Origin: Aureliella helgolandensis
GTDB taxonomy: Bacteria; Planctomycetota; Planctomycetia; Pirellulales; Pirellulaceae
Direction: 5' to 3'
NCBI RefSeq assembly: GCF_007752135.1
Contig: NZ_CP036298.1
Location: 4,154,001 to 4,218,000, forward strand
DNA: 64,000 bases
The notes below the pieces were generated by a model, which did not search any database, had not been told where the DNA came from, and saw nothing but the letters and a program-made list of their open reading frames with translations. The position numbers and the translations under genes were made by a program. Positions 1-64,000 of the stretch are shown piece by piece. Numbering within the stretch: position 1 is the stretch's first letter; each line of letters opens with the position of its first letter.

Positions 1-1001
1 CCGTTCCTCGGTCGATGAAGCAAGACCCTCCAACCCATTTGTTGGTATCCAACTCTGGCGACTACTTGCGTGGACGTTTGCTGTCCTTGGACGAGAGTAA
101 GTTGACGGTAGAAGTACGCCTGTCCATTCTGGAGCTGCCGGTCTCCGAAGTGGCTCAGATTATTTGGCTGCACGATCGCGACTGGGATAACGCGCCGCAG
201 GCGAAGACCGGTGCGGCGGAGGAGTCGTCTGGCGAAACGGCGGAAGTAGCGAACGCGACGTCCGAGTCTTCGGATGCGGCAACAGGCCCATCGGAGGACA
301 AGCGTTTTCGGGTGCATGCCATCCGCTCAAGCGATCGCGGCCTGACGTTCGTTCCCACCGGCGTGAGCTCGAATTCATTGCATGGCGACAGTGACTTGTT
401 GGGAGAATGCAAAGTCCGGATTCAAGACGTCCATCAGTTGTTATTCGGAACCGACATTACCGAAGCGATTCGTGAGTTTCGCGACGATCCTTGGACGCTG
501 TCGCTGGCGCAGTATCCTCGTGCTTTCTTGGAAGACGGGGAGACCGGCGGAAATTCTGTGGGAGAGCTCTCACCGCTGGTGGGAGAGCTGGCACCCGATT
601 TCGGCTTGGATACCCTGGCGGGGGAGTCCTTCAGGCTCAGTAAACATCGCGACCGTATTGTCGTCCTCGACTTTTGGGCAAGCTGGTGTGGACCTTGCGT
701 GCAGTCCATGCCGCTGGTCGAAGCCGCGGTAGCAGAGTTCGGTGCAGACCAAGTGGAATTGGTAGCTGTCAATATTCAGGAGACCCCCGCGCGCATTCAG
801 GCAGCTGTAGAGCGACTGGGGTTGTCCGCTACCGTTTTGCTGGACGTCGATGGTCAGGTCGCGGCCGCTTACCAGGCCCAAGCCATTCCGCAAACCGTCG
901 TGATCGATCGCGAGGGAAAGGTCACGCATCTGTTCGTGGGAGGGGGCTCTCGCTTCATTGTCCAGTTCAAGGCGGCGCTGGAGTCCGTCCTACCCCAGTA
1001 G
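1..1001 (+). CDS. Thioredoxin-like (TlpA/ResA-type) protein, probably 5' partial
   Basis: The C-terminal 140 residues form a thioredoxin fold of the TlpA/ResA/AhpC-TSA class. Numbering from the ATG at base 15, the redox site WCGPC is at residues 224-228 and the cis-proline stretch AIPQT follows about 65 residues later. Proteins of this class reduce or exchange disulfides outside the cytoplasm. The first 160 residues are a beta-rich region that I cannot name, with an acidic, Ser/Ala-rich linker at about 60-95. No signal peptide is visible after the ATG at 15, and the frame stays open to base 1, so the real start and export signal probably lie left of the window. The gene ends about 170 bases before the phosphate-uptake genes and is probably a separate unit. 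Confidence 0.8.
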   Translation, partial: VPRSMKQDPPTHLLVSNSGDYLRGRLLSLDESKLTVEVRLSILELPVSEVAQIIWLHDRDWDNAPQAKTGAAEESSGETAEVANATSESSDAATGPSEDKRFRVHAIRSSDRGLTFVPTGVSSNSLHGDSDLLGECKVRIQDVHQLLFGTDITEAIREFRDDPWTLSLAQYPRAFLEDGETGGNSVGELSPLVGELAPDFGLDTLAGESFRLSKHRDRIVVLDFWASWCGPCVQSMPLVEAAVAEFGADQVELVAVNIQETPARIQAAVERLGLSATVLLDVDGQVAAAYQAQAIPQTVVIDREGKVTHLFVGGGSRFIVQFKAALESVLPQ

Positions 1002-1172
1002 TGGGCGTCCTCGGATTCCGCCAGCGTAAGACTGATACGTCCGTCGATTGAGCAAGGCATGGGCTGCCCTATCGGATTCACCAATTCTTAATACACTTGG
1101 GTTGTTGAAAAGAGTGCCCCCATGGGATCCTTGAAAGGATGATAGCACTTCCTACAATCCAAGAGTCAAAAA

Positions 1173-2159
1173 ATGGCCCGGACCGTTCTTTTGGGACTTT
1201 GCCTGCTCGCGATGAGCTCTCTATCGAGCTCGGCATTCTCTCAAGTTGCACTCGACCCCATGTTGCCCGTATACCAACCGATCAGCGGGATCTCTGGTGG
1301 CGTATTGGAGTCCGTGGGATCGGACACGATGAATCGGATGCTGACCCTTTGGGCCGAGGAATTTAAGCGATTCTACCCAGGAGTTCGTCCCTCCGTGGAT
1401 GGCAAAGGATCGTCCAATGCCGTCCCAGCCCTGATTGCGGGAAAGTGCAACTTTGGACCGATGAGCCGCGATGTAAAAGACTCGGAACGGCGTGCCTTCA
1501 GAGCCAAATTTGGATATGAGCCAGTACTGCTGCCGACGAGCATTGACATGCTGGCAGTCTACGTGAACAAAGACAATCCCATTGAGGGTCTTGCCTTCGC
1601 GCAGATCGATGCCATCTTTTCTAGTACGCGCAAACAGGGGTTGTCCCCTAGAACAATGCGTTGGAGCCAACTGGCTCCTTCCGTCAGTGCGGATATTTCC
1701 TGCTATGGCCGCAATGCAGCGAGCGGAACCTACGGCTATTTTAAAGAGGTAGTGTTGGCTGGTGGCGACTACGGCAATTGGGTCAATGAATTGCCGGGCT
1801 CCGCGGGCGTGGTTCAATCTGTCGGTAAGAATGTTGGCGGAATCGGGTACAGTGGCATCGGCTACCAAACTGCCGATGTAAGGGCTCTCAAGATCGCCAA
1901 TGAACCAGGTGGAGAGCTCATTGAAGCGACTCCGCGCGATGCCTATTCGGGCAGATACCCCCTGGCACGTTTCCTCTATTTAGCGGTGAACTACGATCCT
2001 ACTCTGCCACTCGACCCAATGCGTCGAGAGTTTTTGAAGTACGTCTTCAGCCGACAGGGGCAAATGCAGGTTGTGAAGGACGGCTACTTGCCGCTCACGG
2101 CCGAAATGGCGCGAGACGCTCTGCGGACCGTAGGCATCGAAACTCTAAGCCAGGATTGA
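1173..2159 (+). CDS. pstS: Phosphate ABC transporter substrate-binding protein (PstS-like)
   Basis: This 328-residue protein is a PstS/PBP-like periplasmic phosphate-binding protein. It has a signal peptide at about residues 1-24 (hydrophobic LLGLCLLAM, cleavage near AFSQ). The phosphate-loop signature GSDTMNRML follows near residue 50, and the block GKGSSNAVPALIAGKCNFGPMS near residue 75. The motif NAASGTYGYF near residue 185 also fits the family. It captures phosphate and hands it to the membrane permease. The ATG at 1173 was chosen because the signal peptide starts there. Three bases after its stop comes a PstC-like gene, then PstA and PstB, so the four form one operon. No convincing Pho box was seen upstream, and no PhoU or PhoR/PhoB gene lies nearby. 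Confidence 0.9.
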   Translation: MARTVLLGLCLLAMSSLSSSAFSQVALDPMLPVYQPISGISGGVLESVGSDTMNRMLTLWAEEFKRFYPGVRPSVDGKGSSNAVPALIAGKCNFGPMSRDVKDSERRAFRAKFGYEPVLLPTSIDMLAVYVNKDNPIEGLAFAQIDAIFSSTRKQGLSPRTMRWSQLAPSVSADISCYGRNAASGTYGYFKEVVLAGGDYGNWVNELPGSAGVVQSVGKNVGGIGYSGIGYQTADVRALKIANEPGGELIEATPRDAYSGRYPLARFLYLAVNYDPTLPLDPMRREFLKYVFSRQGQMQVVKDGYLPLTAEMARDALRTVGIETLSQD

Positions 2160-2162
2160 TGC

Positions 2163-4874
2163 GTGCCGCACAAAGCCTACTCGAGACAGCGCAAACGCAA
2201 GCACACGCCTTGGAGCGTACGATTGGGCGATGCGGTTTTCTCGCGCGCGATTGCGGTAGGCGGTGTAGGCACCATTGTCGCAATCTTGTTAGTCGTGGTG
2301 GTATTACTTACGACAGCACTGCCATTGCTGAAGGCCCCGGCATTTGCTCCTTGGCATGCAATTGATTGCGCGGACTACCGCCAAGTTGGCGTGGACGACA
2401 GTGGTACCTTAATGTGGGGCCTGACCGAGCAAGGAGTGGTCGAAGTCCGAGAGACGTTCTACTCGGACCTCCTGGCCCGCTACCCTCTGCCGTTAACTGA
2501 AGAGCTGAAACCGTCTGATGAAAGTGGTACCAACGATCCGGTGGGGTCAGAGAACCCTGTCGTCAGAGTCACTTGTTCCAACGTTTCCATCGACCAGAGA
2601 TCGGTAGTGGTCGGTTTGAGCAATGGTCTGGTTCACATCGCTGAACTCGAATTTGAAACGAGTTTACTGACGATGGAAGAAACGCTCGTCGATATCGAGC
2701 TATCGGATGAGATTCCGTATCAAGTCTCGGAGGCATCGGTCTACGAGCGATTTGGTAATTCTGCGGTTCGGCGAACTCGATTGAAGCCTGTCGTATGGTC
2801 GAAGCCGATCGGTGTTAGTGCAAGCTCTGAGAACAATCTTACGGACAAGGCATCCAGCGATAGGGCGGTGTTGGCCGTCGACTTTTTGCCCGACCAATCG
2901 GCAAGTCGTCTTTCCAATACCAGAACCTCACGGATCATCGCCCTTGCGCAAAATGAACTGGTGTTGGCCACACTTAACGCTCGCACAAACGCTTTGACAC
3001 GTGAGCTTACCGAATCAGTCTGGTTGGCGCGCTGTCCCTGCCAGCCACGGTCTGTTTCTGGGACACCGCTGGCGCTGGCGGGGCTCAATGGTGGAAAGCA
3101 GATTGTCGTCGCTTGGCCCAACGGAACGCTTGACCGCTATTCGTTGCACGATCAGCAATTGAAGTTTAGGGAGAGCCAAAGCGCATTGCTGGGGGAGGAG
3201 TCCCTGAGTTGCGTAAGTCCATTGCTGGGGCGAGAGACTCTTTTAGGAGGAACCACCGACGGACACTTGCAGGGCTGGATGATCGCTCGGCAATCCCAGG
3301 AATCTTCCACTGCCGTCCAACCCGCAGCGGACGGCTATCATCTAGTGATGACGCAAAACATTGCAGTAGGAACCGAGCCAATTCTCGCCATTACGAGCAG
3401 TCTGCAGACGCATGTCGCGGTTACCGCTGATGCTTCAGGAGTAGCCGCCCTGACCTACGTTCCCACGGGGCATCTCCTGGGAACTCAGCAAATGCCCCTG
3501 CAGAATGCTTGGGAGCACTTGGCCGTGAACCGCGATGGTAATCTTCTGTTGGCAACCACCCGCGATCACGCTGCTTTGGCTGAATTTGATGTTGGCTACC
3601 CTGAAGCTTCGTGGATGAGCTATTTCGGAAAAGTCTGGTACGAGGGATATGCAAGCCCCAAGTACATTTGGCAATCGTCGGCAGCGACCGAGCGATCTGA
3701 AATTAAACTAAGCTTGGTGCCACTGCTGTTTGGCACGCTCAAAGCCACCTTCTATGCCATGCTGATCAGTGTCCCGTTAGCCCTGTTGGGAGCTATCTAC
3801 ACGAGTGAGTTCCTTGCACCCAGCATGCGCACCCGAATCAAGCCGCTCGTGGAACTGATGGCAAGTTTACCCAGCGTAGTATTGGGGTATGTAGCCGCAC
3901 TCGTGGTGGCGCCGTACATGGAATCGCATCTTATGGCGGTGCTGACCTGCCTTCTGCTGATTCCTGCAACCTTTGTGCTCGCTGGACATTGTTGGAACCT
4001 ATTGCCGGTGGAGCGAATAGTGCGTTGGCAGGGACAGCGGCTTGGATGGATGTTTCTGGCCTTGCCAGTAGCCATTCTTCTTAGTTTTTGGTTGGCTGGC
4101 CCGATCGAAAATCGTTTGTTTGGCGGAAGTCTCTTGCATTGGTTGACTGGGCGGCAGGGAAACGCCATTGGTGGTTGGATGTTAATCTTAGTCCCAGCCT
4201 TTAGTCTGCTTACGGTAATCATGGTCTCGGGGCCGCTGACGGAGTGGACGCGAAAAATCGCAATTCGGATGTCTCCCAAGTCCTTCGCTCTACTGGCGTT
4301 ATTGCGTCTGTTTGCACTGAGTGCGCTGATCGGGTTGATGGCCTGGACCTGCGCAGCGGTGTTTGATTGGCTCGGCCTCGATCTGCGCGGATATCTCTTT
4401 GATAATTATCAGGACAAGAATGCCCTATTAGTGGGTGCTGCTTTGGGCTTCTGTGTGATTCCAATTATCTACACTCTTGCTGAGGACGCGTTGCGAGCGG
4501 TACCTCAGCAGCTGCGGAGTGCTTCCTTCGGATGCGGCGCAACGCCCTGGCAAACGACCATTCGCGTGGTTTTGCCTAGCGCCGTCAGCGGCCTCTTCAG
4601 TGCAGTGATGATCGGTTTGGGAAGAGCCATTGGGGAAACCATGATCGTGCTGTGTGCAGCCGGGAATACTCCTCTCATGGAATGGAATCCTTTCAATGGT
4701 TTTAAGGCGTTGAGTGCGGCGTTGGCTACCGAACTTCCCGAAGCAGCCAAAGGCAGCACCCACTTTCGGACTCTGTTTCTCGCAGCATTGCTTCTCTTTG
4801 CGCTCACGTTCTTTGCGAATACTTTGGCTGAAGTCGTCCGCATTCGGTATCGTAAACGGTCGAGTCAGCTATGA
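2163..4874 (+). CDS. pstC: Phosphate ABC transporter permease PstC with large extracytoplasmic domain
   Basis: This 903-residue permease is far longer than the usual PstC of about 300 residues. One transmembrane helix (about 24-48) is followed by some 460 residues outside the membrane that look like a beta-propeller or WD-like region. The permease domain starts near residue 515. The cytoplasmic EAA loop that contacts the ATPase (EDALRAVPQQLRSASFGCGA) is near residue 772, and GLGRAIGETMIVL follows. The start is a GTG three bases after the pstS stop. The end overlaps the PstA gene in an ATGA junction at 4871-4874, which implies translational coupling. Longer PstC proteins are known in some proteobacteria; the role of the inserted domain is unknown. 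Confidence 0.9.
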   Translation: MPHKAYSRQRKRKHTPWSVRLGDAVFSRAIAVGGVGTIVAILLVVVVLLTTALPLLKAPAFAPWHAIDCADYRQVGVDDSGTLMWGLTEQGVVEVRETFYSDLLARYPLPLTEELKPSDESGTNDPVGSENPVVRVTCSNVSIDQRSVVVGLSNGLVHIAELEFETSLLTMEETLVDIELSDEIPYQVSEASVYERFGNSAVRRTRLKPVVWSKPIGVSASSENNLTDKASSDRAVLAVDFLPDQSASRLSNTRTSRIIALAQNELVLATLNARTNALTRELTESVWLARCPCQPRSVSGTPLALAGLNGGKQIVVAWPNGTLDRYSLHDQQLKFRESQSALLGEESLSCVSPLLGRETLLGGTTDGHLQGWMIARQSQESSTAVQPAADGYHLVMTQNIAVGTEPILAITSSLQTHVAVTADASGVAALTYVPTGHLLGTQQMPLQNAWEHLAVNRDGNLLLATTRDHAALAEFDVGYPEASWMSYFGKVWYEGYASPKYIWQSSAATERSEIKLSLVPLLFGTLKATFYAMLISVPLALLGAIYTSEFLAPSMRTRIKPLVELMASLPSVVLGYVAALVVAPYMESHLMAVLTCLLLIPATFVLAGHCWNLLPVERIVRWQGQRLGWMFLALPVAILLSFWLAGPIENRLFGGSLLHWLTGRQGNAIGGWMLILVPAFSLLTVIMVSGPLTEWTRKIAIRMSPKSFALLALLRLFALSALIGLMAWTCAAVFDWLGLDLRGYLFDNYQDKNALLVGAALGFCVIPIIYTLAEDALRAVPQQLRSASFGCGATPWQTTIRVVLPSAVSGLFSAVMIGLGRAIGETMIVLCAAGNTPLMEWNPFNGFKALSAALATELPEAAKGSTHFRTLFLAALLLFALTFFANTLAEVVRIRYRKRSSQL

Positions 4875-7723
4875 GTGAACTTCGAGATACACGCGCCAGC
4901 GAGCAGGTCAAGGTGCTACGAGCACGCCAGCGCGAACGCCATAACAGTTCACTTCAGAGTGGCTATTCACTCATGGCACGCGGCGAACCCCAGATATGGT
5001 TTACGGGCGGAATGCTGGTCGTCTGTATCGCCATGATTCTTGGCCTACTTACACTGATCCTGGTGCGGGGGCTGCCTACCTTTTGGCCCACTCCGGTAAA
5101 TTGGCTAGTTCTCAATGATGGAACGCAAGAGATAGGGCAATGGCAGAGTATCCGACAGGTCCCTACAACGGTTGCGACTCCGGAACCGTCTTCAGGCTCT
5201 TCATTGATTGCGGACGCTGGCCGTACGGAGAGTTTTGCAGAGAACCGCTTGGAGCCCACTGAGCAGCCGGGGACGCAGTATTATTATCGCACTGGAAACT
5301 TCGATCTTACGCAGCGGCATTTCCGTTGGTTGGATGAACAGGAGTTGACTTCGGCGGGGATAACCACTCCGCGTTGGGCGCTGGTGGTAGAGCGGCAAGC
5401 ATGGGGGCGACTGTACGGTCTACCGCTGCAGTTCATCAGGCGGGTGCCGCTCGCGCAAGACGCATCTGTCCAGGATCCACTGAAGATTTTGCTGCACGCT
5501 TTAGTGTTGTCTGAAAAATTTTCTTCAGGACTGGAGGATCCCGCCCTTGAGCGCCAGCGTTTGGCTTGCTTGCAGGAACTGCAGTTCGAACAAGCCAAAC
5601 GCTTGGACGCTGAGTTGCGGGATTCGATCCGCCAGACCTTGGTGAGTCACCAACCCTCAAGTGCATTTCGCTTGCAAATTCTGCGTGGAGACACAGAAGA
5701 GTGGCAGCCGCTGGACTCCGATTGGGCCCAACAAAGTGAGGCTTTGGTGCCGCGACCACAGGGGATGCTTCTTACGGATGCCCGCGTTGTCGTTCAGTCG
5801 AGTTTCTTTTTATTGGAAACGCTTCAGGAGGCACTAGCAGAGCTCAAGTTGCAAGGTGCGAAAGTGCAAAGGCTGAAGAGGCAGATCAGTCGTGTGGATG
5901 CCGATGTTTCGCGGCTAAGGCTCGAAGTTCGACGCGCCGAGCTTCGTGCCGAGGAGAAATTCCTTCCGCCGTTCGAGACCCTGCATCCCATTTTGGAGCG
6001 GCAGATTGAACTCCAACAATGCCTGCAGCAGTTGCAGCAGTTGCAGGAAACGCCGGATCGCCCTTTGCTTGCTCAACTCAACGACAGGTTGGTGCCGCTG
6101 GTACAGCAAGTGACCGACCAGATTTTACCCAAGGAACAGAAAATCCTGGAAGGTGAGTTGCTGATTTGGCTCCAGCCAGTCAAAACGCAATCGGCGCTGA
6201 TTCGTGACGCCGTTGAGCGATACTTGACGGGCTATCGTCAGGCAATTGTCGCCAAGACTGCGTTGCAAAGGGAGCTGCATGCTATCGAACGGAGTGGGCC
6301 GTTGGTCGCGTTAGATCTAGCCGTTCCCAATTCGCCCACCTTGCTGGAAGGATTAGCGGCCGTGGATGCTACCGCGCTTCGCGACGGCAATCTGACCCAG
6401 CCGATGCGCGATGCACTGCGGACTCAGTCAGTCATCACCGAGGCAGCCAGCGATGCGGTTGATGTGGAGCAATTGTCCGACAGCTCGAGTCTTATCCAGT
6501 TCAATGATACCGCCGGTGAGCGTTATGCGATGACTGCGATTCAGGTCACGGGAGAGGGAACACCGGCGACCACCCAAGTCAGTCTCTTGCAGCGAAAGAC
6601 CATCGGCGGAAAAGAAATCGTTCGCGCTGTCGCTGTCAGCCGTCTTGGTTTGGCGGGCAAGTTTTCTGTCTATCTTGACCGCTGGAGAGAATTTCTGTGG
6701 GAGATGCCGCGCGAAGCAAATTCAGAGGGAGGAGTGTTCCCTGCGATTTGGGGAACCATTGTAATGACCTTAATCATGACGATTGCCGTGGTTCCCTTTG
6801 GCGTGATGGCGGCGTTATTTCTCCGTGAATATGCTGGCACCGGTGTCCTGGTTTCCCTGATTCGCATTTCGATCAACAATCTAGCTGGAGTGCCTTCGAT
6901 CGTATATGGAGTCTTTGGGTTTTCGTTCTTCTGCTACACGCTCGGTGCCTTTGTGGATGGCGGTGCGAAAAATGCGGATATTGTTCCGTGGCCCTCCGCA
7001 ATTTGGTTCATCATGCTGGCGCTGGCCGCGGTCTTGGGGACTGCCGCATTTTTCGCCAGCTTGCTGGCCGGTGGCCCCACCTACGCTCAGCCTTGGACGA
7101 GACGGATGGTATCGCGACTTGGTTTGCTGCTGTGGCTGACCTGCCTTGGGGTATCCGCGCTCTTGATTCTCAAGAGCCCTTTCTTCGGCGGCTTCTATGC
7201 AGCCCAATTGCCTAATCCGACTTTTGGCAAAGGAGGCTTGCTGTGGGCTTCTCTGACACTGGCGCTGCTGACCTTGCCCGTGGTCATCGTTGCTACGGAA
7301 GAGGCTTTAGCGGCGGTCCCGAATTCGTTGCGCGAGGGCTCGTTGGCTTGCGGTGCGAGCCAGTGGCAGACGATACTGCGGATCGTTTTGCCCCACGCGC
7401 GCCCTGGGATTCTAACCGGCGCAATTCTAGCAATGGCGCGAGGGGCCGGAGAGGTTGCACCCTTGATGCTTGTGGGAGCACTTCCGACTGCACCAGATTT
7501 ACCGCTCGACACGGAGTTCCCATTCTTGCATGGCTCCAGGAGCTTTATGCACCTTGGCTACCAAATCTACTCCCTAGGTTTTCAGAGCCAGAATAGTGAA
7601 GCGGCAGTCCCGATGGTATTTACCTGTACGTTGCTTTTGATCGCAGTTGTGGCGCTGCTGAATCTGTCGGCCATTTGGCTCCGAGCGCGTCTGAAACGAC
7701 ATGCTCAAGACAATCAATTTTAG
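4871..7723 (+). CDS. pstA: Phosphate ABC transporter permease PstA with large N-terminal domain
   Basis: This 950-residue protein pairs with PstC as the second membrane subunit. A transmembrane helix at about 38-60 is followed by an extracytoplasmic region to about 620. That region includes a heptad-like, Glu/Gln/Arg-rich coiled coil at about 315-420. The permease domain begins near residue 623 (GTIVMTLIMTIAVVPFGVMA). The EAA loop (EEALAAVPNSLREGSLACGA) is near residue 815, and MARGAGEVAPLMLVGA follows. Usual PstA proteins have about 290 residues, so roughly 600 residues are extra. Its ATG overlaps the pstC stop by four bases, and the ATPase gene follows after 36 bases. A physical partnership between the extra domains of PstC and PstA is a reasonable inference. 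Confidence 0.9.
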   Translation: MSELRDTRASEQVKVLRARQRERHNSSLQSGYSLMARGEPQIWFTGGMLVVCIAMILGLLTLILVRGLPTFWPTPVNWLVLNDGTQEIGQWQSIRQVPTTVATPEPSSGSSLIADAGRTESFAENRLEPTEQPGTQYYYRTGNFDLTQRHFRWLDEQELTSAGITTPRWALVVERQAWGRLYGLPLQFIRRVPLAQDASVQDPLKILLHALVLSEKFSSGLEDPALERQRLACLQELQFEQAKRLDAELRDSIRQTLVSHQPSSAFRLQILRGDTEEWQPLDSDWAQQSEALVPRPQGMLLTDARVVVQSSFFLLETLQEALAELKLQGAKVQRLKRQISRVDADVSRLRLEVRRAELRAEEKFLPPFETLHPILERQIELQQCLQQLQQLQETPDRPLLAQLNDRLVPLVQQVTDQILPKEQKILEGELLIWLQPVKTQSALIRDAVERYLTGYRQAIVAKTALQRELHAIERSGPLVALDLAVPNSPTLLEGLAAVDATALRDGNLTQPMRDALRTQSVITEAASDAVDVEQLSDSSSLIQFNDTAGERYAMTAIQVTGEGTPATTQVSLLQRKTIGGKEIVRAVAVSRLGLAGKFSVYLDRWREFLWEMPREANSEGGVFPAIWGTIVMTLIMTIAVVPFGVMAALFLREYAGTGVLVSLIRISINNLAGVPSIVYGVFGFSFFCYTLGAFVDGGAKNADIVPWPSAIWFIMLALAAVLGTAAFFASLLAGGPTYAQPWTRRMVSRLGLLLWLTCLGVSALLILKSPFFGGFYAAQLPNPTFGKGGLLWASLTLALLTLPVVIVATEEALAAVPNSLREGSLACGASQWQTILRIVLPHARPGILTGAILAMARGAGEVAPLMLVGALPTAPDLPLDTEFPFLHGSRSFMHLGYQIYSLGFQSQNSEAAVPMVFTCTLLLIAVVALLNLSAIWLRARLKRHAQDNQF

Positions 7724-7759
7724 CTTCTACTTTCCCTTTGATGTATTGGGACAACCTGC

Positions 7760-8608
7760 ATGTCCGAACTCCAGCCTGCTCGTTCAAATCGCTTGACCGA
7801 TATCGCAGCCGGTAAGCACGTGGACTCGGTAATTCACAATGAATTGTTGGACGTTGATGCCGCATTGGACATCAAGGACTTCAGCCTGTGGTATGGCAAA
7901 AAGCAGGCACTGCATGAGATTTCGATGTCTATCCCGCGTGGAGAAGTCACCGCATTGATCGGCCCAAGTGGTTGCGGCAAATCCACCCTCTTGCGCAGCG
8001 TCAATCGCATGAATGATTTGGTGGATGGATTAACGGTCCGGGGGGATATCTCGCTGGGAGGAGACTCGATCTTCAGCCCTGGAGTCGACGTCATTGAGCT
8101 GCGGAAACGGATGGGCATGGTCTTTCAAAAACCCAACCCGTTTCCGATGAGCATCTTTGAGAATGTGGTGTATCCGCTGAGGATTGACGGACAGCGGGAC
8201 AGAAAGGTGCTCAATAGCGTTTGCGAGCAGAGCTTACGAGGAGCCGCACTGTGGGAAGAGGTGCGAAAACGACTAACCGAGAGCGGGCTAGGGCTTTCTG
8301 GCGGGCAGCAACAGCGTTTGTGCATTGCACGCGCAATTGCAAGTGAGCCTGAGGTACTACTGCTGGATGAACCTTGTTCGGCCCTCGATCCGTTAGCTAC
8401 GGGAAAGATCGAAGATTTGATCGATGATCTGCGCGGAGATTACACCGTGTTGATTGTGACGCACAATATGCAACAAGCCTCTCGAATCAGTGACTACACC
8501 GCGTTTATGTATCTCGGCAGGCTGATAGAATATGGACCTACGAGCCAGATCTTCACCAAGCCGTTGGTGAGGGAAACCGAGGACTATGTAACGGGCCGCT
8601 TCGGATAA
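7760..8608 (+). CDS. pstB: Phosphate ABC transporter ATPase PstB
   Basis: This 282-residue ATPase drives phosphate import. Walker [10 protein letters not shown] is at residues 68-76, the signature LSGGQQQR at 179-186, and Walker B LLLDEP at 200-205. The sequences SVNRMNDL after Walker A and KPNPFPMSI in the Q-loop region are specific for PstB. The first 35 residues are an extension not found in most PstB proteins. The gene is the last of the pst operon. The usual downstream phoU is missing; a repeat cluster follows instead. Confidence 0.95.
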
Positions 8609-9177
8609 TAAGCGACGGTAGTCCTGCTTAGAAGCGAAGTTGGAAGCCAATTGCAAATGGGGGATCCGTGGCTGACGGACGGTTGCGTCCTTGGAGCCAG
8701 TTTTTCCCAGAACTGAAGGCAATGTTGCAACAGTAGTAGTGGCTAGTGCGACAGTCTGGCGGCCGACGTGTTGATTGTGAATGCCATTTTTCGGGTGCGG
8801 CTGCAGGGGGAGTGCCGATAGCCAAGATGTAGCGGCGACTACCTTTCCTTGCTTACCGGGCTGTTGACTTTATAGCGTCTGGAGTTTTAACGTGAAGGCG
8901 GCATCTCTAATCGTCCTGTAGTGGCGACCACCTGTCCTTGCTGACCGGGCTGTTGAAATAGTAACCCGCCGCGTGAGCAAGGAAAGATAACCTCCGCTAC
9001 AAGTCAATTAAGGCTGCTACCTCCGCATTAAAATTCAAATTGCGATTAAATCAACAGCCCTGCGCACGCGGCGGGTTACTATTTCAACAGCCCGGCGCGC
9101 GACGGGGTAGGATGGCAATATGCTGTCACTAGGGTGGAGGGCTGTTTCTGTTTTCTATTGATGGGGAATGTTTTTGC
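8609..9177. other. Intergenic region without a gene, half occupied by repeats
   Basis: No credible coding region was seen between pstB and the next gene. Bases 8829-9095 hold a composite of the interspersed repeat family, described separately. The stretch 8609-8828 shows nothing recognisable. Confidence 0.6.
8829..9095. repeat. Composite of inverted-end repeat elements (head-to-head units)
   Basis: The order is: an arm fragment (8829-8857), a full unit in one orientation (8858 to about 8955), a full unit in the opposite orientation (8946-9060), and a further isolated arm (9061-9095). The units share the end sequence GGGCTGTTGA plus an AT-rich stretch and the arm GTAACCCGCCGCGTGAGCAA. Adjacent units share the end sequence instead of each carrying a separate one. 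This resembles BIME-like nesting of REP elements or of MITEs. Confidence 0.8.
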
Positions 9178-9843
9178 ATGCTTTCACGTGTACTTGAACC
9201 GGAAGTCATGGACGACGCGAGCGAGGCTTTAGCCTATGACGAGATGGATCACGCTGGAATTAACGAGCTGTTCGTCAACGACTTTTTGAGCGCCGGTGTG
9301 GCGGGGCAGTTTGTACTCGATATCGGAACCGGAACAGCCAGGATTCCAGTCTTGCTCTGCGAGCGGGATCCGCACTGTTGTGTGATGGCGATCGACGCAG
9401 CGGTGAGTATGCTCGAGATTGCAAGACTAAATGTCGCCGTGGGGCTGATGGAGCACCGGATTCAACTTTCTCAGGGGGATTCGAAACAGCTAAGTTTCCA
9501 TCCACACTTCTTTGACGCGGTGCTCTCCAATTCGGTGTTGCACCATATTCCGAAGCCCGAAGCGGCCCTCGTGGAGGCGGTCCGAGTCCTCAAACCGGGC
9601 GGACGAATCTTCATGAGGGATTTGGTGCGTCCCGACAGCGAAGCCAAGGTGGAAGCGTTGGTGCTGGAGCATGCAGCTCAAGAACCCGAAGGGAACCAGC
9701 AATTGCTGCGACAGTCGTTGTTCGCGGCTCTCACGCTGGCTGAAATACGCGAGCTGGTCGCACCGTTAGGTTTCCCAGAGTCGACGGTACAGATGACGAG
9801 CGACCGGCACTGGACATGGGATGCCAGGAAACCTGCAGAATAG
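9178..9843 (+). CDS. Class I SAM-dependent methyltransferase
   Basis: This 221-residue protein has a Rossmann methyltransferase fold. Motif I VLDIGTGTARIP is at residues 46-57, an acidic residue that could bind the SAM ribose is in AIDAAVSML (about 71-79), FDAVLSNSVLHHI is at 112-124, and LKPGGRIFMRDL is at about 138-149. It fits the Methyltransf_11/25 group (ubiE-like); the substrate cannot be told from sequence. The ATG at 9178 follows GGGGAA. The gene stands alone between a repeat cluster and thyA, and the context gives no hint of its pathway. Confidence 0.75.
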   Translation: MLSRVLEPEVMDDASEALAYDEMDHAGINELFVNDFLSAGVAGQFVLDIGTGTARIPVLLCERDPHCCVMAIDAAVSMLEIARLNVAVGLMEHRIQLSQGDSKQLSFHPHFFDAVLSNSVLHHIPKPEAALVEAVRVLKPGGRIFMRDLVRPDSEAKVEALVLEHAAQEPEGNQQLLRQSLFAALTLAEIRELVAPLGFPESTVQMTSDRHWTWDARKPAE

Positions 9844-10000
9844 TCTTAGGGGACGCGGCAGCGGTGGTGGAGAGTACGCCGATAGAGTAGCCCTGACTGC
9901 TTGCGGTTGCCAGAAGGTATTAGAATGCCTAACATTCTGGCGGCAAAGTCGTTGCCGTGTTGCGTGGGCATCTACTCGATTTCTCTGATCAGGGCTGAGC

Positions 10001-10795
10001 GTGAAAGACTATTTGGAGCTACTGAGACATATTCAACAGAATGGGATCGTAAAAACCGATCGCACAGGTACCGGAACACGCAGCCTGTTTGGGTATCAAA
10101 TGCGATTCGACCTCTCGCAAGGCTTTCCCCTGCTAACCACCAAGAAACTGCACTTTAAGAGCATTTTGGTGGAGTTGCTGTGGTTCCTGCGAGGGGATAC
10201 TAATGTCGATTTTCTGCACCAGTATCAAGTTAGTATTTGGGATGAGTGGGCCGACAGCGATGGAAATCTCGGCCCGGTGTATGGCAAGCAATGGCGCAGC
10301 TGGGAAGCTCAGGATGGGCGGGTTATCGACCAGATTCGCAATGTTGAGGAACAGATCCGATCCAACCCCGATTCGAGGCGACTAATCGTCAGTGCTTGGA
10401 ATGTGGGCGATGTCGACCGAATGGCTTTGCCCCCCTGTCACCTGCTGTTTCAATTTTATGTGGCCAATGGCAAGCTGAGTTGCCAACTGTACCAACGAAG
10501 CGCGGATCTGTTTTTGGGGGTTCCATTCAATATTGCCTCCTATGCGTTGCTTACGATCATGATGGCTCGCACGACCGGCTTAGAACCGGGGGATTTCGTC
10601 CACACCTTCGGTGACGTGCACATCTACTCGAACCATCAGCAGCAGGTCGAATTGCAGTTGACTCGCGAGCCGCGACCTCTGCCACAGCTCAAAATTTCCC
10701 ACCCGCGAACTTCCATTATTGATTTTGAGTATGAGGATTTCGAGCTCATCGGCTACGATCCCCATCCGCGCATCCCCGCACCGGTAGCCGTCTGA
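10001..10795 (+). CDS. thyA: Thymidylate synthase
   Basis: It converts dUMP to dTMP using methylene-tetrahydrofolate and releases dihydrofolate. The 264-residue length equals that of the E. coli enzyme, and the alignment is almost gap-free. The catalytic cysteine is C146 in [12 protein letters not shown], the phosphate-binding arginines lie in [12 protein letters not shown] (R126, R127), and [20 protein letters not shown] is the folate/dUMP wall. The start is GTG at 10001 (KDYLELLRH next), matching the conserved N-terminus. folA starts two bases after the stop, so dihydrofolate made here is recycled by the next gene product. Confidence 0.97.
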
Positions 10796-10797
10796 GT

Positions 10798-11328
10798 ATG
10801 CACACGCCAATCCTACCTTCAGATTCTTCCGGTTGGACGCTCGTCGTTGGCATCGGGCGAGGCGGTATCATTGGTAACCGTGGTGCTCTTCCTTGGAGAG
10901 TTCGCAGTGACTTGCAGCGTTTCAAACGCATGACCATGGGGCACTGCCTGTTGATGGGCCGCAAGACTTACGACTCAATTGGCCGCCCCTTGCCCGGTCG
11001 ACAGACCATTGTGCTCTCACGCTCGGTACAATCCAATTTACCTCAAGACGTGGCAGCGGTGAGCAATCTCAACGATGTTGCATCGCTGGTTCAGCCGCAT
11101 CGCAAGGTGATGGTTGTCGGCGGAGCAGAAGTCTATCGCGCTGCCCTCAGTCGATGTGATCGCATGTGGATTACCCGCATCTGTGCCGACGTCGAAGGAG
11201 ACACCGTTTTCCCCGAAATCGATTGGCATGACTGGACACTGGAGCGATCTCAAATGGTAGAGGCGGACCCGCAAGATGAATGGCCCACGGAGTTTGAGGA
11301 ATGGATTCGCAAACCGGCGGCGAAGTAG
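10798..11328 (+). CDS. folA: Dihydrofolate reductase
   Basis: This 176-residue enzyme reduces dihydrofolate to tetrahydrofolate with NADPH. Typical DHFR blocks are WTLVVGIGRGGIIGNRGALPW (about 13-33), the proton-relay acid D38 in RSDLQRFKRMT, and the NADPH-binding MGRKTYDSIGRPLPGR at 53-68. GGAEVYRAAL follows in the C-terminal half. An N-terminal extension of about 11 residues precedes the core. It starts two bases after thyA and its last 28 bases overlap the start of gluQ, so the three genes are probably cotranscribed and translationally coupled. Confidence 0.95.
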   Translation: MHTPILPSDSSGWTLVVGIGRGGIIGNRGALPWRVRSDLQRFKRMTMGHCLLMGRKTYDSIGRPLPGRQTIVLSRSVQSNLPQDVAAVSNLNDVASLVQPHRKVMVVGGAEVYRAALSRCDRMWITRICADVEGDTVFPEIDWHDWTLERSQMVEADPQDEWPTEFEEWIRKPAAK

Positions 11329-12383
11329 TCGCGAACTCGGCTGCTACCGCAGTCGTAGGACGCTTGGCTCCGTCCCCCACGGGGGCCTTGCACTTAGGGA
11401 ACGCAAGATCCTTCCTCCTAGCCTGGCTTTCGGTGCGGCAACAAGCGGGAACTCTATTGCTGCGGATCGAAGATATCGATTCTCCGCGTGTTAAGTCTTG
11501 GGCTATTCAAAGCACTATCGACGATCTGAAATGGTTGGGGCTGGATTGGGACTATGGGCCAGACCAGGGAGCGGATGTCTTTCACGCTCCACTGATCCAA
11601 ACGCAGCGGATGGAACGCTACCAGGCCGTCCTCACTCAACTTCGGGAGCAGCATTGCCTCTATCCGTGTACCTGCACGCGCAGTGAAATAGCTGAGGCTG
11701 CGAGTGCGCCCCATGAATCCCAACTTGAGGGCCCCGTCTACCCTGGTACCTGTCGTCTCGACAGCTTGGGCGAGCGGGTGTCTCAAACTCTGACCGTCCC
11801 GCCAGTTGATGCCAATTTTGCCTGGCGGTGGGCCTTCGACGATGCGCCCCAGACCTGGACGGATTGCGTGCGCGGTACTGTTACAGCGCATCCAGCCTCG
11901 CAGTTGGGGGACTTCGTGATCGCCAAGGGGAATGGAACGCCCGCTTACCAGCTAGCGGTGGTGATCGATGACCACGATATGGGCGTGACAGAAGTGGTCC
12001 GCGGAGACGACTTGGTTTTCAGCACCTTTCGCCAACTTGCCATATTGAAGCAATTGGGCTGGACGGCCCCACGCTACGCACACGTTCCGCTCATCGTCGG
12101 ACCCGACGGTCGTCGACTCGCCAAACGCCACGGTGACACGCGGATAGCCACGCTGAGAACGCTAGGGATAACTCCGGAAGCGATTGTGGGTTACTTGGCC
12201 TGGTCGGTTGGATTGCTCCAAGAACTCATGCCGCTGCATCCCAACGAGCTCTTGGGATGTCTCACCTGGCAATCGATAGTGTCGCAGCCAACGGTGTTTG
12301 ATCTCTCCAGGGAGCTTCCCATCTTACGTCGGCTGAAGCGTGGAGGGAAACGCCCTGCGCTTGGCGACGTGGATGGAGTTTAG
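11301..12383 (+). CDS. gluQ: Glutamyl-Q tRNA(Asp) synthetase
   Basis: This 360-residue class I synthetase relative lacks the anticodon-binding domain of GluRS. GluQ (YadB) attaches glutamate to the queuosine base at position 34 of tRNA(Asp). The HIGH-like motif is PSPTGALHLGN at 24-34, and the family zinc site is visible as C123, C125, Y147 and C151. The KMSKS-equivalent is KRHGD near residue 275. It is longer than the usual 290-310 residues, with extra length at both ends. The ATG at 11301 lies inside folA, with GGAG eight bases upstream. A discriminating GluRS could be excluded because the tRNA-anticodon half is absent. Confidence 0.88.
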   Translation: MDSQTGGEVVANSAATAVVGRLAPSPTGALHLGNARSFLLAWLSVRQQAGTLLLRIEDIDSPRVKSWAIQSTIDDLKWLGLDWDYGPDQGADVFHAPLIQTQRMERYQAVLTQLREQHCLYPCTCTRSEIAEAASAPHESQLEGPVYPGTCRLDSLGERVSQTLTVPPVDANFAWRWAFDDAPQTWTDCVRGTVTAHPASQLGDFVIAKGNGTPAYQLAVVIDDHDMGVTEVVRGDDLVFSTFRQLAILKQLGWTAPRYAHVPLIVGPDGRRLAKRHGDTRIATLRTLGITPEAIVGYLAWSVGLLQELMPLHPNELLGCLTWQSIVSQPTVFDLSRELPILRRLKRGGKRPALGDVDGV

Positions 12384-12411
12384 GTGCCGCATCGCGGTTG
12401 GAACGGTTGCC

Positions 12412-13074
12412 TCACTGCTTGACGCAGAGTCCGACGATTGCGGGGAGATACGTGCGGATGTCCCACTCCATACCAGGTATAGCGGCTGGTAAATCGAAGG
12501 GGACTTCGGCTTCGCAAATAAACTGGCTGCCGACCGGACTTAGATCGTAAAGCTCTTGGATGCCGGCGGCGAGACGCTCCGAATCGGAAGTCCACATGCG
12601 ATACGGCGGGCAGCAGAATACGATCCAAGGCAGCTCGGGCCAGCTAGCCGTGTTCAGCGGAATACTGCGTAGCCAGCGAAGGGTGTCCACGTTGTGGACG
12701 TCGACCAGTTCCTCCAGCTGGAGATCCCGCATATTGGCCAGAATCGACGCGATGGCCGGTCTGGTCAACTCCAGGATCGTCGCTCTTTCGGCTCCTCGGC
12801 TGATCGCCTCAAAACCGAGGATACCAGTACCGCCAAAGAGATCGAGGGCTTGGGTGTTGTAGAGATAGCCTCCCAGTAGACTAAAGACCGCTTCCCGCGT
12901 TTTCTCTTTCATGGGACGAGTGGCCGGATCACCGTTGTAGGTGATTTTTCGTCCTCCCATACTTCCCGCTACGATGCGCAGTCGGGTGGGTACCAGTTTC
13001 GGTTTGACTTGCTTGGGACGACGGCTCGGGAATGTTTCGATATCGTGCGGGGTACGCGACTTTTTTCTCGCCAT
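12412..13074 (-). CDS. rsmD: 16S rRNA (guanine966-N2)-methyltransferase RsmD
   Basis: This 220-residue protein methylates G966 of 16S rRNA. The RsmD core starts with LRIVAGSMGGRKI (about 32-44), followed by the family sequence TRPMKEKTREAVFSLLG. SAM motif I is LDLFGGTGILG at 77-87. The catalytic motif, usually N/D-PP-Y/F, reads CCPPY at 154-158. A basic N-terminal extension of about 30 residues is present. The gene is convergent with gluQ, with stops 28 bases apart. Confidence 0.9.
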   Translation of the reverse strand: MARKKSRTPHDIETFPSRRPKQVKPKLVPTRLRIVAGSMGGRKITYNGDPATRPMKEKTREAVFSLLGGYLYNTQALDLFGGTGILGFEAISRGAERATILELTRPAIASILANMRDLQLEELVDVHNVDTLRWLRSIPLNTASWPELPWIVFCCPPYRMWTSDSERLAAGIQELYDLSPVGSQFICEAEVPFDLPAAIPGMEWDIRTYLPAIVGLCVKQ

Positions 13075-13414
13075 TTCGCTTTATCCTAAAACCGGGGTGA
13101 ACAGCCTATGGTATGGAGAAGGGAGTGATAGGCGGAGGGAGGGTCGGCAGGCGGCTAGTATCAGTTAGAATAACGATTCGAACAATGGCCCGTAGCGTGC
13201 TGCGTACTCCCGTGGGCTGTGATGCACGGTCGCGAACTAAAGCGGCAAGTGCACCGTAACTATTGTGATGGGAGGGGAGTCTGCCTTCCACCCCGTTTTT
13301 CTGGAGCCAGGCCAACAAATCGTCAGGCGGAGTTTTCGAAAGCGTAGACTCCTTTTTCAATCCTATTGGCTCCCTAACAGCCCATTTCCTTTTTCAGTTT
13401 GCGTGTGAGACTCC
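13075..13414. other. Intergenic region, no supported gene
   Basis: It lies between the divergent rsmD and cyclophilin genes, so promoters for both are expected here. An 84-codon minus-strand frame (13106-13360) begins with TTG and has no family resemblance; I do not call it. Confidence 0.5.
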
Positions 13415-14650
13415 ATGAATGCTTCGAAATCCACTCTCTGGTGCGTGCTGCTACTGGTCGCCCACAATGTGACTTTCAGCACCCTTCTTCCCGGGTGGGG
13501 AAATCGGATACTCGCGCAGACCGAATCGGCTGCTCCGTCAGCGTCTACCGAGGAGATCGCACCGGATGAGTCCCCGATTGAACCGGAAAGCCCAGAGTTC
13601 CGCACGGCTTCGAAAGAGCTGCTAGAGCATTTGAAAGTGATGCGCGAAATCATTGTGCGCTATAATGTCAGCACGAATAAGCCGCAGGATGATGAGCTCC
13701 GCGAAAAATGGCTTGAATTGACACCGCGAGCACACGAGTTGCACGCCAAAATGATTGATGCAGCGTTGGCGGAGTATCTTAGCGATCCCGCCGGTAAAGC
13801 GGCCATTGCTGGAATGCTGCGGCGCTTTGTGCTTCGCAATATTGAGGTCGAACGGTACGAGGGCGTCCTAGATGTGGCGCTTGCCTTGATTGAGAATGGC
13901 GATCAGGGAGAACTGGAGAAGACCCAGGTCGTGTTAACCGCCATCGCAGTGAATCGCTATGACGTTGCACTCAATTTCGTTGAACAAATCTTGGCGTCTC
14001 TGACCAGTAAGGAACAGGCCGAGGAGAAGACGCACTACCTCCGCATGCGTGAGCGGATCGAACATATGTCAGCCAACTGGGAGCGAGAGCTCAAGTTGCG
14101 CGCTGAGGATGCTGCCGGGGAACCCTTGCCGCGCGTGCTCATTCGTACGCCCAAGGGGACGATGGAAATCGAGCTGTTTGAGAATCAGGCGCCGGGTAAT
14201 GTTGCCAATTTCATCTCTTTGGTGGAACGTGGGTTTTTCGATGGTTTGCTATTCCACAAAGTGGTGGAGAAGGTTGGTATCCAGACCGGATGCCCGCTCA
14301 ACGATGGTACTGGGGACGATGGTTACCACATCTACGGAGAATCTAATCGACCCGATGCACGGTCTTTCTTCCGCGGTTACCTCGGGATGGCATTGGCCGG
14401 TGGGGACATCGACACTGCCAGTACTCAGTTTTTCATCAATACGTTACCCTCCGATGTCCTGGGGGAAACCTACACTGCCTTTGGACGCGTCATCAAGGGC
14501 TTTGAGACGATGAGTGACTTGACCAAGATCAACCCTGATAGTGAAGACGAAGAGAAGAAGAATGCGGGTGCAATTCCAGACCCCATCCTATCGATTGAGG
14601 TACTCTACAAACGGGATCACGAATACGTGCCGAACAAAGTGGAGCACTAG
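13415..14650 (+). CDS. Secreted cyclophilin-type peptidyl-prolyl cis-trans isomerase
   Basis: This 411-residue protein has a signal peptide (about 1-35) and a helical N-terminal region (about 60-230) of unknown role. A cyclophilin domain follows from about 239 to 395. The domain shows GTMEIELFENQAPGNVANFI, LLFHKVVEKVGIQTG and STQFFINT, matching the bacterial cyclophilin pattern. However, the usual catalytic arginine in the FHRV-type motif is replaced by lysine (FHKV), which may reduce isomerase activity. It probably assists protein folding in the periplasm. It is followed after 55 bases by a lipoprotein gene on the same strand. Confidence 0.88.
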   Translation: MNASKSTLWCVLLLVAHNVTFSTLLPGWGNRILAQTESAAPSASTEEIAPDESPIEPESPEFRTASKELLEHLKVMREIIVRYNVSTNKPQDDELREKWLELTPRAHELHAKMIDAALAEYLSDPAGKAAIAGMLRRFVLRNIEVERYEGVLDVALALIENGDQGELEKTQVVLTAIAVNRYDVALNFVEQILASLTSKEQAEEKTHYLRMRERIEHMSANWERELKLRAEDAAGEPLPRVLIRTPKGTMEIELFENQAPGNVANFISLVERGFFDGLLFHKVVEKVGIQTGCPLNDGTGDDGYHIYGESNRPDARSFFRGYLGMALAGGDIDTASTQFFINTLPSDVLGETYTAFGRVIKGFETMSDLTKINPDSEDEEKKNAGAIPDPILSIEVLYKRDHEYVPNKVEH

Positions 14651-14705
14651 CAATCCGTCTGCTGAGAGCGTTACAAGAACCTATTAACAATGCAGTGAGT
14701 TTGAG

Positions 14706-15722
14706 ATGCGTTTAGTTGCAGGGCTTTGGGGGGTGATGTTGGTGTTTTCTGGCTGTGTGCAACGCAGCGAAAACGCCGTGGTTATCTATTCAGCCGCCGA
14801 TCGAGAATATGCAAAGCCGATTTTGGCCGCCTTTGAACGGCGTCAGCCAGGCATGGAGCTCGCCGCCCAATACGACATCGAATCGACTAAAACCGTCGGG
14901 CTGGTCACACGCTTGGAATCCGAGGCTTCCCGTCCTCGCTGCGATGTGTTCTGGAATAACGAGATCATGCATACGCTGCGTCTGCAGAAGGCAGGGTTGC
15001 TGCAGAGTGTGCGGTGGGATGTACCTGGTAATTGGCCGCAGACCATGAAGGCCGACGACGGTACTTGGCTCGGTTTTGCCGCCAGAGCCCGCATCATTAT
15101 GCTGAACCAAGACATGTTTCCGGAGGGGGTGGAACGTCCACAATCGTTTGCGGATTTAGCGTCCCCGAAGTGGCAAGGGAAATGTGCCGTGGCGCTCCCT
15201 CTGTTCGGTACAACGGCCACGCATTTCACCGTCCTTGACCAGTTGCTAGGCAAGGAACGAGCACAAGAGCTATTTGCAAACATCAAGCAAAACGCGGTGG
15301 TGCTGTCGGGCAACAAGCAGGTCGCCCAGGCTGTTTCTTCGGGGGCCGTGGCTTGGGGTATCACCGATACCGATGATGCTTTAGTCGAACTTGACGCAGG
15401 ACTGCCTGTGGAAATTGTCTACCCCGACCAGGCGCCTGCGGAACTGGGAACGCTCCGGATTCCCAACACCATTGCCGTGCTCAAAGGAGCACCTCATCCG
15501 GTTGCAGCCGTCGCGCTTGCCAACTACTTGGTGTCGGAGGATACCGAGGGGCGCTTAGCGATGGGGCCGAGCGGGCAATTTCCGGTTCGCCCTGGACATC
15601 CTCAGTTGTCCCGGGCACAAGGCCCCGATACCGTGCGGTGGATGGACGCAGATTTTTCGGCAGCCGCCGGACGTTGGCCGAGTCTGTCGGATGAGCTGCG
15701 GCAGCTATTTCAAGCGGATTGA
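14706..15722 (+). CDS. Solute-binding lipoprotein of an ABC transporter (iron/ FbpA-like group)
   Basis: This 338-residue protein has a lipobox VFSGC with the lipidated cysteine at residue 17, so it should be anchored to a membrane facing the periplasm. VVIYSAADREYAKPIL near residue 25 and the Pro/Gly-rich FGTTATHFTVLDQLLG fit the extracellular solute-binding family 1 / Fe(III)-binding group. No permease or ATPase gene is adjacent, so the substrate and partner proteins are unknown. Iron(III) is a family-based guess. The ATG follows TTTGAG. Confidence 0.75.
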   Translation: MRLVAGLWGVMLVFSGCVQRSENAVVIYSAADREYAKPILAAFERRQPGMELAAQYDIESTKTVGLVTRLESEASRPRCDVFWNNEIMHTLRLQKAGLLQSVRWDVPGNWPQTMKADDGTWLGFAARARIIMLNQDMFPEGVERPQSFADLASPKWQGKCAVALPLFGTTATHFTVLDQLLGKERAQELFANIKQNAVVLSGNKQVAQAVSSGAVAWGITDTDDALVELDAGLPVEIVYPDQAPAELGTLRIPNTIAVLKGAPHPVAAVALANYLVSEDTEGRLAMGPSGQFPVRPGHPQLSRAQGPDTVRWMDADFSAAAGRWPSLSDELRQLFQAD

Positions 15723-16159
15723 GCCGCAGCCCTACGGTCATTGATTTAATAGCAATTTGAATTTTAATGCGGAGGTAGCATCCTTAATTGACTTGTAGCG
15801 GAGGTTGTCTTTCCTTGCTCACGCGGCGGGTTACTATTTCAACAGCCCGTCACGCAGCGGGGTACTATTTCGACAGCCCGTCTAGGATTGGTGGTGGATT
15901 GCCCGCAACGTCGACTGCATATTGCCGTACCTGTTGCAACTCCACGATGGATTGCCGGTCCACAAACCAACCCCACCTACCCCAGACCGAAGACGAGGGA
16001 CCCTCGGCAAATTCTTCGTCCCCTTCCCGACATCGGTTGAATCCCAGTTGGGACTAACGGGAGTGGGGCTGAGAACTCTGTCGCTATTCCACCAGCTCGG
16101 CCCGATGGACGCGGCCCCGAGTGGTGGAAGGATTGCGAAGCTCTCTGCGAGAGCGAGCA
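15723..16159. other. Intergenic region between convergent genes
   Basis: It holds one full repeat unit plus an extra arm (15739-15880, listed separately). Bases 15881-16159 show nothing I can name; minus- and plus-strand open frames there look random. Confidence 0.55.
15739..15880 (+). repeat. Inverted-end interspersed repeat, one unit plus an extra arm
   Basis: This is a well-preserved unit. It starts with a degraded left end (ATTGATTTAATAGCAATTTG), runs through GCGGAGGTAGCATCCTTAATTG and GTAGCGGAGGTTGTC, and ends with CGGCGGGTTACTATTTCAAC and CAGCCC. A second partial arm (15849-15880) follows directly. It lies between convergent genes, like other copies. Confidence 0.8.
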
Positions 16160-17986
16160 CTAGTTATCCGCGCCGGTTTCCAGAATGGCCATGAATGCTT
16201 TCTGTGGGATATCCACGGAGCCGATCGATTTCATCCGCTTCTTTCCCTCTTTCTGCTTAGCCCATAGTTTTTTCTTGCGGCTGATGTCCCCACCATAGCA
16301 CTTGGCGGTAACGTTCTTACGCATCGCTGGCTTCGTTTCTCGCGCGATGATGCGCGAACCGATGGCAGCTTGAACGGCCACTTCGAACATGTGCCGATCG
16401 ATCTCGTCCTTGAGCTTTTTAACCACGGCGCGACCGCGACGATCAGCATCGCGACGATCACAGATCACACTCAACGCATCCACGTTATTTCCGTTCACGA
16501 GGATATCCATCCGAACTAGGTCCGCAGGCTCGTAACCGATCAACTCATAGTCCATCGTCCCATAACCACGCGTCGCACTCTTGAGTTTGTCGTGCAGATC
16601 GTAGATGACTTCCGCCAAGGGAAGATCGTAGGTGATCATGGCGCGTGTGGGGGAAATGTACTCGGTGGATTGCTGTACACCGCGTCGATCCTGCGAAAGC
16701 TTCATGACTACACCAATTTGATCGTTGGGAACCACAAAGTTGACTCTCACGATCGGCTGACGAAACTCTTCGATCTCACCGGAATCGGGAACATCTTGAG
16801 GTTTGTGCAATTCGTGCTCAACACCTCGCTTATCCAAGATGCGATAGGTCACGTTGGGAGCGGTCTGCACTAAATCGACATTGCATTCTTCCTCCAATCG
16901 CTGTTGCACAATTTCCATGTGCAGCAGGCCCAGGAAGCCGCAGCGAAATCCAAAGCCTAACGCGTCGCTTGTCTCTGCCACAAATTCAAAGCTGGGATCG
17001 TTGATACTCAGCTTCTCCAAAGCTTCGCGCAATTCTTTAAAATCTTGGCCATCACTCGGAAACAGTCCGCAGTACACCATCCGCTTAGGCTGCGCGTAGC
17101 CCTCGAGCGCTGGAGCCGCATCGGCCCCGGTGGAGACAATAGTGTCACCAATGTGCACATCTTTGAGTGATTTGATGTTGCAGATCATGTAGCCGACTTG
17201 GCCAGCGCGCAAACGCTTGGTGGGACGCCGCTTGGGGACGAATTGTCCGAGCTCGATCACTTCGTACACAGCATCCGCGCGTGCCAAACGGATCTTCTGC
17301 CCTGTTTCAACGGTGCCTGCCATTAGCCGCGTGTACGAAATGGCTCCACGAAAGTCATCGTAGTGCGAATCAAAGACCATGCCCTGCAGCGGCGCCGAAA
17401 CGTTTCCGCTCGGTGGCGGAATCCGTTCAATGATTGCAGCCAAGAGTTCGTCGATGCCGATCCCAGCCTTGGCGCTGCACTTCACTACATCGTTTCCGTC
17501 GATGCCGAGCGACTGCTCCATTTCTTCGACAACCTCATCGACCCTCGCATAGGAGAGGTCAATTTTGTTGATCACGGGAATGATCGCCAGTTCGTGCTCC
17601 ATCGCGGCGTAGGCATTGGCCATCGTTTGGGCCTCTACTCCCTGAAACGCGTCGACGAGCAGCAGAGCACCTTCACAGCAGGTTAGACTGCGGGAGACTT
17701 CGTATTGAAAATCGACGTGACCAGGAGTGTCGATCAAATTCAATTCATATTCTTCGCCCTTGTACATCGTTCGCAAGGTAACCGCTTTGGCTTTGATGGT
17801 AATACCACGCGAACGCTCCAGCTCCATTCCATCCAACAGCTGGGCGCGCATTTCGCGCATAGCCACGGTTCCCGTTTTTTCCAACAGGCGGTCTGCCAAT
17901 GTGCTTTTACCATGATCGATATGCGCAATGATGCAAAAGTTGCGAACATGGGAAATGTCAATCTCGCTAATGTTCTGCTTACTCAG
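16160..17986 (-). CDS. lepA: Elongation factor 4 (LepA), predicted CTG start
   Basis: EF4/LepA is a ribosome-bound translational GTPase. With a CTG start at 17986 the protein has 608 residues, close to the usual 600. Visible motifs are the P-loop AHIDHGKST (21-29), switch I RGITIKA, DTPGHVD, NKID and the LepA-specific C-terminus ending in FMAILETGADN. In this frame there is no ATG, GTG or TTG between the in-frame stop at 18044-18046 and the P-loop. The first TTG (17899) would remove the P-loop. A GGAG lies eight bases upstream of the CTG, which supports it; ATT at 17971 is the alternative. The frame is unbroken from the CTG into the body of the gene. A ROK kinase gene lies upstream on the same strand. 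Confidence 0.9.
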   Translation of the reverse strand: MSKQNISEIDISHVRNFCIIAHIDHGKSTLADRLLEKTGTVAMREMRAQLLDGMELERSRGITIKAKAVTLRTMYKGEEYELNLIDTPGHVDFQYEVSRSLTCCEGALLLVDAFQGVEAQTMANAYAAMEHELAIIPVINKIDLSYARVDEVVEEMEQSLGIDGNDVVKCSAKAGIGIDELLAAIIERIPPPSGNVSAPLQGMVFDSHYDDFRGAISYTRLMAGTVETGQKIRLARADAVYEVIELGQFVPKRRPTKRLRAGQVGYMICNIKSLKDVHIGDTIVSTGADAAPALEGYAQPKRMVYCGLFPSDGQDFKELREALEKLSINDPSFEFVAETSDALGFGFRCGFLGLLHMEIVQQRLEEECNVDLVQTAPNVTYRILDKRGVEHELHKPQDVPDSGEIEEFRQPIVRVNFVVPNDQIGVVMKLSQDRRGVQQSTEYISPTRAMITYDLPLAEVIYDLHDKLKSATRGYGTMDYELIGYEPADLVRMDILVNGNNVDALSVICDRRDADRRGRAVVKKLKDEIDRHMFEVAVQAAIGSRIIARETKPAMRKNVTAKCYGGDISRKKKLWAKQKEGKKRMKSIGSVDIPQKAFMAILETGADN

Positions 17987-18004
17987 GGTAAAAGCTCCAG
18001 TGCA
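17987..18004 (-). promoter_or_regulatory. Ribosome binding site for the CTG start of lepA
   Basis: Read on the minus strand the segment is CACTGGAGCTTTTACC followed by CTG. GGAG is spaced eight bases from the CTG codon, a normal Shine-Dalgarno distance. No better site precedes any other possible start in this frame. Confidence 0.5.
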
Positions 18005-18095
18005 ATAGTCAAATTTTGTATAAGGGGATAGCAGCAGGCGGATCTACGACTCGCGTCATATCCAGCCACGCCCAACGCTGCCGATTGGGTGTCGA

Positions 18096-19130
18096 TCAGG
18101 TTGCAAGATAGTCCTGTCTAGCAATTCCTGCAGCACCAATGTACCCAGCGTCGCCACCCAAGCTTGCGAAGGCGATGCGGGTTCCGTGGAACACGTTCTC
18201 AAACGTCCGACTCTTAAATTCGTCACTGATGCCTTGGAGGAATCGGCCTCCCACCGCACATTCATGCCCGCCAAAGTTCATCGCCCCCCCCAATACAACC
18301 AAGCCAGGGTCTACGGTGTGTACGGCACAAGTGATGCCGATTCCCAGGTATCTCGCCGTATCGTCGATCAGGCTCAGCGCGAAGGGATCACCGGCAACTG
18401 CGGCTAGGTAGACATCCTTGGCGGACAGGGGATCTCCTTGCATGCCAATTTCCGACAAAGAAGTTTGAACTCCCTCGGCTACCGCCTCACGTGCCCTTAG
18501 GGCAACGGCACTGGCGCTGGCGTAGGCCTCGAGCTGTCCTCGTCCGCCCCCCCAACTGCACAGTCGCGCATCGGGACGGCTATCGACGACGACATGTCCC
18601 AGCTCGCTGCCGAAACTGTTGGAGCCGTTAATTAGATTTCCGCTGGAGATGATACCACCGCCAACTCCGGTTCCAAGCGTGAGAAGAACTAGGCTTTCGG
18701 CGTCGACGCCAGATCCAACCCAGAACTCACCAAACGCAGCCGCATTGGCGTCATTGATAAAGCTGAAGTCCGTACCCACCGCTTCGGCCACTGCCTGCTG
18801 GATGGGAAATTGGTGCCATTCGGGAAGATTCGTGGGGTTGAGCAACATGCCCCTTTTAAGACAAATCGGCCCGGGAGCTCCCAGACAGCCCCTGGCGATC
18901 GAATCGAAGGGCAATGCAATGTTGGCCGCCAGCGATCGACACGTTTCGGCGATACGGAGGCAGGCGACATGAGGCTTTGTGCTGGGATCCGTGTGGATGC
19001 TCTGGAAGGCAAGGGTGCGTCCCCGCTCATCGACCAACCCAACTTTGATGTTGGTGCCTCCTATATCGACGCCCCAGAAAAAGGGGGCTTCCGCCTCGGT
19101 AAGTGAGATTATGGGCTGACTAAAAGACAT
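18096..19130 (-). CDS. ROK-family sugar kinase (glucokinase-like)
   Basis: This 344-residue ROK (NagC/XylR-type kinase) protein has the phosphate-binding motif DIGGTN at residues 22-27, and DANAAAFGE and LGTGVGGG in the middle. It probably phosphorylates glucose or a related sugar in the cytoplasm. The usual ROK zinc site CxCGxxGC is degraded: only the first cysteine remains in LCSWGGGRGQLEAYAS, the others being W and Q. A longer start at 19241 exists in the same frame, but the added residues look non-coding and the conserved core begins just after M at 19130. It lies 110 bases upstream of lepA and may be cotranscribed with it. A regulator is unlikely because no DNA-binding domain is present. 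Confidence 0.85.
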   Translation of the reverse strand: MSFSQPIISLTEAEAPFFWGVDIGGTNIKVGLVDERGRTLAFQSIHTDPSTKPHVACLRIAETCRSLAANIALPFDSIARGCLGAPGPICLKRGMLLNPTNLPEWHQFPIQQAVAEAVGTDFSFINDANAAAFGEFWVGSGVDAESLVLLTLGTGVGGGIISSGNLINGSNSFGSELGHVVVDSRPDARLCSWGGGRGQLEAYASASAVALRAREAVAEGVQTSLSEIGMQGDPLSAKDVYLAAVAGDPFALSLIDDTARYLGIGITCAVHTVDPGLVVLGGAMNFGGHECAVGGRFLQGISDEFKSRTFENVFHGTRIAFASLGGDAGYIGAAGIARQDYLAT

Positions 19131-19527
19131 TCTGCGATCCGCAGGTGGGAAAGTTGCATGGTCCAGCAGGCATGTGATCTCAAAAGAACGGTCGGACCAG
19201 CCCGCGGGAGCCGCTCGCTCGCTGCTCGCAAGCCAGTGCATTGCAACCCACGCATCCCGTCGGACAGAGTTCTGACCTGAGCGTGGGGCGCGGTAGGAGG
19301 GCTAATCTGGGTAACGTCTAAGCGGAGATCGGGCTGCTCGACTTTTCTGAGAGGTAATTCCTTGGGAAGTGGTCCAGTATACGTGGTGTCAGCGAATTCC
19401 CATAGGCAGGATTTGGGAGTGGGGTTGCTAGGGTTGTCTTGACGTAACCCCTTACTTTCCGCTAAGAAACGCACGGACCTTAAGAGTCTCGCGAGGGCGA
19501 GACAGCAAGAACAACATCCAAGGAACC
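19131..19527. other. Intergenic region between divergent genes
   Basis: It contains no gene that I can support. As the region between a ROK kinase (minus) and a PVC dehydrogenase (plus) it should hold the promoters of both, but none is clear. Confidence 0.5.
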
Positions 19528-22500
19528 GTGGTCGTGTCTACAAAGCTCTTCCTCAACCGTTTGCCCAAATGCCCCTTTGGTGAACGCTCAGCTCTACTAG
19601 CTCGTTGGTTTTTGGTGGCAATTTCTCTAGGTGGTGCACTGTTCACTCCCTCGTATGCCGAGGCGCAGGAAGCCGAGTGGATTTGGACGCCCGAACACCC
19701 GCGAGGTCTGGCCAAGCAGGGGGATTGTTTTTTCCGCAAGACAATTCAGCTGGGACGTGTTGAAGAGGCAACCATCACGATCACCGCAGACGATGCCTAC
19801 ACGCTCTACATTAACGGCCGAGAAGTAGGAGCGGGAAGATCCATTCAGCAGATGGAACAGTATGACGTCACTACGTTGCTCGGTCGCGGGAGGAACGTCA
19901 TCGCGGTCAAAGTCACGAACCTGTCCGACGGGCCCGCCGCCCTTGCCGCTCGTGTGTTCATTAAACCCGAGGGGCAACCGTGGCTTAGTTTTTCGACCAA
20001 TCAAAGTTGGCGGACGTCGATCGAAAATTTGCGAGGCTGGCAATTGGTGGCGCACTCCGAAGCCAACTGGAAGCCGGCTGCGACGTACGGTCTGTTAGGT
20101 GTGACCGCACCGTGGGATCGGCGCGAAGATGTTGCTCCAGAACGGGTCTCCGAAAATCAACGCTTCCGAGTGAGTCGTGAATTTGCGGTCGACCAGATTT
20201 TAAGCGATGACGTGACCGGCTCTCTGGTTAACATGGCTTTCAACGAATTTGGCCATATCGTAGCGGCCCAAGAGGGTGGTCCGCTGCTGTTGATTTACGA
20301 CAGTGACCACGACGGCACTTTTGACAAAACACGAGAGTATTGCACTCTCGTCAGCAATATCCAGGGCATTCTGCCCCTCAATGGCGACGTTTTCGTTACC
20401 GGAGAGGGCCCGGATGGTTCCGGAATTTATCGGCTGATTGACCAAGACCGTAACGGCGCCTTGGAGGAGGCCAAGAAAGTCATTGGTTTCAAAGGGGAGC
20501 CTGGAGAACACGGCGCCCATGGATTGGCGTTGGGCCCCGATGGACGCATCTACTGCGTGCTGGGCAACCAGGTGCAATTTGATGGCGTGTTCTCGGCGAA
20601 GAGTCCTCTCAAGCAATACTATGAAGGAGATCTCGTCGGTCCACGTTACGAAGATCCGGGTGGGCATGCACGCGGTACCAAAGCGCCCGGCGGAACGATC
20701 ATTCGCATGGACGTCGAAGGCAGCTCGGTGGAGTTGGTCGCAGGTGGCTTAAGAAACGCCTTCGACCTCGTTTTTCACCCCTCCGGAAAACTGTTTGTGC
20801 ATGACAGCGATATGGAGTCGGATGAAGGTGCGGTGTGGTATCGCCCCACCAGCCTTTTCGAAGTCGTAGAAGGTGCCGAATTTGGTTGGCGTAGCGGCTG
20901 GGCCAAATGGCCAAGCTACTATTTCGACCGCCTGCCCACCGAACTGGAGACGGGACGCGGTTCTCCTACCGGTGCCTGCGTCTACGATCACTTGATGTTC
21001 CCGTTGCGCTACCATGGATCGCTGTTCTTAGCCGATTGGACGCAAGGCCAGATCATGGCGGTTAAATTCGACGCCAATGGAAAGGCTCAGTCGGAGGTCT
21101 TTGTACAAGGGCAGCCCTTGAACGTTACCGACCTGGCTGTCGGTCCGGATGGCTGGCTCTACTTCTGCACAGGCGGTCGCGGCACCCGCGGCGGAATCTA
21201 TCAGATTCGCTGGTTGGGTACCGTGCCAGACTCGGTCAAAGATTTGGGCGATGGAATTGCCAAGGGGATCAAGCAGCCTCAGCTGGACTCGGCTTGGGCT
21301 CGGCAAGAAATCGCAACCCTCAAGCGCACACTCGGTGCCAGTTGGGGAGACACCGTGGCAGGCGTGGCGTTTAGTAATGAGAATTCGGCCAAGTACCGCT
21401 TGCGAGCCTTGGATTTGATGCAGCTCTTCGGACCGACGCCAACCCCGGAACTGCTCAAGGAACTCAGTTCCGCACCCAACGAAGCGGTTCGCGCTAAGAC
21501 CGCGAGGCTGATGGGCATGCACGGAAGTGCGACGCAGGTCGTTACCCTACTTGAAAATATGTTGACCGATTCCGATCCACTCGTCCAGCATGCTGCTGGC
21601 GAGGCGTTACTCCGCGCCGATGCGGAAGTCGACTACGAGTTGCTGATACCGTTGCTCGAGAGTAGCGACCGGAAGCTGGCTTGGAGCGGTCGCAAGCTGC
21701 TCGAACGCGTACCGCCCGAGCAATGGACTACCAAGTTGCTGATTCACCCCAGCCAGCGGGTGCGTCTGCAAGCTGGTTTGGCGCTGATGACCGCCGCGCC
21801 GGAAAAGGCGCGCGCACTAGAAGTCGTAGCAGCCATTGAGAAGATGCTGACGGAGTTTGTGAGTGATCGAAACTTCATGGACCTTCTCCGTCTCGCCCAG
21901 GTGACTCTCCATCGATCGGGTTTGAAGGCCGAGGAAGTTCCCAGCCTGGCGGACGCCATCGCCGCAGAATATCCCGTGGGTGAACCGATTATCAATCGCG
22001 AGCTGATGCGGTTGCTCACTTACGTCAATGCGGAAGCGGTGCTTCCCAGCGCCATTAGCTATCTGCAATCCGATGCAGATTTGGCAGAACGGATGCACGT
22101 GGCAATGCACCTCCCATTCTTTGAACATGAGTGGACGGCTGCCGAACGGTATGCCCTGATCAAATTCTTCGAGGAAACTCAGCCAGCAGAGGCAGGTAGC
22201 AGTGTGCCGTTGTATGTCATGAATGTAACGCGCGACCTCTGCAAAGACCTGCCGCTTGAAGAAGCCAGAATCTTCGTGTCTGAAGGGGCCAAGTGGCCGA
22301 ATGCGGCTCTGGTGTCTCTCTATGTCTACCCTGACAAGCTAACGCCCGCCGATCTGCAAACACTCCGTCGGCTTGATCAAGAGATTGACCGACCTGGTTT
22401 TGAAGGCGAACAATTCAAGCGACTACGAACCGGTATCGTGGCGATGCTCTCTCAAAACTCGGACCCCGAGTCCACCGCTTATCTGCGAGAAATCTGGATT

Positions 22501-23409
22501 CGAAGTCCAGAGCGACGGCAAGCAGTCGCGCTCGGGCTGTCGATGCAACCCAACGATGAAAACTGGGATTATCTAGTGCGTAGTCTTCCGGTGCTCGAAT
22601 CGTTTGCGGTTCCTGAAGTCATGGATGCGCTGCGTAAGGTCCCCACGGCGACGAACGATCCACAGGCATTGCGGGAAGTCATCCTGCATGGGCTTCGCAT
22701 GGAGCAAGAGGGGCAATCGCCCGCGTCCGCACTCAAGCTGCTGACCTATTGGACGGGACAATCCCCAACCCCTTCCAGTTCAGCGGAGGACGCAGGTGGC
22801 GAACAACGCACCCTGCAGGGCTGGCAGGAATGGTTTGCCCAGAAATTTCCAGAACATCCGGAAGCCAAGCTGCCGGAACTTGAAAAGAGCTCGCCGTGGA
22901 ATACGGAAACCTTGGATGAGTATTTTGCCTCGAGCGACGGTCGCAAGGGGGATCGGGAGAATGGACAAGCTATCTTTGCCAAGGCTCAATGTGCGAGTTG
23001 CCACCGCATGCAGACAACCGGGGCCGCTGTTGGACCTGATTTAACGAGCGTGGCCAGTCGCTTTACGCGAAAGGAAGTGATCGAGTCGATTCTCTTCCCG
23101 TCGCACGTCATCAGCGATCAGTACCGATCAAAACGGGTACTCACCAGCGATGGTAAAGTAATTAGCGGAATGTTGACGGAGAATGCAAACGGTTCCGTTA
23201 TGGTTCGCGATTCACAATTGGTTGAGCACATTATCGCTGAACAGGATATTGATGAAATTCAACCCAGCAAATCCTCCTTGATGCCAGGTGGATTGCTGGA
23301 TGAACTCTCTGCACCGGAGATCCGGGATCTCATGCTCTACATGGGCTACGGGACCGCCCAGACGCCACAGTTCGCAGAATCCCCCGAGTCGGGGAACTTG
23401 TCGCGGTAG
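19528..23409 (+). CDS. PVC-type membrane-bound dehydrogenase with HEAT-like repeats and haem-binding domain
   Basis: This 1293-residue secreted protein starts with GTG behind AAGGA and has a signal peptide (about 1-45). A beta-sandwich domain follows (about 50-160) with ITADDAYTLYINGREVGAG, similar to glycosidase-type carbohydrate-binding domains. Next comes a PVC-type beta-propeller dehydrogenase region of the sorbosone-dehydrogenase kind (about 220-560), a helical repeat region (about 580-1000) and a C-terminal cytochrome c-like domain. The haem motif CASCH is at residues 1155-1159, and GPDLTSVASRF follows. This architecture is a Planctomycetes/Verrucomicrobia hallmark associated with sugar oxidation and electron transfer in the periplasm; the substrate is unknown. 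Confidence 0.88.
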   Translation: MVVSTKLFLNRLPKCPFGERSALLARWFLVAISLGGALFTPSYAEAQEAEWIWTPEHPRGLAKQGDCFFRKTIQLGRVEEATITITADDAYTLYINGREVGAGRSIQQMEQYDVTTLLGRGRNVIAVKVTNLSDGPAALAARVFIKPEGQPWLSFSTNQSWRTSIENLRGWQLVAHSEANWKPAATYGLLGVTAPWDRREDVAPERVSENQRFRVSREFAVDQILSDDVTGSLVNMAFNEFGHIVAAQEGGPLLLIYDSDHDGTFDKTREYCTLVSNIQGILPLNGDVFVTGEGPDGSGIYRLIDQDRNGALEEAKKVIGFKGEPGEHGAHGLALGPDGRIYCVLGNQVQFDGVFSAKSPLKQYYEGDLVGPRYEDPGGHARGTKAPGGTIIRMDVEGSSVELVAGGLRNAFDLVFHPSGKLFVHDSDMESDEGAVWYRPTSLFEVVEGAEFGWRSGWAKWPSYYFDRLPTELETGRGSPTGACVYDHLMFPLRYHGSLFLADWTQGQIMAVKFDANGKAQSEVFVQGQPLNVTDLAVGPDGWLYFCTGGRGTRGGIYQIRWLGTVPDSVKDLGDGIAKGIKQPQLDSAWARQEIATLKRTLGASWGDTVAGVAFSNENSAKYRLRALDLMQLFGPTPTPELLKELSSAPNEAVRAKTARLMGMHGSATQVVTLLENMLTDSDPLVQHAAGEALLRADAEVDYELLIPLLESSDRKLAWSGRKLLERVPPEQWTTKLLIHPSQRVRLQAGLALMTAAPEKARALEVVAAIEKMLTEFVSDRNFMDLLRLAQVTLHRSGLKAEEVPSLADAIAAEYPVGEPIINRELMRLLTYVNAEAVLPSAISYLQSDADLAERMHVAMHLPFFEHEWTAAERYALIKFFEETQPAEAGSSVPLYVMNVTRDLCKDLPLEEARIFVSEGAKWPNAALVSLYVYPDKLTPADLQTLRRLDQEIDRPGFEGEQFKRLRTGIVAMLSQNSDPESTAYLREIWIRSPERRQAVALGLSMQPNDENWDYLVRSLPVLESFAVPEVMDALRKVPTATNDPQALREVILHGLRMEQEGQSPASALKLLTYWTGQSPTPSSSAEDAGGEQRTLQGWQEWFAQKFPEHPEAKLPELEKSSPWNTETLDEYFASSDGRKGDRENGQAIFAKAQCASCHRMQTTGAAVGPDLTSVASRFTRKEVIESILFPSHVISDQYRSKRVLTSDGKVISGMLTENANGSVMVRDSQLVEHIIAEQDIDEIQPSKSSLMPGGLLDELSAPEIRDLMLYMGYGTAQTPQFAESPESGNLSR

Positions 23410-23891
23410 AGATGCGGCCGACACGGCTTGTACTCTGCGAGTGCTCCGTGAAGTCCTCTCGCGCCACACGCTTCGTTTGGCAACGTTTGGACTTTGCGGG
23501 TCCCGCGCAAGTGCGACAGCGACGCTATCAGCGGAAAGCTGGTGGCTACATGGGGGTAACGCGTGCACCACGGCTAGGTCACGTCACCTGCCTTGACGGT
23601 CAAGTAAGGTAACACCGACTGCTTGGCCGCCGCCAAGCTCGCGTAACTCTCGCGGCGACGCTCCCTGCAGAGAAACACCGCAGTTCGGGCTCATCGCTCG
23701 TGCCGAAGTACTCAGAGCCATAGAGTTACTCTGCGTGATGCTAGGTCGACCTCTGCGCTAGAAGTGGCTCTAGAAGTGAAGGTGTGCTCTAGGCGGGGAG
23801 CTGCAATGGACTTTTGCTTCGTCCACTACCTGCACACCCCCATGGGTAGCCTGGAGAGGAGCGGAGCTGCCAACGATCCCGCGATAGCGTT
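23410..23891. other. Intergenic region between convergent genes, no supported gene
   Basis: Convergent genes flank the region. The plus-strand open frame 23764-24576 runs antisense to the VWA gene and is not called. I see no terminator with a clear stem and U tract. Confidence 0.5.
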
Positions 23892-25997
23892 CTATAGCTT
23901 GGGGAGTGGCCGCTTCGGCGGTGGCTTGGCCAGCATTCGTGCTTCGTCATCTTGGGGAGGTCTCGGATTCGGATTGTTGCCTCCACCACCGGCACGAGGC
24001 GGTGGATTGGGATCGGTAAACTCCTCCTCCCATTTCCAACCTACCGGGTTCTTCAGCTCACGGCTCGCAAGTAACCCCCAGGGGGTGCCTTGGTGCTGCT
24101 CAGCAACTTCGCTCAAAAGCTTCGTTGCTTGCTCGCCTTCCTTTTCAAAGCGACTGCCAACGCTGATTTCCGCAGCTGGCTTGAGGACCCAAGTGTTGCT
24201 CTCATCCTTCTCGAAATTCATACCGCGTTTGGCCTTGGCTAACATTGCGTTGTACGCTTCCGTTCGCACCTTGTGGGCCAGTACCGTCCCCAACGCGAGC
24301 TTGTATCCGGCGAGCCATCTCGGTGAAATCTCTCGGTCGAGGTGTTCTTCGCCACTTAGGAGAAGCTGTGCCAGGCTTGCTAACTGCGGCTCCAGACGAG
24401 CCGCCTGTTGTTGTGCGGTCGTCAGAGAATTGACCAGGCCAGCGTCGCTCGCTTTGACGAAGCGTGTGCGAGGATTGGTAAGTGTATCGATGCGTGGAAG
24501 CTGGGCCGCTCGCACAATGACCTGCCTCAGGGGGCTCTCGGTAACGCGTTTCATGTACTCCGCTTCCGACACATAGTCAGGACGGTATTTGCCCATGACT
24601 TCAGGATCGAAAAAGTACGAGACATCGGAAGCAAATTCGTCTAGTTCGCCGCGGCGCACCCGTTGTCCGACCCGACGATTGGGATGAACCGTGAAATAGA
24701 TCCCGCCCGTTTCGTAAGCTAACCGGCTTAGCGCAAAGGGCCCGAAGCCGGAGTCGATCACCGGTTCATAATAGGAATCATCGCGATAGCCGAGCTTGAC
24801 ACGCTCTGGCAATATCGATTCTGGGCCCTGATCGACCTCTGCCCATTGAGGAGTTTGGTCGTATTGCGGATCGGGGTCGACATATTTGACGAAAGTGGTG
24901 TCGCGACCAAAGGGGGCAGGCACTCCGACGACGTAGACGGGGATCGCATATTTGCGGCATGCCTTGATCGTCGCTTCTAGGCCCGCTGCGTCATCTCCGC
25001 GCTCGTCGGTAACAGCGATGAAGAGCACGTTGCGTTGGGGGCCCGCTTCGGTACGCTGGCTGCGATAGCGTTTGAATTTATCACACCCTTTGTAGATCGC
25101 TGAAAAAACGCGTTCGACGCCCGAGACATCGGTCTCAATGGAGTCGATGGCCTGCCGAATTTCATCGAGATCGGCCGTGGGCTGTGCGGTTAAGAGATTT
25201 ACTTGTTGGCCAAAGGTAAATACGCTGGTCAGCAGTGGCTCATCTTCAATCGGCAGTCGTTTACCGTCTTCCGTTTTAGAGCGACCGACGATTCCAAGCT
25301 CTTCGTAGATGCGATCAAAGCGGTCGCGAATCTCTTGACGGCGTTTCAGCAGACTGCCCGATTGATCAAAAAACCAAACCACGAGCGTTGGCCGCTCCTC
25401 CATGGCTTGCAAGATCTCATAGGTGATGCGGTCCACGGCACCGTCGGTACCGGTCGTGCCTACACCGGTCATGCCTTTGACCACAACATCGCTCCGTGTT
25501 AGCCCCACCGCTCGGTTCAACTGGCTATTGAGCTCGAACGTTGTATTGAATTCGAGCGATTCATACCCGGGAGCAGGAATGGCCGACATTTCTGCCAGGA
25601 CTGGTGCGGAACTCAGTGCCATCGAAGCATCGGCGTTGCTATTGGCGCCAACCTCAGTGGAAGGAGTCTCGGAGATTGCTACGTTTTCAATGATCGCGAA
25701 CTCTTCGTCCGCGACTGGAATTTCCGATGTCAACAATAGTTCCGGCTTAGTGCTCACAACCACCAGGGGAACGACTGCCAAACCCAATAAAAGCACAACA
25801 TGAAACAGGAGGCTAACGAAGAAAGCCTGTGCATTGGGATCGAAGATCTGCTGAAAGCGACCTGAATCAGGGCTGAGCGACGCTGCCGACGCGTAGTCCT
25901 GGCGACCGACAGGTGCTACGGAAAGCGTAGCAGCCTCGGATTCGCGGCCTACTCGGAGATTGTCCGTCGGTCGTTTTAGCACTACAGATACCTTCAC
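23892..25997 (-). CDS. Membrane-anchored VWA-domain protein
   Basis: This 701-residue protein starts with GTG. One transmembrane helix (about 58-81) follows a short cytoplasmic N-terminus, then an acidic/Ser-rich linker. A von Willebrand factor A-like domain begins near residue 195 with the metal-binding motif DQSGS (211-215) in LVVWFFDQSGS. A helical region and a Pro/Gly/Asn-rich tail (about 665-701) complete it. VWA domains bind protein partners through a metal ion. The function is unknown; similar proteins are common in planctomycetes. It is convergent with the PVC dehydrogenase gene. Confidence 0.75.
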   Translation of the reverse strand: MKVSVVLKRPTDNLRVGRESEAATLSVAPVGRQDYASAASLSPDSGRFQQIFDPNAQAFFVSLLFHVVLLLGLAVVPLVVVSTKPELLLTSEIPVADEEFAIIENVAISETPSTEVGANSNADASMALSSAPVLAEMSAIPAPGYESLEFNTTFELNSQLNRAVGLTRSDVVVKGMTGVGTTGTDGAVDRITYEILQAMEERPTLVVWFFDQSGSLLKRRQEIRDRFDRIYEELGIVGRSKTEDGKRLPIEDEPLLTSVFTFGQQVNLLTAQPTADLDEIRQAIDSIETDVSGVERVFSAIYKGCDKFKRYRSQRTEAGPQRNVLFIAVTDERGDDAAGLEATIKACRKYAIPVYVVGVPAPFGRDTTFVKYVDPDPQYDQTPQWAEVDQGPESILPERVKLGYRDDSYYEPVIDSGFGPFALSRLAYETGGIYFTVHPNRRVGQRVRRGELDEFASDVSYFFDPEVMGKYRPDYVSEAEYMKRVTESPLRQVIVRAAQLPRIDTLTNPRTRFVKASDAGLVNSLTTAQQQAARLEPQLASLAQLLLSGEEHLDREISPRWLAGYKLALGTVLAHKVRTEAYNAMLAKAKRGMNFEKDESNTWVLKPAAEISVGSRFEKEGEQATKLLSEVAEQHQGTPWGLLASRELKNPVGWKWEEEFTDPNPPPRAGGGGNNPNPRPPQDDEARMLAKPPPKRPLPKL

Positions 25998-26595
25998 AAA
26001 CCCAGCTGGGAGGCGAAGCGATGCCTCCAGTGAACTGCCTAGTGTCGCCGCAAATATGCCAGGGCGCTGCCAAGCAACCGCTGGCAGTGCGCTATTCTAA
26101 GCATAACCAAACGCATCTGCACAAAACAGCAGCTCGGTTCTTGGAAGTCGAGCGCACCAAACCTCCATTTGCGAGCACGCTACTATTAGAGCGATTGTAA
26201 CGGATAAATGTACACTTCGGGCCGGACAGAAAGTCGGGCGGCACGCGTTCGCCCCCCCTCTGGTGAAGTTCAGTCCATCTGCATGCTCAGCCTATCCTGA
26301 CGTTCAGTATTAAGGGAAGGGACCAGGTTGGACTGCGCACCGGTTTCGCCGGCTCTTTCGGAGACCCGCCTCGCCCACCACGCGGAAGTGAAATCGAGAG
26401 CAAGTATCCAGTCTATTTCTAGCTCGAATTTCCGGATTGCATCGCTCCTTGGTTGGGGCCCCAATTTGCCCTGTTCTTCTGCGGGGACCGCGTGTTAGCC
26501 GCTTGCCTGTTGCTCAGCCTAGTTACTCGATGCGAATCAACCATCGGTGGCCCCTAGCCAACTTCGCTTGTTCAATTCGCAATCCGCTCCGCAAC

Positions 26596-26711
26596 GGGCT
26601 GTTGAGGTCAGAGCAAGTAGACTTTTAGCGCGGCGGTAGCATCCCTAATTGCCCTGTTGGGGTAATCACCTTTCCTTGCTCCAGCAACGGGTAGCTGTTT
26701 CAACATTTCGG
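26596..26711 (+). repeat. Diverged copy of the inverted-end interspersed repeat
   Basis: It keeps the left end GGGCTGTTGA, the segment CGGCGGTAGCATCCCTAATTG and the arm CACCTTTCCTTGCTC, but its right end has decayed (GTTTCAACATTTCGG). It looks like an old copy of the family. Confidence 0.65.
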
Positions 26712-26787
26712 CATGCAAAGACAGAGTGTTCGCGGCCATAGGGCGATTCGCGACGCCATAACCCACTTAAATAAAAAAACCTCTTGA

Positions 26788-26819
26788 ATCAACAAGCCCC
26801 GACTTGAAGGGGCTGTTGA
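26788..26819. repeat. Palindrome abutting a repeat unit
   Basis: TCAACAAGCCCC and GGGGCTGTTGA form inverted arms around a short spacer. The right arm is the left end of the repeat unit at 26809; the left arm may be the remnant end of a second unit in the opposite orientation. Confidence 0.5.
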
Positions 26820-26924
26820 TTTAGTAGCAATTTGAATTTTAACGCGGAGGTTGCGTCCCATACTGCCCTGTAGCGGCAACTATCTTTCCTTGCTCACGCA
26901 GCGGGTTACTATTTCGACAGCCCG
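26809..26924 (+). repeat. Full inverted-end interspersed repeat
   Basis: A complete unit of about 116 bases. The left end is GGGCTGTTGATTTAGTAGCA, followed by AATTTGAATTTTAACGCGGA. The right end CGGGTTACTATTTCGACAGC plus CCG is the reverse complement of the left end over the first ten bases, with one change. Confidence 0.8.
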
Positions 26925-27206
26925 TGAAGGGGTGGAGAAACCAGCAACGGTGGCTAACGCGCAAGCTGCGGTGGAAAAATCTTCGACCGAACCAACGCCA
27001 GGCGGAACCCTAAGTCCATTGAGGGTTGCAGGTTTCGAACTACTTCTACGAAAGTGGGCTTCGGTGGGGAGGGCTCGCTGGCGAGCGTAGTGGGCCCTTG
27101 GTTTGAACAACCGAGGTTCCCACTACTGCTAGCGGCTTTCGTGGGCTACAGAGAGTACCTCTCGCTGTCAACGCGCGTTGACATTCACAAGGCTGCCCAA
27201 TCGCCC

Positions 27207-28241
27207 TTAGGGAGCTGGTGGGTGTTCTTGGGCGGCCGATTCCGCAGCCAGCTTGCCGGCTTCGATCCAGGGAGCGACTGGCACTAGTTGCATGCCGTGT
27301 TTCCGAGTTCCTACGGCCAAGGTCTGTCCATCTGCGGACAGCGCCATGGACCAGATGCCGCTCTCTAGCCGGCTCTCCCGTGAGACGCTGTGCATGGTGT
27401 GGTGATCAACGACGGTTAATACGCCATCCAGGCCACCGGCAACTACCAAGTTCGACTCAGGCAAGGCAACTAAACTGGATCCCCAATCACTGGTGCTAGC
27501 GATCGAGAGCAGTTGCTTGCCTTGGGCCAAGTCCCATAATCCGAGTGTCCGTCCGGCTCCACAGGTCACGAGCCGTGTATCCTCTTGCACGAATGCAACG
27601 CTCCACAGGGCATCATGGCCAGCCTGCATGTCCTTGAGGACATCGAGCTTGGGCCAGCTCAGAACTTTCACGGATCCGTCACCGAGTGCCACGGCGATTT
27701 GCTCGCCCGATTGGCTGACCGCAATATCAAAGATCGCGGCGCCGCCGACCTCAACACTTCTCGACTGAGACTTATCGGCTATGGACAGAACCAGAAGTTT
27801 GCCGTCCTCGGTGCCAGCCAATACTTCGCCGTCCGTTGGGGAGGCAGCCAAAGCACGAATCCAACGCGACTCCGATGTAAAGCGTTGGGGCTCACCGTCA
27901 CCAAATAGATAGACACCACCTTTGTAATCACTGGCCAGATATTGGCTGTCGGAAATTGGCAAGAGGCTCCACAGTGACGTTTCCGCTTCCCCGACGACTT
28001 CGAGCTCTGCCGGGGCGGCAGCGGTAGCCTTGACCACTTGAGCGGGACGCAGCAACAGGCCTTGGGATTGCGTTGCGGCTAATTGCCCCTCGGCCGACCA
28101 GGCGACTGAGGTGATCCACGGTCCGTCAGCAGCGTTTTCTCCCTTTTCTTCGGCCGAAACCCGAGGCAAATTCGTCAGATTCAGGGAGGTCAGAGCCAAC
28201 GCAAGTGCGAGGAAGGTGCGGTACATCGATGTAGTGTCCAT
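27207..28241 (-). CDS. Secreted WD40/beta-propeller protein
   Basis: This 344-residue protein has a signal peptide (about 1-30; TFLALALALTSLNL, cleavage near VSAEE). About seven WD40-like repeats of roughly 40 residues follow, each with an SxDGxxLAxG-type turn. Examples are SPTDGEVLAGTEDGKLLV, GEQIAVALGDGSVKVLSW and ADGQTLAVGTRKHGMQLV. It probably folds into a single seven-bladed propeller, acting as a scaffold in the periplasm. The start could also be the ATG five codons later (28226). No partner gene is obvious: ettA lies upstream, divergently. Confidence 0.75.
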   Translation of the reverse strand: MDTTSMYRTFLALALALTSLNLTNLPRVSAEEKGENAADGPWITSVAWSAEGQLAATQSQGLLLRPAQVVKATAAAPAELEVVGEAETSLWSLLPISDSQYLASDYKGGVYLFGDGEPQRFTSESRWIRALAASPTDGEVLAGTEDGKLLVLSIADKSQSRSVEVGGAAIFDIAVSQSGEQIAVALGDGSVKVLSWPKLDVLKDMQAGHDALWSVAFVQEDTRLVTCGAGRTLGLWDLAQGKQLLSIASTSDWGSSLVALPESNLVVAGGLDGVLTVVDHHTMHSVSRESRLESGIWSMALSADGQTLAVGTRKHGMQLVPVAPWIEAGKLAAESAAQEHPPAP

Positions 28242-28469
28242 TGAGGCGAGTTATAAGGGGAGGGGAGACCCTTCGCATTGTAGGTTATTTGCATGCCAGA
28301 TTCAAAGCCTAGAAGGCTTTCGCCCCCTCTTCTGCGCCTAGTCCAGGGCACTTGTTGCGAGCGGAGTGGAAAATGGTTCGCAGCTACGGGTTGTGGGGCG
28401 GCCAACTCAGGGTAAATTCGTAGCGAATGAGCTCACTCAGTTAACGAAGCAACTCTTAGGATCAACGCA

Positions 28470-30143
28470 ATGGGTCGCCAATACATCTTCCAAATGGAGT
28501 CATTGACCAAGAAGCACGGGCCTCGGGAGGTGCTCAAGGAGGTCTGGCTGTCATTTTACCCAGGCGCCAAAATTGGAGTGCTGGGAGCCAACGGAGCTGG
28601 GAAAAGTACGCTGCTGAAGATTATGGCGGGCGTGGATAAAGAGTTCGATGGCGAAGCCAAGTTGACGCAAGGTTTTACCGCTGGCTACCTGCCCCAAGAA
28701 CCGCAGCTCAATCCCGACAAAGACGTGCAGGGAAACGTTGAGGAAGCGGTGGCCATACGCCGCCGAGTGCTCGACCGCTACAACGAGATTTGCATGGAAT
28801 TGGGGGAAGTCACCGACGAGGCTAAGCTCCAAAAACTCAATGACGAAATGGAGCGTCTCCAGAACGAGATCGATACCAACAATCTGTGGGAGCTCGATCG
28901 CCAGGTGGAAGTGGCGATGACCGTCATGAACCTGCCCCCCAGCGATGCCGCTGTCACCACGCTGTCGGGCGGTGAACGCCGACGCGTGGCGCTTTGCAAA
29001 CTGCTCATCGAACAACCAGACCTGCTGCTGCTCGATGAACCGACCAACCACTTGGATGCAGAATCCATCCACTGGTTGGAGCAGCATCTGCACCAGTATC
29101 CAGGCACCGTGGTAGCCGTAACTCACGATCGTTACTTCCTGGACAACGTTGCACAGTGGATTCTTGAATTGGACCGTGGCGAAGGTCACCCCTTCGAAGG
29201 AAACTACTCGTCCTGGCTAGTCCAAAAGCAAGAGCGTCTGGGGCGCGAACAGCGTTCTCAGGCTAGCCGTCAAAAGACGTTGGCCAAAGAACTCGAGTGG
29301 ATTCGTTCGTCGCCTAAGGCGCGGCAGGCTAAGAGTAAGGCACGTATTTCGTCGTACGAGAAATTGGTTGCTGAGGAGTTTGAGGATAAGCCAGAGGAGC
29401 TCGAAATCCAAATTCCGCCTGGGAAACACCTTGGGGAATTGGTGGTTGATGCTGCAGGTGTCTCCAAGGCCTTTGGCGATCGCGTGCTGATCGAGGACTT
29501 GAACTTCAAGCTCCCAGCGGGTGGAATCGTGGGCGTGATTGGGCCCAACGGCGCAGGTAAGACAACGCTCTTCCGTATGATGACCGGAGAAGAAAAGCCC
29601 GATTCGGGTGTTCTACGCGTCGGTCCGACGGTTGAGTTCGGCTATGTCGACCAGAATCGCGATGCGCTCAACCCCGACGAGACGGTCTATCAAGTCATCA
29701 GTGGTGGACACGATGTGTTGGAAATGGGAGGCCGAAAGATGAATTCACGCGGCTATGTTTCCAAGTTCAATTTCCGTGGCCCCGATCAAGAAAAGAAGGT
29801 CGGTGTGCTGTCTGGTGGGGAACGCAATCGAGTTCACTTGGCCAAGCTCTTGCGGCGTGGTTCGAACGTCTTGCTCTTGGATGAGCCAACCAATGATCTC
29901 GATGTCGATACCTTGCGGGCCTTGGAAGAGGCGATCCTGAACTACGCGGGCTGTGTGGTTGTCATCTCCCACGATCGCTGGTTCTTGGATCGTATCGCCA
30001 CCCACATCCTAGCCTTTGAGGGGGATGGCCACGTTCACTGGTGCGAAGGCAACTTCGATACCTACGAACAACAACGCAAGGAACGCCTGGGCATCGGGCA
30101 AGATGAAGTGCGGAAGTTCCGCTACAAGAAACTGCCCACTTAG
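28470..30143 (+). CDS. ettA: Energy-dependent translational throttle protein EttA (ABC-F)
   Basis: EttA binds the ribosomal E site and gates translation initiation in response to energy state. The 557-residue length matches E. coli EttA (555). It has two ABC domains: Walker A GANGAGKST at 39-47, signature LSGGERRRVALCKLL, and in the second half GPNGAGKTT and LSGGERNRVHLAKLL. A linker between the domains has the Arg/Lys-rich helical character of the P-site tRNA interaction motif. No transmembrane segments are present. The ATG follows AGGATCAACGCA. It is monocistronic, with a repeat composite downstream. Confidence 0.95.
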   Translation: MGRQYIFQMESLTKKHGPREVLKEVWLSFYPGAKIGVLGANGAGKSTLLKIMAGVDKEFDGEAKLTQGFTAGYLPQEPQLNPDKDVQGNVEEAVAIRRRVLDRYNEICMELGEVTDEAKLQKLNDEMERLQNEIDTNNLWELDRQVEVAMTVMNLPPSDAAVTTLSGGERRRVALCKLLIEQPDLLLLDEPTNHLDAESIHWLEQHLHQYPGTVVAVTHDRYFLDNVAQWILELDRGEGHPFEGNYSSWLVQKQERLGREQRSQASRQKTLAKELEWIRSSPKARQAKSKARISSYEKLVAEEFEDKPEELEIQIPPGKHLGELVVDAAGVSKAFGDRVLIEDLNFKLPAGGIVGVIGPNGAGKTTLFRMMTGEEKPDSGVLRVGPTVEFGYVDQNRDALNPDETVYQVISGGHDVLEMGGRKMNSRGYVSKFNFRGPDQEKKVGVLSGGERNRVHLAKLLRRGSNVLLLDEPTNDLDVDTLRALEEAILNYAGCVVVISHDRWFLDRIATHILAFEGDGHVHWCEGNFDTYEQQRKERLGIGQDEVRKFRYKKLPT

Positions 30144-30539
30144 AAGGAATGACGCAGCAAAACCGTCGGTGAGCGGGCTGTTGAAATAGTAACCCGCCGC
30201 GTGACGGGCTGTTGATTTAATAGCGTCTTGAGCTTTAACGTGCAGGTAGCACCCCCAATCGCCCTGCAGTGGCGACCACCTATCCTTGCTGACGCGGCGG
30301 GTTACTATTTCAACAGCCCGGTGAGCAAGGAAAGATAACCTCCGCATTAAAATTCAAATTGCGATTAAATCAACAGCCCGTGAGGAATTGCGATCGGAAA
30401 CGCCCCAAAAGTCGAAGCCGACTTTCGGTGGTTTCCGTCGGGGGATTCGTTGCTGGCGGCGCGTTCAGCGTCACGCCGCGGCGGTCCACCAGGATCGATC
30501 CGGTTGATGAGGGAGAGTCGGCTGGCACTCCTTGAAGAG
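30144..30539. other. Intergenic region between convergent genes, half repeats
   Basis: The ettA gene and the SGNH hydrolase gene converge here. Bases 30174-30380 are a repeat composite. The remaining 160 bases contain nothing recognisable. Confidence 0.55.
30174..30380. repeat. Composite of inverted-end interspersed repeats
   Basis: Reading left to right: an arm (GGGCTGTTGAAATAGTAACC), a complete unit (30206 to about 30321), then a truncated opposite-orientation unit ending in AAATCAACAGCCC. It has the same sub-parts as the composite near 9 kb, which indicates repeated insertion or duplication of the same element type. Confidence 0.8.
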
Positions 30540-31202
30540 TCAAGGCAGGTGTTTTTGGATCGTTTCCGCTACTTGGCTCGCTTGAGCTTCTTTGCCCTGG
30601 GCATTGAAGTGCACGCCGTCATTCGACTGCCAGTCGGGATGGTTTTCAACCAGACCGAAGAGGTCATCCGACGGAATGCTGTGCTGTTTCATGATCTCAG
30701 CCGCGATTCGATTGCGATCTTTCACCCTCTCTGCGCGTTTTCCGAACTTCTGCAGATCCGACTTATCTCGGTCGGGTGTGGTCGTGGCCCAGATGAGCTT
30801 CGCGTGGGGTGCATGCTTCTTCAAGGCAGCTACGGTATTGGACAGCCCTTCACGGTATTGCTCCTCGTCATAGCCCCAACCGTGAAGACCGTTGTTGAAA
30901 TGGATGACGTCGAATTTGTACTGTTTTAGCAGTAACTGTAGATCTTCGTTGAAGGTTGGATCGGACACGCATTTCGAGGTGGTCAATCGCGCGCATGCGG
31001 CCTTGCCAGACAGCCGTTTCTCGGTCTCAGCGAAATAGCCTCGCACGATGGAATCTCCCACCAACAGAACTCGCGGCAGGTCGTCTTGGTCGGCGTTGGT
31101 GACCCAAATGTCGATCCACTCGATGCGTTCGCGAACTGGCTCCGCGGCCGAAACAGATGGAAAACTCATAAGGAGCAGGGCTACGAGATATGGAAGCTTC
31201 AT
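30540..31202 (-). CDS. Secreted SGNH/GDSL hydrolase
   Basis: This 220-residue protein has a signal peptide (about 1-20, SVSAA). The SGNH hydrolase blocks are present: GDSIVRG (nucleophile S51), HFNNGLHGWG (N103 or N104 in the oxyanion hole), and NDGVHFN with D195 and H198. It is likely to hydrolyse an ester, such as a sugar acetate, outside the cytoplasm; the substrate cannot be predicted. It is convergent with ettA and divergent from the small membrane protein at 31487. Confidence 0.8.
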   Translation of the reverse strand: MKLPYLVALLLMSFPSVSAAEPVRERIEWIDIWVTNADQDDLPRVLLVGDSIVRGYFAETEKRLSGKAACARLTTSKCVSDPTFNEDLQLLLKQYKFDVIHFNNGLHGWGYDEEQYREGLSNTVAALKKHAPHAKLIWATTTPDRDKSDLQKFGKRAERVKDRNRIAAEIMKQHSIPSDDLFGLVENHPDWQSNDGVHFNAQGKEAQASQVAETIQKHLP

Positions 31203-31425
31203 GGGTTGGCTCTATCAATGGGCGTGGTGGGAAACTCGGTACTTGCTGATAACTGGTGTACGAGCGAGCGGGCAGGGGGGCGCGTGCTGATTCTTGACGG
31301 CCAACAGCGAGGACAAAACGATTGCCAAGCAACCAGCGCGGTGAGATGGGTATTTTAACCGCCAAGTGGTCATGTCGCCCTACCAGCGTGGTAAAATCCG
31401 GATGATAGGCCAATCTATCCCAAGA

Positions 31426-31456
31426 TTGACGACCATTTCCCGAATACCAGTAATAT
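31426..31456 (+). promoter_or_regulatory. Possible sigma70-type promoter for the 42-residue membrane protein
   Basis: TTGACG at 31426-31431 and TAATAT at 31451-31456 are 19 bases apart, slightly longer than ideal. The small gene starts 31 bases downstream, with AAGGA between. Weakly supported. Confidence 0.3.
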
Positions 31457-31486
31457 GGGGCAATTTTTACTGCAAGGAAACTTCAC

Positions 31487-31615
31487 ATGTTTAATTTAGG
31501 CATACTCGAATTGATCATTGTCTTGGGCATCGGACTGGTTGGGTTGGCCGTAGTTCTCAGCGTTTGCTGGGGAATCTTTTGCCTGGTCAAACGCGATGCT
31601 CCTCGCCAAGAATAG
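31487..31615 (+). CDS. Small single-pass membrane protein (42 residues)
   Basis: The 42-codon frame begins with ATG seven bases after AAGGA. The product starts MFNLGILELIIVLGIGL, continues with an uninterrupted hydrophobic stretch to about residue 33, and ends in a charged tail KRDAPRQE. The hydrophobic helix with a short polar tail is typical of genuine small membrane proteins. It weakly recalls TatA N-termini (ILELIIVL), but the FG hinge and amphipathic helix are missing. The function is unknown. Confidence 0.55.
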   Translation: MFNLGILELIIVLGIGLVGLAVVLSVCWGIFCLVKRDAPRQE

Positions 31616-31739
31616 TCGGCTCAAAAGCATTGGCAATTGGGAACCGAGCTTGCCGCGCAGCCACGGCATAGGGTGGGATCGGTCAAGCCTCGGTTTGGAC
31701 GAGGTGTCTCGCTGCGGGCACTGTTAACAGCGGGCACCG

Positions 31740-32249
31740 TTATAGGTACATGCCGACAAATCCGCCCGACTCCTCTTCGGCTTGTTGGAGCTTTTCCAAC
31801 CGCTCGATGGCTTTGGTCAGGTCTCCGGCGCGGATATATCTCTCAAACTCCACCAATACACTCCGTTGCACGGTCTCTGCAAGCCAGTCGACAATCGCCT
31901 GATTCAACCAACTGCAAGTTTCCTTCAGAAGCTCGATCTTGAAATCGCAACTAATGGGCTTCAAGTCGGTTTGATCGGTGAGCACCACCCCTTCAAAAGA
32001 ATACTGCATCATCCCCTGCTGAGGATCATTGGTCAGGTGAAATGTGCAGGTGGCATTGTGAAGATAGTAGCTGTTGAGCGTTCCGTGCTTTTCGATCGCA
32101 CGCTTTACTCGCAGCATTTTCTCGGCCAATTTTGGAGACGCGTCAATGGGGATGTCGACCCTCGGCACTGTTCGCAGTGGCATGCAGTCGAATACAACCT
32201 CAACCCATTGACCAAACTGTTTTTCTTCGAGTTGAATGGGATCGGGCAT
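31740..32249 (-). CDS. Hypothetical protein, 169 residues
   Basis: I do not recognise this protein. It has no signal peptide or transmembrane segment, so it is probably cytoplasmic. It combines a mixed alpha/beta body with a helical C-terminal part (LTKAIERLEKLQQAEEES) resembling a TPR-like or coiled-coil hairpin. Charged residues are evenly spread and codon usage looks like that of neighbours, so it is probably real. It stands alone between the small membrane gene and a repeat-rich region. Confidence 0.6.
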   Translation of the reverse strand: MPDPIQLEEKQFGQWVEVVFDCMPLRTVPRVDIPIDASPKLAEKMLRVKRAIEKHGTLNSYYLHNATCTFHLTNDPQQGMMQYSFEGVVLTDQTDLKPISCDFKIELLKETCSWLNQAIVDWLAETVQRSVLVEFERYIRAGDLTKAIERLEKLQQAEEESGGFVGMYL

Positions 32250-33026
32250 GGGGATTCCTGAGACGAGGGGTTAAAGCCTCAACATATCGGATTTCCGCGA
32301 ACCGTCCAAGTACGTTCTAGCTGCTCTGCGAAGCTTACGGACCGTGACGAGTAGCGCACCGGATGGGGAGCACCATCTTCCATCACGTCCGACAACGGTT
32401 CGGAAACGTGCACGCGGGCTTGCCGGTATCGCACCCCGCCGCGTGCTGGGCTGTGGAGCGCGTGCTGGGCGATTGAAATCGTAACTCGCTGCATGACGGG
32501 CTGTTGAAATAGTAACCCCCGCGTGAGCAAGGCAAGATAACCTCCGCTACAAGGCAATTAAGGATGCTACCTCCGCATTAAAATTCAAATTGCGTTTAAA
32601 TCAACAGCCCGATGAGCAAGGAAAGGTGTATGCCTTTACAGCCTGGTTAGGCCCCTCGGAACGATGAGTGTCGCCAAGTCGCTCCGCTGATCGACATTTT
32701 CCCGATCGAACCGGCGGAGCGTTCCGGCGACTATCCGCCAACAACTGTTTCGACGGTCCTTAGAGGTGCACCATTGCAGTAGACCTGAGAATGCTCTTCA
32801 GCCATCGTGCCACAAGCGGGCGGTCGAGTTCACCGACTTCTTCGATGGTAAGTCGGCTGGCGAGTGAACGCCTTTGGGCGACGCATCGCGGCAGGAAACG
32901 CACGCATCGTGCAGTCCACCAAGGACGCTGCCTGCACGGAGTGGCGGCAGCTCGTGTTCCACTGGGGGATAAGCCCTCCAGGGCTCAACTCCCAAGTACA
33001 TTGGGCACGAGATCTCGGGAGACATG
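32250..33026. other. Intergenic region with a full repeat unit, no supported gene
   Basis: The two flanking genes are both on the minus strand. Bases 32427-32611 carry repeat sequence; 32612-32630 repeats another arm fragment (GAGCAAGGAAAGGTGTATGC). The last 390 bases hold only random-looking short frames. Confidence 0.55.
32427..32611 (-). repeat. Inverted-end interspersed repeat with degraded upstream arms
   Basis: A complete unit of about 113 bases at 32498-32611, in the orientation opposite to that at 26809. It runs from GGGCTGTTGAAATAGTAACC to AAATCAACAGCCC. Degraded arms (GGGCGATTGAAATCGTAACT and similar) precede it. Confidence 0.78.
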
Positions 33027-34496
33027 CTAACTAAAAATCGCGGTTAGCGCCTCCGCTTTCACAAGCTCTCTCGGTTGGTTTAGATGGTTGTACACGATGG
33101 TATCTGGCGCAATACCAAAGGCATGGTAGATGGATGCCAGCAGTTCGATGGGATGTACGGGATCCTCTAGCGGCGCGGAGGCGGTTTTATCGCTCTTGCC
33201 GTGGACGTAACCACGTTTGACTCCAGCGCCAGCCACGATTGCGGTATAGCAGTATGGCCAGTGGTCGCGGCCGTCAGCGGAATTGTTGTTGCCGGACGTG
33301 GAAACACCGCGCTGCGGCGATCGGCCAAATTCTCCGATGGCCACCACGAGTGTTTCCTCGAGCATGCCGCGTTCATCAAGATCTTCAATGAGAGTGCTCA
33401 ACCCTGAATCGAGCATCGGAGCAGAGCGATCCTTCATGCGCTCTGTAAGTCCAGAGTGATGGTCCCAGGAATGATTATCGGAATTGGCAACTTTGGGCCA
33501 AATCACTTCCACGACACGGGTGCCCGCTTCCACCAGTCGTCTAGCCAGCAAGCAGCTTTGACCGAAAGTGTTTCGTCCATAGCGATCCCGCAATTCCGCC
33601 TTTTCACTCGACAGACTAAAGGCATCGCGGGCACGCCCGGAGACGATGAGATTCAGTGCTTGATCGTAATAGCCATCGAGTTCAAAATCCTTGACGGCGT
33701 TATTAATTTCGGGCATCTTGGCATTCACCAGATCCCGCAACTTGGCCCGCCGTTCCAGCCGCACCGAAAAAACGTCGGGACGCAATTGGAGGTCATCGAT
33801 CTTGATGCGTTCCATTTTGGCCATATCCATATCGTCGCCATCGGGATAGAGCGTGTAGGGGTCGAAGGCCTTGCCTAGAAAGCCAGCGGTGCCACCCTTG
33901 CCGATAACGTTGCTTTCCTGCAGCGGTCTGGGAAGCATCACGAATGGCAACATCGGTTCACTCGTCGGCTTTAGCCGAATGATGTTCGAGCCAAAGTTGG
34001 GGAAGTCCTTAGGAGTTGGTGGCTCCAATTGCCCAGACGGACTCACCTTGTCAGTGGTGTAGCCGGTCATCAATTGATAGATTGCGGCCGTATGGTTGAA
34101 CAGTCCGTTGGGGGTGTAGCTCATCGATCGGATCATCGAGAAGCGGTCATTGATCTGAGCGAGTTGAGGTAAGTTCTCGGTAAATGCGATACCCGGGATC
34201 TTGGTAGAGATGTTCGAAAAGGCGCTTTTGACATTCTCGGGGACATTCTCCTTGGGGTCCCACAAATCTAGGTGACTTGGTCCCCCTTGCAGGTAGACCA
34301 TGATCACACTCTTGGCCTTGCCCCAGCCTGGTGAGTGGACGACCTGCGCCTCGTTGGCATGCGACTGCAGCTTCAGGATGCTGCCCAAGGTGAGGCCGAG
34401 TAAACCAGACCCTCCGACACGCATTACGTCGCGGCGCGAGACCTGCAGATGGGGATCGCATAAATCCTTACCGGGACTACCTTGAATTCGGAACAT
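33027..34496 (-). CDS. DUF1501 domain-containing secreted protein
   Basis: This 489-residue protein is a DUF1501 member, a family tied to the alkaline-phosphatase/sulfatase fold. It begins with a twin-arginine-like signal ([19 protein letters not shown], about residues 20-38), suggesting Tat export. [17 protein letters not shown] and [11 protein letters not shown] are diagnostic of the family. The ATG follows AAGGAGAG by six bases. It lies 75 bases downstream of the giant DUF1549/DUF1553 gene; that pairing is very common in planctomycetes and suggests a joint function at the cell surface, still uncharacterised. Confidence 0.92.
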
Positions 34497-34571
34497 ACTC
34501 GACTCTCCTTGGTGAGGTCTGTAACTTATGCTGGAGGCTAATGATGCAACCGAGACGCGTTGAACGGGAAT

Positions 34572-37500
34572 CTAGTGATTGAAGAGAAAAGCGGGGCTAT
34601 TGATTAAGGCCCAACTAAGATCTTGAGCGAGTGTCAGACGGCGATGAGTCAACTGTTCGCGACTCGTCTCCACGTCGGCTCTTAGCTGAACGAGCTTAGG
34701 ATCCTCGGCCGTTTCTACCCGCAACTTCTCCGCCTTGCCGCGCAGGGCGACCAATTGCGAATCCTCGGGGACGACGCGTTGCGCGTCTGCCAAGTTTTTC
34801 CGCAGTTTGGCTCCCTCAGCGTCGCTCTTCTCGAGGTAGCTGAAGAGCGCGGGCAAGTTTTCAGCAGTTCTCAAACTGGCGTCTAACGCTTGCCCGGCAG
34901 CAAACTCCTCGGGCAGGCCCAAGGGAATCTCGCCATCATCGGTCGTTACGGATAGTCGGAAATGGGCTAGCCGGTGGTGCGCTGCGTTATGGTACTGATG
35001 GATCACGAAGGTGAGCTCGACGCCCCCCTCATAATCGATGGGGGACTGGGTCTGGAAGACTGCCCAGTGGCCAACTCCGCCGTTGGGCGAAACGGCCCAG
35101 CCGCCTTGATCCTCTTTCTGTCCATCGAAAGCAGCTTCTGGCGAGAATCCGTTTTGAGAGAAATCGGCTTTTCCGCTCGCCAGTTGAACCTTGCTTTCTA
35201 CTGCCGGATCGCTCAGCGACTTAGCGGAGAGCTCGATCTCCGTAACCACAAAATTTCCATTGGGGGGCAACCCCGGTCCTCCGCCAGGAATTCCCTCAAC
35301 CGGCAACGCTTCCAAGCGGAAACCACGAATGCTACGCAAGGGTGTCTTGAACGTGAGGGTGTACGTCCCTTTGTCGGTCTTTCCGCTGGCGACAATCGAG
35401 CGGTCGGCTTGAGGTACTAAGGTGGCACCGTTGGATGCTGCCAGCGAGCTGGCAGAAAGAGGGTACCAGTTGGGATGAACCGAATTGTTCTCAAGATATG
35501 TTTCAACGCGTTGGGTTGCCTTCGTTCCATAGTCAGCCAAGGCCTCTTCCACGGAGGCGATGCGCTCCAACCGTTCCCGTTCGAGTTGGGCGCGCTGCTC
35601 AGCGATGGCCGCTGTGCGATCGACGATGGCTTTCTCCGTGACCGCCAAGGCCTCCAATCGCTCTGCTTCGAGCCTGGCGCGCTCCCCCTCCCACCAATGT
35701 TCTTTCTCGGACAGATGCTCCGTCATCTGCTGATGGTCCGTAGCAATGTCCTCTGCCGCCTTGAGTACGGTGGCAACCTCTTCATCACTTGCTTCGCGAC
35801 AGAGAATGCGCAAGTAGATCTCTCGCACCATTTCGTCTTCCGTCAATTCGGTAGCGGCCATTTTGGGCAGTGCGCACAGCGGGTCGCTGATCGCCTTGCC
35901 AATCGTTGGTCCGCTAACCAACGCCATGATGGGACCGAGTTGCAAATCGTCGGATCGCTCGCACTCGCAGGCGCTCTCGCGGACAGGCCGTCCTAAGTTG
36001 TTCAGGAACCCGTCCTCCAGTTGCACCGCGACGTCCGGAAGCGACGCCGCCCGTGTTCCGGGTTCAACTCCCGGAATGGAAGAGACTGCGCCGGTAACGC
36101 GATAGACCGTGTCGTACAACACCTCGGCAGGCAAACGCCGTGCCTTTGCGTGTGAATAGTTGATGGAATCCCCAGCGTTCCAAGCATGCGTCGCAATGGA
36201 GAGTTGGTAAGTGCGAGAATTGCATATCAAACGAATGATGTGTTCAACGTCGAAATCGCTGTCGACGAATTCCCGCGTCAGGTGCTCCAGAAGCTCCGGA
36301 TTGGTCGGCGGATTGCCGGCTCGAATGTCGTCGAGTGGAGTGATCAATCCCGTACCGGTCATGTAACCCCACAAGCGATTGACAAAACTGGCGGCAAAGT
36401 AGCGGTTGTCTGGAGAGGTAATCCAAGCAGCCAAACGATCGCGGCGACTGGCATCCTGGTCGCATTCGAATTCGCAGTCGTAGGGGAATGCCGGTGCCAC
36501 TTCCTTTCCAGTTCGGATATGCAACATTTGACCTTGGGGATCTTCAACCACTTCTTCATACAGCGGTTTGGCGCCATCGATGGCCGATCCGCCCAGCTTC
36601 TTCCCCTCGCTGGCAGGATCTTCTTTTAGTGCCGTCTGAGCAAAAAAGGCGGCCATCTCGTAGTACTGATCTTGGGTCCACCGTTCAAAGGGATGGTCGT
36701 GACACTTGTTGCAATTGAAACGCACCGCCAAGAATAGGTGGGTGGTATTCTCCATGATCATGTCGGGATCACGCAAAATTTTGTAGTACGACGCCGGTGG
36801 ATTCTCCTTATTGGATCCTGAGGCGGTCAGGATTTCGCGGGCAAATTCGTCGTAGGGTTGATTGGTATCAATGGAATGCCGAATCCAATCTCGGAAGGCT
36901 TTGGCTCCATCGGAACCGATGAATTTTGAATTGACTTGCAGCAAATCGGCCCACTTGTTCGTCCAGTGGTCGACGTAGTCGGGACTTCCAATCAGAGAAT
37001 CAATCAAATCGCGACGCTTCGTGCGGCTTGGACGCGGATCGGAGAGGAAGGCTTTTAGCGTTTCACCGGTGGGGGGTAATCCCACCAAGTCCAAGTAGAC
37101 ACGCCGCAGAAACACATGGTCTTCACAGACTTCCGAAGGTAGCAGTTTCATGCGTTCCCACTTTGTCGCGACCAATTCGTCGATACGATTGTATCCCGCC
37201 TGTGGCTGCCACTCGAAACCGCTGCGATCCCCCATGACTGTTACGGTGGCAGCCGCGTAGGTTCCTTCGTAACGCGCTAGAATGGGAGCTTCACCTCGTC
37301 GAATTCCTTGGACGCGTCCTCCTTGGAAACTCTTACAAACCTCGCTGTTGCCCGATTCGATAAATGCCTCTTGCGTGACATCGCGAGTTGTTCCATCTGG
37401 ATAGTGTGCTACCACGCGGAATTGCTGCCACGAGCCTTCGCGCTCGATGACGGGATTGTTCGGATAAAGTTCGATCTTGGCGACTTTGGCGGAATCGCGA

Positions 37501-39713
37501 TTCAAACTAGCACCCTGAGCAATCCAGTCGCGAAAGGTGGAATAGTAAACGCTGTCTTCGGTATACAGGACGCCACCCTCGTGGGGAACCTTGCCAAGCG
37601 GCTTGAGCAACATCAGACTCGCATCGGGTTCAGCGGTGTTCAAGCGACGGGAAACTAGATCGTCGCTCAGGGCTCGAAGATCCTCGAGTGGGTCATAGCC
37701 ACGCAACGATAACTTGAAACCATTCTTCCCCTTTTGGCCTCCATGGCAGGTGCCTGAATTGCACCCCAATCTCGAAATGAGTGGATTTACATCTCGGATG
37801 AAATCGGTGGCTGCAAGTTCAGTCACGGCGGTCGCGTCAAACGGAACTTGAATTGATTGCGAGCCCCATTGGATCGTCAGTGGCAACGGTTCAGAAGGGC
37901 ACGGCATTTTCGCGGTCGGTTCGAGTCGGACGACTCCCAGTGGAGATAGCGTCACTGCTGCGTGAGGACTCGTCAGCGTCGCTAAGCGTGTGACGTCGCA
38001 GCGTTGCCCAGACTCATAGATTGCCGTGACCACTAACTGCACGGAGTCACGAACACTTGCCAATTCAATTTGAGTGGGAGACACCAGTAGTTCCACGATC
38101 GCGTCGTCTGGTAAGCCAGCTCTCTCTTCAGTCTCCTTGGGCAGTGAGCTTGGTTCGGGAGGCAATCCGGTTGTGGCCGCCAAGTGCGAGGAGCTGCTTA
38201 CGGAATCTGCGTGTTCGGCATTCAAGGGGAATGGACATGTGTCCCAAAGTCGCTCCCCACTGGGCACCGCCAGGACGTGCAATTGTCCGCCGTTTCCTCC
38301 TAGGACGATGCGATCTCCCGACGGAGAAAAGGCAATGCGATACAGACTTTCCCCGGCGAGCTCCAATTCAAACACCGGCGTTGAAATTTGATTGGTATAT
38401 TCATCGATCAGTTTCTTCTGCTCTGGCGTGCGCTGGGTAACGCGTTGCGACATCGCCTCTTTGACATCCTCGGGCAATTCACCATCGAAATCGTAGGGGT
38501 AGACATGTAGCCAGCTGGTACCATCCAGCGTACTGACGGCTGCCAGGTACTTGCCGTTGGGAGAGATCTCAGCACTAAAAATACGCCCTTGCATCGCCGG
38601 GTATTGGCGAATCAGGTTGGCATCGTCGCCAATGCGTCGTTCTGTTTCTCGGAAAACTCGGTAGACCTTCGGGATGCCGTCGGCGCCACCCACGAACACT
38701 TCGGTACGCTCTGGGTGCATGGACAAAGAGTAGATTCCCCCGCGCAGCGCGCCGGGCGTAATGGAGGTAATATTGTCGACAAACCTCTCCGTCTCCACTT
38801 CGGTCAGCTTGACGGTCATGTCGCGTCCGGCGGAAAGCAAGTGCTTGCCGTCGGGGGTGAACTCGCAAGCGGAGATCCAGTCATCGTGAGCCCCCTGATG
38901 GAGACGTTGCATGCCGGTTTGAGCGTCAATTGCACGCACCGTATTGTCGGTGCATCCAAATGCAATCAAAGAACCGTCTGGCGAGAAAGCTCCTCCATAC
39001 ACCGTGTCGTATCCGACTTGGTGGCTGAGTAGAAGTTCGCCAGACGCCACCTCCCACAGCTGCACCTCCCCAAGTTCCCCTGGAATTCCACCGGTCACGG
39101 CCAATTTGGTGGAGTCTGGAGAAAAATCAAGAGACTCGATACGTTCGCTCAATCCGATAAGACGTTGCTGAATCGCCAAGGTATCGGCATTCAGTAGCAA
39201 CACTTCCTGAAAACCGCTCACGGCGATCCACTGCCCATCCTTGGAATAGGCGAGCGCGGAGATGAGCGGAGCTCGGGTATACTCCGGAGGGGAATCTGCG
39301 GTGTACTTCGGACCTTGGTCAGGCTGGTCGCTGACCGCTCCCTCGGCGATCCACTGCGCGATAAGCTCAATGTCTGCGGCATTGAGAGGGGCCTGATCCT
39401 TCGGCATGTCCGCTTCCCCGTCGACCGGGGTGATCTGTCGAAGCAAATGGCTTTGATCCGGCGCTCCAGGCACGATTGCTTGTTCACCGCTTTCGCCGAC
39501 CCCGAGCAGATGCTCGAACTGCGTCATTTCGAATCCGCCGAGTGATTTCGCCGGTTGGTGGCAGCCTTGGCAGTGGTTGCGGAAAATCGGCTCGATTTGT
39601 CGCTGATAACTGATCTTCGCACCAGATTCCGCAGCTTGCGAAACGCGCCCGATGGAAAAACCAACAACGCAGAAGGTGGCCATAAGCAACTTGAGCCAAA
39701 GATGAACCGTCAT
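34572..39713 (-). CDS. Giant secreted cytochrome/WD40/DUF1549/DUF1553 protein
   Basis: A protein of about 1713 residues from the ATG at 39713; a longer frame to 39830 adds residues that look non-coding. It has a signal peptide (about 1-25), a first planctomycete cytochrome domain with CQGCH (about residue 46), and a WD40 propeller (about 130-420). A beta-rich part follows, then a second cysteine motif CNSGTCHGG. The DUF1549 domain (PSCyt2) has FLRRVYLDLVGLPPTGE and CNKCHDHPFE. DUF1553 (PSD1) has FVNRLWGYMTGTGLI. A charged coiled coil and a beta-sandwich-like C-terminal part end the protein. It is thought to carry haem in the periplasm. Substrate unknown; the DUF1501 gene is its downstream partner. 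Confidence 0.9.
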   Translation of the reverse strand: MTVHLWLKLLMATFCVVGFSIGRVSQAAESGAKISYQRQIEPIFRNHCQGCHQPAKSLGGFEMTQFEHLLGVGESGEQAIVPGAPDQSHLLRQITPVDGEADMPKDQAPLNAADIELIAQWIAEGAVSDQPDQGPKYTADSPPEYTRAPLISALAYSKDGQWIAVSGFQEVLLLNADTLAIQQRLIGLSERIESLDFSPDSTKLAVTGGIPGELGEVQLWEVASGELLLSHQVGYDTVYGGAFSPDGSLIAFGCTDNTVRAIDAQTGMQRLHQGAHDDWISACEFTPDGKHLLSAGRDMTVKLTEVETERFVDNITSITPGALRGGIYSLSMHPERTEVFVGGADGIPKVYRVFRETERRIGDDANLIRQYPAMQGRIFSAEISPNGKYLAAVSTLDGTSWLHVYPYDFDGELPEDVKEAMSQRVTQRTPEQKKLIDEYTNQISTPVFELELAGESLYRIAFSPSGDRIVLGGNGGQLHVLAVPSGERLWDTCPFPLNAEHADSVSSSSHLAATTGLPPEPSSLPKETEERAGLPDDAIVELLVSPTQIELASVRDSVQLVVTAIYESGQRCDVTRLATLTSPHAAVTLSPLGVVRLEPTAKMPCPSEPLPLTIQWGSQSIQVPFDATAVTELAATDFIRDVNPLISRLGCNSGTCHGGQKGKNGFKLSLRGYDPLEDLRALSDDLVSRRLNTAEPDASLMLLKPLGKVPHEGGVLYTEDSVYYSTFRDWIAQGASLNRDSAKVAKIELYPNNPVIEREGSWQQFRVVAHYPDGTTRDVTQEAFIESGNSEVCKSFQGGRVQGIRRGEAPILARYEGTYAAATVTVMGDRSGFEWQPQAGYNRIDELVATKWERMKLLPSEVCEDHVFLRRVYLDLVGLPPTGETLKAFLSDPRPSRTKRRDLIDSLIGSPDYVDHWTNKWADLLQVNSKFIGSDGAKAFRDWIRHSIDTNQPYDEFAREILTASGSNKENPPASYYKILRDPDMIMENTTHLFLAVRFNCNKCHDHPFERWTQDQYYEMAAFFAQTALKEDPASEGKKLGGSAIDGAKPLYEEVVEDPQGQMLHIRTGKEVAPAFPYDCEFECDQDASRRDRLAAWITSPDNRYFAASFVNRLWGYMTGTGLITPLDDIRAGNPPTNPELLEHLTREFVDSDFDVEHIIRLICNSRTYQLSIATHAWNAGDSINYSHAKARRLPAEVLYDTVYRVTGAVSSIPGVEPGTRAASLPDVAVQLEDGFLNNLGRPVRESACECERSDDLQLGPIMALVSGPTIGKAISDPLCALPKMAATELTEDEMVREIYLRILCREASDEEVATVLKAAEDIATDHQQMTEHLSEKEHWWEGERARLEAERLEALAVTEKAIVDRTAAIAEQRAQLERERLERIASVEEALADYGTKATQRVETYLENNSVHPNWYPLSASSLAASNGATLVPQADRSIVASGKTDKGTYTLTFKTPLRSIRGFRLEALPVEGIPGGGPGLPPNGNFVVTEIELSAKSLSDPAVESKVQLASGKADFSQNGFSPEAAFDGQKEDQGGWAVSPNGGVGHWAVFQTQSPIDYEGGVELTFVIHQYHNAAHHRLAHFRLSVTTDDGEIPLGLPEEFAAGQALDASLRTAENLPALFSYLEKSDAEGAKLRKNLADAQRVVPEDSQLVALRGKAEKLRVETAEDPKLVQLRADVETSREQLTHRRLTLAQDLSWALINSPAFLFNH

Positions 39714-39920
39714 GCGGATACCACAATCGAAGGGGAGGATGGAGTGTTGTTCTGTAGGACGGATTGCGAGGCAGGACACGGACGGGCACCAACGCAAGAA
39801 CCAGCAGGGTAGGGCGGCCTTCAGCAGCAATGGCCTAGCGTAAGGCGGGGCGATACCATTTAGAGTAGCAGACGACGATGGGCAATTGCAAGTAACTCTT
39901 CAACTTTGGAGTCGATGTGC

Positions 39921-40535
39921 TCAGTGTTGCTTGACCCCGTTGAGCATGAACCCCACTCCTTGCTGAAAACCGCTGGAGAAGAAGAAACCATCCGCATGGG
40001 GGCCCTTGCGCTGGATGAAAGCCTCGTAACGGAATTCGGGCCCGTTTAACCAGTGCGCTTGCAGTTCAACTGGAAAATCGAATACGTAGTAGGACTTGCG
40101 GCCACGCGTGGGAACGAATGCGTAATGGGCATTCGTCTGTTCGGCGTTGTTCCACTCGTCCAGACTGGTCCGACGTGGGCAGCGGAAGATGGCTGGAGGC
40201 CGCCGAAACGCCTCGGGGACCGCCGCCAGAGTACGCCCTACAGGGAGCTTTTCGAACCGGTTCCTCTGCTCGAGGAAGGGGAGGATCTCTACGGTCCAAC
40301 CACTTACCTGATCAGCTACCGGCTCCGCGGGTAGTTTTTTGTGAGTTTCGGCGAAATTGGCGATTGCCATGTTCAACTGGTGCAGGTTGTTCTTGCAAAC
40401 CGCTTCGCGCGCCCGCTCACGCACCACTTGCACAGCAGGCAAAAGCATCCCCAACATCAAACCGATAATAGCCAGCACCACCATCAATTCAACTAAGCTC
40501 ACACCTCGGCGAATTGCATTGGGCGGATTCTGCAT
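39921..40535 (-). CDS. Type II secretion/pilin-like pseudopilin (DUF1559 type)
   Basis: This 204-residue protein has a classic prepilin N-terminus: a short basic leader RRG, then VSLVELMVVLAIIGLMLGM. Cleavage would occur after G11, with glutamate at position +5 of the mature protein. The following AREAVCKNNLHQLNMAIANF matches the DUF1559 pseudopilin family, greatly expanded in planctomycetes. The mature protein is anchored in the inner membrane and could form a pseudopilus or act as a scaffold. It is a single gene, not part of a visible secretion operon. Confidence 0.85.
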   Translation of the reverse strand: MQNPPNAIRRGVSLVELMVVLAIIGLMLGMLLPAVQVVRERAREAVCKNNLHQLNMAIANFAETHKKLPAEPVADQVSGWTVEILPFLEQRNRFEKLPVGRTLAAVPEAFRRPPAIFRCPRRTSLDEWNNAEQTNAHYAFVPTRGRKSYYVFDFPVELQAHWLNGPEFRYEAFIQRKGPHADGFFFSSGFQQGVGFMLNGVKQH

Positions 40536-40734
40536 GCGGATCGGCTTTCAAGGGTTCGATTTCTACTGAAGACTGCCTGTGGCAGCAAGCGGCAGCGTCG
40601 ATCTCGGAGTCAGTCATCGTCCGACTTGCAAACGGCACACCTGCGGCGACAGATGTAGAATACCATGAAAACTCGGGAAGCAGCGGTGAAAGCCCCCGCG
40701 CTTCGCAGCTGGAAATCACGCAATCCACAGCAGA

Positions 40735-41571
40735 ATGGAATTACACGCAATGGACTGGTATGAATGGCAACATTGGTTCGCGGCAATGGAATGGTCGCGA
40801 TTGATCCCAGAGCTGGTCGGCAAAGCACTCGGATTTAGTCTGGGGTTCATCGTAAGTTGGTACTTTCTGTTTCGCAAACGCATTCGCGAATTGCAACGCT
40901 TTCAACAGGGAGATACCGATGACGTCCTGTTCCAAGCTCACTACCTGCTTCCGGTTGCTCCGTCCCAAGTGCAATTGGTTTTCAGGAACGTGACGACCAA
41001 ACTGACCGTCAATCAACTTTACGACAACCCGGCCGCGCGCGAGTTGCTGAGGGGGCTGACCGAGCAAACCACATTGAACGATCCCCTGCTGCCAACGCGT
41101 GGTACCTTGGGCTTCGAATTGCTAAACGATGCTGCTGGATACGCAGCCGGCGCGTTGGCAACGTCTCCCCATCCGAAAGAGATCTGGCTGTTCTGCATGA
41201 CCTGCGAAGATCGCTTGGCGGTTCGCCGCCGTTGTATTCGCTGTTTTCTGATCCGCCAGCCCGACTTGGAGCAGTTCGAGGATTGGCAGTGGGTGCGGAA
41301 GCAGGTGCGAGTCGAGAAGCCCTGGCATTGGTTCCGCTTGGTGGCCCTGCATCGCATGGCCAGAGTGTGGCAGGAGGAGCGCAGCCGCTTTGCCCGCATC
41401 GAGTCGGACCAAGCCTTGCCCCTGGTGGATGATCATTTTGAACATCGACGTATTGTATTGCTCTCCGTGGGCCTGCCGACCAGCGAATTGCCAGTAGCAC
41501 TCCCATTTGCCGTAGATTGGAGTCAGCATGCAGCCGTGCTCCAAGATTGGAAGGTCAAACTTGAGTCCTAG
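40735..41571 (+). CDS. Membrane-anchored hypothetical protein with paired CxxC motifs
   Basis: This 278-residue protein has one transmembrane helix (about 31-47), followed by a basic juxtamembrane stretch FRKRIRELQRF, so the body is probably cytoplasmic. It carries a CxxC-x9-CxxC pattern (C154, C157, C167, C170) that looks like a zinc ribbon or redox site. The rest is rich in Trp and Arg. I do not recognise the family. It starts at ATG 40735; an in-frame ATG five codons later is equally possible. No signal peptide or operon partner is visible. Confidence 0.65.
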   Translation: MELHAMDWYEWQHWFAAMEWSRLIPELVGKALGFSLGFIVSWYFLFRKRIRELQRFQQGDTDDVLFQAHYLLPVAPSQVQLVFRNVTTKLTVNQLYDNPAARELLRGLTEQTTLNDPLLPTRGTLGFELLNDAAGYAAGALATSPHPKEIWLFCMTCEDRLAVRRRCIRCFLIRQPDLEQFEDWQWVRKQVRVEKPWHWFRLVALHRMARVWQEERSRFARIESDQALPLVDDHFEHRRIVLLSVGLPTSELPVALPFAVDWSQHAAVLQDWKVKLES

Positions 41572-42162
41572 GGCCTGTTCTTCCATCCTCGCTGAGGGAT
41601 TCACCATTGCCAGACTTGCGGCGTGCTAAGGGAGGGGAATTCCACGCTTTCCGCCTGGAACGGAGGTATCGTCAGGCTGTACCATGCTGCAGAAGACGCC
41701 CTGGCGGGTACTGAGGCGTGACTGTTGTGGGGGATTTGCAGAGGATTCATGCATCAAACGGAGTTTAATCTGGAAATTGGCGCACTTGCTGCCTGTCCCG
41801 CGAGCGCCTCGGTTGGGAGTAAGTACAGTGAACATTAAGATAAGACCATGTTGTTAGGCTCCCTTAATCTGTGTTGTTGGCTACCCTCAGCAAGAAGTGG
41901 GGGAGAGTAATGAGTGTTTGGTGCCTGTCCGAGGCTCTCAACCCCCAAAAAAGGTCTCAGTTCTAGGTAATGTGCGGCTACCAACAACCTCGCAAATTTA
42001 GCACGGTAGATCATTGGTAGGGTTTGGGGGCGGCAAGATGTTCGAGGCAGACGCTCGCATTGGTTTGGCAAGGTCTGAGTGGTATCGGCTTTAATTGCTC
42101 GATGGCATGGCCATAGCAGTGATGGTGCATCTCGGCGGCTCGTGGTAAGGAAGACTTAGGCA
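41572..42162. other. Intergenic region upstream of a sigma factor gene
   Basis: No gene can be supported. Only short frames occur, the best a 29-codon plus-strand one at about 41749. The promoter of the sigma factor should lie in the right half, but I cannot place it. Confidence 0.5.
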
Positions 42163-42717
42163 ATGAACGAAGTGACTCAGTGGTTGCGTGAAGCGCACGG
42201 AGGAAGCCTCGTTGCTGGAGAGCATCTGTTGCAGACCGTTTACACGGAACTGCGCACCTTGGCAAGTTTTCATTTCAACAAGGAGCGAACGGACCACAGT
42301 CTGCAGCCCACGGCATTGGTGAATGAAGCCTACCTGCGGTTGGTCACGGATGGAAAGCTGCAGAAGTTCGAAAATCGGGGGCATTTCTTTTCGGCTGCAG
42401 CTGAGGCCATGCGACGAATCTTGGTAGACTCCGCCCGCGCTCGACAATGCCTTAAGCGGGGTGGCGAACTGCGTAGGATTGACTTGGGGGATCTAATGGC
42501 CGATGACCAATGTACGGACGACCTTTTGCTCGATTTGGAAGCGGGATTGTGCCAACTTAAAGAAGTCGATGCCGATTCTGCCGAATTGATCAAGCTGCGG
42601 CTCTTCGCCGGCCTATCGGTGGCGGAGGCGGGCGACGTCATGGGGCTGTCCCGCACAGCCGCCTATCGAACTTGGGAATTCGCCAGATCTTGGTTCGGCG
42701 TCTATCTGCGGGAGTGA
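42163..42717 (+). CDS. ECF-type RNA polymerase sigma factor
   Basis: This 184-residue protein is an extracytoplasmic-function-like sigma-70 factor of the group common in Acidobacteria and Planctomycetes. Region 2 shows YTELRTLASFHF, LQPTALVNEAYLRL and FFSAAAEAMRRILVDSARAR. Region 4 has LIKLRLFAGLSVAEAGDVMGLSRTAAYRTWEFAR, a helix-turn-helix for the -35 element. AAGGAAG sits about ten bases before the ATG. The WD40 kinase gene follows on the same strand after 130 bases; the kinase may control this sigma factor's activity, as proposed for similar pairs. Confidence 0.9.
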   Translation: MNEVTQWLREAHGGSLVAGEHLLQTVYTELRTLASFHFNKERTDHSLQPTALVNEAYLRLVTDGKLQKFENRGHFFSAAAEAMRRILVDSARARQCLKRGGELRRIDLGDLMADDQCTDDLLLDLEAGLCQLKEVDADSAELIKLRLFAGLSVAEAGDVMGLSRTAAYRTWEFARSWFGVYLRE

Positions 42718-42847
42718 GCATACGGCTTGGGCTCCTGTAGAAAGGGAAGGGAGCAGTGGCTGGGACGCAACAGCGCTGTTTTACGCATAGGATTGTCAGC
42801 GGTACACTCCGAGTCCGCCTTAGCTGCGACCGGCTTGAGGAGCAAAC

Positions 42848-45800
42848 ATGAATCTAGAATCATCGCGTCCCCCGACGGTGAAAGAGCTGTTCCTGGCTCT
42901 CCTGGACGTAAAGGACCACGCCGAGCGCGCGCAGATCATGAAGGAAAGCGGTTGTGATGACACGACCAAGGCGGAGGTTCAAAAGCTCTTAACGGCGCAT
43001 GGCTCCGACGCTCCCAATTTGCTCGACGAAGCCGTTGCGCGCTTCGGGCCCTCTGATGAGCCAACCCTGGTGGAAAGCCGAGCGGAACTACTTCCGGGCG
43101 ACGTTGTCGGCAGCTTTAAGATCCTCAAGCCAATTGGCGAAGGTGGGATGGGAACAGTCTACGCAGCGGAGCAAACCGAGCCGGTGAGACGCTTGGTGGC
43201 CTTGAAGATTATTCGAGCGGCCATTGCGACCAACGATGTTATCGCCCGCTTTCAAGGGGAGCGGCAAGCGATCGCGTTGATGGACCACCCCCATATCGCC
43301 AAGGTTCTGGAAGTCGGCACGACGAATGCAAGACAGCCGTACTTGGCGATGGAACTCGTCGAAGGTCTATCGATCACGAAGTATGCGGACGCGCATCGCT
43401 TGACCACCGACGAGCGTCTGAGGTTGTTCGAAAAGGTCTGCATGGCAGTCCGCCACGCGCATCGGAAAGGCATTATTCATCGAGATCTGAAGCCCTCCAA
43501 CATCCTCGTGGCGCACGTTGACGATGCCCCCGTCCCAAAGATCATCGACTTTGGCTTGGCGAAAGCCGTCGATCAACCCCTCACGGACTCTACCATGTAC
43601 ACCGGTTTTTCCCGCATGCTGGGCACACCGATGTACATGAGCCCCGAACAAGCAGAGTTGGGGGGAGTTGATGTCGATACTCGCTGCGATATCTATTCGC
43701 TGGGAGTCATTCTGTATGAATTGTTGACGGGAGTGCCTCCGTTCGATCGAGAGCGTTTCAAGAACATCAGCTTTGACGAAATCCGACGAATTGTGCGCGA
43801 AGTCGAACCACGCCGACCGAGCAGCACGCTGAGCGGACCGGTTAGCTCCCACATTTGCAAAAATCGCTCGATGGAACACAGCAAGTTGCGGGCGACGCTC
43901 CGTGGAGAACTCGACTGGATCGTGCTGACGGCCATGGAAAAGGACCGTGAGCGCCGTTACGACTCGGCCGGAGAACTGGCGGACGACATCCGTCGATTCC
44001 TAAACAGTGAAACGATCGCCGCGTGTCCGCCCTCGACCTACTATCGAATGCGGAAGTACGCCTGGCGAAATCGCTGGCCGCTGGTTGTCGTTTGCACAAT
44101 CTTCGCCGCGTTGGTAGCCACCAGCTCAATTTCGATGTGGCAGGTGTGGAGTGTACGACGAGCCAATATTGCGATTGCCAGCAGAGAGCAGCGGGCCAAT
44201 GAATTGCTGGAAGCCATGCGCTTTAAAGAAGCGGTTTCCGCATACCGCCAGGGTGACTTAGCTACTCTATCCAATCGTACCGATCGGTGGTCTCAGGAGC
44301 AGGCAGCTAGAAGTGATGCCTCTCAGGCTAAAACAGCGAACTTCATGAGCCTGCTAAATTCAGCTACGGAAATATCTCCCATCAGCGGACTTCAACACAC
44401 GGCATTGATCCATGATGTGGCGATCTCGGCGGATCAGCACAACGCGGTCTGTGTGGATGAGCAAGGGGATGTCTACCTCTGGAATCTTGACGATTCCGCA
44501 GCGGACGGTTTTAAGCTGGGGTCGCACGAGGAACCGGCACACGCCGTCGCTGTTTCGCCGGATGGTCTGCGAGCCGTGACGGGGAGCCATACGGGCCAGC
44601 TAGCGTTTTGGGACCTTGAGAAGAGAACGTTGGTGCAAAAGATCCAACCGCTCGAGACCGGCGTGGAGACAATTCGCTATTCACCCGACGGTCTCTACGT
44701 GGCAGCAGGGGCGCGATACAGCGGAGTTTGGGTGGGCAATAGTGAGGGCCAAAAACGATTTGAGGTGGAGAATGATCATCGGCACGAAGCGCTCCTGTTC
44801 TCGCCCGATGCCTCAGAGCTGCTCGTCCCAACCCGCGAAGGAATTGACGTTTGGAATCTTGAATCTCGCAGCCGCACGCGGACGTTACGTTCCAGCCCCC
44901 TGTCTAACGTGAGGGCCATGTGCTTGGCGGGACGCAATCAACGGTGGCTAGTGGTCGGCGAGCGCTACTCAGAGACGTTAGTTTTGTTGGATCGCGAGAC
45001 GGGTAAGTTCTCGGGTGCGATACTCGCTGGTCGGCATCCCCGCTCGCTGGTTGCGTCTCCGGATGGCCTGTGGCTTGCCGCCAGCTATGCGAATGGTCGC
45101 ATCCAACTCATTCAGTTGTCTGATCGCAATGATGACACGGTGACCGGTGAAGTCCGTTACCAGTTCCAGGCGCACCGCGGTGCCGACGAGGCACGCTTGC
45201 CGCTGGTTTGGCTGGAATCACGCTTCGAATTTGTATCCGCAGGCGTCGACGGCAAGATTCAACGCTGGAATCGGGCTCGCATTCCCCCCACGCAGGAGCT
45301 CCAACCGCCTGCCCCACTATCGGGCCTGCTTCTCCAAAGCGATCGTCCCCAACCCTACTTCTACTATTTCAACCATCTGCGCTCGCGAATCGCTCAACTC
45401 AGCCAAGAGAATAGCGAACTCTACTTTCCCGAAGGACTGGTGACCAATACGGTACAAAATGGTCGGCTTGCGATACGCGATCCGGTCAACGTTTGCATCT
45501 TTGAGCTTGCGACTGGAAAGAGTCTGGCGTCCATTGAAACATCACGCAACTTGGATTGGTCGTTGGCTTTATCGCGCGACGGCAACGCGGTGATCGGCGG
45601 TGACAGGAGTGGCTTTATCGTATGGGCTACTCACGATTCCTGGAGCAACTTCGAGCTGGTCGGTTCTGTAGAACTCGTCCAGGAATTCCCCCCTCAACTG
45701 GCTGGCGGCCACCGTACCGCAATCGCGCACGATGCGGAAGCAGGTGCGTTGGTCGAAATCGATCTCGCGTCTGGCGAGCGCGAAACACTCCATCCTCTGC

Positions 45801-46162
45801 AGGCGGTGGACGCGACCTCAATCTGTTTGAGCCATGATGAGACACTGGTAGCGATTGCTGGCTACCAGGGGATCCGCGTGATCGATCGACACACCAAGCA
45901 GACTAAGCTGCACATAGAAACGGTGTTTGGGCCCAGGATTCTTCAGTTCTTCCCTGACGACAAAGTCTTGTTATCGGTCGACAACGATGGCAGTGTCCGA
46001 GCCTGGCATATCCCTACCGGCGAGTCCTTGGGAGCTTTGTATTCTCCCTCAACTCCACTTGGCATGCCCACTTCATTGCAGATTACTGCAGACGGCAGAC
46101 GGGCTGCCGTCTGCTACAACGGTCCCACGACACGCATCCCAGTCATCCTGGGCCGCCCTTAG
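42848..46162 (+). CDS. Transmembrane Ser/Thr protein kinase with WD40 C-terminal propeller
   Basis: This 1104-residue protein has a complete Hanks-type kinase domain (about 90-380). The glycine loop is IGEGGMGTVY (96-105), the ATP lysine K120, the catalytic loop HRDLKPSN (D213, N218), DFG at 234-236, and MSPEQA in the activation segment. A transmembrane helix (about 408-430) follows, then a long extracytoplasmic region with many WD40-like repeats such as SADQHNAVCVDEQGDVYLW. So the kinase is inside and the propellers outside, suggesting sensing of an outside signal. GAGGAG lies six bases before the ATG. The adjacent sigma factor gene is the likely partner. Confidence 0.92.
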   Translation: MNLESSRPPTVKELFLALLDVKDHAERAQIMKESGCDDTTKAEVQKLLTAHGSDAPNLLDEAVARFGPSDEPTLVESRAELLPGDVVGSFKILKPIGEGGMGTVYAAEQTEPVRRLVALKIIRAAIATNDVIARFQGERQAIALMDHPHIAKVLEVGTTNARQPYLAMELVEGLSITKYADAHRLTTDERLRLFEKVCMAVRHAHRKGIIHRDLKPSNILVAHVDDAPVPKIIDFGLAKAVDQPLTDSTMYTGFSRMLGTPMYMSPEQAELGGVDVDTRCDIYSLGVILYELLTGVPPFDRERFKNISFDEIRRIVREVEPRRPSSTLSGPVSSHICKNRSMEHSKLRATLRGELDWIVLTAMEKDRERRYDSAGELADDIRRFLNSETIAACPPSTYYRMRKYAWRNRWPLVVVCTIFAALVATSSISMWQVWSVRRANIAIASREQRANELLEAMRFKEAVSAYRQGDLATLSNRTDRWSQEQAARSDASQAKTANFMSLLNSATEISPISGLQHTALIHDVAISADQHNAVCVDEQGDVYLWNLDDSAADGFKLGSHEEPAHAVAVSPDGLRAVTGSHTGQLAFWDLEKRTLVQKIQPLETGVETIRYSPDGLYVAAGARYSGVWVGNSEGQKRFEVENDHRHEALLFSPDASELLVPTREGIDVWNLESRSRTRTLRSSPLSNVRAMCLAGRNQRWLVVGERYSETLVLLDRETGKFSGAILAGRHPRSLVASPDGLWLAASYANGRIQLIQLSDRNDDTVTGEVRYQFQAHRGADEARLPLVWLESRFEFVSAGVDGKIQRWNRARIPPTQELQPPAPLSGLLLQSDRPQPYFYYFNHLRSRIAQLSQENSELYFPEGLVTNTVQNGRLAIRDPVNVCIFELATGKSLASIETSRNLDWSLALSRDGNAVIGGDRSGFIVWATHDSWSNFELVGSVELVQEFPPQLAGGHRTAIAHDAEAGALVEIDLASGERETLHPLQAVDATSICLSHDETLVAIAGYQGIRVIDRHTKQTKLHIETVFGPRILQFFPDDKVLLSVDNDGSVRAWHIPTGESLGALYSPSTPLGMPTSLQITADGRRAAVCYNGPTTRIPVILGRP

Positions 46163-46190
46163 TGCGTTGGCACAGCTTGCGTGGGAGAAT

Positions 46191-46213
46191 GTTGGGGAAG
46201 CTATTCCCCCAAC
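46191..46213. terminator. Hairpin between convergent genes, possible terminator
   Basis: GTTGGGG and CCCCAAC form a 7-bp stem around a 9-base loop, 29 bases after the kinase stop and about 120 bases before the convergent GH130 stop. No clear U tract follows, so the call is tentative. Confidence 0.35.
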
Positions 46214-46331
46214 TCAACGCCCGAGCTGACTTGCGGTGTGACGCATACTTCGCGCCGGCCGGATCCCCAGTCAATCGCTCTACCGCCATCCCTTGTTGAG
46301 ATCACGTGCAGAGCTACCAAGCATGACTTTT

Positions 46332-47777
46332 TCAAGTCATTGCTGCTACTAGTTCGTCCAACGCAATCGTGGCGAATGTGGTTGCGTAGTCGGACATGGC
46401 GTAGGGAATGACGAGGTGGTCGTTGTGGACGATGGCTCCACAGGTATAGACAACGTTGGGCACATAGCCTTCGCGTTCTATCTCATTGGGAGTGATCAAT
46501 GGTACCTGCAGCCGAGCGATGGTCCTTGACGGATCTTCTAAGTCGAGCAGCATTGCACCAATACAGTACTTGCGCATTGGTCCCACTCCATGCGTTAGGA
46601 CGAGCCAGCCATCCTTCGTTTCAATGGGCGATCCGCAATTTCCCATTTGGACGTATTCCCAGGGACTATTCGGCTTGATAATCAGCTGCTTGGAATACCA
46701 AAAGTAGAGCATGTCGGAGTACATCAGATAGAGGTGTTCTCCATCCTGCCGACCAAGCATGACGTAGTGTCCGTTGATCTTCCGTGGAAAAAGTGCCATT
46801 CCTTTGTTCGAGACGGCTGGGCCATTCAGCGTGTGCATTTTGAACCGTAGGAAATCGGGGGTTTCCAATAGCTGCGGTAGGACCATCTTTCCGTCGTACG
46901 CGCTGTAGGTTGCATAGTAGGTCGAACTGCCATCGCTTTCTTGAAATTGGACAAACCTCGCGTCCTCGATCCCATTGGTCTCCGTGGGACTGAACGGGAA
47001 AATGACGCGCTCGGACAATTCATGATCTGGCGTGTAGAGAATTTCGTAGTTGGACTTCGCCAACGTCACCACCTGCTCAACGAGGGGCGCCAATTCAGCA
47101 TGCCGCGAGCGCTGCTCACGTAGAGAAAGCTTCAACATCTTCTCGAGTTGCTCGAGGGTGAAAGCTTGGTCGAGTGCCGACAGGACTTTGAAGATGAAGG
47201 GAGTCCCCAGGCCGAGTTCAACTAACTTGCGACGGAAGAGATCGTTTTCATAGCGAGTGTCTGGCACAAAGGAGGGAGTCGTCACAAAGCGAACGGGTTC
47301 GTCGACCTTGATTTTCAGGTCGTGTGTGATCGTACCGGAGCGGAATACGATCGATGAAATATGCCCCTCTCCCACCGCCCTGAGGCTCATGGCAAAGCGT
47401 CGGGAGCCCTTGGCAAGATTTGATTGATCGGGATGCCAAACCAGCGAAGGGTTGAATAGAGCTGCTGACTCGAGTGCGTATTCTTGAGTGAAGTAGGCAC
47501 CCAACAGCAAACGCCGATTCTTGCTCGGCGGAATATCGGTGAGTAGATGATGCCGAATCTTTTGAAATCGGCGTTCGAAGAATGCTTGCGGATCCTGGTG
47601 CCGCCCATGAAACTCAACTAGCACTTGCCCCAGTAGAGCATCCACATCAGATTCCGTGAGTGCCGAAACTCGAGCGATCACGCGCAAAATGCGATCGTCT
47701 GTCGGCAGATCGAAAGGCCGCAAGACGACTCGCTGCTTATTAGGGGAAAGCACGAGTCCAGTTCGATTGACTTGCAT
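46332..47777 (-). CDS. GH130-family glycoside phosphorylase (long form)
   Basis: A 481-residue protein from the ATG at 47777; a TTG nine bases upstream is in frame. The family signature NGIEDARFVQF, with its Glu-Asp, and ALFPRKINGHYVMLGR are typical of GH130. GH130 phosphorylases split beta-mannosidic bonds with phosphate, giving mannose 1-phosphate. An N-terminal helical stretch (about 25-100) is longer than in short GH130 proteins. It is the last gene of a three-gene minus-strand operon with a glycosyltransferase and another GH130. The true substrate is unknown. Confidence 0.85.
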   Translation of the reverse strand: MQVNRTGLVLSPNKQRVVLRPFDLPTDDRILRVIARVSALTESDVDALLGQVLVEFHGRHQDPQAFFERRFQKIRHHLLTDIPPSKNRRLLLGAYFTQEYALESAALFNPSLVWHPDQSNLAKGSRRFAMSLRAVGEGHISSIVFRSGTITHDLKIKVDEPVRFVTTPSFVPDTRYENDLFRRKLVELGLGTPFIFKVLSALDQAFTLEQLEKMLKLSLREQRSRHAELAPLVEQVVTLAKSNYEILYTPDHELSERVIFPFSPTETNGIEDARFVQFQESDGSSTYYATYSAYDGKMVLPQLLETPDFLRFKMHTLNGPAVSNKGMALFPRKINGHYVMLGRQDGEHLYLMYSDMLYFWYSKQLIIKPNSPWEYVQMGNCGSPIETKDGWLVLTHGVGPMRKYCIGAMLLDLEDPSRTIARLQVPLITPNEIEREGYVPNVVYTCGAIVHNDHLVIPYAMSDYATTFATIALDELVAAMT

Positions 47778-47829
47778 GAGCGGCAATTTGCTTTAAGCGT
47801 TATGAATGGGTTACAGGGGTGTGCGAAGT

Positions 47830-50076
47830 CTAATGGAGTGTGGCCAGTTGCTGCATTTCGGCGAGTGAAAGCAGAAAGGCAAGAGTTGATTCGGCCCCCT
47901 GATTTTCGTTGACTTGGCTGGCCATGAGGCCGTCGTAGCAACCACCCGTCGAAGCATCGTATAGCGGCTTGCCAAGATCGTTCCGACCAAGAAACCAATC
48001 GAAGGCTAAGTGAGCTTGTTCGCACCACAGCGTGTCGCGCGTGGCTGCATAGGCCTCGATGCACGCGCTGACCATCGAGTGTGCTTCGATGGCTTGCTGA
48101 TCATAGATCGCCGTTACTCCATTCTCGCGACTGAACCCGTTGGATCCGATCGGGCGAAAGCGTCCCTCGGGCGATCGCTGCTTTTCACACAACCAACGCA
48201 GCGAGTTTAATCCGATATCGGTCGCTACCGCATCATCCGCAAAACGCCCGCGAGCAATCAAGGCTTGGGAGAGTTTCGCATTGTTGTAGGACGCAATGTT
48301 TTCAAACCAAGGCCAATCCGCAGTAGCAGTCGACTCATACAGGTCGATCAACTTCTTTGCCAATCGCTCACTCATTAGGCTTGTCTCGCGATCACCTCCG
48401 TAGCGTCGTAAGTATTCATGGATGCCCAAGATGGCCAACGCCCAGGTGCGAGGCGATGTGGTTTGCTCGCAGGCCGGTAATGCTCGATGAAACAGCTCGC
48501 GAGCCCATGCCGCTAAGCCCACGCGCCGAGACCTGCCGATGCAGGTTCCCAATGCCCAGAGAGAACGCCCTTGCGAGTCATCGGATCCATCTGTTTCGAG
48601 CCAGCGTCGATCAAAACTCATGAAATTTAGGAATCTGCCGGTGTCTCGATTGAAGGCTAGGTTTAGGAAAGCGGCATAGCGTGAGGCAAGCATATGCACT
48701 TCTGGGGAGTCTTTGCCCAGTTCCTCAAGCAGCACGGTGAGAATCAGTGCTCGCGCGTTGTCATCCGTACAGTAGCCATGCGCGTGGTCTGGAATCGAAT
48801 AGATTGCATGTTGCACGATCCCCGTCGAATCACTCATGTGTTGCAGATGTTCGAGATGCATCTGAGGCAGTGCCAAAGGATGCTCGTCGAGCGTGCGAAC
48901 CGCCAATCGCTTGCGCTGCGTGCTCTGCTCCTCCAACGCTTGCTCAAACGACCTCACGTATTGCTGGGATACATGATTCCAGGTCATACTGCGGCCCATC
49001 GCGTAGGCTTGCTCCCGCATTGCAATTCTGCGTGGGGCATCCTCCAACAATCCGATGACTTCTGTCGCGATTGCCTTCGGGTCAGAGAAGGGGACTAGCA
49101 CCCCTCGGCCCTCCGCCAACAATTCTTCCGCATGCCAGTAGGGGGTGGAGATGACGGCCTGGCCGCAACCGAAGGCATAGGCCAACGTACCGGAGACCGC
49201 TTGCTGAACATTCAAATATGGCGTGATGTAGAGATCTGCGGCACCAATAAACTCGGTTAATTCTGTGAGCTCAACGAATCGATTGTAAAAGCTAACATGC
49301 TTGGTGATCTTCAACTCTTTCGCCATGCGTTCCAAACCGATCCGGTAGCGTTCGCCCTGCTCACGAATCAGACTCGGATGCGTTGCTCCCAGGATCAGAT
49401 AGATGAAGTCTGGGAACCGTGCGACAATCTCGGGGATTGCTTGCAAGACGTGTTCGATGCCTTTGCCGGGCGATAACAATCCAAACGTAAGTGCCACGGA
49501 GCGGCCCGAAACATCGAACTGCTCTTTCAGGGCAACCTGGTCAAGCACGGGTTGTTCCGGTATACCATGCGGGATCAGGTCAATCTGGCTAGACGGCGCC
49601 CCGTAGGTTTCCATGAGTGTTCGGCGGCATCTCTCGGTCATCACCACCAATCGGGTTGAGAGCTGGATCAACTGCAGCATCACGGCCCGTTGAGCGGAGC
49701 TTGGCGCCGAAAGAACGGTATGCAACGTTGTTACCGTTGGCATGCGAAGATCACGCATAAGCGTCAAAATGTGACTACCACAGGGACCGCCAAAGATGCC
49801 GAATTCGTGTTGCAGTGAAACCACATCGACGTTGTTGAAATTGAGAAAATCGGCTGCAGCACGATAGTCCTCGAGTTCCTGCTCAACGACTTGAAATCGA
49901 ACTTCGCTGTCATAGGCGTACCCCCCGACAACATCGTCCATTGGGACGACAATGCAATCCGCTCCGGATGCTTTCGCAATTCCAGCTCTTAGATCGTGAG
50001 TGAAGGTGGCGATGCCGCACTTACGAGGTACGTAGTCGCCGACGAACGCGATGTTGAGGTGTGCTTTGGCTGTCAT
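47830..50076 (-). CDS. GT4-type glycosyltransferase fused to an alpha-helical (six-hairpin-like) domain
   Basis: A 748-residue protein from the ATG at 50076. The first 395 residues are a GT-B glycosyltransferase of family 4, with IAFVGDYVPRKCGIATFTHD at the start and ALTFGLLSPGKGIEHVLQA mid-domain. From about residue 400 a helical region follows, with YCTDDNARALILTVLLEELG and YNNAKLSQALIARGRFADDA. It resembles the alpha/alpha-barrel of glycosidases or of oligosaccharide-binding proteins. The ATG overlaps the stop of the upstream GH130 gene by four bases, so the genes are coupled. A longer start (50391) lies inside that gene and is not credible. It probably builds or remodels a mannose-type glycan. 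Confidence 0.85.
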   Translation of the reverse strand: MTAKAHLNIAFVGDYVPRKCGIATFTHDLRAGIAKASGADCIVVPMDDVVGGYAYDSEVRFQVVEQELEDYRAAADFLNFNNVDVVSLQHEFGIFGGPCGSHILTLMRDLRMPTVTTLHTVLSAPSSAQRAVMLQLIQLSTRLVVMTERCRRTLMETYGAPSSQIDLIPHGIPEQPVLDQVALKEQFDVSGRSVALTFGLLSPGKGIEHVLQAIPEIVARFPDFIYLILGATHPSLIREQGERYRIGLERMAKELKITKHVSFYNRFVELTELTEFIGAADLYITPYLNVQQAVSGTLAYAFGCGQAVISTPYWHAEELLAEGRGVLVPFSDPKAIATEVIGLLEDAPRRIAMREQAYAMGRSMTWNHVSQQYVRSFEQALEEQSTQRKRLAVRTLDEHPLALPQMHLEHLQHMSDSTGIVQHAIYSIPDHAHGYCTDDNARALILTVLLEELGKDSPEVHMLASRYAAFLNLAFNRDTGRFLNFMSFDRRWLETDGSDDSQGRSLWALGTCIGRSRRVGLAAWARELFHRALPACEQTTSPRTWALAILGIHEYLRRYGGDRETSLMSERLAKKLIDLYESTATADWPWFENIASYNNAKLSQALIARGRFADDAVATDIGLNSLRWLCEKQRSPEGRFRPIGSNGFSRENGVTAIYDQQAIEAHSMVSACIEAYAATRDTLWCEQAHLAFDWFLGRNDLGKPLYDASTGGCYDGLMASQVNENQGAESTLAFLLSLAEMQQLATLH

Positions 50077-51149
50077 CGTCCCGGGACTCCCTGGATGGTC
50101 ATAGATTGCAAAATGGCGTCTTTCGAAAATTCTGCCATCCCAACACAGCTGTCGGCAGCACCGTAGTACACCGCCAAAGTGTCGCCCTGGTCGAGCAAAG
50201 CTGTCGGGAAGACGACGTTGGGAACGAAGCCGTGCGTTTCGAAAGATGCGGTGGGGGCCATCGTTGGCGACATCGAACGGGCGAGGATCTGCGCTGGGTT
50301 GTGTCGATCCAGCAATAGTGCACCCGCCGTGTAGCAGCCGACTTGGCCTTTGACTCGGGATGTTTCGCTCCCATGAAACAACATCAGCCAACCTTCATCG
50401 ATCAAGATGGGAGGCGTTCCAGCCCCCACACGGTCTCGCTCCCAAGATTGACGTCCACCGAGGAGTTGTGCGTGACGTCCCCAGTGAAGGAGGTCTGGCG
50501 ATTGTGCGGTCCAAATCGATGGCGGACTGAAATGGGAATGGGGATTGGGACGATGCAACGCCAAGTAGCCGCCATCAATCTTTTGCGGAAACAGGACCAC
50601 ATCCTTGTTCTCGCAAGGAAAAATAATGCCGTGACGTTTGAAGTTGACCAAATCGATCGAGGACAGAAGGGCCGTCACCGCACCGAGTTCCGAGACGGCA
50701 ACGTAGGTGATCCAAAAGGTGCCATCGATGTTGGTAATGCGAGGGTCTTCCAGCCCAAAGCATTCGAAATCAGCCTCGGGTAAGATCCCACCTGCCGCTC
50801 TCCAACCGTTGGGGGCCTTGATGGATTGTCGAAAAACTCGCAAATGCGATATGGAAGTGAGCCTTAAATTGCCACTCGGCTTTGTCGCGACGACGCGCGC
50901 GTCGACCGGCTGGACATCTTCATCTTCAAACCAATCGACGGTAACGTCACCGGTGGATTGCCAGCGGGGAAGTGCGACCCGTCCTGACGATGTTGGGACA
51001 GGACGTTCCGCTACACGTACCAGCATCACCACCTCGTCGTCCATCACCGCGACTGCTGGATTGAAGACACCGACGACTTCCCATTCCTCATGAGACGGCG
51101 CGATGTCTGACGGCCGTAGCAACAACGACTCCCGTAGTCTTAAAGTCAT
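50073..51149 (-). CDS. GH130-family glycoside phosphorylase (short form)
   Basis: A 358-residue protein. The family core is visible as GVFNPAVAVMDDEVVMLVRVAER (about 27-49), GLEDPRITNIDGTFWITYVA and VLFPQKIDGGYLALHRPN. The start was placed at ATG 51149, just before the conserved N-terminus; an in-frame GTG at 51209 exists. It is the first gene of the operon and overlaps the glycosyltransferase start (TGA/ATG). The two GH130 proteins here differ in length and sequence, so they probably handle different linkages or chain lengths. Confidence 0.85.
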   Translation of the reverse strand: MTLRLRESLLLRPSDIAPSHEEWEVVGVFNPAVAVMDDEVVMLVRVAERPVPTSSGRVALPRWQSTGDVTVDWFEDEDVQPVDARVVATKPSGNLRLTSISHLRVFRQSIKAPNGWRAAGGILPEADFECFGLEDPRITNIDGTFWITYVAVSELGAVTALLSSIDLVNFKRHGIIFPCENKDVVLFPQKIDGGYLALHRPNPHSHFSPPSIWTAQSPDLLHWGRHAQLLGGRQSWERDRVGAGTPPILIDEGWLMLFHGSETSRVKGQVGCYTAGALLLDRHNPAQILARSMSPTMAPTASFETHGFVPNVVFPTALLDQGDTLAVYYGAADSCVGMAEFSKDAILQSMTIQGVPGR

Positions 51150-51303
51150 GTGGCAGCATTTCTCGCTTCCCTGCAATTGGCGACCGTTGGGAGCGGTTCG
51201 GTGCAGCACATTTCTAATAGGAATAGGAAATCGTATGCTTGCTCGGGGCTATCCATCTCGGAGCGGTAGACTTTCGGCGAATACTGCTTGGAGAAGTACC
51301 CGC

Positions 51304-51726
51304 TCATTCAGATGCTCCGGGACTCAACAATCCCGCAAGCGCGTGCACATGGTACAATCCTGAGGGCTCATCCAGAGTGAGGTGATAGGATACCTGCACC
51401 GAAGTCGTTTTGAGGTCGATCGATTCGATGATCGCCTGATAGGTGGCGGCTTCGAGATCCGCTTGAGTGGGGCTGGCTGCATCGATCACCATTAGATGCA
51501 ACCTGGCTGCATCGCCGTCCAACTGGGTTTGTAGAAAGCCTTTAACCAGTGGGTATGGCGTGGGCACCATTGAGCTCTGATGCAGGAAGGCATCGTATTT
51601 AGTTTTGTCGGAAAAGGCGTAGATAGCGGTGACTTCCACTCCTGCCCTTTCAACAACCTTCGGTCCGATTGGACTACGATTATGCATCAGAAGATAACGC
51701 GGCGTACTCGTAAAACCCTCCATCAT
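51304..51726 (-). CDS. Hypothetical protein, 140 residues, upstream of the GH130 operon
   Basis: I do not recognise this small protein. Start: ATG 51726 (or the adjacent ATG at 51723), with AAGGAGG five bases upstream, a strong Shine-Dalgarno site. The body is mixed alpha/beta with AIYAFSDKTKYDAFLHQSS and LHLMVIDAASPTQADLE, no signal peptide and no membrane segment. It lies about 155 bases upstream of the GH130/glycosyltransferase operon on the same strand and could be cotranscribed with it. Confidence 0.65.
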   Translation of the reverse strand: MMEGFTSTPRYLLMHNRSPIGPKVVERAGVEVTAIYAFSDKTKYDAFLHQSSMVPTPYPLVKGFLQTQLDGDAARLHLMVIDAASPTQADLEAATYQAIIESIDLKTTSVQVSYHLTLDEPSGLYHVHALAGLLSPGASE

Positions 51727-52269
51727 TTTTGCCTCCTTGGCAAAACAGACATCGATCGAGCAGGATCCGTCGAAGGCTGTATTCGTACAGAGCCGGTTCA
51801 AATTGCGAAGAGCAGCAGTTCGCTGAAACGCAGAGAAACGGGCGGGGTATCCGCCACAGAAATTCGAGGGAGGAACTCTTTGCTGCTGCGTCAAACCGAA
51901 GACTCGCCCTGTATGGGATCTTGGACGCGTCCGTTCCTTGAGCCTCTGGCCTTCATTCTACTGCGGACTTCAGTCCACACAAGACCAACGGCGTCCCTAC
52001 AGCCCCCCCAAACCGACGCCGAACGGCTTCAGCTGGGCGAAGCGCTGTGGAGTTCTGGTCTGTCACTTCGAAGGGATGGAGTGGTTTCAGAACTGCGCCA
52101 CATGGCCACTTCCTCGACAGTTTGGGACTGGCCTGTCTCAACTTTCTGTTTGACTTTACCCCCACGAGATGGGACGATCGATGGAGCCTTCGAGGCTCAC
52201 CATGCGTGGGGACGTACGAGGCTTTTGCTTCGAGGCTTTTGCGCGCCATCTCCGGTTCAATGAATCGCC
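51727..52269. other. Intergenic region between divergent genes
   Basis: Long plus-strand (51580-52263) and minus-strand frames cross this region, but none has a recognised product or a ribosome binding site, and the plus one begins antisense to the 140-residue protein. I see no repeat or promoter that is clear. Confidence 0.5.
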
Positions 52270-53565
52270 ATGACTAAGCTTACTGCCATCCAACAGCTGC
52301 TCAATGAGCAACAGCATGAGCAGGCAATCCTCCTGCTTCGCGAAGCGATCACCCAAGATAATACCTTTGCCGAGGCTTGGCATCTGCTTGGCATTGCCCA
52401 CGCGCAGATGGGACAGCTTGCTGACGCCCAAAGCAGCTTTGCCAACGCGGCGAAGAATGCCCCCGACAACTCCCTCTATTTCTACAATCTGGCCCTTGCG
52501 CAGCGTGGTATGGGGGAGTTGGATGGGGCGGTTGAATCCTACCAGCGGGCGATCGAATTGCGGGAGGACTTTCTCGGAGCACGCAATAATTTGGCCAATG
52601 CGTATCTTGAGCTCGGGCAAACCGACGAAGCTTTAGTCTGCTTTCAATCATTGGTTGAGCGATTTCCGGATTCTTCGGATGCTCGCTTCAATTTGGCTAA
52701 CACGCTATTGTCACTGCGTAGAACGGATGATGCAGTGGAACACTACCGGGAGGCGATTCGCTTGGCTCCCGATCAATCCGCCGCTCGAGAGAATTTGGGG
52801 CGCGCGTTGACCGATGTGCAGCGTTTGGACGAAGCGCGAGAGGTCTGGGAAGAGTGGCTTGCGCACGCCCCTGGCGACCCGTTCGCCCGACACATGCTGG
52901 CCGCTTCAACCGGTGAGTTCATACCTGAGCGATGTGTTGACGAATACGTCCGTCAGGAATTCAATGTGGACTTCGCAAAATCGTTCGAAGATCGCATGCA
53001 GCGGCTCGATTATCAAAGTCCCAGTCTAATCCAGGAAGCTCTGGATTCCCTGGGCCTACAGTCTCCGCAGGCAGAGACACTCGACGCAGGATGTGGCACT
53101 GGAATTTGTGCTCCGATTTTGCGCCCCATGTCGAATCGACTGACGGGAGTCGATTTGTCGCCCGCGATGCTGAAGGAAGCTGTGCAACGTGGCGTCTACG
53201 ATGAGCTGGTCGAAGGGGAAATCGTACGCTACATGAATGAGCAGGCTGGTCGATTCGATCTCCTGGTATCTTGCGACACGCTTTGCTATTTCGGACAGCT
53301 TGAATCGGTCCTAACCGCCAGTCGGAGGGCTCTGCGTCCTGGAGGTGTATTGGTGTTCACCGTCGAAACGAGTGTGGAGGCGGAATCCACTGACTATCGG
53401 TTGCAATATCATGGCCGATACAGTCATTCAGAATCCTATGTCCGTAGTGTGCTTGAGGCGGTTGGATTCGCGCGCGTGCACGCGTCTACTGCCGTACAGC
53501 GGCGAGAGCTTGGGGCTCCTGTCGAAGGGCTGGTCGTCAGTGCACTGAGCCCTCACGACGCGTAG
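52270..53565 (+). CDS. TPR-repeat methyltransferase
   Basis: This 431-residue protein has several tetratricopeptide repeats in its first 200 residues. They carry the pattern of W/L/G-Y-A-F-A-P, as in AWHLLGIAHAQMGQLADAQ, ARNNLANAYLELGQTDEAL and ARFNLANTLLSLRRTDDAV. A class I SAM methyltransferase domain follows (about 215-431): motif I LDAGCGTGI near residue 271, FDLLVSCDTLCYFG and RPGGVLVFTVE. TPR-methyltransferases use the TPR to hold a protein or carbohydrate substrate. The gene is divergent from the sugar operon, so it might modify the same glycan; that is only an inference. Confidence 0.85.
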   Translation: MTKLTAIQQLLNEQQHEQAILLLREAITQDNTFAEAWHLLGIAHAQMGQLADAQSSFANAAKNAPDNSLYFYNLALAQRGMGELDGAVESYQRAIELREDFLGARNNLANAYLELGQTDEALVCFQSLVERFPDSSDARFNLANTLLSLRRTDDAVEHYREAIRLAPDQSAARENLGRALTDVQRLDEAREVWEEWLAHAPGDPFARHMLAASTGEFIPERCVDEYVRQEFNVDFAKSFEDRMQRLDYQSPSLIQEALDSLGLQSPQAETLDAGCGTGICAPILRPMSNRLTGVDLSPAMLKEAVQRGVYDELVEGEIVRYMNEQAGRFDLLVSCDTLCYFGQLESVLTASRRALRPGGVLVFTVETSVEAESTDYRLQYHGRYSHSESYVRSVLEAVGFARVHASTAVQRRELGAPVEGLVVSALSPHDA

Positions 53566-54261
53566 GTCTCCCGGCCTCCGAAACTTCCTCCAATTCTGCG
53601 TCCAAAATGCCCCTGCCGGCGAGCCACTCCCGCGATTCCGGCATATAGTACAGCAGTGTGGTGTTTTTGTGGGGCGGGGACGCGTAATGAAGAGCCGTAG
53701 CCGTCATGAGGGAAAATTGAGTGACGCCCAAGTTTTCGATCGAAAAGCTCGGAAATCAGCTGCCCGTCGAATAGCGATACTTCGCATAGTGATGTTTTGT
53801 TAGTATTAACTTAGACTTTAAAGGTCCTTAGACCTGCAATGGAGTTCAGCGGTGAAAGGCTTGCGATCTGTCGCAATAACGCGGTTCGGTTTAGAGCGAA
53901 GTCTTTCGCGCAAGAGGACTGAAAAAGCCCCTGTTTGGGGAAAGTACCCGAAACAGGACGCCCCCGCATTCTTGACGACGTTGACTCGTCCCGAATGTCG
54001 CGCCACGCACGGTCAGCGGATTGTTGCGCTGAATTTGGAACACTGGCCAGACCAGCTTATTAATTTGCGAGCGTTGCTAGCTCTCACGAGGAGGTCGTTC
54101 CTCTAATCCCCGTGTAGCAACAACCACCTTTCCTTGGTCATGCGGCGGGTTACTATTCGATGGTGGCCCGTTGTGCCGGAATCATGGAGATGAAGCTTTC
54201 GAAGTCAGACGGCATGTGAGATTGCTTGATGCCACCTTCTCTAGAATTGGAATTTACAAGA
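53566..54261. other. Intergenic region with a partial repeat, no supported gene
   Basis: Contains a partial interspersed repeat at 54105-54170. An 84-codon plus frame (53852-54106, GTG start) and some short minus frames have no family resemblance and are not called. Confidence 0.5.
54105..54170 (+). repeat. Half copy of the inverted-end interspersed repeat
   Basis: Only the right half of the unit is present: CGTGTAGCAACAACCACCTT, TCCTTGGTCATGCGGCGGGT, TACTATTCGATGGTGGCCCG. The left end and the AT-rich middle are missing, so this is a truncated or decayed copy. Confidence 0.65.
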
Positions 54262-55209
54262 ATGAACCGACTACTTGTTTTGTGCACTTGGCACTGCGTT
54301 ATCTTATGCGGTGTTGCTTCGGGACAGACGCCCGATACGGGACCGACGGCAGAGGAAGCGATCATCGAAACGATTCGAAGCTACGTGGATGCCTATAACC
54401 GTCGAGATGTTGATGCAGTGGCAGAGCATTGGGCCGACAACGCCGTCATGCTTGCGGTTGATACCCAAGAGAGTGTGGCTGGCCGCGATGCCATCCGGGA
54501 CGATTTTGCGAGACAATTTGAGGCCGCTCCAAAGTCTCAGCTGGCGGTGAACGTCAAGTCAATTCGGTTGGTCACCGATGATGTGGCGATCGAAGACGGA
54601 TTGGCAACCGTGGTCGAGGAGGGGAAGGCGTACCAATCCAGCTATTCGGTCGTGCATGTCAAGCAAGCGGAAGGGTGGAAGATTAACAGCCTCCGCGAAA
54701 CGGATATCCCCGAACGCTCCGGACCTCAACTGTCGCAGCTGAATTGGCTGGTCGGCAGCTGGGAAGACCAAGGCGAAAATTCTATTGTCCAATCAGAAAT
54801 TAAGTGGGCTCGCAATGAGAAGTTCTTGTCCATGAGCTTCCGAGTGGACGCGGCCGACGCGCCGCCACTGGAAGGAACCCAAATTATTGGTGTGGATCCC
54901 GCAACCGGGAACATTCGATCTTGGATGTTTGATTCGGATGGAGGCGTCGGGCAAGGCAACTGGTCGAGCCATGATGGAAAGTGGGTGGTGGAAATGAGCA
55001 TGACCTTGCCCACGGGCGAGACTGCGTCTGCGGTTAACATTTATACTCCGGTGGACGCCAATCGGTACACTTGGCGTTCTCAGGCAAGAATCGTAGCGGG
55101 ACAGTTCCTACCGGACATGGATGAGGTGCTAGTGGAAAGAGTTCTAGCGCAGCCCGACGTGGCTACCCCTGACGTTCCGCCCCCGGCCCAGCCCAGTGCG
55201 CAGGATTGA
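54262..55209 (+). CDS. Secreted SnoaL-like (DUF4440) protein
   Basis: A 315-residue protein from ATG 54262; an upstream in-frame ATG at 54226 would add 12 residues before the signal peptide. The signal peptide covers about 1-25 (LLVLCTWHCVILCGVASGQ). The first domain has the cone-like NTF2/SnoaL fold of the SgcJ/EcaC group: SYVDAYNRRDVDAVAEHWADNA and AGRDAIRDDF. The second half (about 150-300) is a beta-barrel-like region with NWLVGSWEDQ and DGGVGQGNW. It should act in the periplasm; no catalytic residues can be assigned. The next gene follows on the same strand after 67 bases. Confidence 0.75.
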   Translation: MNRLLVLCTWHCVILCGVASGQTPDTGPTAEEAIIETIRSYVDAYNRRDVDAVAEHWADNAVMLAVDTQESVAGRDAIRDDFARQFEAAPKSQLAVNVKSIRLVTDDVAIEDGLATVVEEGKAYQSSYSVVHVKQAEGWKINSLRETDIPERSGPQLSQLNWLVGSWEDQGENSIVQSEIKWARNEKFLSMSFRVDAADAPPLEGTQIIGVDPATGNIRSWMFDSDGGVGQGNWSSHDGKWVVEMSMTLPTGETASAVNIYTPVDANRYTWRSQARIVAGQFLPDMDEVLVERVLAQPDVATPDVPPPAQPSAQD

Positions 55210-55276
55210 TCTAAGACTCAGTTCATTAGGCAAGATCTTCAGGCCATGTAGCCTGCATCTAAAAGTAAAATAAGGA

Positions 55277-57037
55277 ATGAAACCCATGTTGGTAACGAAT
55301 AACCGAGTGCTGCTTGCACTCTTGTGTTGCATGTTGATACCGAGTCTGGCAGAGGCGCGTGGCAGGGGAGGAGGTGTAGCACGTGGTGGCGGTGGATTTT
55401 CCGGAGGCGCTGCAAATTTCTCGCGCAGCCCGTCGATGAGCCGCGCTGCCCCGGCTCAGCAGCGAATGGCAGCGCCTCAGATCCAGAATCGTAGCCCTGT
55501 TGCCGCCCGGCCTTCCAGTCCGGCCTTGAACCGAAACAATTTTCCGGGAGCGGCAGAGAACCGAGTCGGCTCCCCGGGTGCGGGAATCAACCGTGGAGTT
55601 ACTCCCGGCGGACGCGTAGGTAACGCTGGGATCGGAGCTCCAGGGGGCGTGAGAACGCCTCCAACCGGAAACTCGGCTTTCAGCTCTCGGAGCTCTTTCC
55701 AGCAGCCTTCCAGATCTCAATTGGATAGTTTCCTGAATGGGGCTGGGGGGAGCCCTTCCACGCGCGATGCAGGTTTGTCTGCATCGACGCTCCCTGCCGG
55801 GGTCGGTAGTGGCTCGAAGAGCTTTGAAACGGCACGCGGCGGAACCGTGACTGTGGGAGGCGGTTCCCGCAGTGGCACTACGGAGGGCGGTGCGACGGTG
55901 GGTGGCGCAGCAGGCGGTATCAAAATCGAAACTGCCGGTGGCCACACGGTGGTGCGTGGAAGCGGCGCCGCCGGTGCTACCGACGGTCAGAACAGTGCGT
56001 TTGCGGCCGGCAGTCGTACTGGAGTTGAAACGGCAGCCGGTGGAGTCGCTGCGGGTGGCCGCGGCGTCCGTGGGGCTACTGATGGAACCAACTCGGCCAT
56101 CCGTGGCGGAGGCGCTGTGGGGGCCAGAGATACGGCTGGTAATAGTGCGGTTGCCGCCCGGGGTGGCTATGCCGATTCTTCCGGCTATCGACAGGGCGGG
56201 GCTGTGACAGCGCGCGGAAATCAATGGGGTTACACCGCAGTCAATGCTCGAGGCGGATATGGGAGGAACGGCACGGGACAAGCTGGCTCCAAGACCGTCA
56301 TACGTGGTCCTGGTGGAAACGTGATCAGTGGTGGTCGCGGCGCAAGTTTTGTAAACGGCCAATTTGTCGGAGGCCGCGCCTACACCGCCGTCAATGGGAA
56401 CTTCACCCGCTGGGGATACTTCACTCCCGCCTACTACGGTCGCTATCCAGGGGCCTGGTTCCCCGGTAAATGGGCGATTGTGGGTAGCGCTTGGGCAGCT
56501 GCTAGCTGGGCGACGACTGGAACTTACTGTGGCTGCCAAGGCGCCGGCACGTACTACGATTACGAACAAAACGTTACCTACGAAGATGGTAGTGTTTTGT
56601 ATGAAGGCGAACCGGTCGCCACCGCTGAGGAGTACTATGATCAAGCGGAGACAATCGCCGATGCAGGCGCCGAGACCAAGGACGACCAGTGGCTACCCCT
56701 GGGCGTCTTCGCGATCATCTCGGAGGACGATCAATCTCATACCGACAAGATCATCCAACTTGCACTTAATCAAGATGGCGCTATCCGCGGCAACTACCAA
56801 GACATGATCACTGATAAGGTCACGCCCGTCACCGGTTCAGTTGATAAGGCAACGGAGCGTGTCGCCTTGAAGCTAGAGGGAAACGAGGCGTTGGTAGTAG
56901 AGATCGGTCTGTACAACTTGACCAACGACGAGGTTCCTGCCCTGGTCCACCTCAATGCCGAGAGCCAACAACCTGTAACTTTAATCCGTCTGAAAAATCC
57001 GGAGGATGAAACGGCGGCGGAACAGCCTGAACAATAG
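55277..57037 (+). CDS. Secreted Gly/Ala-rich protein with degenerate repeats
   Basis: A 586-residue secreted protein with a signal peptide (about 1-26). Start uncertain: ATG 55277 abuts AAGGA, while ATG 55286 has ideal spacing from it. Residues 30-130 are low-complexity and Arg/Gly/Ser/Pro-rich. Residues 180-330 hold repeats of G-x-R-G-A-T-D-G-x-N-S-A and related motifs. A YY/W-rich segment (AYYGRYPGAWFPGKWAIVG) follows, then a C-terminal beta-rich domain of about 130 residues. It looks like a surface or matrix protein with a folded C-terminus. Similar long Gly-rich proteins exist in planctomycetes; function unknown. Confidence 0.75.
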   Translation: MKPMLVTNNRVLLALLCCMLIPSLAEARGRGGGVARGGGGFSGGAANFSRSPSMSRAAPAQQRMAAPQIQNRSPVAARPSSPALNRNNFPGAAENRVGSPGAGINRGVTPGGRVGNAGIGAPGGVRTPPTGNSAFSSRSSFQQPSRSQLDSFLNGAGGSPSTRDAGLSASTLPAGVGSGSKSFETARGGTVTVGGGSRSGTTEGGATVGGAAGGIKIETAGGHTVVRGSGAAGATDGQNSAFAAGSRTGVETAAGGVAAGGRGVRGATDGTNSAIRGGGAVGARDTAGNSAVAARGGYADSSGYRQGGAVTARGNQWGYTAVNARGGYGRNGTGQAGSKTVIRGPGGNVISGGRGASFVNGQFVGGRAYTAVNGNFTRWGYFTPAYYGRYPGAWFPGKWAIVGSAWAAASWATTGTYCGCQGAGTYYDYEQNVTYEDGSVLYEGEPVATAEEYYDQAETIADAGAETKDDQWLPLGVFAIISEDDQSHTDKIIQLALNQDGAIRGNYQDMITDKVTPVTGSVDKATERVALKLEGNEALVVEIGLYNLTNDEVPALVHLNAESQQPVTLIRLKNPEDETAAEQPEQ

Positions 57038-57201
57038 TACCAGTTGGCAAACCGGAAGCATGCACCAGCTGGTGGGGCCTGCAGACGCTGCCTGCCCCAC
57101 TCGCGTGACGGGCCGTTTGTTCACAGACAGTCGCCCGCCGCGCTCATTCGCTGGGCACAGAGCCCTTCCACAACCAAGCCGCTTGCTACAACCTCTGTCT
57201 T

Positions 57202-57229
57202 CCTTGCATCGGGCCAGCCCGATGCAAGG
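57202..57229. terminator. Perfect 28-base palindrome between convergent genes, probable bidirectional terminator
   Basis: CCTTGCATCGGGC and GCCCGATGCAAGG form a perfect 13-bp stem with a 2-base centre. It lies 165 bases after the Gly-rich gene's stop and 53 bases before the convergent PKS stop. A smaller hairpin GTGGGGC...GCCCCAC (57072-57100) lies just upstream. Confidence 0.5.
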
Positions 57230-57282
57230 GCAATGGTGCGAGGCTCTGCCGCCAGGATTTCCGCTTACAAAGAGATGCGAGC

Positions 57283-58512
57283 TCATCGCTTCAAGAGGGC
57301 GATCTCGGCTACCAAACCGGGCCCGAAGGCGAGCAATAGACAATTGGCACTCTCACCTGCTTGATCTGCCGTCCCCCTCGCGTCAAGAAATTCTCGCAAG
57401 ATGAACAACACCGTCGGCGATGACATATTTCCGTAACGCTGAAGCACCGATCGCGAGGTCGCCAGGTCATCATCGCCAAGTGCTAGGCTTCCCTGGACCG
57501 CAGCTAAAATCCTTGGTCCGCCTGGGTGGACTCCCCAGAGATCAATATTATCCATCGTCAAGTCGTATTTCAACAGCCAGTCGACCAGCCACTCCTTCAA
57601 GGTCGCTTCGATGCGATCCCCCACTTCGTTGGTCAATAACATTTCGAACCCGTTGTCCCCAACTGTCCAGCTCATCGTTTCACTGGAGTTAGGAATCAAC
57701 ACAGACCCCGTCGCCGCAATGTGCCACCCCTCGGTGATCGATGGTTGGGCGACTGGTGGAGTTGATGGGGATTTCCGGTCGCTCACGCATCGGCCGCCGA
57801 CGACGATCGACGCCGAACCATCGGCAAATAGAGCGTTTCCGATAATTCCCTCGAGATCCCACTGAAATCGATAGTGCAAACTGCAGAGCTCAACCGCCGT
57901 CATCAAAACCTTTGCATGCGGATCGGCTTGGGCGATTGCCATGGCTGCGCGGATACCATTGATGGCGGCATGACACCCCATGAATCCAACATTGACGCGC
58001 TGCGTAGTGCGGGGCAAACCAAGTCGATTGATTAAATGAATGTCAACGCCAGGAGAGTCGAAGCCGGTGCAGGTGACGACGATCAAGTGTGTAATCTCTT
58101 CCGGTGGAAGCCTGGCGTCGGAAAGGGCTGCGACGGCTGATTCTTCGGCCAATCCGCCAGCAAACTTGCGGAATATTTGCATTCGTTCACCAGTGGTTGG
58201 CCCCGCGCTTTCGCCAGCGATGATGTCGGGCAATGTTTCAGGTGCAATCAGAAAGCTGGGGTTAATCGTCGAGCTCTGATTCCCTCCGACCTCAATTGCC
58301 TCTGCAACCGGTGCGCCCCATGTGTACGCGGCGCGGTGCGGAATAACGGTGTGGCGATTTTTAACCCCCGACTTCCGGTAGAGGGCTTGCGCAAGTCTCT
58401 TTTGTCGCTCGTCTTCACAAACGATATCGGTAAACATCTTCAACGCATCAGCTTGCGACATCGTGTTGGGTGGGCACGATGTCCCGATGCCGAGCAGGGT
58501 GGCAGTATTCAT
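57283..58512 (-). CDS. Type III polyketide synthase
   Basis: A 409-residue chalcone/stilbene synthase-type enzyme that condenses an acyl-CoA starter with malonyl-CoA. The catalytic triad is visible as C180 in GFMGCHAA, H329 in WGVHPGGPRIL and N362 in GNMSSPTVLF. The VTCTGFDSPG block is a family signature. The start ATG overlaps the stop of the FAD reductase gene (TCAT at 58509-58512), so this is the last gene of a coupled three-gene operon. Alkylresorcinol or alkylpyrone-type products are usual for bacterial members; the actual product is unknown. Confidence 0.93.
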   Translation of the reverse strand: MNTATLLGIGTSCPPNTMSQADALKMFTDIVCEDERQKRLAQALYRKSGVKNRHTVIPHRAAYTWGAPVAEAIEVGGNQSSTINPSFLIAPETLPDIIAGESAGPTTGERMQIFRKFAGGLAEESAVAALSDARLPPEEITHLIVVTCTGFDSPGVDIHLINRLGLPRTTQRVNVGFMGCHAAINGIRAAMAIAQADPHAKVLMTAVELCSLHYRFQWDLEGIIGNALFADGSASIVVGGRCVSDRKSPSTPPVAQPSITEGWHIAATGSVLIPNSSETMSWTVGDNGFEMLLTNEVGDRIEATLKEWLVDWLLKYDLTMDNIDLWGVHPGGPRILAAVQGSLALGDDDLATSRSVLQRYGNMSSPTVLFILREFLDARGTADQAGESANCLLLAFGPGLVAEIALLKR

Positions 58513-59672
58513 TGGTGGTTCTCTCTTGTTTGGTTTAATCGCTTAACGACTTCACCTGCTAGCCAAGGTTGAAGGCGCAACGCCTGATGAGCCGTCCAGC
58601 AGGCTGCCGGACTTTTCAAGAGGCGGGTTAGCCGTGAGCAAAGTTTTTGCGAGCATCCGATATGCTTCCGATGCCAGTGTTCCCAATCGTCAACCAATTC
58701 AATTCTCCACGCTTCAACAGCAGCCTGAACGAATGGCGTGACGCCAATGCCACTTTGAAGTGCCCAACGGATCCCCTCGCCGGTGAACGGTTCAACGTAG
58801 CCTGCCGCATCACCCACAAGAAAGACTCGCGGCGCAGCCAATCGCCTTGCTCTAGCAGTCAACAATGGCGAACCGCGCCAATCGCTAGCGATGATCGGTA
58901 CCTCGGCGCAACAAGCCTCGCGGAGGATGTGCATTACAGTTCCGAGAGGTCCTTGTTGGCGAAGATGGGTTCTGTCGACGGAAGCGGCGATATGCAGTCG
59001 TCCTTCTGGCAAAGCCGTAATGCCCACATAACCACAGGCCCCCAACGCCATCTGAATGCTGTTCCGCGAAGCGGCGTAGAAACTCGCTGGTAGCGAATCT
59101 TTGAAGATAATCGTTTCCACGCCGACCCTTGAGTTCCTCGCCGCGACTTGCTGCAAATCCTCCACAGCACCAACACAGCGGTTGTTCAAGCCACTTGCGA
59201 TCACCACAGCTTTCGCTCTCAACACGGACGACTGGCCCGTTCGGCTCAACTCCAGCAGCCGGTAGTCGTCTGCGATTTCACCCAGCTTCGCAAATGTCGA
59301 ATCCCGAAATGTCACTCCTGCCTCGATTGCACAATCAACTAAGCATTGGTCCAACAGCGAGCGTTCGATGGCGAAACCAGTAGGTGTAGCAACACTAAAA
59401 GTACGCCCGCGATGATGCAGTGAAAATGATTCGAGCGGATTGCCCGTTGTCCAAAACCTGTGGTCGCTACCGATGAGCGATTTCAGTAACGTGATAGACA
59501 CCTGATTCATGCATCCGCCACAAATCTTGTGACGCGGGAACTTTTTCGAATCGAGCAGCAACACGGATTGACCAAGGCGGGCTAGCGATATTGCCGCTGC
59601 ACTTCCAGCTGGACCGGCGCCGACGACGACGACATCCCAGGTTTCGATTGGAGGCTGGCCAAGACGGATCAT
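58509..59672 (-). CDS. FAD-dependent oxidoreductase, geranylgeranyl-reductase-like
   Basis: A 387-residue flavoprotein from the ATG at 59672. The dinucleotide-binding motif is VVVGAGPAGSAAAISLARLG (about 15-34). The FAD-contacting segment GDAAGYVEPFTGEGIRWALQSG is near residue 285. RHKICGGCMN (about 45-54) is typical of the geranylgeranyl/tryptophan-halogenase-related group. It overlaps the stop of the upstream methyltransferase gene and the start of the PKS gene by four bases each. So it probably reduces, hydroxylates or otherwise modifies a polyketide intermediate. A longer start (59723) is not supported. Confidence 0.88.
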   Translation of the reverse strand: MIRLGQPPIETWDVVVVGAGPAGSAAAISLARLGQSVLLLDSKKFPRHKICGGCMNQVSITLLKSLIGSDHRFWTTGNPLESFSLHHRGRTFSVATPTGFAIERSLLDQCLVDCAIEAGVTFRDSTFAKLGEIADDYRLLELSRTGQSSVLRAKAVVIASGLNNRCVGAVEDLQQVAARNSRVGVETIIFKDSLPASFYAASRNSIQMALGACGYVGITALPEGRLHIAASVDRTHLRQQGPLGTVMHILREACCAEVPIIASDWRGSPLLTARARRLAAPRVFLVGDAAGYVEPFTGEGIRWALQSGIGVTPFVQAAVEAWRIELVDDWEHWHRKHIGCSQKLCSRLTRLLKSPAACWTAHQALRLQPWLAGEVVKRLNQTRENHQ

Positions 59673-60385
59673 TGAAGGAGTTCCTGGTGGGTGGGCCAGA
59701 CGATCGTGAACCGCTCCGGCCAATGCTTGGTAACCTTGGCGTGTGTGATCCCCGCCGCGAGGAGCATCTGCCGGAACTCAGCAGCTGAAAACGCGGCCTT
59801 GACCGACAGCAGGCCGTCGATATGGACAATGCGGCTGCGAGACAGCAAGCGTGTTCCGAGCAAGCACAGGCCGTAGCCCAGTCTTGTCCGTGCCAAATCC
59901 TGCACAACGACTAATTCCGCAGCGGACGAATCGAATTTGCGAAGGATGTCGACAACCTGCGATTCTTGAAAATGGTGTAGAAACAAAGAATTGATAATGA
60001 TCTCGACAGGTGGCAGCTCATCTCTCAAGATGTCGAGTTGATGGAACTCGATCGAAGTGTTGTGCTTCTCAGACGCTGTCCTGGCAAGCTCAAGAGCGGT
60101 CCGGCTAAAGTCGCAGCCGTGCAGTGTGGCCGAATACCCCGCCTGAATGGCTAATTGCTCGATCTGCCGTAATAAAAATCCATCGCCGCAGCCGACGTCG
60201 AGTATCGAGATTGTTCTGCGTTCGCCCGGTGGGATCGCCGCCACAATTTCAGACCAAATTCTGCGTGCTGTTCGAGTGAAAACATGGGTCCGCGCCAATC
60301 CATTGAGCGCCTGCTGGTGGGCGTTCGCGTCCAGCTCAGGATCATCCATCAATTCTGGCTCAAGCTGTCTGAAATTCAAATTCAT
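59669..60385 (-). CDS. SAM-dependent methyltransferase of the type III PKS operon
   Basis: A 238-residue class I methyltransferase from the ATG at 60385. It begins with FRQLEPELMDDPELDANAHQ, a known opening of planctomycete and myxobacterial members. Motif I is ILDVGCGDGFL at 61-71, an acidic residue sits in GCDFSRTALELAR, and INSLFLHHFQESQVVDIL follows. It probably methylates the polyketide or its phenolic product. It is the first gene of the operon. The longer frame to 60442 adds residues that look non-coding. Confidence 0.87.
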   Translation of the reverse strand: MNLNFRQLEPELMDDPELDANAHQQALNGLARTHVFTRTARRIWSEIVAAIPPGERRTISILDVGCGDGFLLRQIEQLAIQAGYSATLHGCDFSRTALELARTASEKHNTSIEFHQLDILRDELPPVEIIINSLFLHHFQESQVVDILRKFDSSAAELVVVQDLARTRLGYGLCLLGTRLLSRSRIVHIDGLLSVKAAFSAAEFRQMLLAAGITHAKVTKHWPERFTIVWPTHQELLQ

Positions 60386-61253
60386 TGGCACCGTCGCGAT
60401 AATCTCAGTTAGAAGAAAATGGCATCGACCTCGAAGCTGCAATTGCAGCGTGCATCTTTCGTTACAGAACTGCGCTAACTAGTGCTAACTAGTGAGCACG
60501 TACTGTGCCAACTTTCGACAGAAGTGTCCGGATTCGTTAAAACTCGAAAGTTGGTGTCCCAGCGGGGAAGAGCTGCCGTTCTCACTTTCCGGTCGTTTCT
60601 AAGAGCGCACGGCGGCGACAAGATTGTCAATGGATGATCGTAGTGTGTAGTGCCAGCGTGGGCAAGTTGCTCGACGCCAAGTGGGGGACGTGGCCAACGG
60701 GCACTCAGGCAGCCCTCAGCGGCAGGAATCAGCGGCAGAGTAGGGCTTTGGCGGTCGTTTGACGTGCAGAGCCCATAGAGGCCGCAAGCCGTGTCCACGG
60801 TCCGAGTCGGCAACGCAGCGGGCTGCGTCCTGGTGAGACTGCGTGCCCGCGTGTCTGTGGCGTGAAAGGCACAAGCTCCACGGCAGTACTTGTTGGGAGG
60901 GGACACAAGAGCCTCCAAACGACTCCGCCATAGAAGGTGTTGCAATCCTTCATGCCCAGCACTGAAAGCGTGAAACGCGGCGGACTCGCATGCTGTCGAC
61001 AGCGATGGTCGTGCTCAAGGGGCGCGGGCCAAGCTTGATGCAACGCGTGAACGAGAGCTCGCTCTACGAATCCCGGCTCGCGGCGAACCCCTAGGACAGC
61101 CAGCATCGCTGGCGTTGACAGGCAAGTCATTGGAAACCCAAACAGGATTGGTTGAAGCCGAGTCGTTGGATCAAGATCGTTGAGATTTGGCGTTTTGCCG
61201 CTATAGTTTTAACAACAGCTATATACTCCAATCCGCTTCGAGCTCAGATTATC
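60386..61253. other. Long intergenic region, no supported gene
   Basis: About 870 bases between divergent genes. Minus-strand frames of 156 and 133 codons (60475-60945, 60729-61130) overlap each other, show no domain and have uneven composition. I regard them as chance. A decayed gene is possible but cannot be shown. Confidence 0.5.
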
Positions 61254-61586
61254 ATGACCAACCTCCCCATAGCGCAACAACGTCAGCTGATGACTCCTTT
61301 CGGCCCGGCAGTCGGTGCCTCCTACGAATGGCAGGGAGGTCAGTACTGCGCGATCCATACCACTAATGGTGTCGTCGGGTGTGGAATCTATGATTTGAAC
61401 TGTGCCAATGAATTCGGGATGGCGTTCGCCATTGCAAAGGGGACGCCAGAGCACCCACTGCGACAGCCGGAGGATTTGCTCGAGGCGAAAATTGTCGGCG
61501 TTAGCACCAAGGCGTCGGAATTTGGAATCAAAATCGGCATGTCAGGTCTCGATGCACTCGAAAAGCTGATGGTGCGCGGCAGCTAA
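61254..61586 (+). CDS. DUF1805 (YunC-like) protein
   Basis: A 110-residue protein. The YunC/DUF1805 pattern is clear: GGQYCAIHTTNGVVGCGIYD, a Phe-Gly-Met segment, then LLEAKIVGVSTKASEFGIKI and GMSGLDALEKLM. The family is uncharacterised and usually cytoplasmic. The ATG at 61254 matches the family start. The frame continues upstream to a TTG at 61152 with a hydrophobic stretch, which could be read as a signal peptide; I consider this less likely. The YHYH gene follows on the same strand after about 295 bases. Confidence 0.8.
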   Translation: MTNLPIAQQRQLMTPFGPAVGASYEWQGGQYCAIHTTNGVVGCGIYDLNCANEFGMAFAIAKGTPEHPLRQPEDLLEAKIVGVSTKASEFGIKIGMSGLDALEKLMVRGS

Positions 61587-61880
61587 GGCGATTGGATTCG
61601 CGAGCGCTAGAAAACGATGCCTTCCACCCGACACCGAATGGGAAAATTGGGAGGGACGGGGCTCCCTGATGTGGCCGGTTTCCGAGTGGCTGTGACTCTC
61701 GTCAATTGCCACCGATGGGAATAGTAATCGCCAAACTCCTGTGCTCACGACGTTTGCGATTGGAGAATCAGAGAATGCTTGCGAGAATGGTTGACCTCGG
61801 GAACGCTGTATCTAGCCTTCCCTCATCGGAAACGAAGTTTGACCGTCCACCATTGGCATCGATCGAGAAAGTGTTCCAAC

Positions 61881-62855
61881 ATGAGAAACTACTTGTTGAG
61901 AATTGCAGGTGGATTCCTTCTGGTGATTGTGGCAATTTGGATTTTGTGGCCGCGAGCCGAGACGGTGGAACTCGATGTCACCCGAGCTGTCAATCCGGCT
62001 TGGTTCATTGAAGAGAATCTCATCGAGCCTGTCCGAAAGGAAGTTCGCAAGCTGAGCGATGGGAGCCAAGCTGAGTGTTACGTTATCACTACTAAAACGA
62101 CTCCGTTCGAACATGAAATCGGCCCGTGGGCACCCGGGCATGTAAACGATGGAAAGGACAAGGGAGGCATCTGGTTCAAAGATGGCCATGTCTACGACCT
62201 AGATGGACAGTTCATCGCTGACTTGGATGAGTTCTACGACGACCCGGAATGGGATATGGTGCGACCAGACGGAAGCATCCAAGTTACCGATACCCGCGAA
62301 GCATTTGAGCTGGCCGCGCGACCCAACGTCGATCCCCGCTACTACAACCATGTGGTTGAATGCCCTGCGGAAGTTGACGAATGGAAGAACGATCACAAAG
62401 TGTACGTCATTCCCGTCAGTCCGCTCTATCGCACTATCCCCACACAACTTGGACGCACCGCGGTTGGGCTCGCATTCAATGGAGTCACGTTTGATCCGCC
62501 TGCCCCCATCCATGCGATCCTGCACGCCCATACCATTGCCCCTTTTGATCATGGTGGAGGCCACGTCAATCCGCACGTTGGCTACCACTACCACGCTGCA
62601 ACCGGGAAGACCAAGGAAATTGAGCAGGCTGACCAACATGCGCCGCAGATCGGTTATGCGCTCGACGGATTTGCACTTTACGCGCACCTAGACAAGAACG
62701 GAGAAGCTCCAGAGCAATTGGACGAATGCAGCGGGCACTACGATGACCAACGCGGATACCATTATCACGTCAGCGCTCCCGGCGACAATCAAATCATCAA
62801 ACGCTTCCGGGGAATTCCAGGCACGATGACGATCGTAGCTCAACCAGATCAATAG
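61881..62855 (+). CDS. Secreted YHYH-domain protein
   Basis: A 324-residue protein from ATG 61881; an upstream in-frame ATG at 61779 adds residues of non-coding appearance. One hydrophobic segment (about 7-24; GGFLLVIVAIWILW) is a signal peptide or anchor. YHYH domain hallmarks occur twice: HGGGHVNPHVGYHYH (about 225-240) and GYHYHVSAPG (about 290-300). Many histidines suggest metal binding. Family function is unknown; the protein should lie outside the cytoplasm. Confidence 0.82.
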   Translation: MRNYLLRIAGGFLLVIVAIWILWPRAETVELDVTRAVNPAWFIEENLIEPVRKEVRKLSDGSQAECYVITTKTTPFEHEIGPWAPGHVNDGKDKGGIWFKDGHVYDLDGQFIADLDEFYDDPEWDMVRPDGSIQVTDTREAFELAARPNVDPRYYNHVVECPAEVDEWKNDHKVYVIPVSPLYRTIPTQLGRTAVGLAFNGVTFDPPAPIHAILHAHTIAPFDHGGGHVNPHVGYHYHAATGKTKEIEQADQHAPQIGYALDGFALYAHLDKNGEAPEQLDECSGHYDDQRGYHYHVSAPGDNQIIKRFRGIPGTMTIVAQPDQ

Positions 62856-63540
62856 AAATCTTGGTTACGCTTACGAGTCTAGAAACCCATTCTATTGAAC
62901 ACCGTTCGATTTGCTAACAAGGAAGCCCACCACCGCCGACGTGAACTCAACGAAGTAGCGAATTTTCCAACCTACGCTATCGTAATTTTCCCGTGGTCCG
63001 AGTTCACCGGAAAAATGGGAAGCAGTGTTGGCCAGTTTCTCGTGTTGGTGCAAGTCAGTTGCACTCTACCGCTCCCTATTTGGGCAACCCATTTCGTTTC
63101 CAATCGCGAAAAAATGCAAGCCCAGTGCGTATGCAGCTTTGATGCACTTCTTGAAAAAAGATTGGACGAGCTAAGGACGTTGCGCAGGCTGCGTCTGCTA
63201 TGAACACTGTCAAGTTTTCGATTCCGACGACATGGCACCTTGCGCTGCAGTCGAAGAAATGTCTTCCCGTTAAACACCAGGCGGTAATGGTATACGTTCT
63301 TTAGAAACGAGGACGTGTTTATCGAGGCAGCTACCTCCAGCGACCGAATTGCAATTGATTACTTCCATACCAGGATGTGGTAAGATGACCTTGCGGCGAA
63401 CAAGCACCAGCCTTTTTGATTGCCGGGAGCTATGCGCTGCACCTTCGGCGCGGGAGCTTGTCCACTGCTCACTACAACTTATCCCCCGTCGACAGTTGCC
63501 AGAGATAGGCATTACGTTGCAAAAGCAAAGGGAGGCACTC
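62856..63540. other. Intergenic region, no supported gene
   Basis: Contains only short frames, one of them a 102-codon TTG-initiated plus frame (62895-63203) with no domain or ribosome binding site. Composition is more AT-rich than that of neighbours. A promoter for the gene at 63541 should lie in the last 200 bases. Confidence 0.5.
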
Positions 63541-64000
63541 ATGACTTCGCATGAACTAGACAGATCGCCACTCCAAATACTCGACGAGTCTGCACTCAAA
63601 TTGATTTTGAAGACAAGTCAAGGATTTGCGTCCCCGACGTCTCGTGCCAGGATCAAAGGTCCCCTTGATGCGAAGTACATTTCGCCCAGTCGTGCTGGCC
63701 ACGCGCTTTCGCAACACGTAAGAGGCGCGGCTTCCACGGCGATCAAAACCAAATTCTGCAGCGTCGACGACATGGCTACCGCGCTGGACCTTATCCTGAA
63801 GAGTCCTGTTGGGCGGCAGATGCTTGCAGGACTTGCGGCAGCACAACGCGAAACATTACAGGTCGATCTGCTGCGTCTGTTTCCCATCGAAGCCGAACTT
63901 GATGGCGTTGGCACCGCTACGTTCAGCACCAGTGACCTGAGGAATGTAGGTATTCTGAAAATTTCATGTGTTGCCGTACTCGAAGGCCGGGCGAGAGGTG
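63541..64000 (+). CDS. Hypothetical protein, cut by the right edge of the window
   Basis: The frame begins with ATG behind GGGAGG (five bases spacing), is open to the last base (153 codons so far), and lies in the forward strand only. The product starts MTSHELDRSPLQILDES and has no signal peptide in the visible part. From about residue 55 a stretch reads GHALSQHVRGAASTAIKT and later DDMATALDLILKSPVGRQML. This superficially resembles the His-rich start of small RNase-type polymorphic toxins of the BECR fold. I cannot confirm that; the 3' end is outside the window. The start and reading frame are fairly certain, the function is not. Confidence 0.6.
   Translation, partial: MTSHELDRSPLQILDESALKLILKTSQGFASPTSRARIKGPLDAKYISPSRAGHALSQHVRGAASTAIKTKFCSVDDMATALDLILKSPVGRQMLAGLAAAQRETLQVDLLRLFPIEAELDGVGTATFSTSDLRNVGILKISCVAVLEGRARG

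Follow-up and report, generated by a model that had tools for sequence, protein, structure and literature searches.

Where does translation of lepA begin in Aureliella helgolandensis Q31a, a member of a genus of budding planctomycetes, whose genome is a single contig of 8,439,957 bases? The question arises in the 64,000-nucleotide stretch of this genome that was analysed here (the window), in which the lepA frame on the minus strand enters the conserved GTPase core from upstream and yet offers no usual place to start. The features concerned, in window coordinates, are these:

16160 to 17986, minus strand: coding sequence of lepA (EF4) with CTG as its first codon, 608 codons and a stop, assigned by TIGR01393 and Pfam
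17984 to 17986, minus strand: proposed initiation codon CTG, from a scan of GGAG spacing and the presence of CTG in eight further genomes
17995 to 17998, minus strand: GGAG, a Shine-Dalgarno-like site 8 nt before the CTG
18044 to 18046, minus strand: TAG upstream in the lepA frame, read from the sequence
17900 to 17926, minus strand: P-loop AHIDHGKST, the alignment anchor
17897 to 17899, minus strand: TTG, the first standard in-frame start codon, directly behind the P-loop and giving 579 amino acids
18096 to 19241, minus strand: upstream gene on the same strand, from the open reading frame list

The frame is intact from the TAG at 18046–18044 to the stop at 16162–16160, with no internal stop, and the product is a full-length EF4/LepA with an EF-Tu-like GTPase domain carrying the P-loop, an EFG_C domain and a LepA_C domain. 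It scores 874 bits against TIGR01393 (cut-off 533.9) and passes the cut-offs of the Pfam models GTP_EFTU (PF00009), GTP_EFTU_D2 (PF03144), EFG_C (PF00679) and LepA_C (PF06421). A GTPase domain without the G' insert is a feature of the LepA/EF4 family (PMC4342817; here and below, PMC identifiers stand for excerpts of the papers). The first-pass annotation had claimed that the frame lacks any ATG, GTG or TTG from its upstream stop to the P-loop, and our reading of the minus strand between the TAG at 18046–18044 and the P-loop found none. It had also proposed the CTG at 17986 as the start of a protein of nearly normal EF4 length, which agrees with the 608 codons and the full-length domain assignment, and had foreseen that a standard gene caller would start at TTG 17899 and lose the P-loop; the mechanical open reading frame list indeed enters lepA as the 579-residue frame from TTG 17899–17897. 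If CTG is the start, the predicted N-terminus is Met-SKQNISEIDISHVR or SKQNISEIDISHVR. Within the 110 nt before the P-loop, this CTG is the only ATG, GTG, TTG or CTG in any frame of the window that lies 6 to 9 nt from a GGAG.

Across the genus, 15 genomes including that of Q31a were searched and the lepA start region was obtained from 12, while G001, G008 and G013 (73 to 84% complete) yielded no start region of this lepA. The CTG recurs in the lepA frame at the same place in nine of the 12 start regions (L009, L010, L011, L012, L014, L015, L016, L017 and L027), with a GGAG 7 to 8 nt upstream and 18, 19 or 20 codons to the P-loop alanine, and a tenth has GTG there, so that the check suggested earlier, a CTG or other non-AUG codon at this site in relatives, speaks for the proposal within the genus. 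The spacing of eight bases between GGAG and CTG given for the window's own lepA is correct, and the other eight CTG loci have 7 nt. A sequencing error or a decayed gene, conceivable as long as one genome alone carried the arrangement, has a negligible chance of explaining it, given that the arrangement is common to nine genomes (in eight others GGAG-N7-CTG stands in frame) and that the frame is intact and its product above the TIGR01393 cut-off.

Codon positions below are counted back from the P-loop anchor. In seven of the nine CTG loci, the frame contains no ATG, GTG or TTG from the upstream stop down to the eighth codon ahead of the P-loop; in L010 a GTG stands at -7, within the conserved core. 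At -30 to -8, 8 of the 12 genus loci have no standard in-frame start. Several loci count against a CTG start: L027 carries a TTG at -15 for which no Shine-Dalgarno site is listed, in L014 a TTG stands in frame at -56, 9 nt behind a GGAG, and in L010 and L011 an ATT or ATC directly precedes the CTG with GGAG at 4 nt. The same holds for the three genus members without the GGAG-CTG arrangement. Of these, L019 has ATG at -15, and L018 has ATT at -15 (GGAG at 5 nt), GTG at -13 (GGAG at 11 nt) and CTG at -20. At the aligned place L013 reads GTG. Immediately before it stands a TGA, in the reading frame of the upstream gene, which leaves no room for an upstream start in this locus. A homologue of that upstream gene, which by its look we take to be a ROK-type sugar kinase, precedes lepA in all ten relatives' stretches compared. 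L018 (from G011) also contains a GGAG-N6-CTG out of the lepA frame, which could be the ancestral start disrupted as if by a small insertion or deletion.

When the nine CTG loci are aligned at the start, GGAG and CTGA are present in all nine, while ungapped identity at -60 to -16 is 0.26, about random, and gapped identity upstream of the Shine-Dalgarno site is 0.69 against 0.69 for shuffles. Because they are kept in the genomes of nine species beside so saturated a leader, GGAG, CTGA and the reading frame look selected. A scan of the 12 genus loci for GGAG followed by NTG in any frame (spacing 6 to 9, within 110 nt before the P-loop) found exactly one pair in each CTG locus, namely the in-frame CTG. 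Codons -14 to -11 look coding, since their changes fall mostly at third positions (89/68/138 at positions 1/2/3 over 180 codon pairs from ten sequences including L013), compared with 324/337/324 of 450 and no third-position bias upstream of the start; the three codons right after the start change nearly evenly (59/59/74 of 135), which counts against the CTG, and the pairs behind all these counts are not independent, so that the counts are descriptive. No sign of a special RNA opening around the start emerged from comparing the nine CTG loci with 118 relatives, which also counts against it: the unpaired fraction was 0.45 versus 0.56, that is, slightly less accessible.

These patterns also bear on two other places at which translation might begin. 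The first is a near-cognate isoleucine codon at -10, as in infC, at the place of the ATG of a second lepA copy. All nine CTG loci carry ATT, ATC or ATA there, the second copy has its ATG at -10 in five of five loci, and the absence of such a codon in all 39 orthologs with ATG at -15 makes isoleucine there a genus feature. However, no Shine-Dalgarno-like motif of at least four bases is placed for it in the nine loci (a GAG lies 6 nt before codon -10 in L009, L011 and L027), codons -14 to -11 look coding although they would lie upstream of it, GGAG-N7/8-CTG is invariant amid saturated DNA, and L013 carries a standard GTG at the place of the CTG, so that we consider this start improbable. Less probable still is an upstream start reached by frameshift or read-through, or a leader frame that ends at the TGA of CTGA and is followed by re-initiation. 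The CTGA is indeed found in nine of nine loci and an ATG, GTG or TTG opens that other frame within 150 nt in eight of nine, but only three of the nine have ATG, positions vary between loci, and in-frame stops lie upstream at varying places. Taken over the genus comparison, translation of lepA very probably starts at CTG 17986.

Outside the genus the picture is different. The family search matched lepA in 191 of 199 genomes and listed at least 150 places, 11 from the genus and 139 from other genera, of which the best-scoring 119 of the 139 listed (19 loci directly and 100 fetched) were examined. All 119 have a standard start at -30 to -8 (ATG in 109, GTG in 10, with ATG preferred where several standard codons were present). 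The refuting case of relatives all having ATG does not hold in the genus, though the other genera examined do use ATG or GTG. A GGAG 5 to 10 nt before the start occurs in 1 of these 119 loci versus nine of nine CTG loci (Fisher 5e-13, uncorrected for relatedness); a looser Shine-Dalgarno definition (GGAG, AGGA or GAGG at 4 to 15 nt) finds 11 of the 119 starts, which counts against the CTG reading. In a set of 80 named loci that overlaps the family set, the only four without a standard start at -30 to -8 were L160 to L163, which belong to four genomes already counted in the genus. Both the CTG and the GGAG before it are thus traits of the genus.

As to their origin, a single clade of the protein tree (UFBoot 84, SH-aLRT 95, not starred) holds the nine CTG loci together with L013 and L018, and in both nucleotide trees L019, with its ATG, adjoins the CTG clade (SH-aLRT/UFBoot 87/73 and 84/65). 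G010 is represented by its N-terminal part only. On the protein tree the CTG label has to change three times, at least twice by well-supported branches; this counts against the CTG start and may correspond to one gain and two losses. The clades are moderately supported, which likewise counts against it. With moderate support, CTG with GGAG was probably gained once and later gave way to GTG in L013 and to disruption in L018. On this view, an ancestor common to most members of the genus would have exchanged its AUG (or GUG) for a CUG in the same frame, a little upstream of the usual -15, and would have acquired GGAG as a Shine-Dalgarno site 7 nt before the new CUG.

Is the rare start specific to this lepA? 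Second lepA copies exist in 5 of the 15 genus genomes, with a partial one in G008; that of Q31a (G000:C1:6674429-6676219) is 48% identical and starts with ATG, and all five genus loci have this ATG at -10. The gene for EF-Tu starts with ATG in 13 of 13 genus loci, two of which are a second EF-Tu type (L314 and L315); these two have AGGAGG before the ATG, and no such site is found at the 11 main EF-Tu loci. Among 13 infC loci found in the genus, 12 were read and 10 have GTG at a shared place. Two infC loci look different: L048 has an ATA behind AAGGA, followed six codons later by a GTG, and L049 lacks any ATG, GTG or TTG ahead of the conserved part, its candidate being an ATC after AAGGA, so that infC in these genomes (G004 and G008) may start with ATA or ATC. 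As a neighbour-gene control, seven of seven window genes (9989–10792, 10735–11325, 11298–12380, 12415–13080, 14688–15719, 18099–19301 and 19432–23406) begin with a standard codon close to the conserved region; genes were included when the fetched relatives had a homologue with 50% identity or more, some matches being cut by contig ends, and the antisense frames 18526–18969 and 14846–15418 and the gene 13409–14647 (49.9%) were left out. A codon-usage survey of 464 kb (the window plus 20 stretches) for coding signal upstream of standard starts placed lepA 18th of 181, at low power.

Mechanistically, pairing of GGAG with the anti-Shine-Dalgarno sequence would hold the 30S subunit over the CUG, which would be matched by the initiator tRNA at two of three bases only and would give weak, IF3-sensitive initiation; the CUG would then be read by fMet-tRNA as methionine. 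Planctomycetes have a small fraction of Shine-Dalgarno genes (PMC5397173), and in this genome GGAG precedes ATG in 8 of 52 clear ATG frames versus none of 52 at an offset control. This minority use, together with the GGAG at the CTG, points to lepA as a start supported by Shine-Dalgarno pairing that would compensate for the CUG. A search of the organism's own genome for the 16S tail matched neither the tail pattern nor RF00177. CTG functions as a start at a reduced rate in E. coli (PMC13068326). Two results tell against ready use of CUG: in vitro neither the wild-type nor the M1 initiator tRNA starts efficiently on CUG (PMC11497404), and a CUG with a Shine-Dalgarno site in Caulobacter dnaA gave a toeprint and was unused in vivo (PMC8443254).

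Initiator-type tRNA-Met genes whose anticodon stem has A29-U41 where G29-C41 is usual were observed in Q31a (G000:C1:3673846-3673920 and 3836097-3836171) and at L264 to L269, L278 and L279. The arm pattern of the genus initiator tRNA, a search pattern with fixed G30-G31 and not a full census, matched in 146 of 199 family genomes, and among the matches listed a GGG/CCC arm appeared only in G012:C78, G031 and G196. The A29-U41 pair was considered as a cause of the CTG start and rejected, as most of the listed family matches have the same arm, and lepA in that family has an ATG or GTG start; at most, the pair provides a permissive background. The anticodon-stem pairs of initiator tRNA do bear on CUG discrimination (PMC11497404). 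In one assembly a classical GGG/CCC initiator-type tRNA (L263, on G012:C78) stands beside the family type, and that contig is possibly foreign.

What would such a start be for? By analogy with infC and sigR, it is plausible that lepA output would be low and that IF3 would set its level; the suggestion in the first-pass annotation that weak initiation could hold LepA low is compatible with the observations. The likeness to infC lies in a translation-factor gene with a non-canonical start, and infC is under autogenous control by IF3; the difference is that infC starts at AUH codons and encodes the discriminating factor itself, whereas lepA here has CUG and no reading of start codons by LepA is known. 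The AUU start is shared by infC and pcnB (PMC4245954). Another parallel is Streptomyces sigR, whose non-canonical start is genus-conserved, not seen in other genera, equipped with a strong ribosome binding site and missed by gene callers; that start is a GTC in a sigma factor gene and experimentally proven, while the lepA CTG is comparative only (PMC5472188). Non-canonical starts are repressed by IF3, as shown for sigR, whose IF3-limited GTC output matters when changed (PMC5472188). Like sets of weaker start codons accompanied by a stronger Shine-Dalgarno site, lepA combines both features, but those cases concern GUG and UUG and here a CUG came with a gain of GGAG that nearly all relatives examined lack (PMC5622118). 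In Listeria, too, rare start codons, ATT and ATC among them, are fixed in a few conserved core genes, although in one species and in other genes (PMC13068326).

Two hallmarks of the infC and sigR kind are found at lepA: no standard start preserves the conserved N-terminus, apart from the TTG at -15 in L027 and the TTG at -56 in L014, and the same rare codon with its Shine-Dalgarno site is kept in relatives (9 of 12 genus loci). The comparison thus makes the lepA CTG a well-supported new case of a known phenomenon, conserved rare start codons; our search of the open-licence literature turned up no comparable CTG start that is conserved across a bacterial genus.

Whether selection acts on the weakness of this start is a separate matter. 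The main rival on function is replacement and compensation without a regulatory role, in which a neutral or mildly harmful CTG was fixed by drift and rescued by a new Shine-Dalgarno site, and we give it an even chance. It fits with the tendency of stronger Shine-Dalgarno sites to compensate GUG and UUG starts (PMC5622118) and with L019 and L013, which do without CTG; however, a harmful start should often revert, and the CTG, a single base away from ATG, GTG or TTG, is still there in nine of 12 loci beside a saturated flank. That low or IF3-coupled LepA synthesis was selected, a regulatory role suggested by the analogous genes, seems to us somewhat less than an even bet. In E. coli, LepA affects initiation in relation to the Shine-Dalgarno region (PMC4245954) and acts in late maturation of the 30S head, with loose-headed immature 30S subunits in a delta-lepA strain (PMC12787274); these activities make autogenous control of lepA a natural hypothesis, and the excerpt of PMC12787274 contained nothing that connects LepA directly with the choice of start codon. 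One rather unlikely form of such control is that the lepA CUG would sense 30S quality: when LepA is short, immature 30S subunits would discriminate less, lepA initiation would rise and LepA would be restored, an autogenous loop like that of infC that would run via subunit maturation instead.

The putative start has consequences for annotation as well as for physiology. In several species of the genus, gene callers limited to ATG, GTG and TTG would lose the P-loop of this core GTPase. LepA is a ribosome factor found almost universally, its physiological role is still under debate, and given the effect of LepA on Shine-Dalgarno-related initiation in E. coli, a lepA gene that itself relies on a Shine-Dalgarno site and a weak start codon would offer a clear test of autogenous control.
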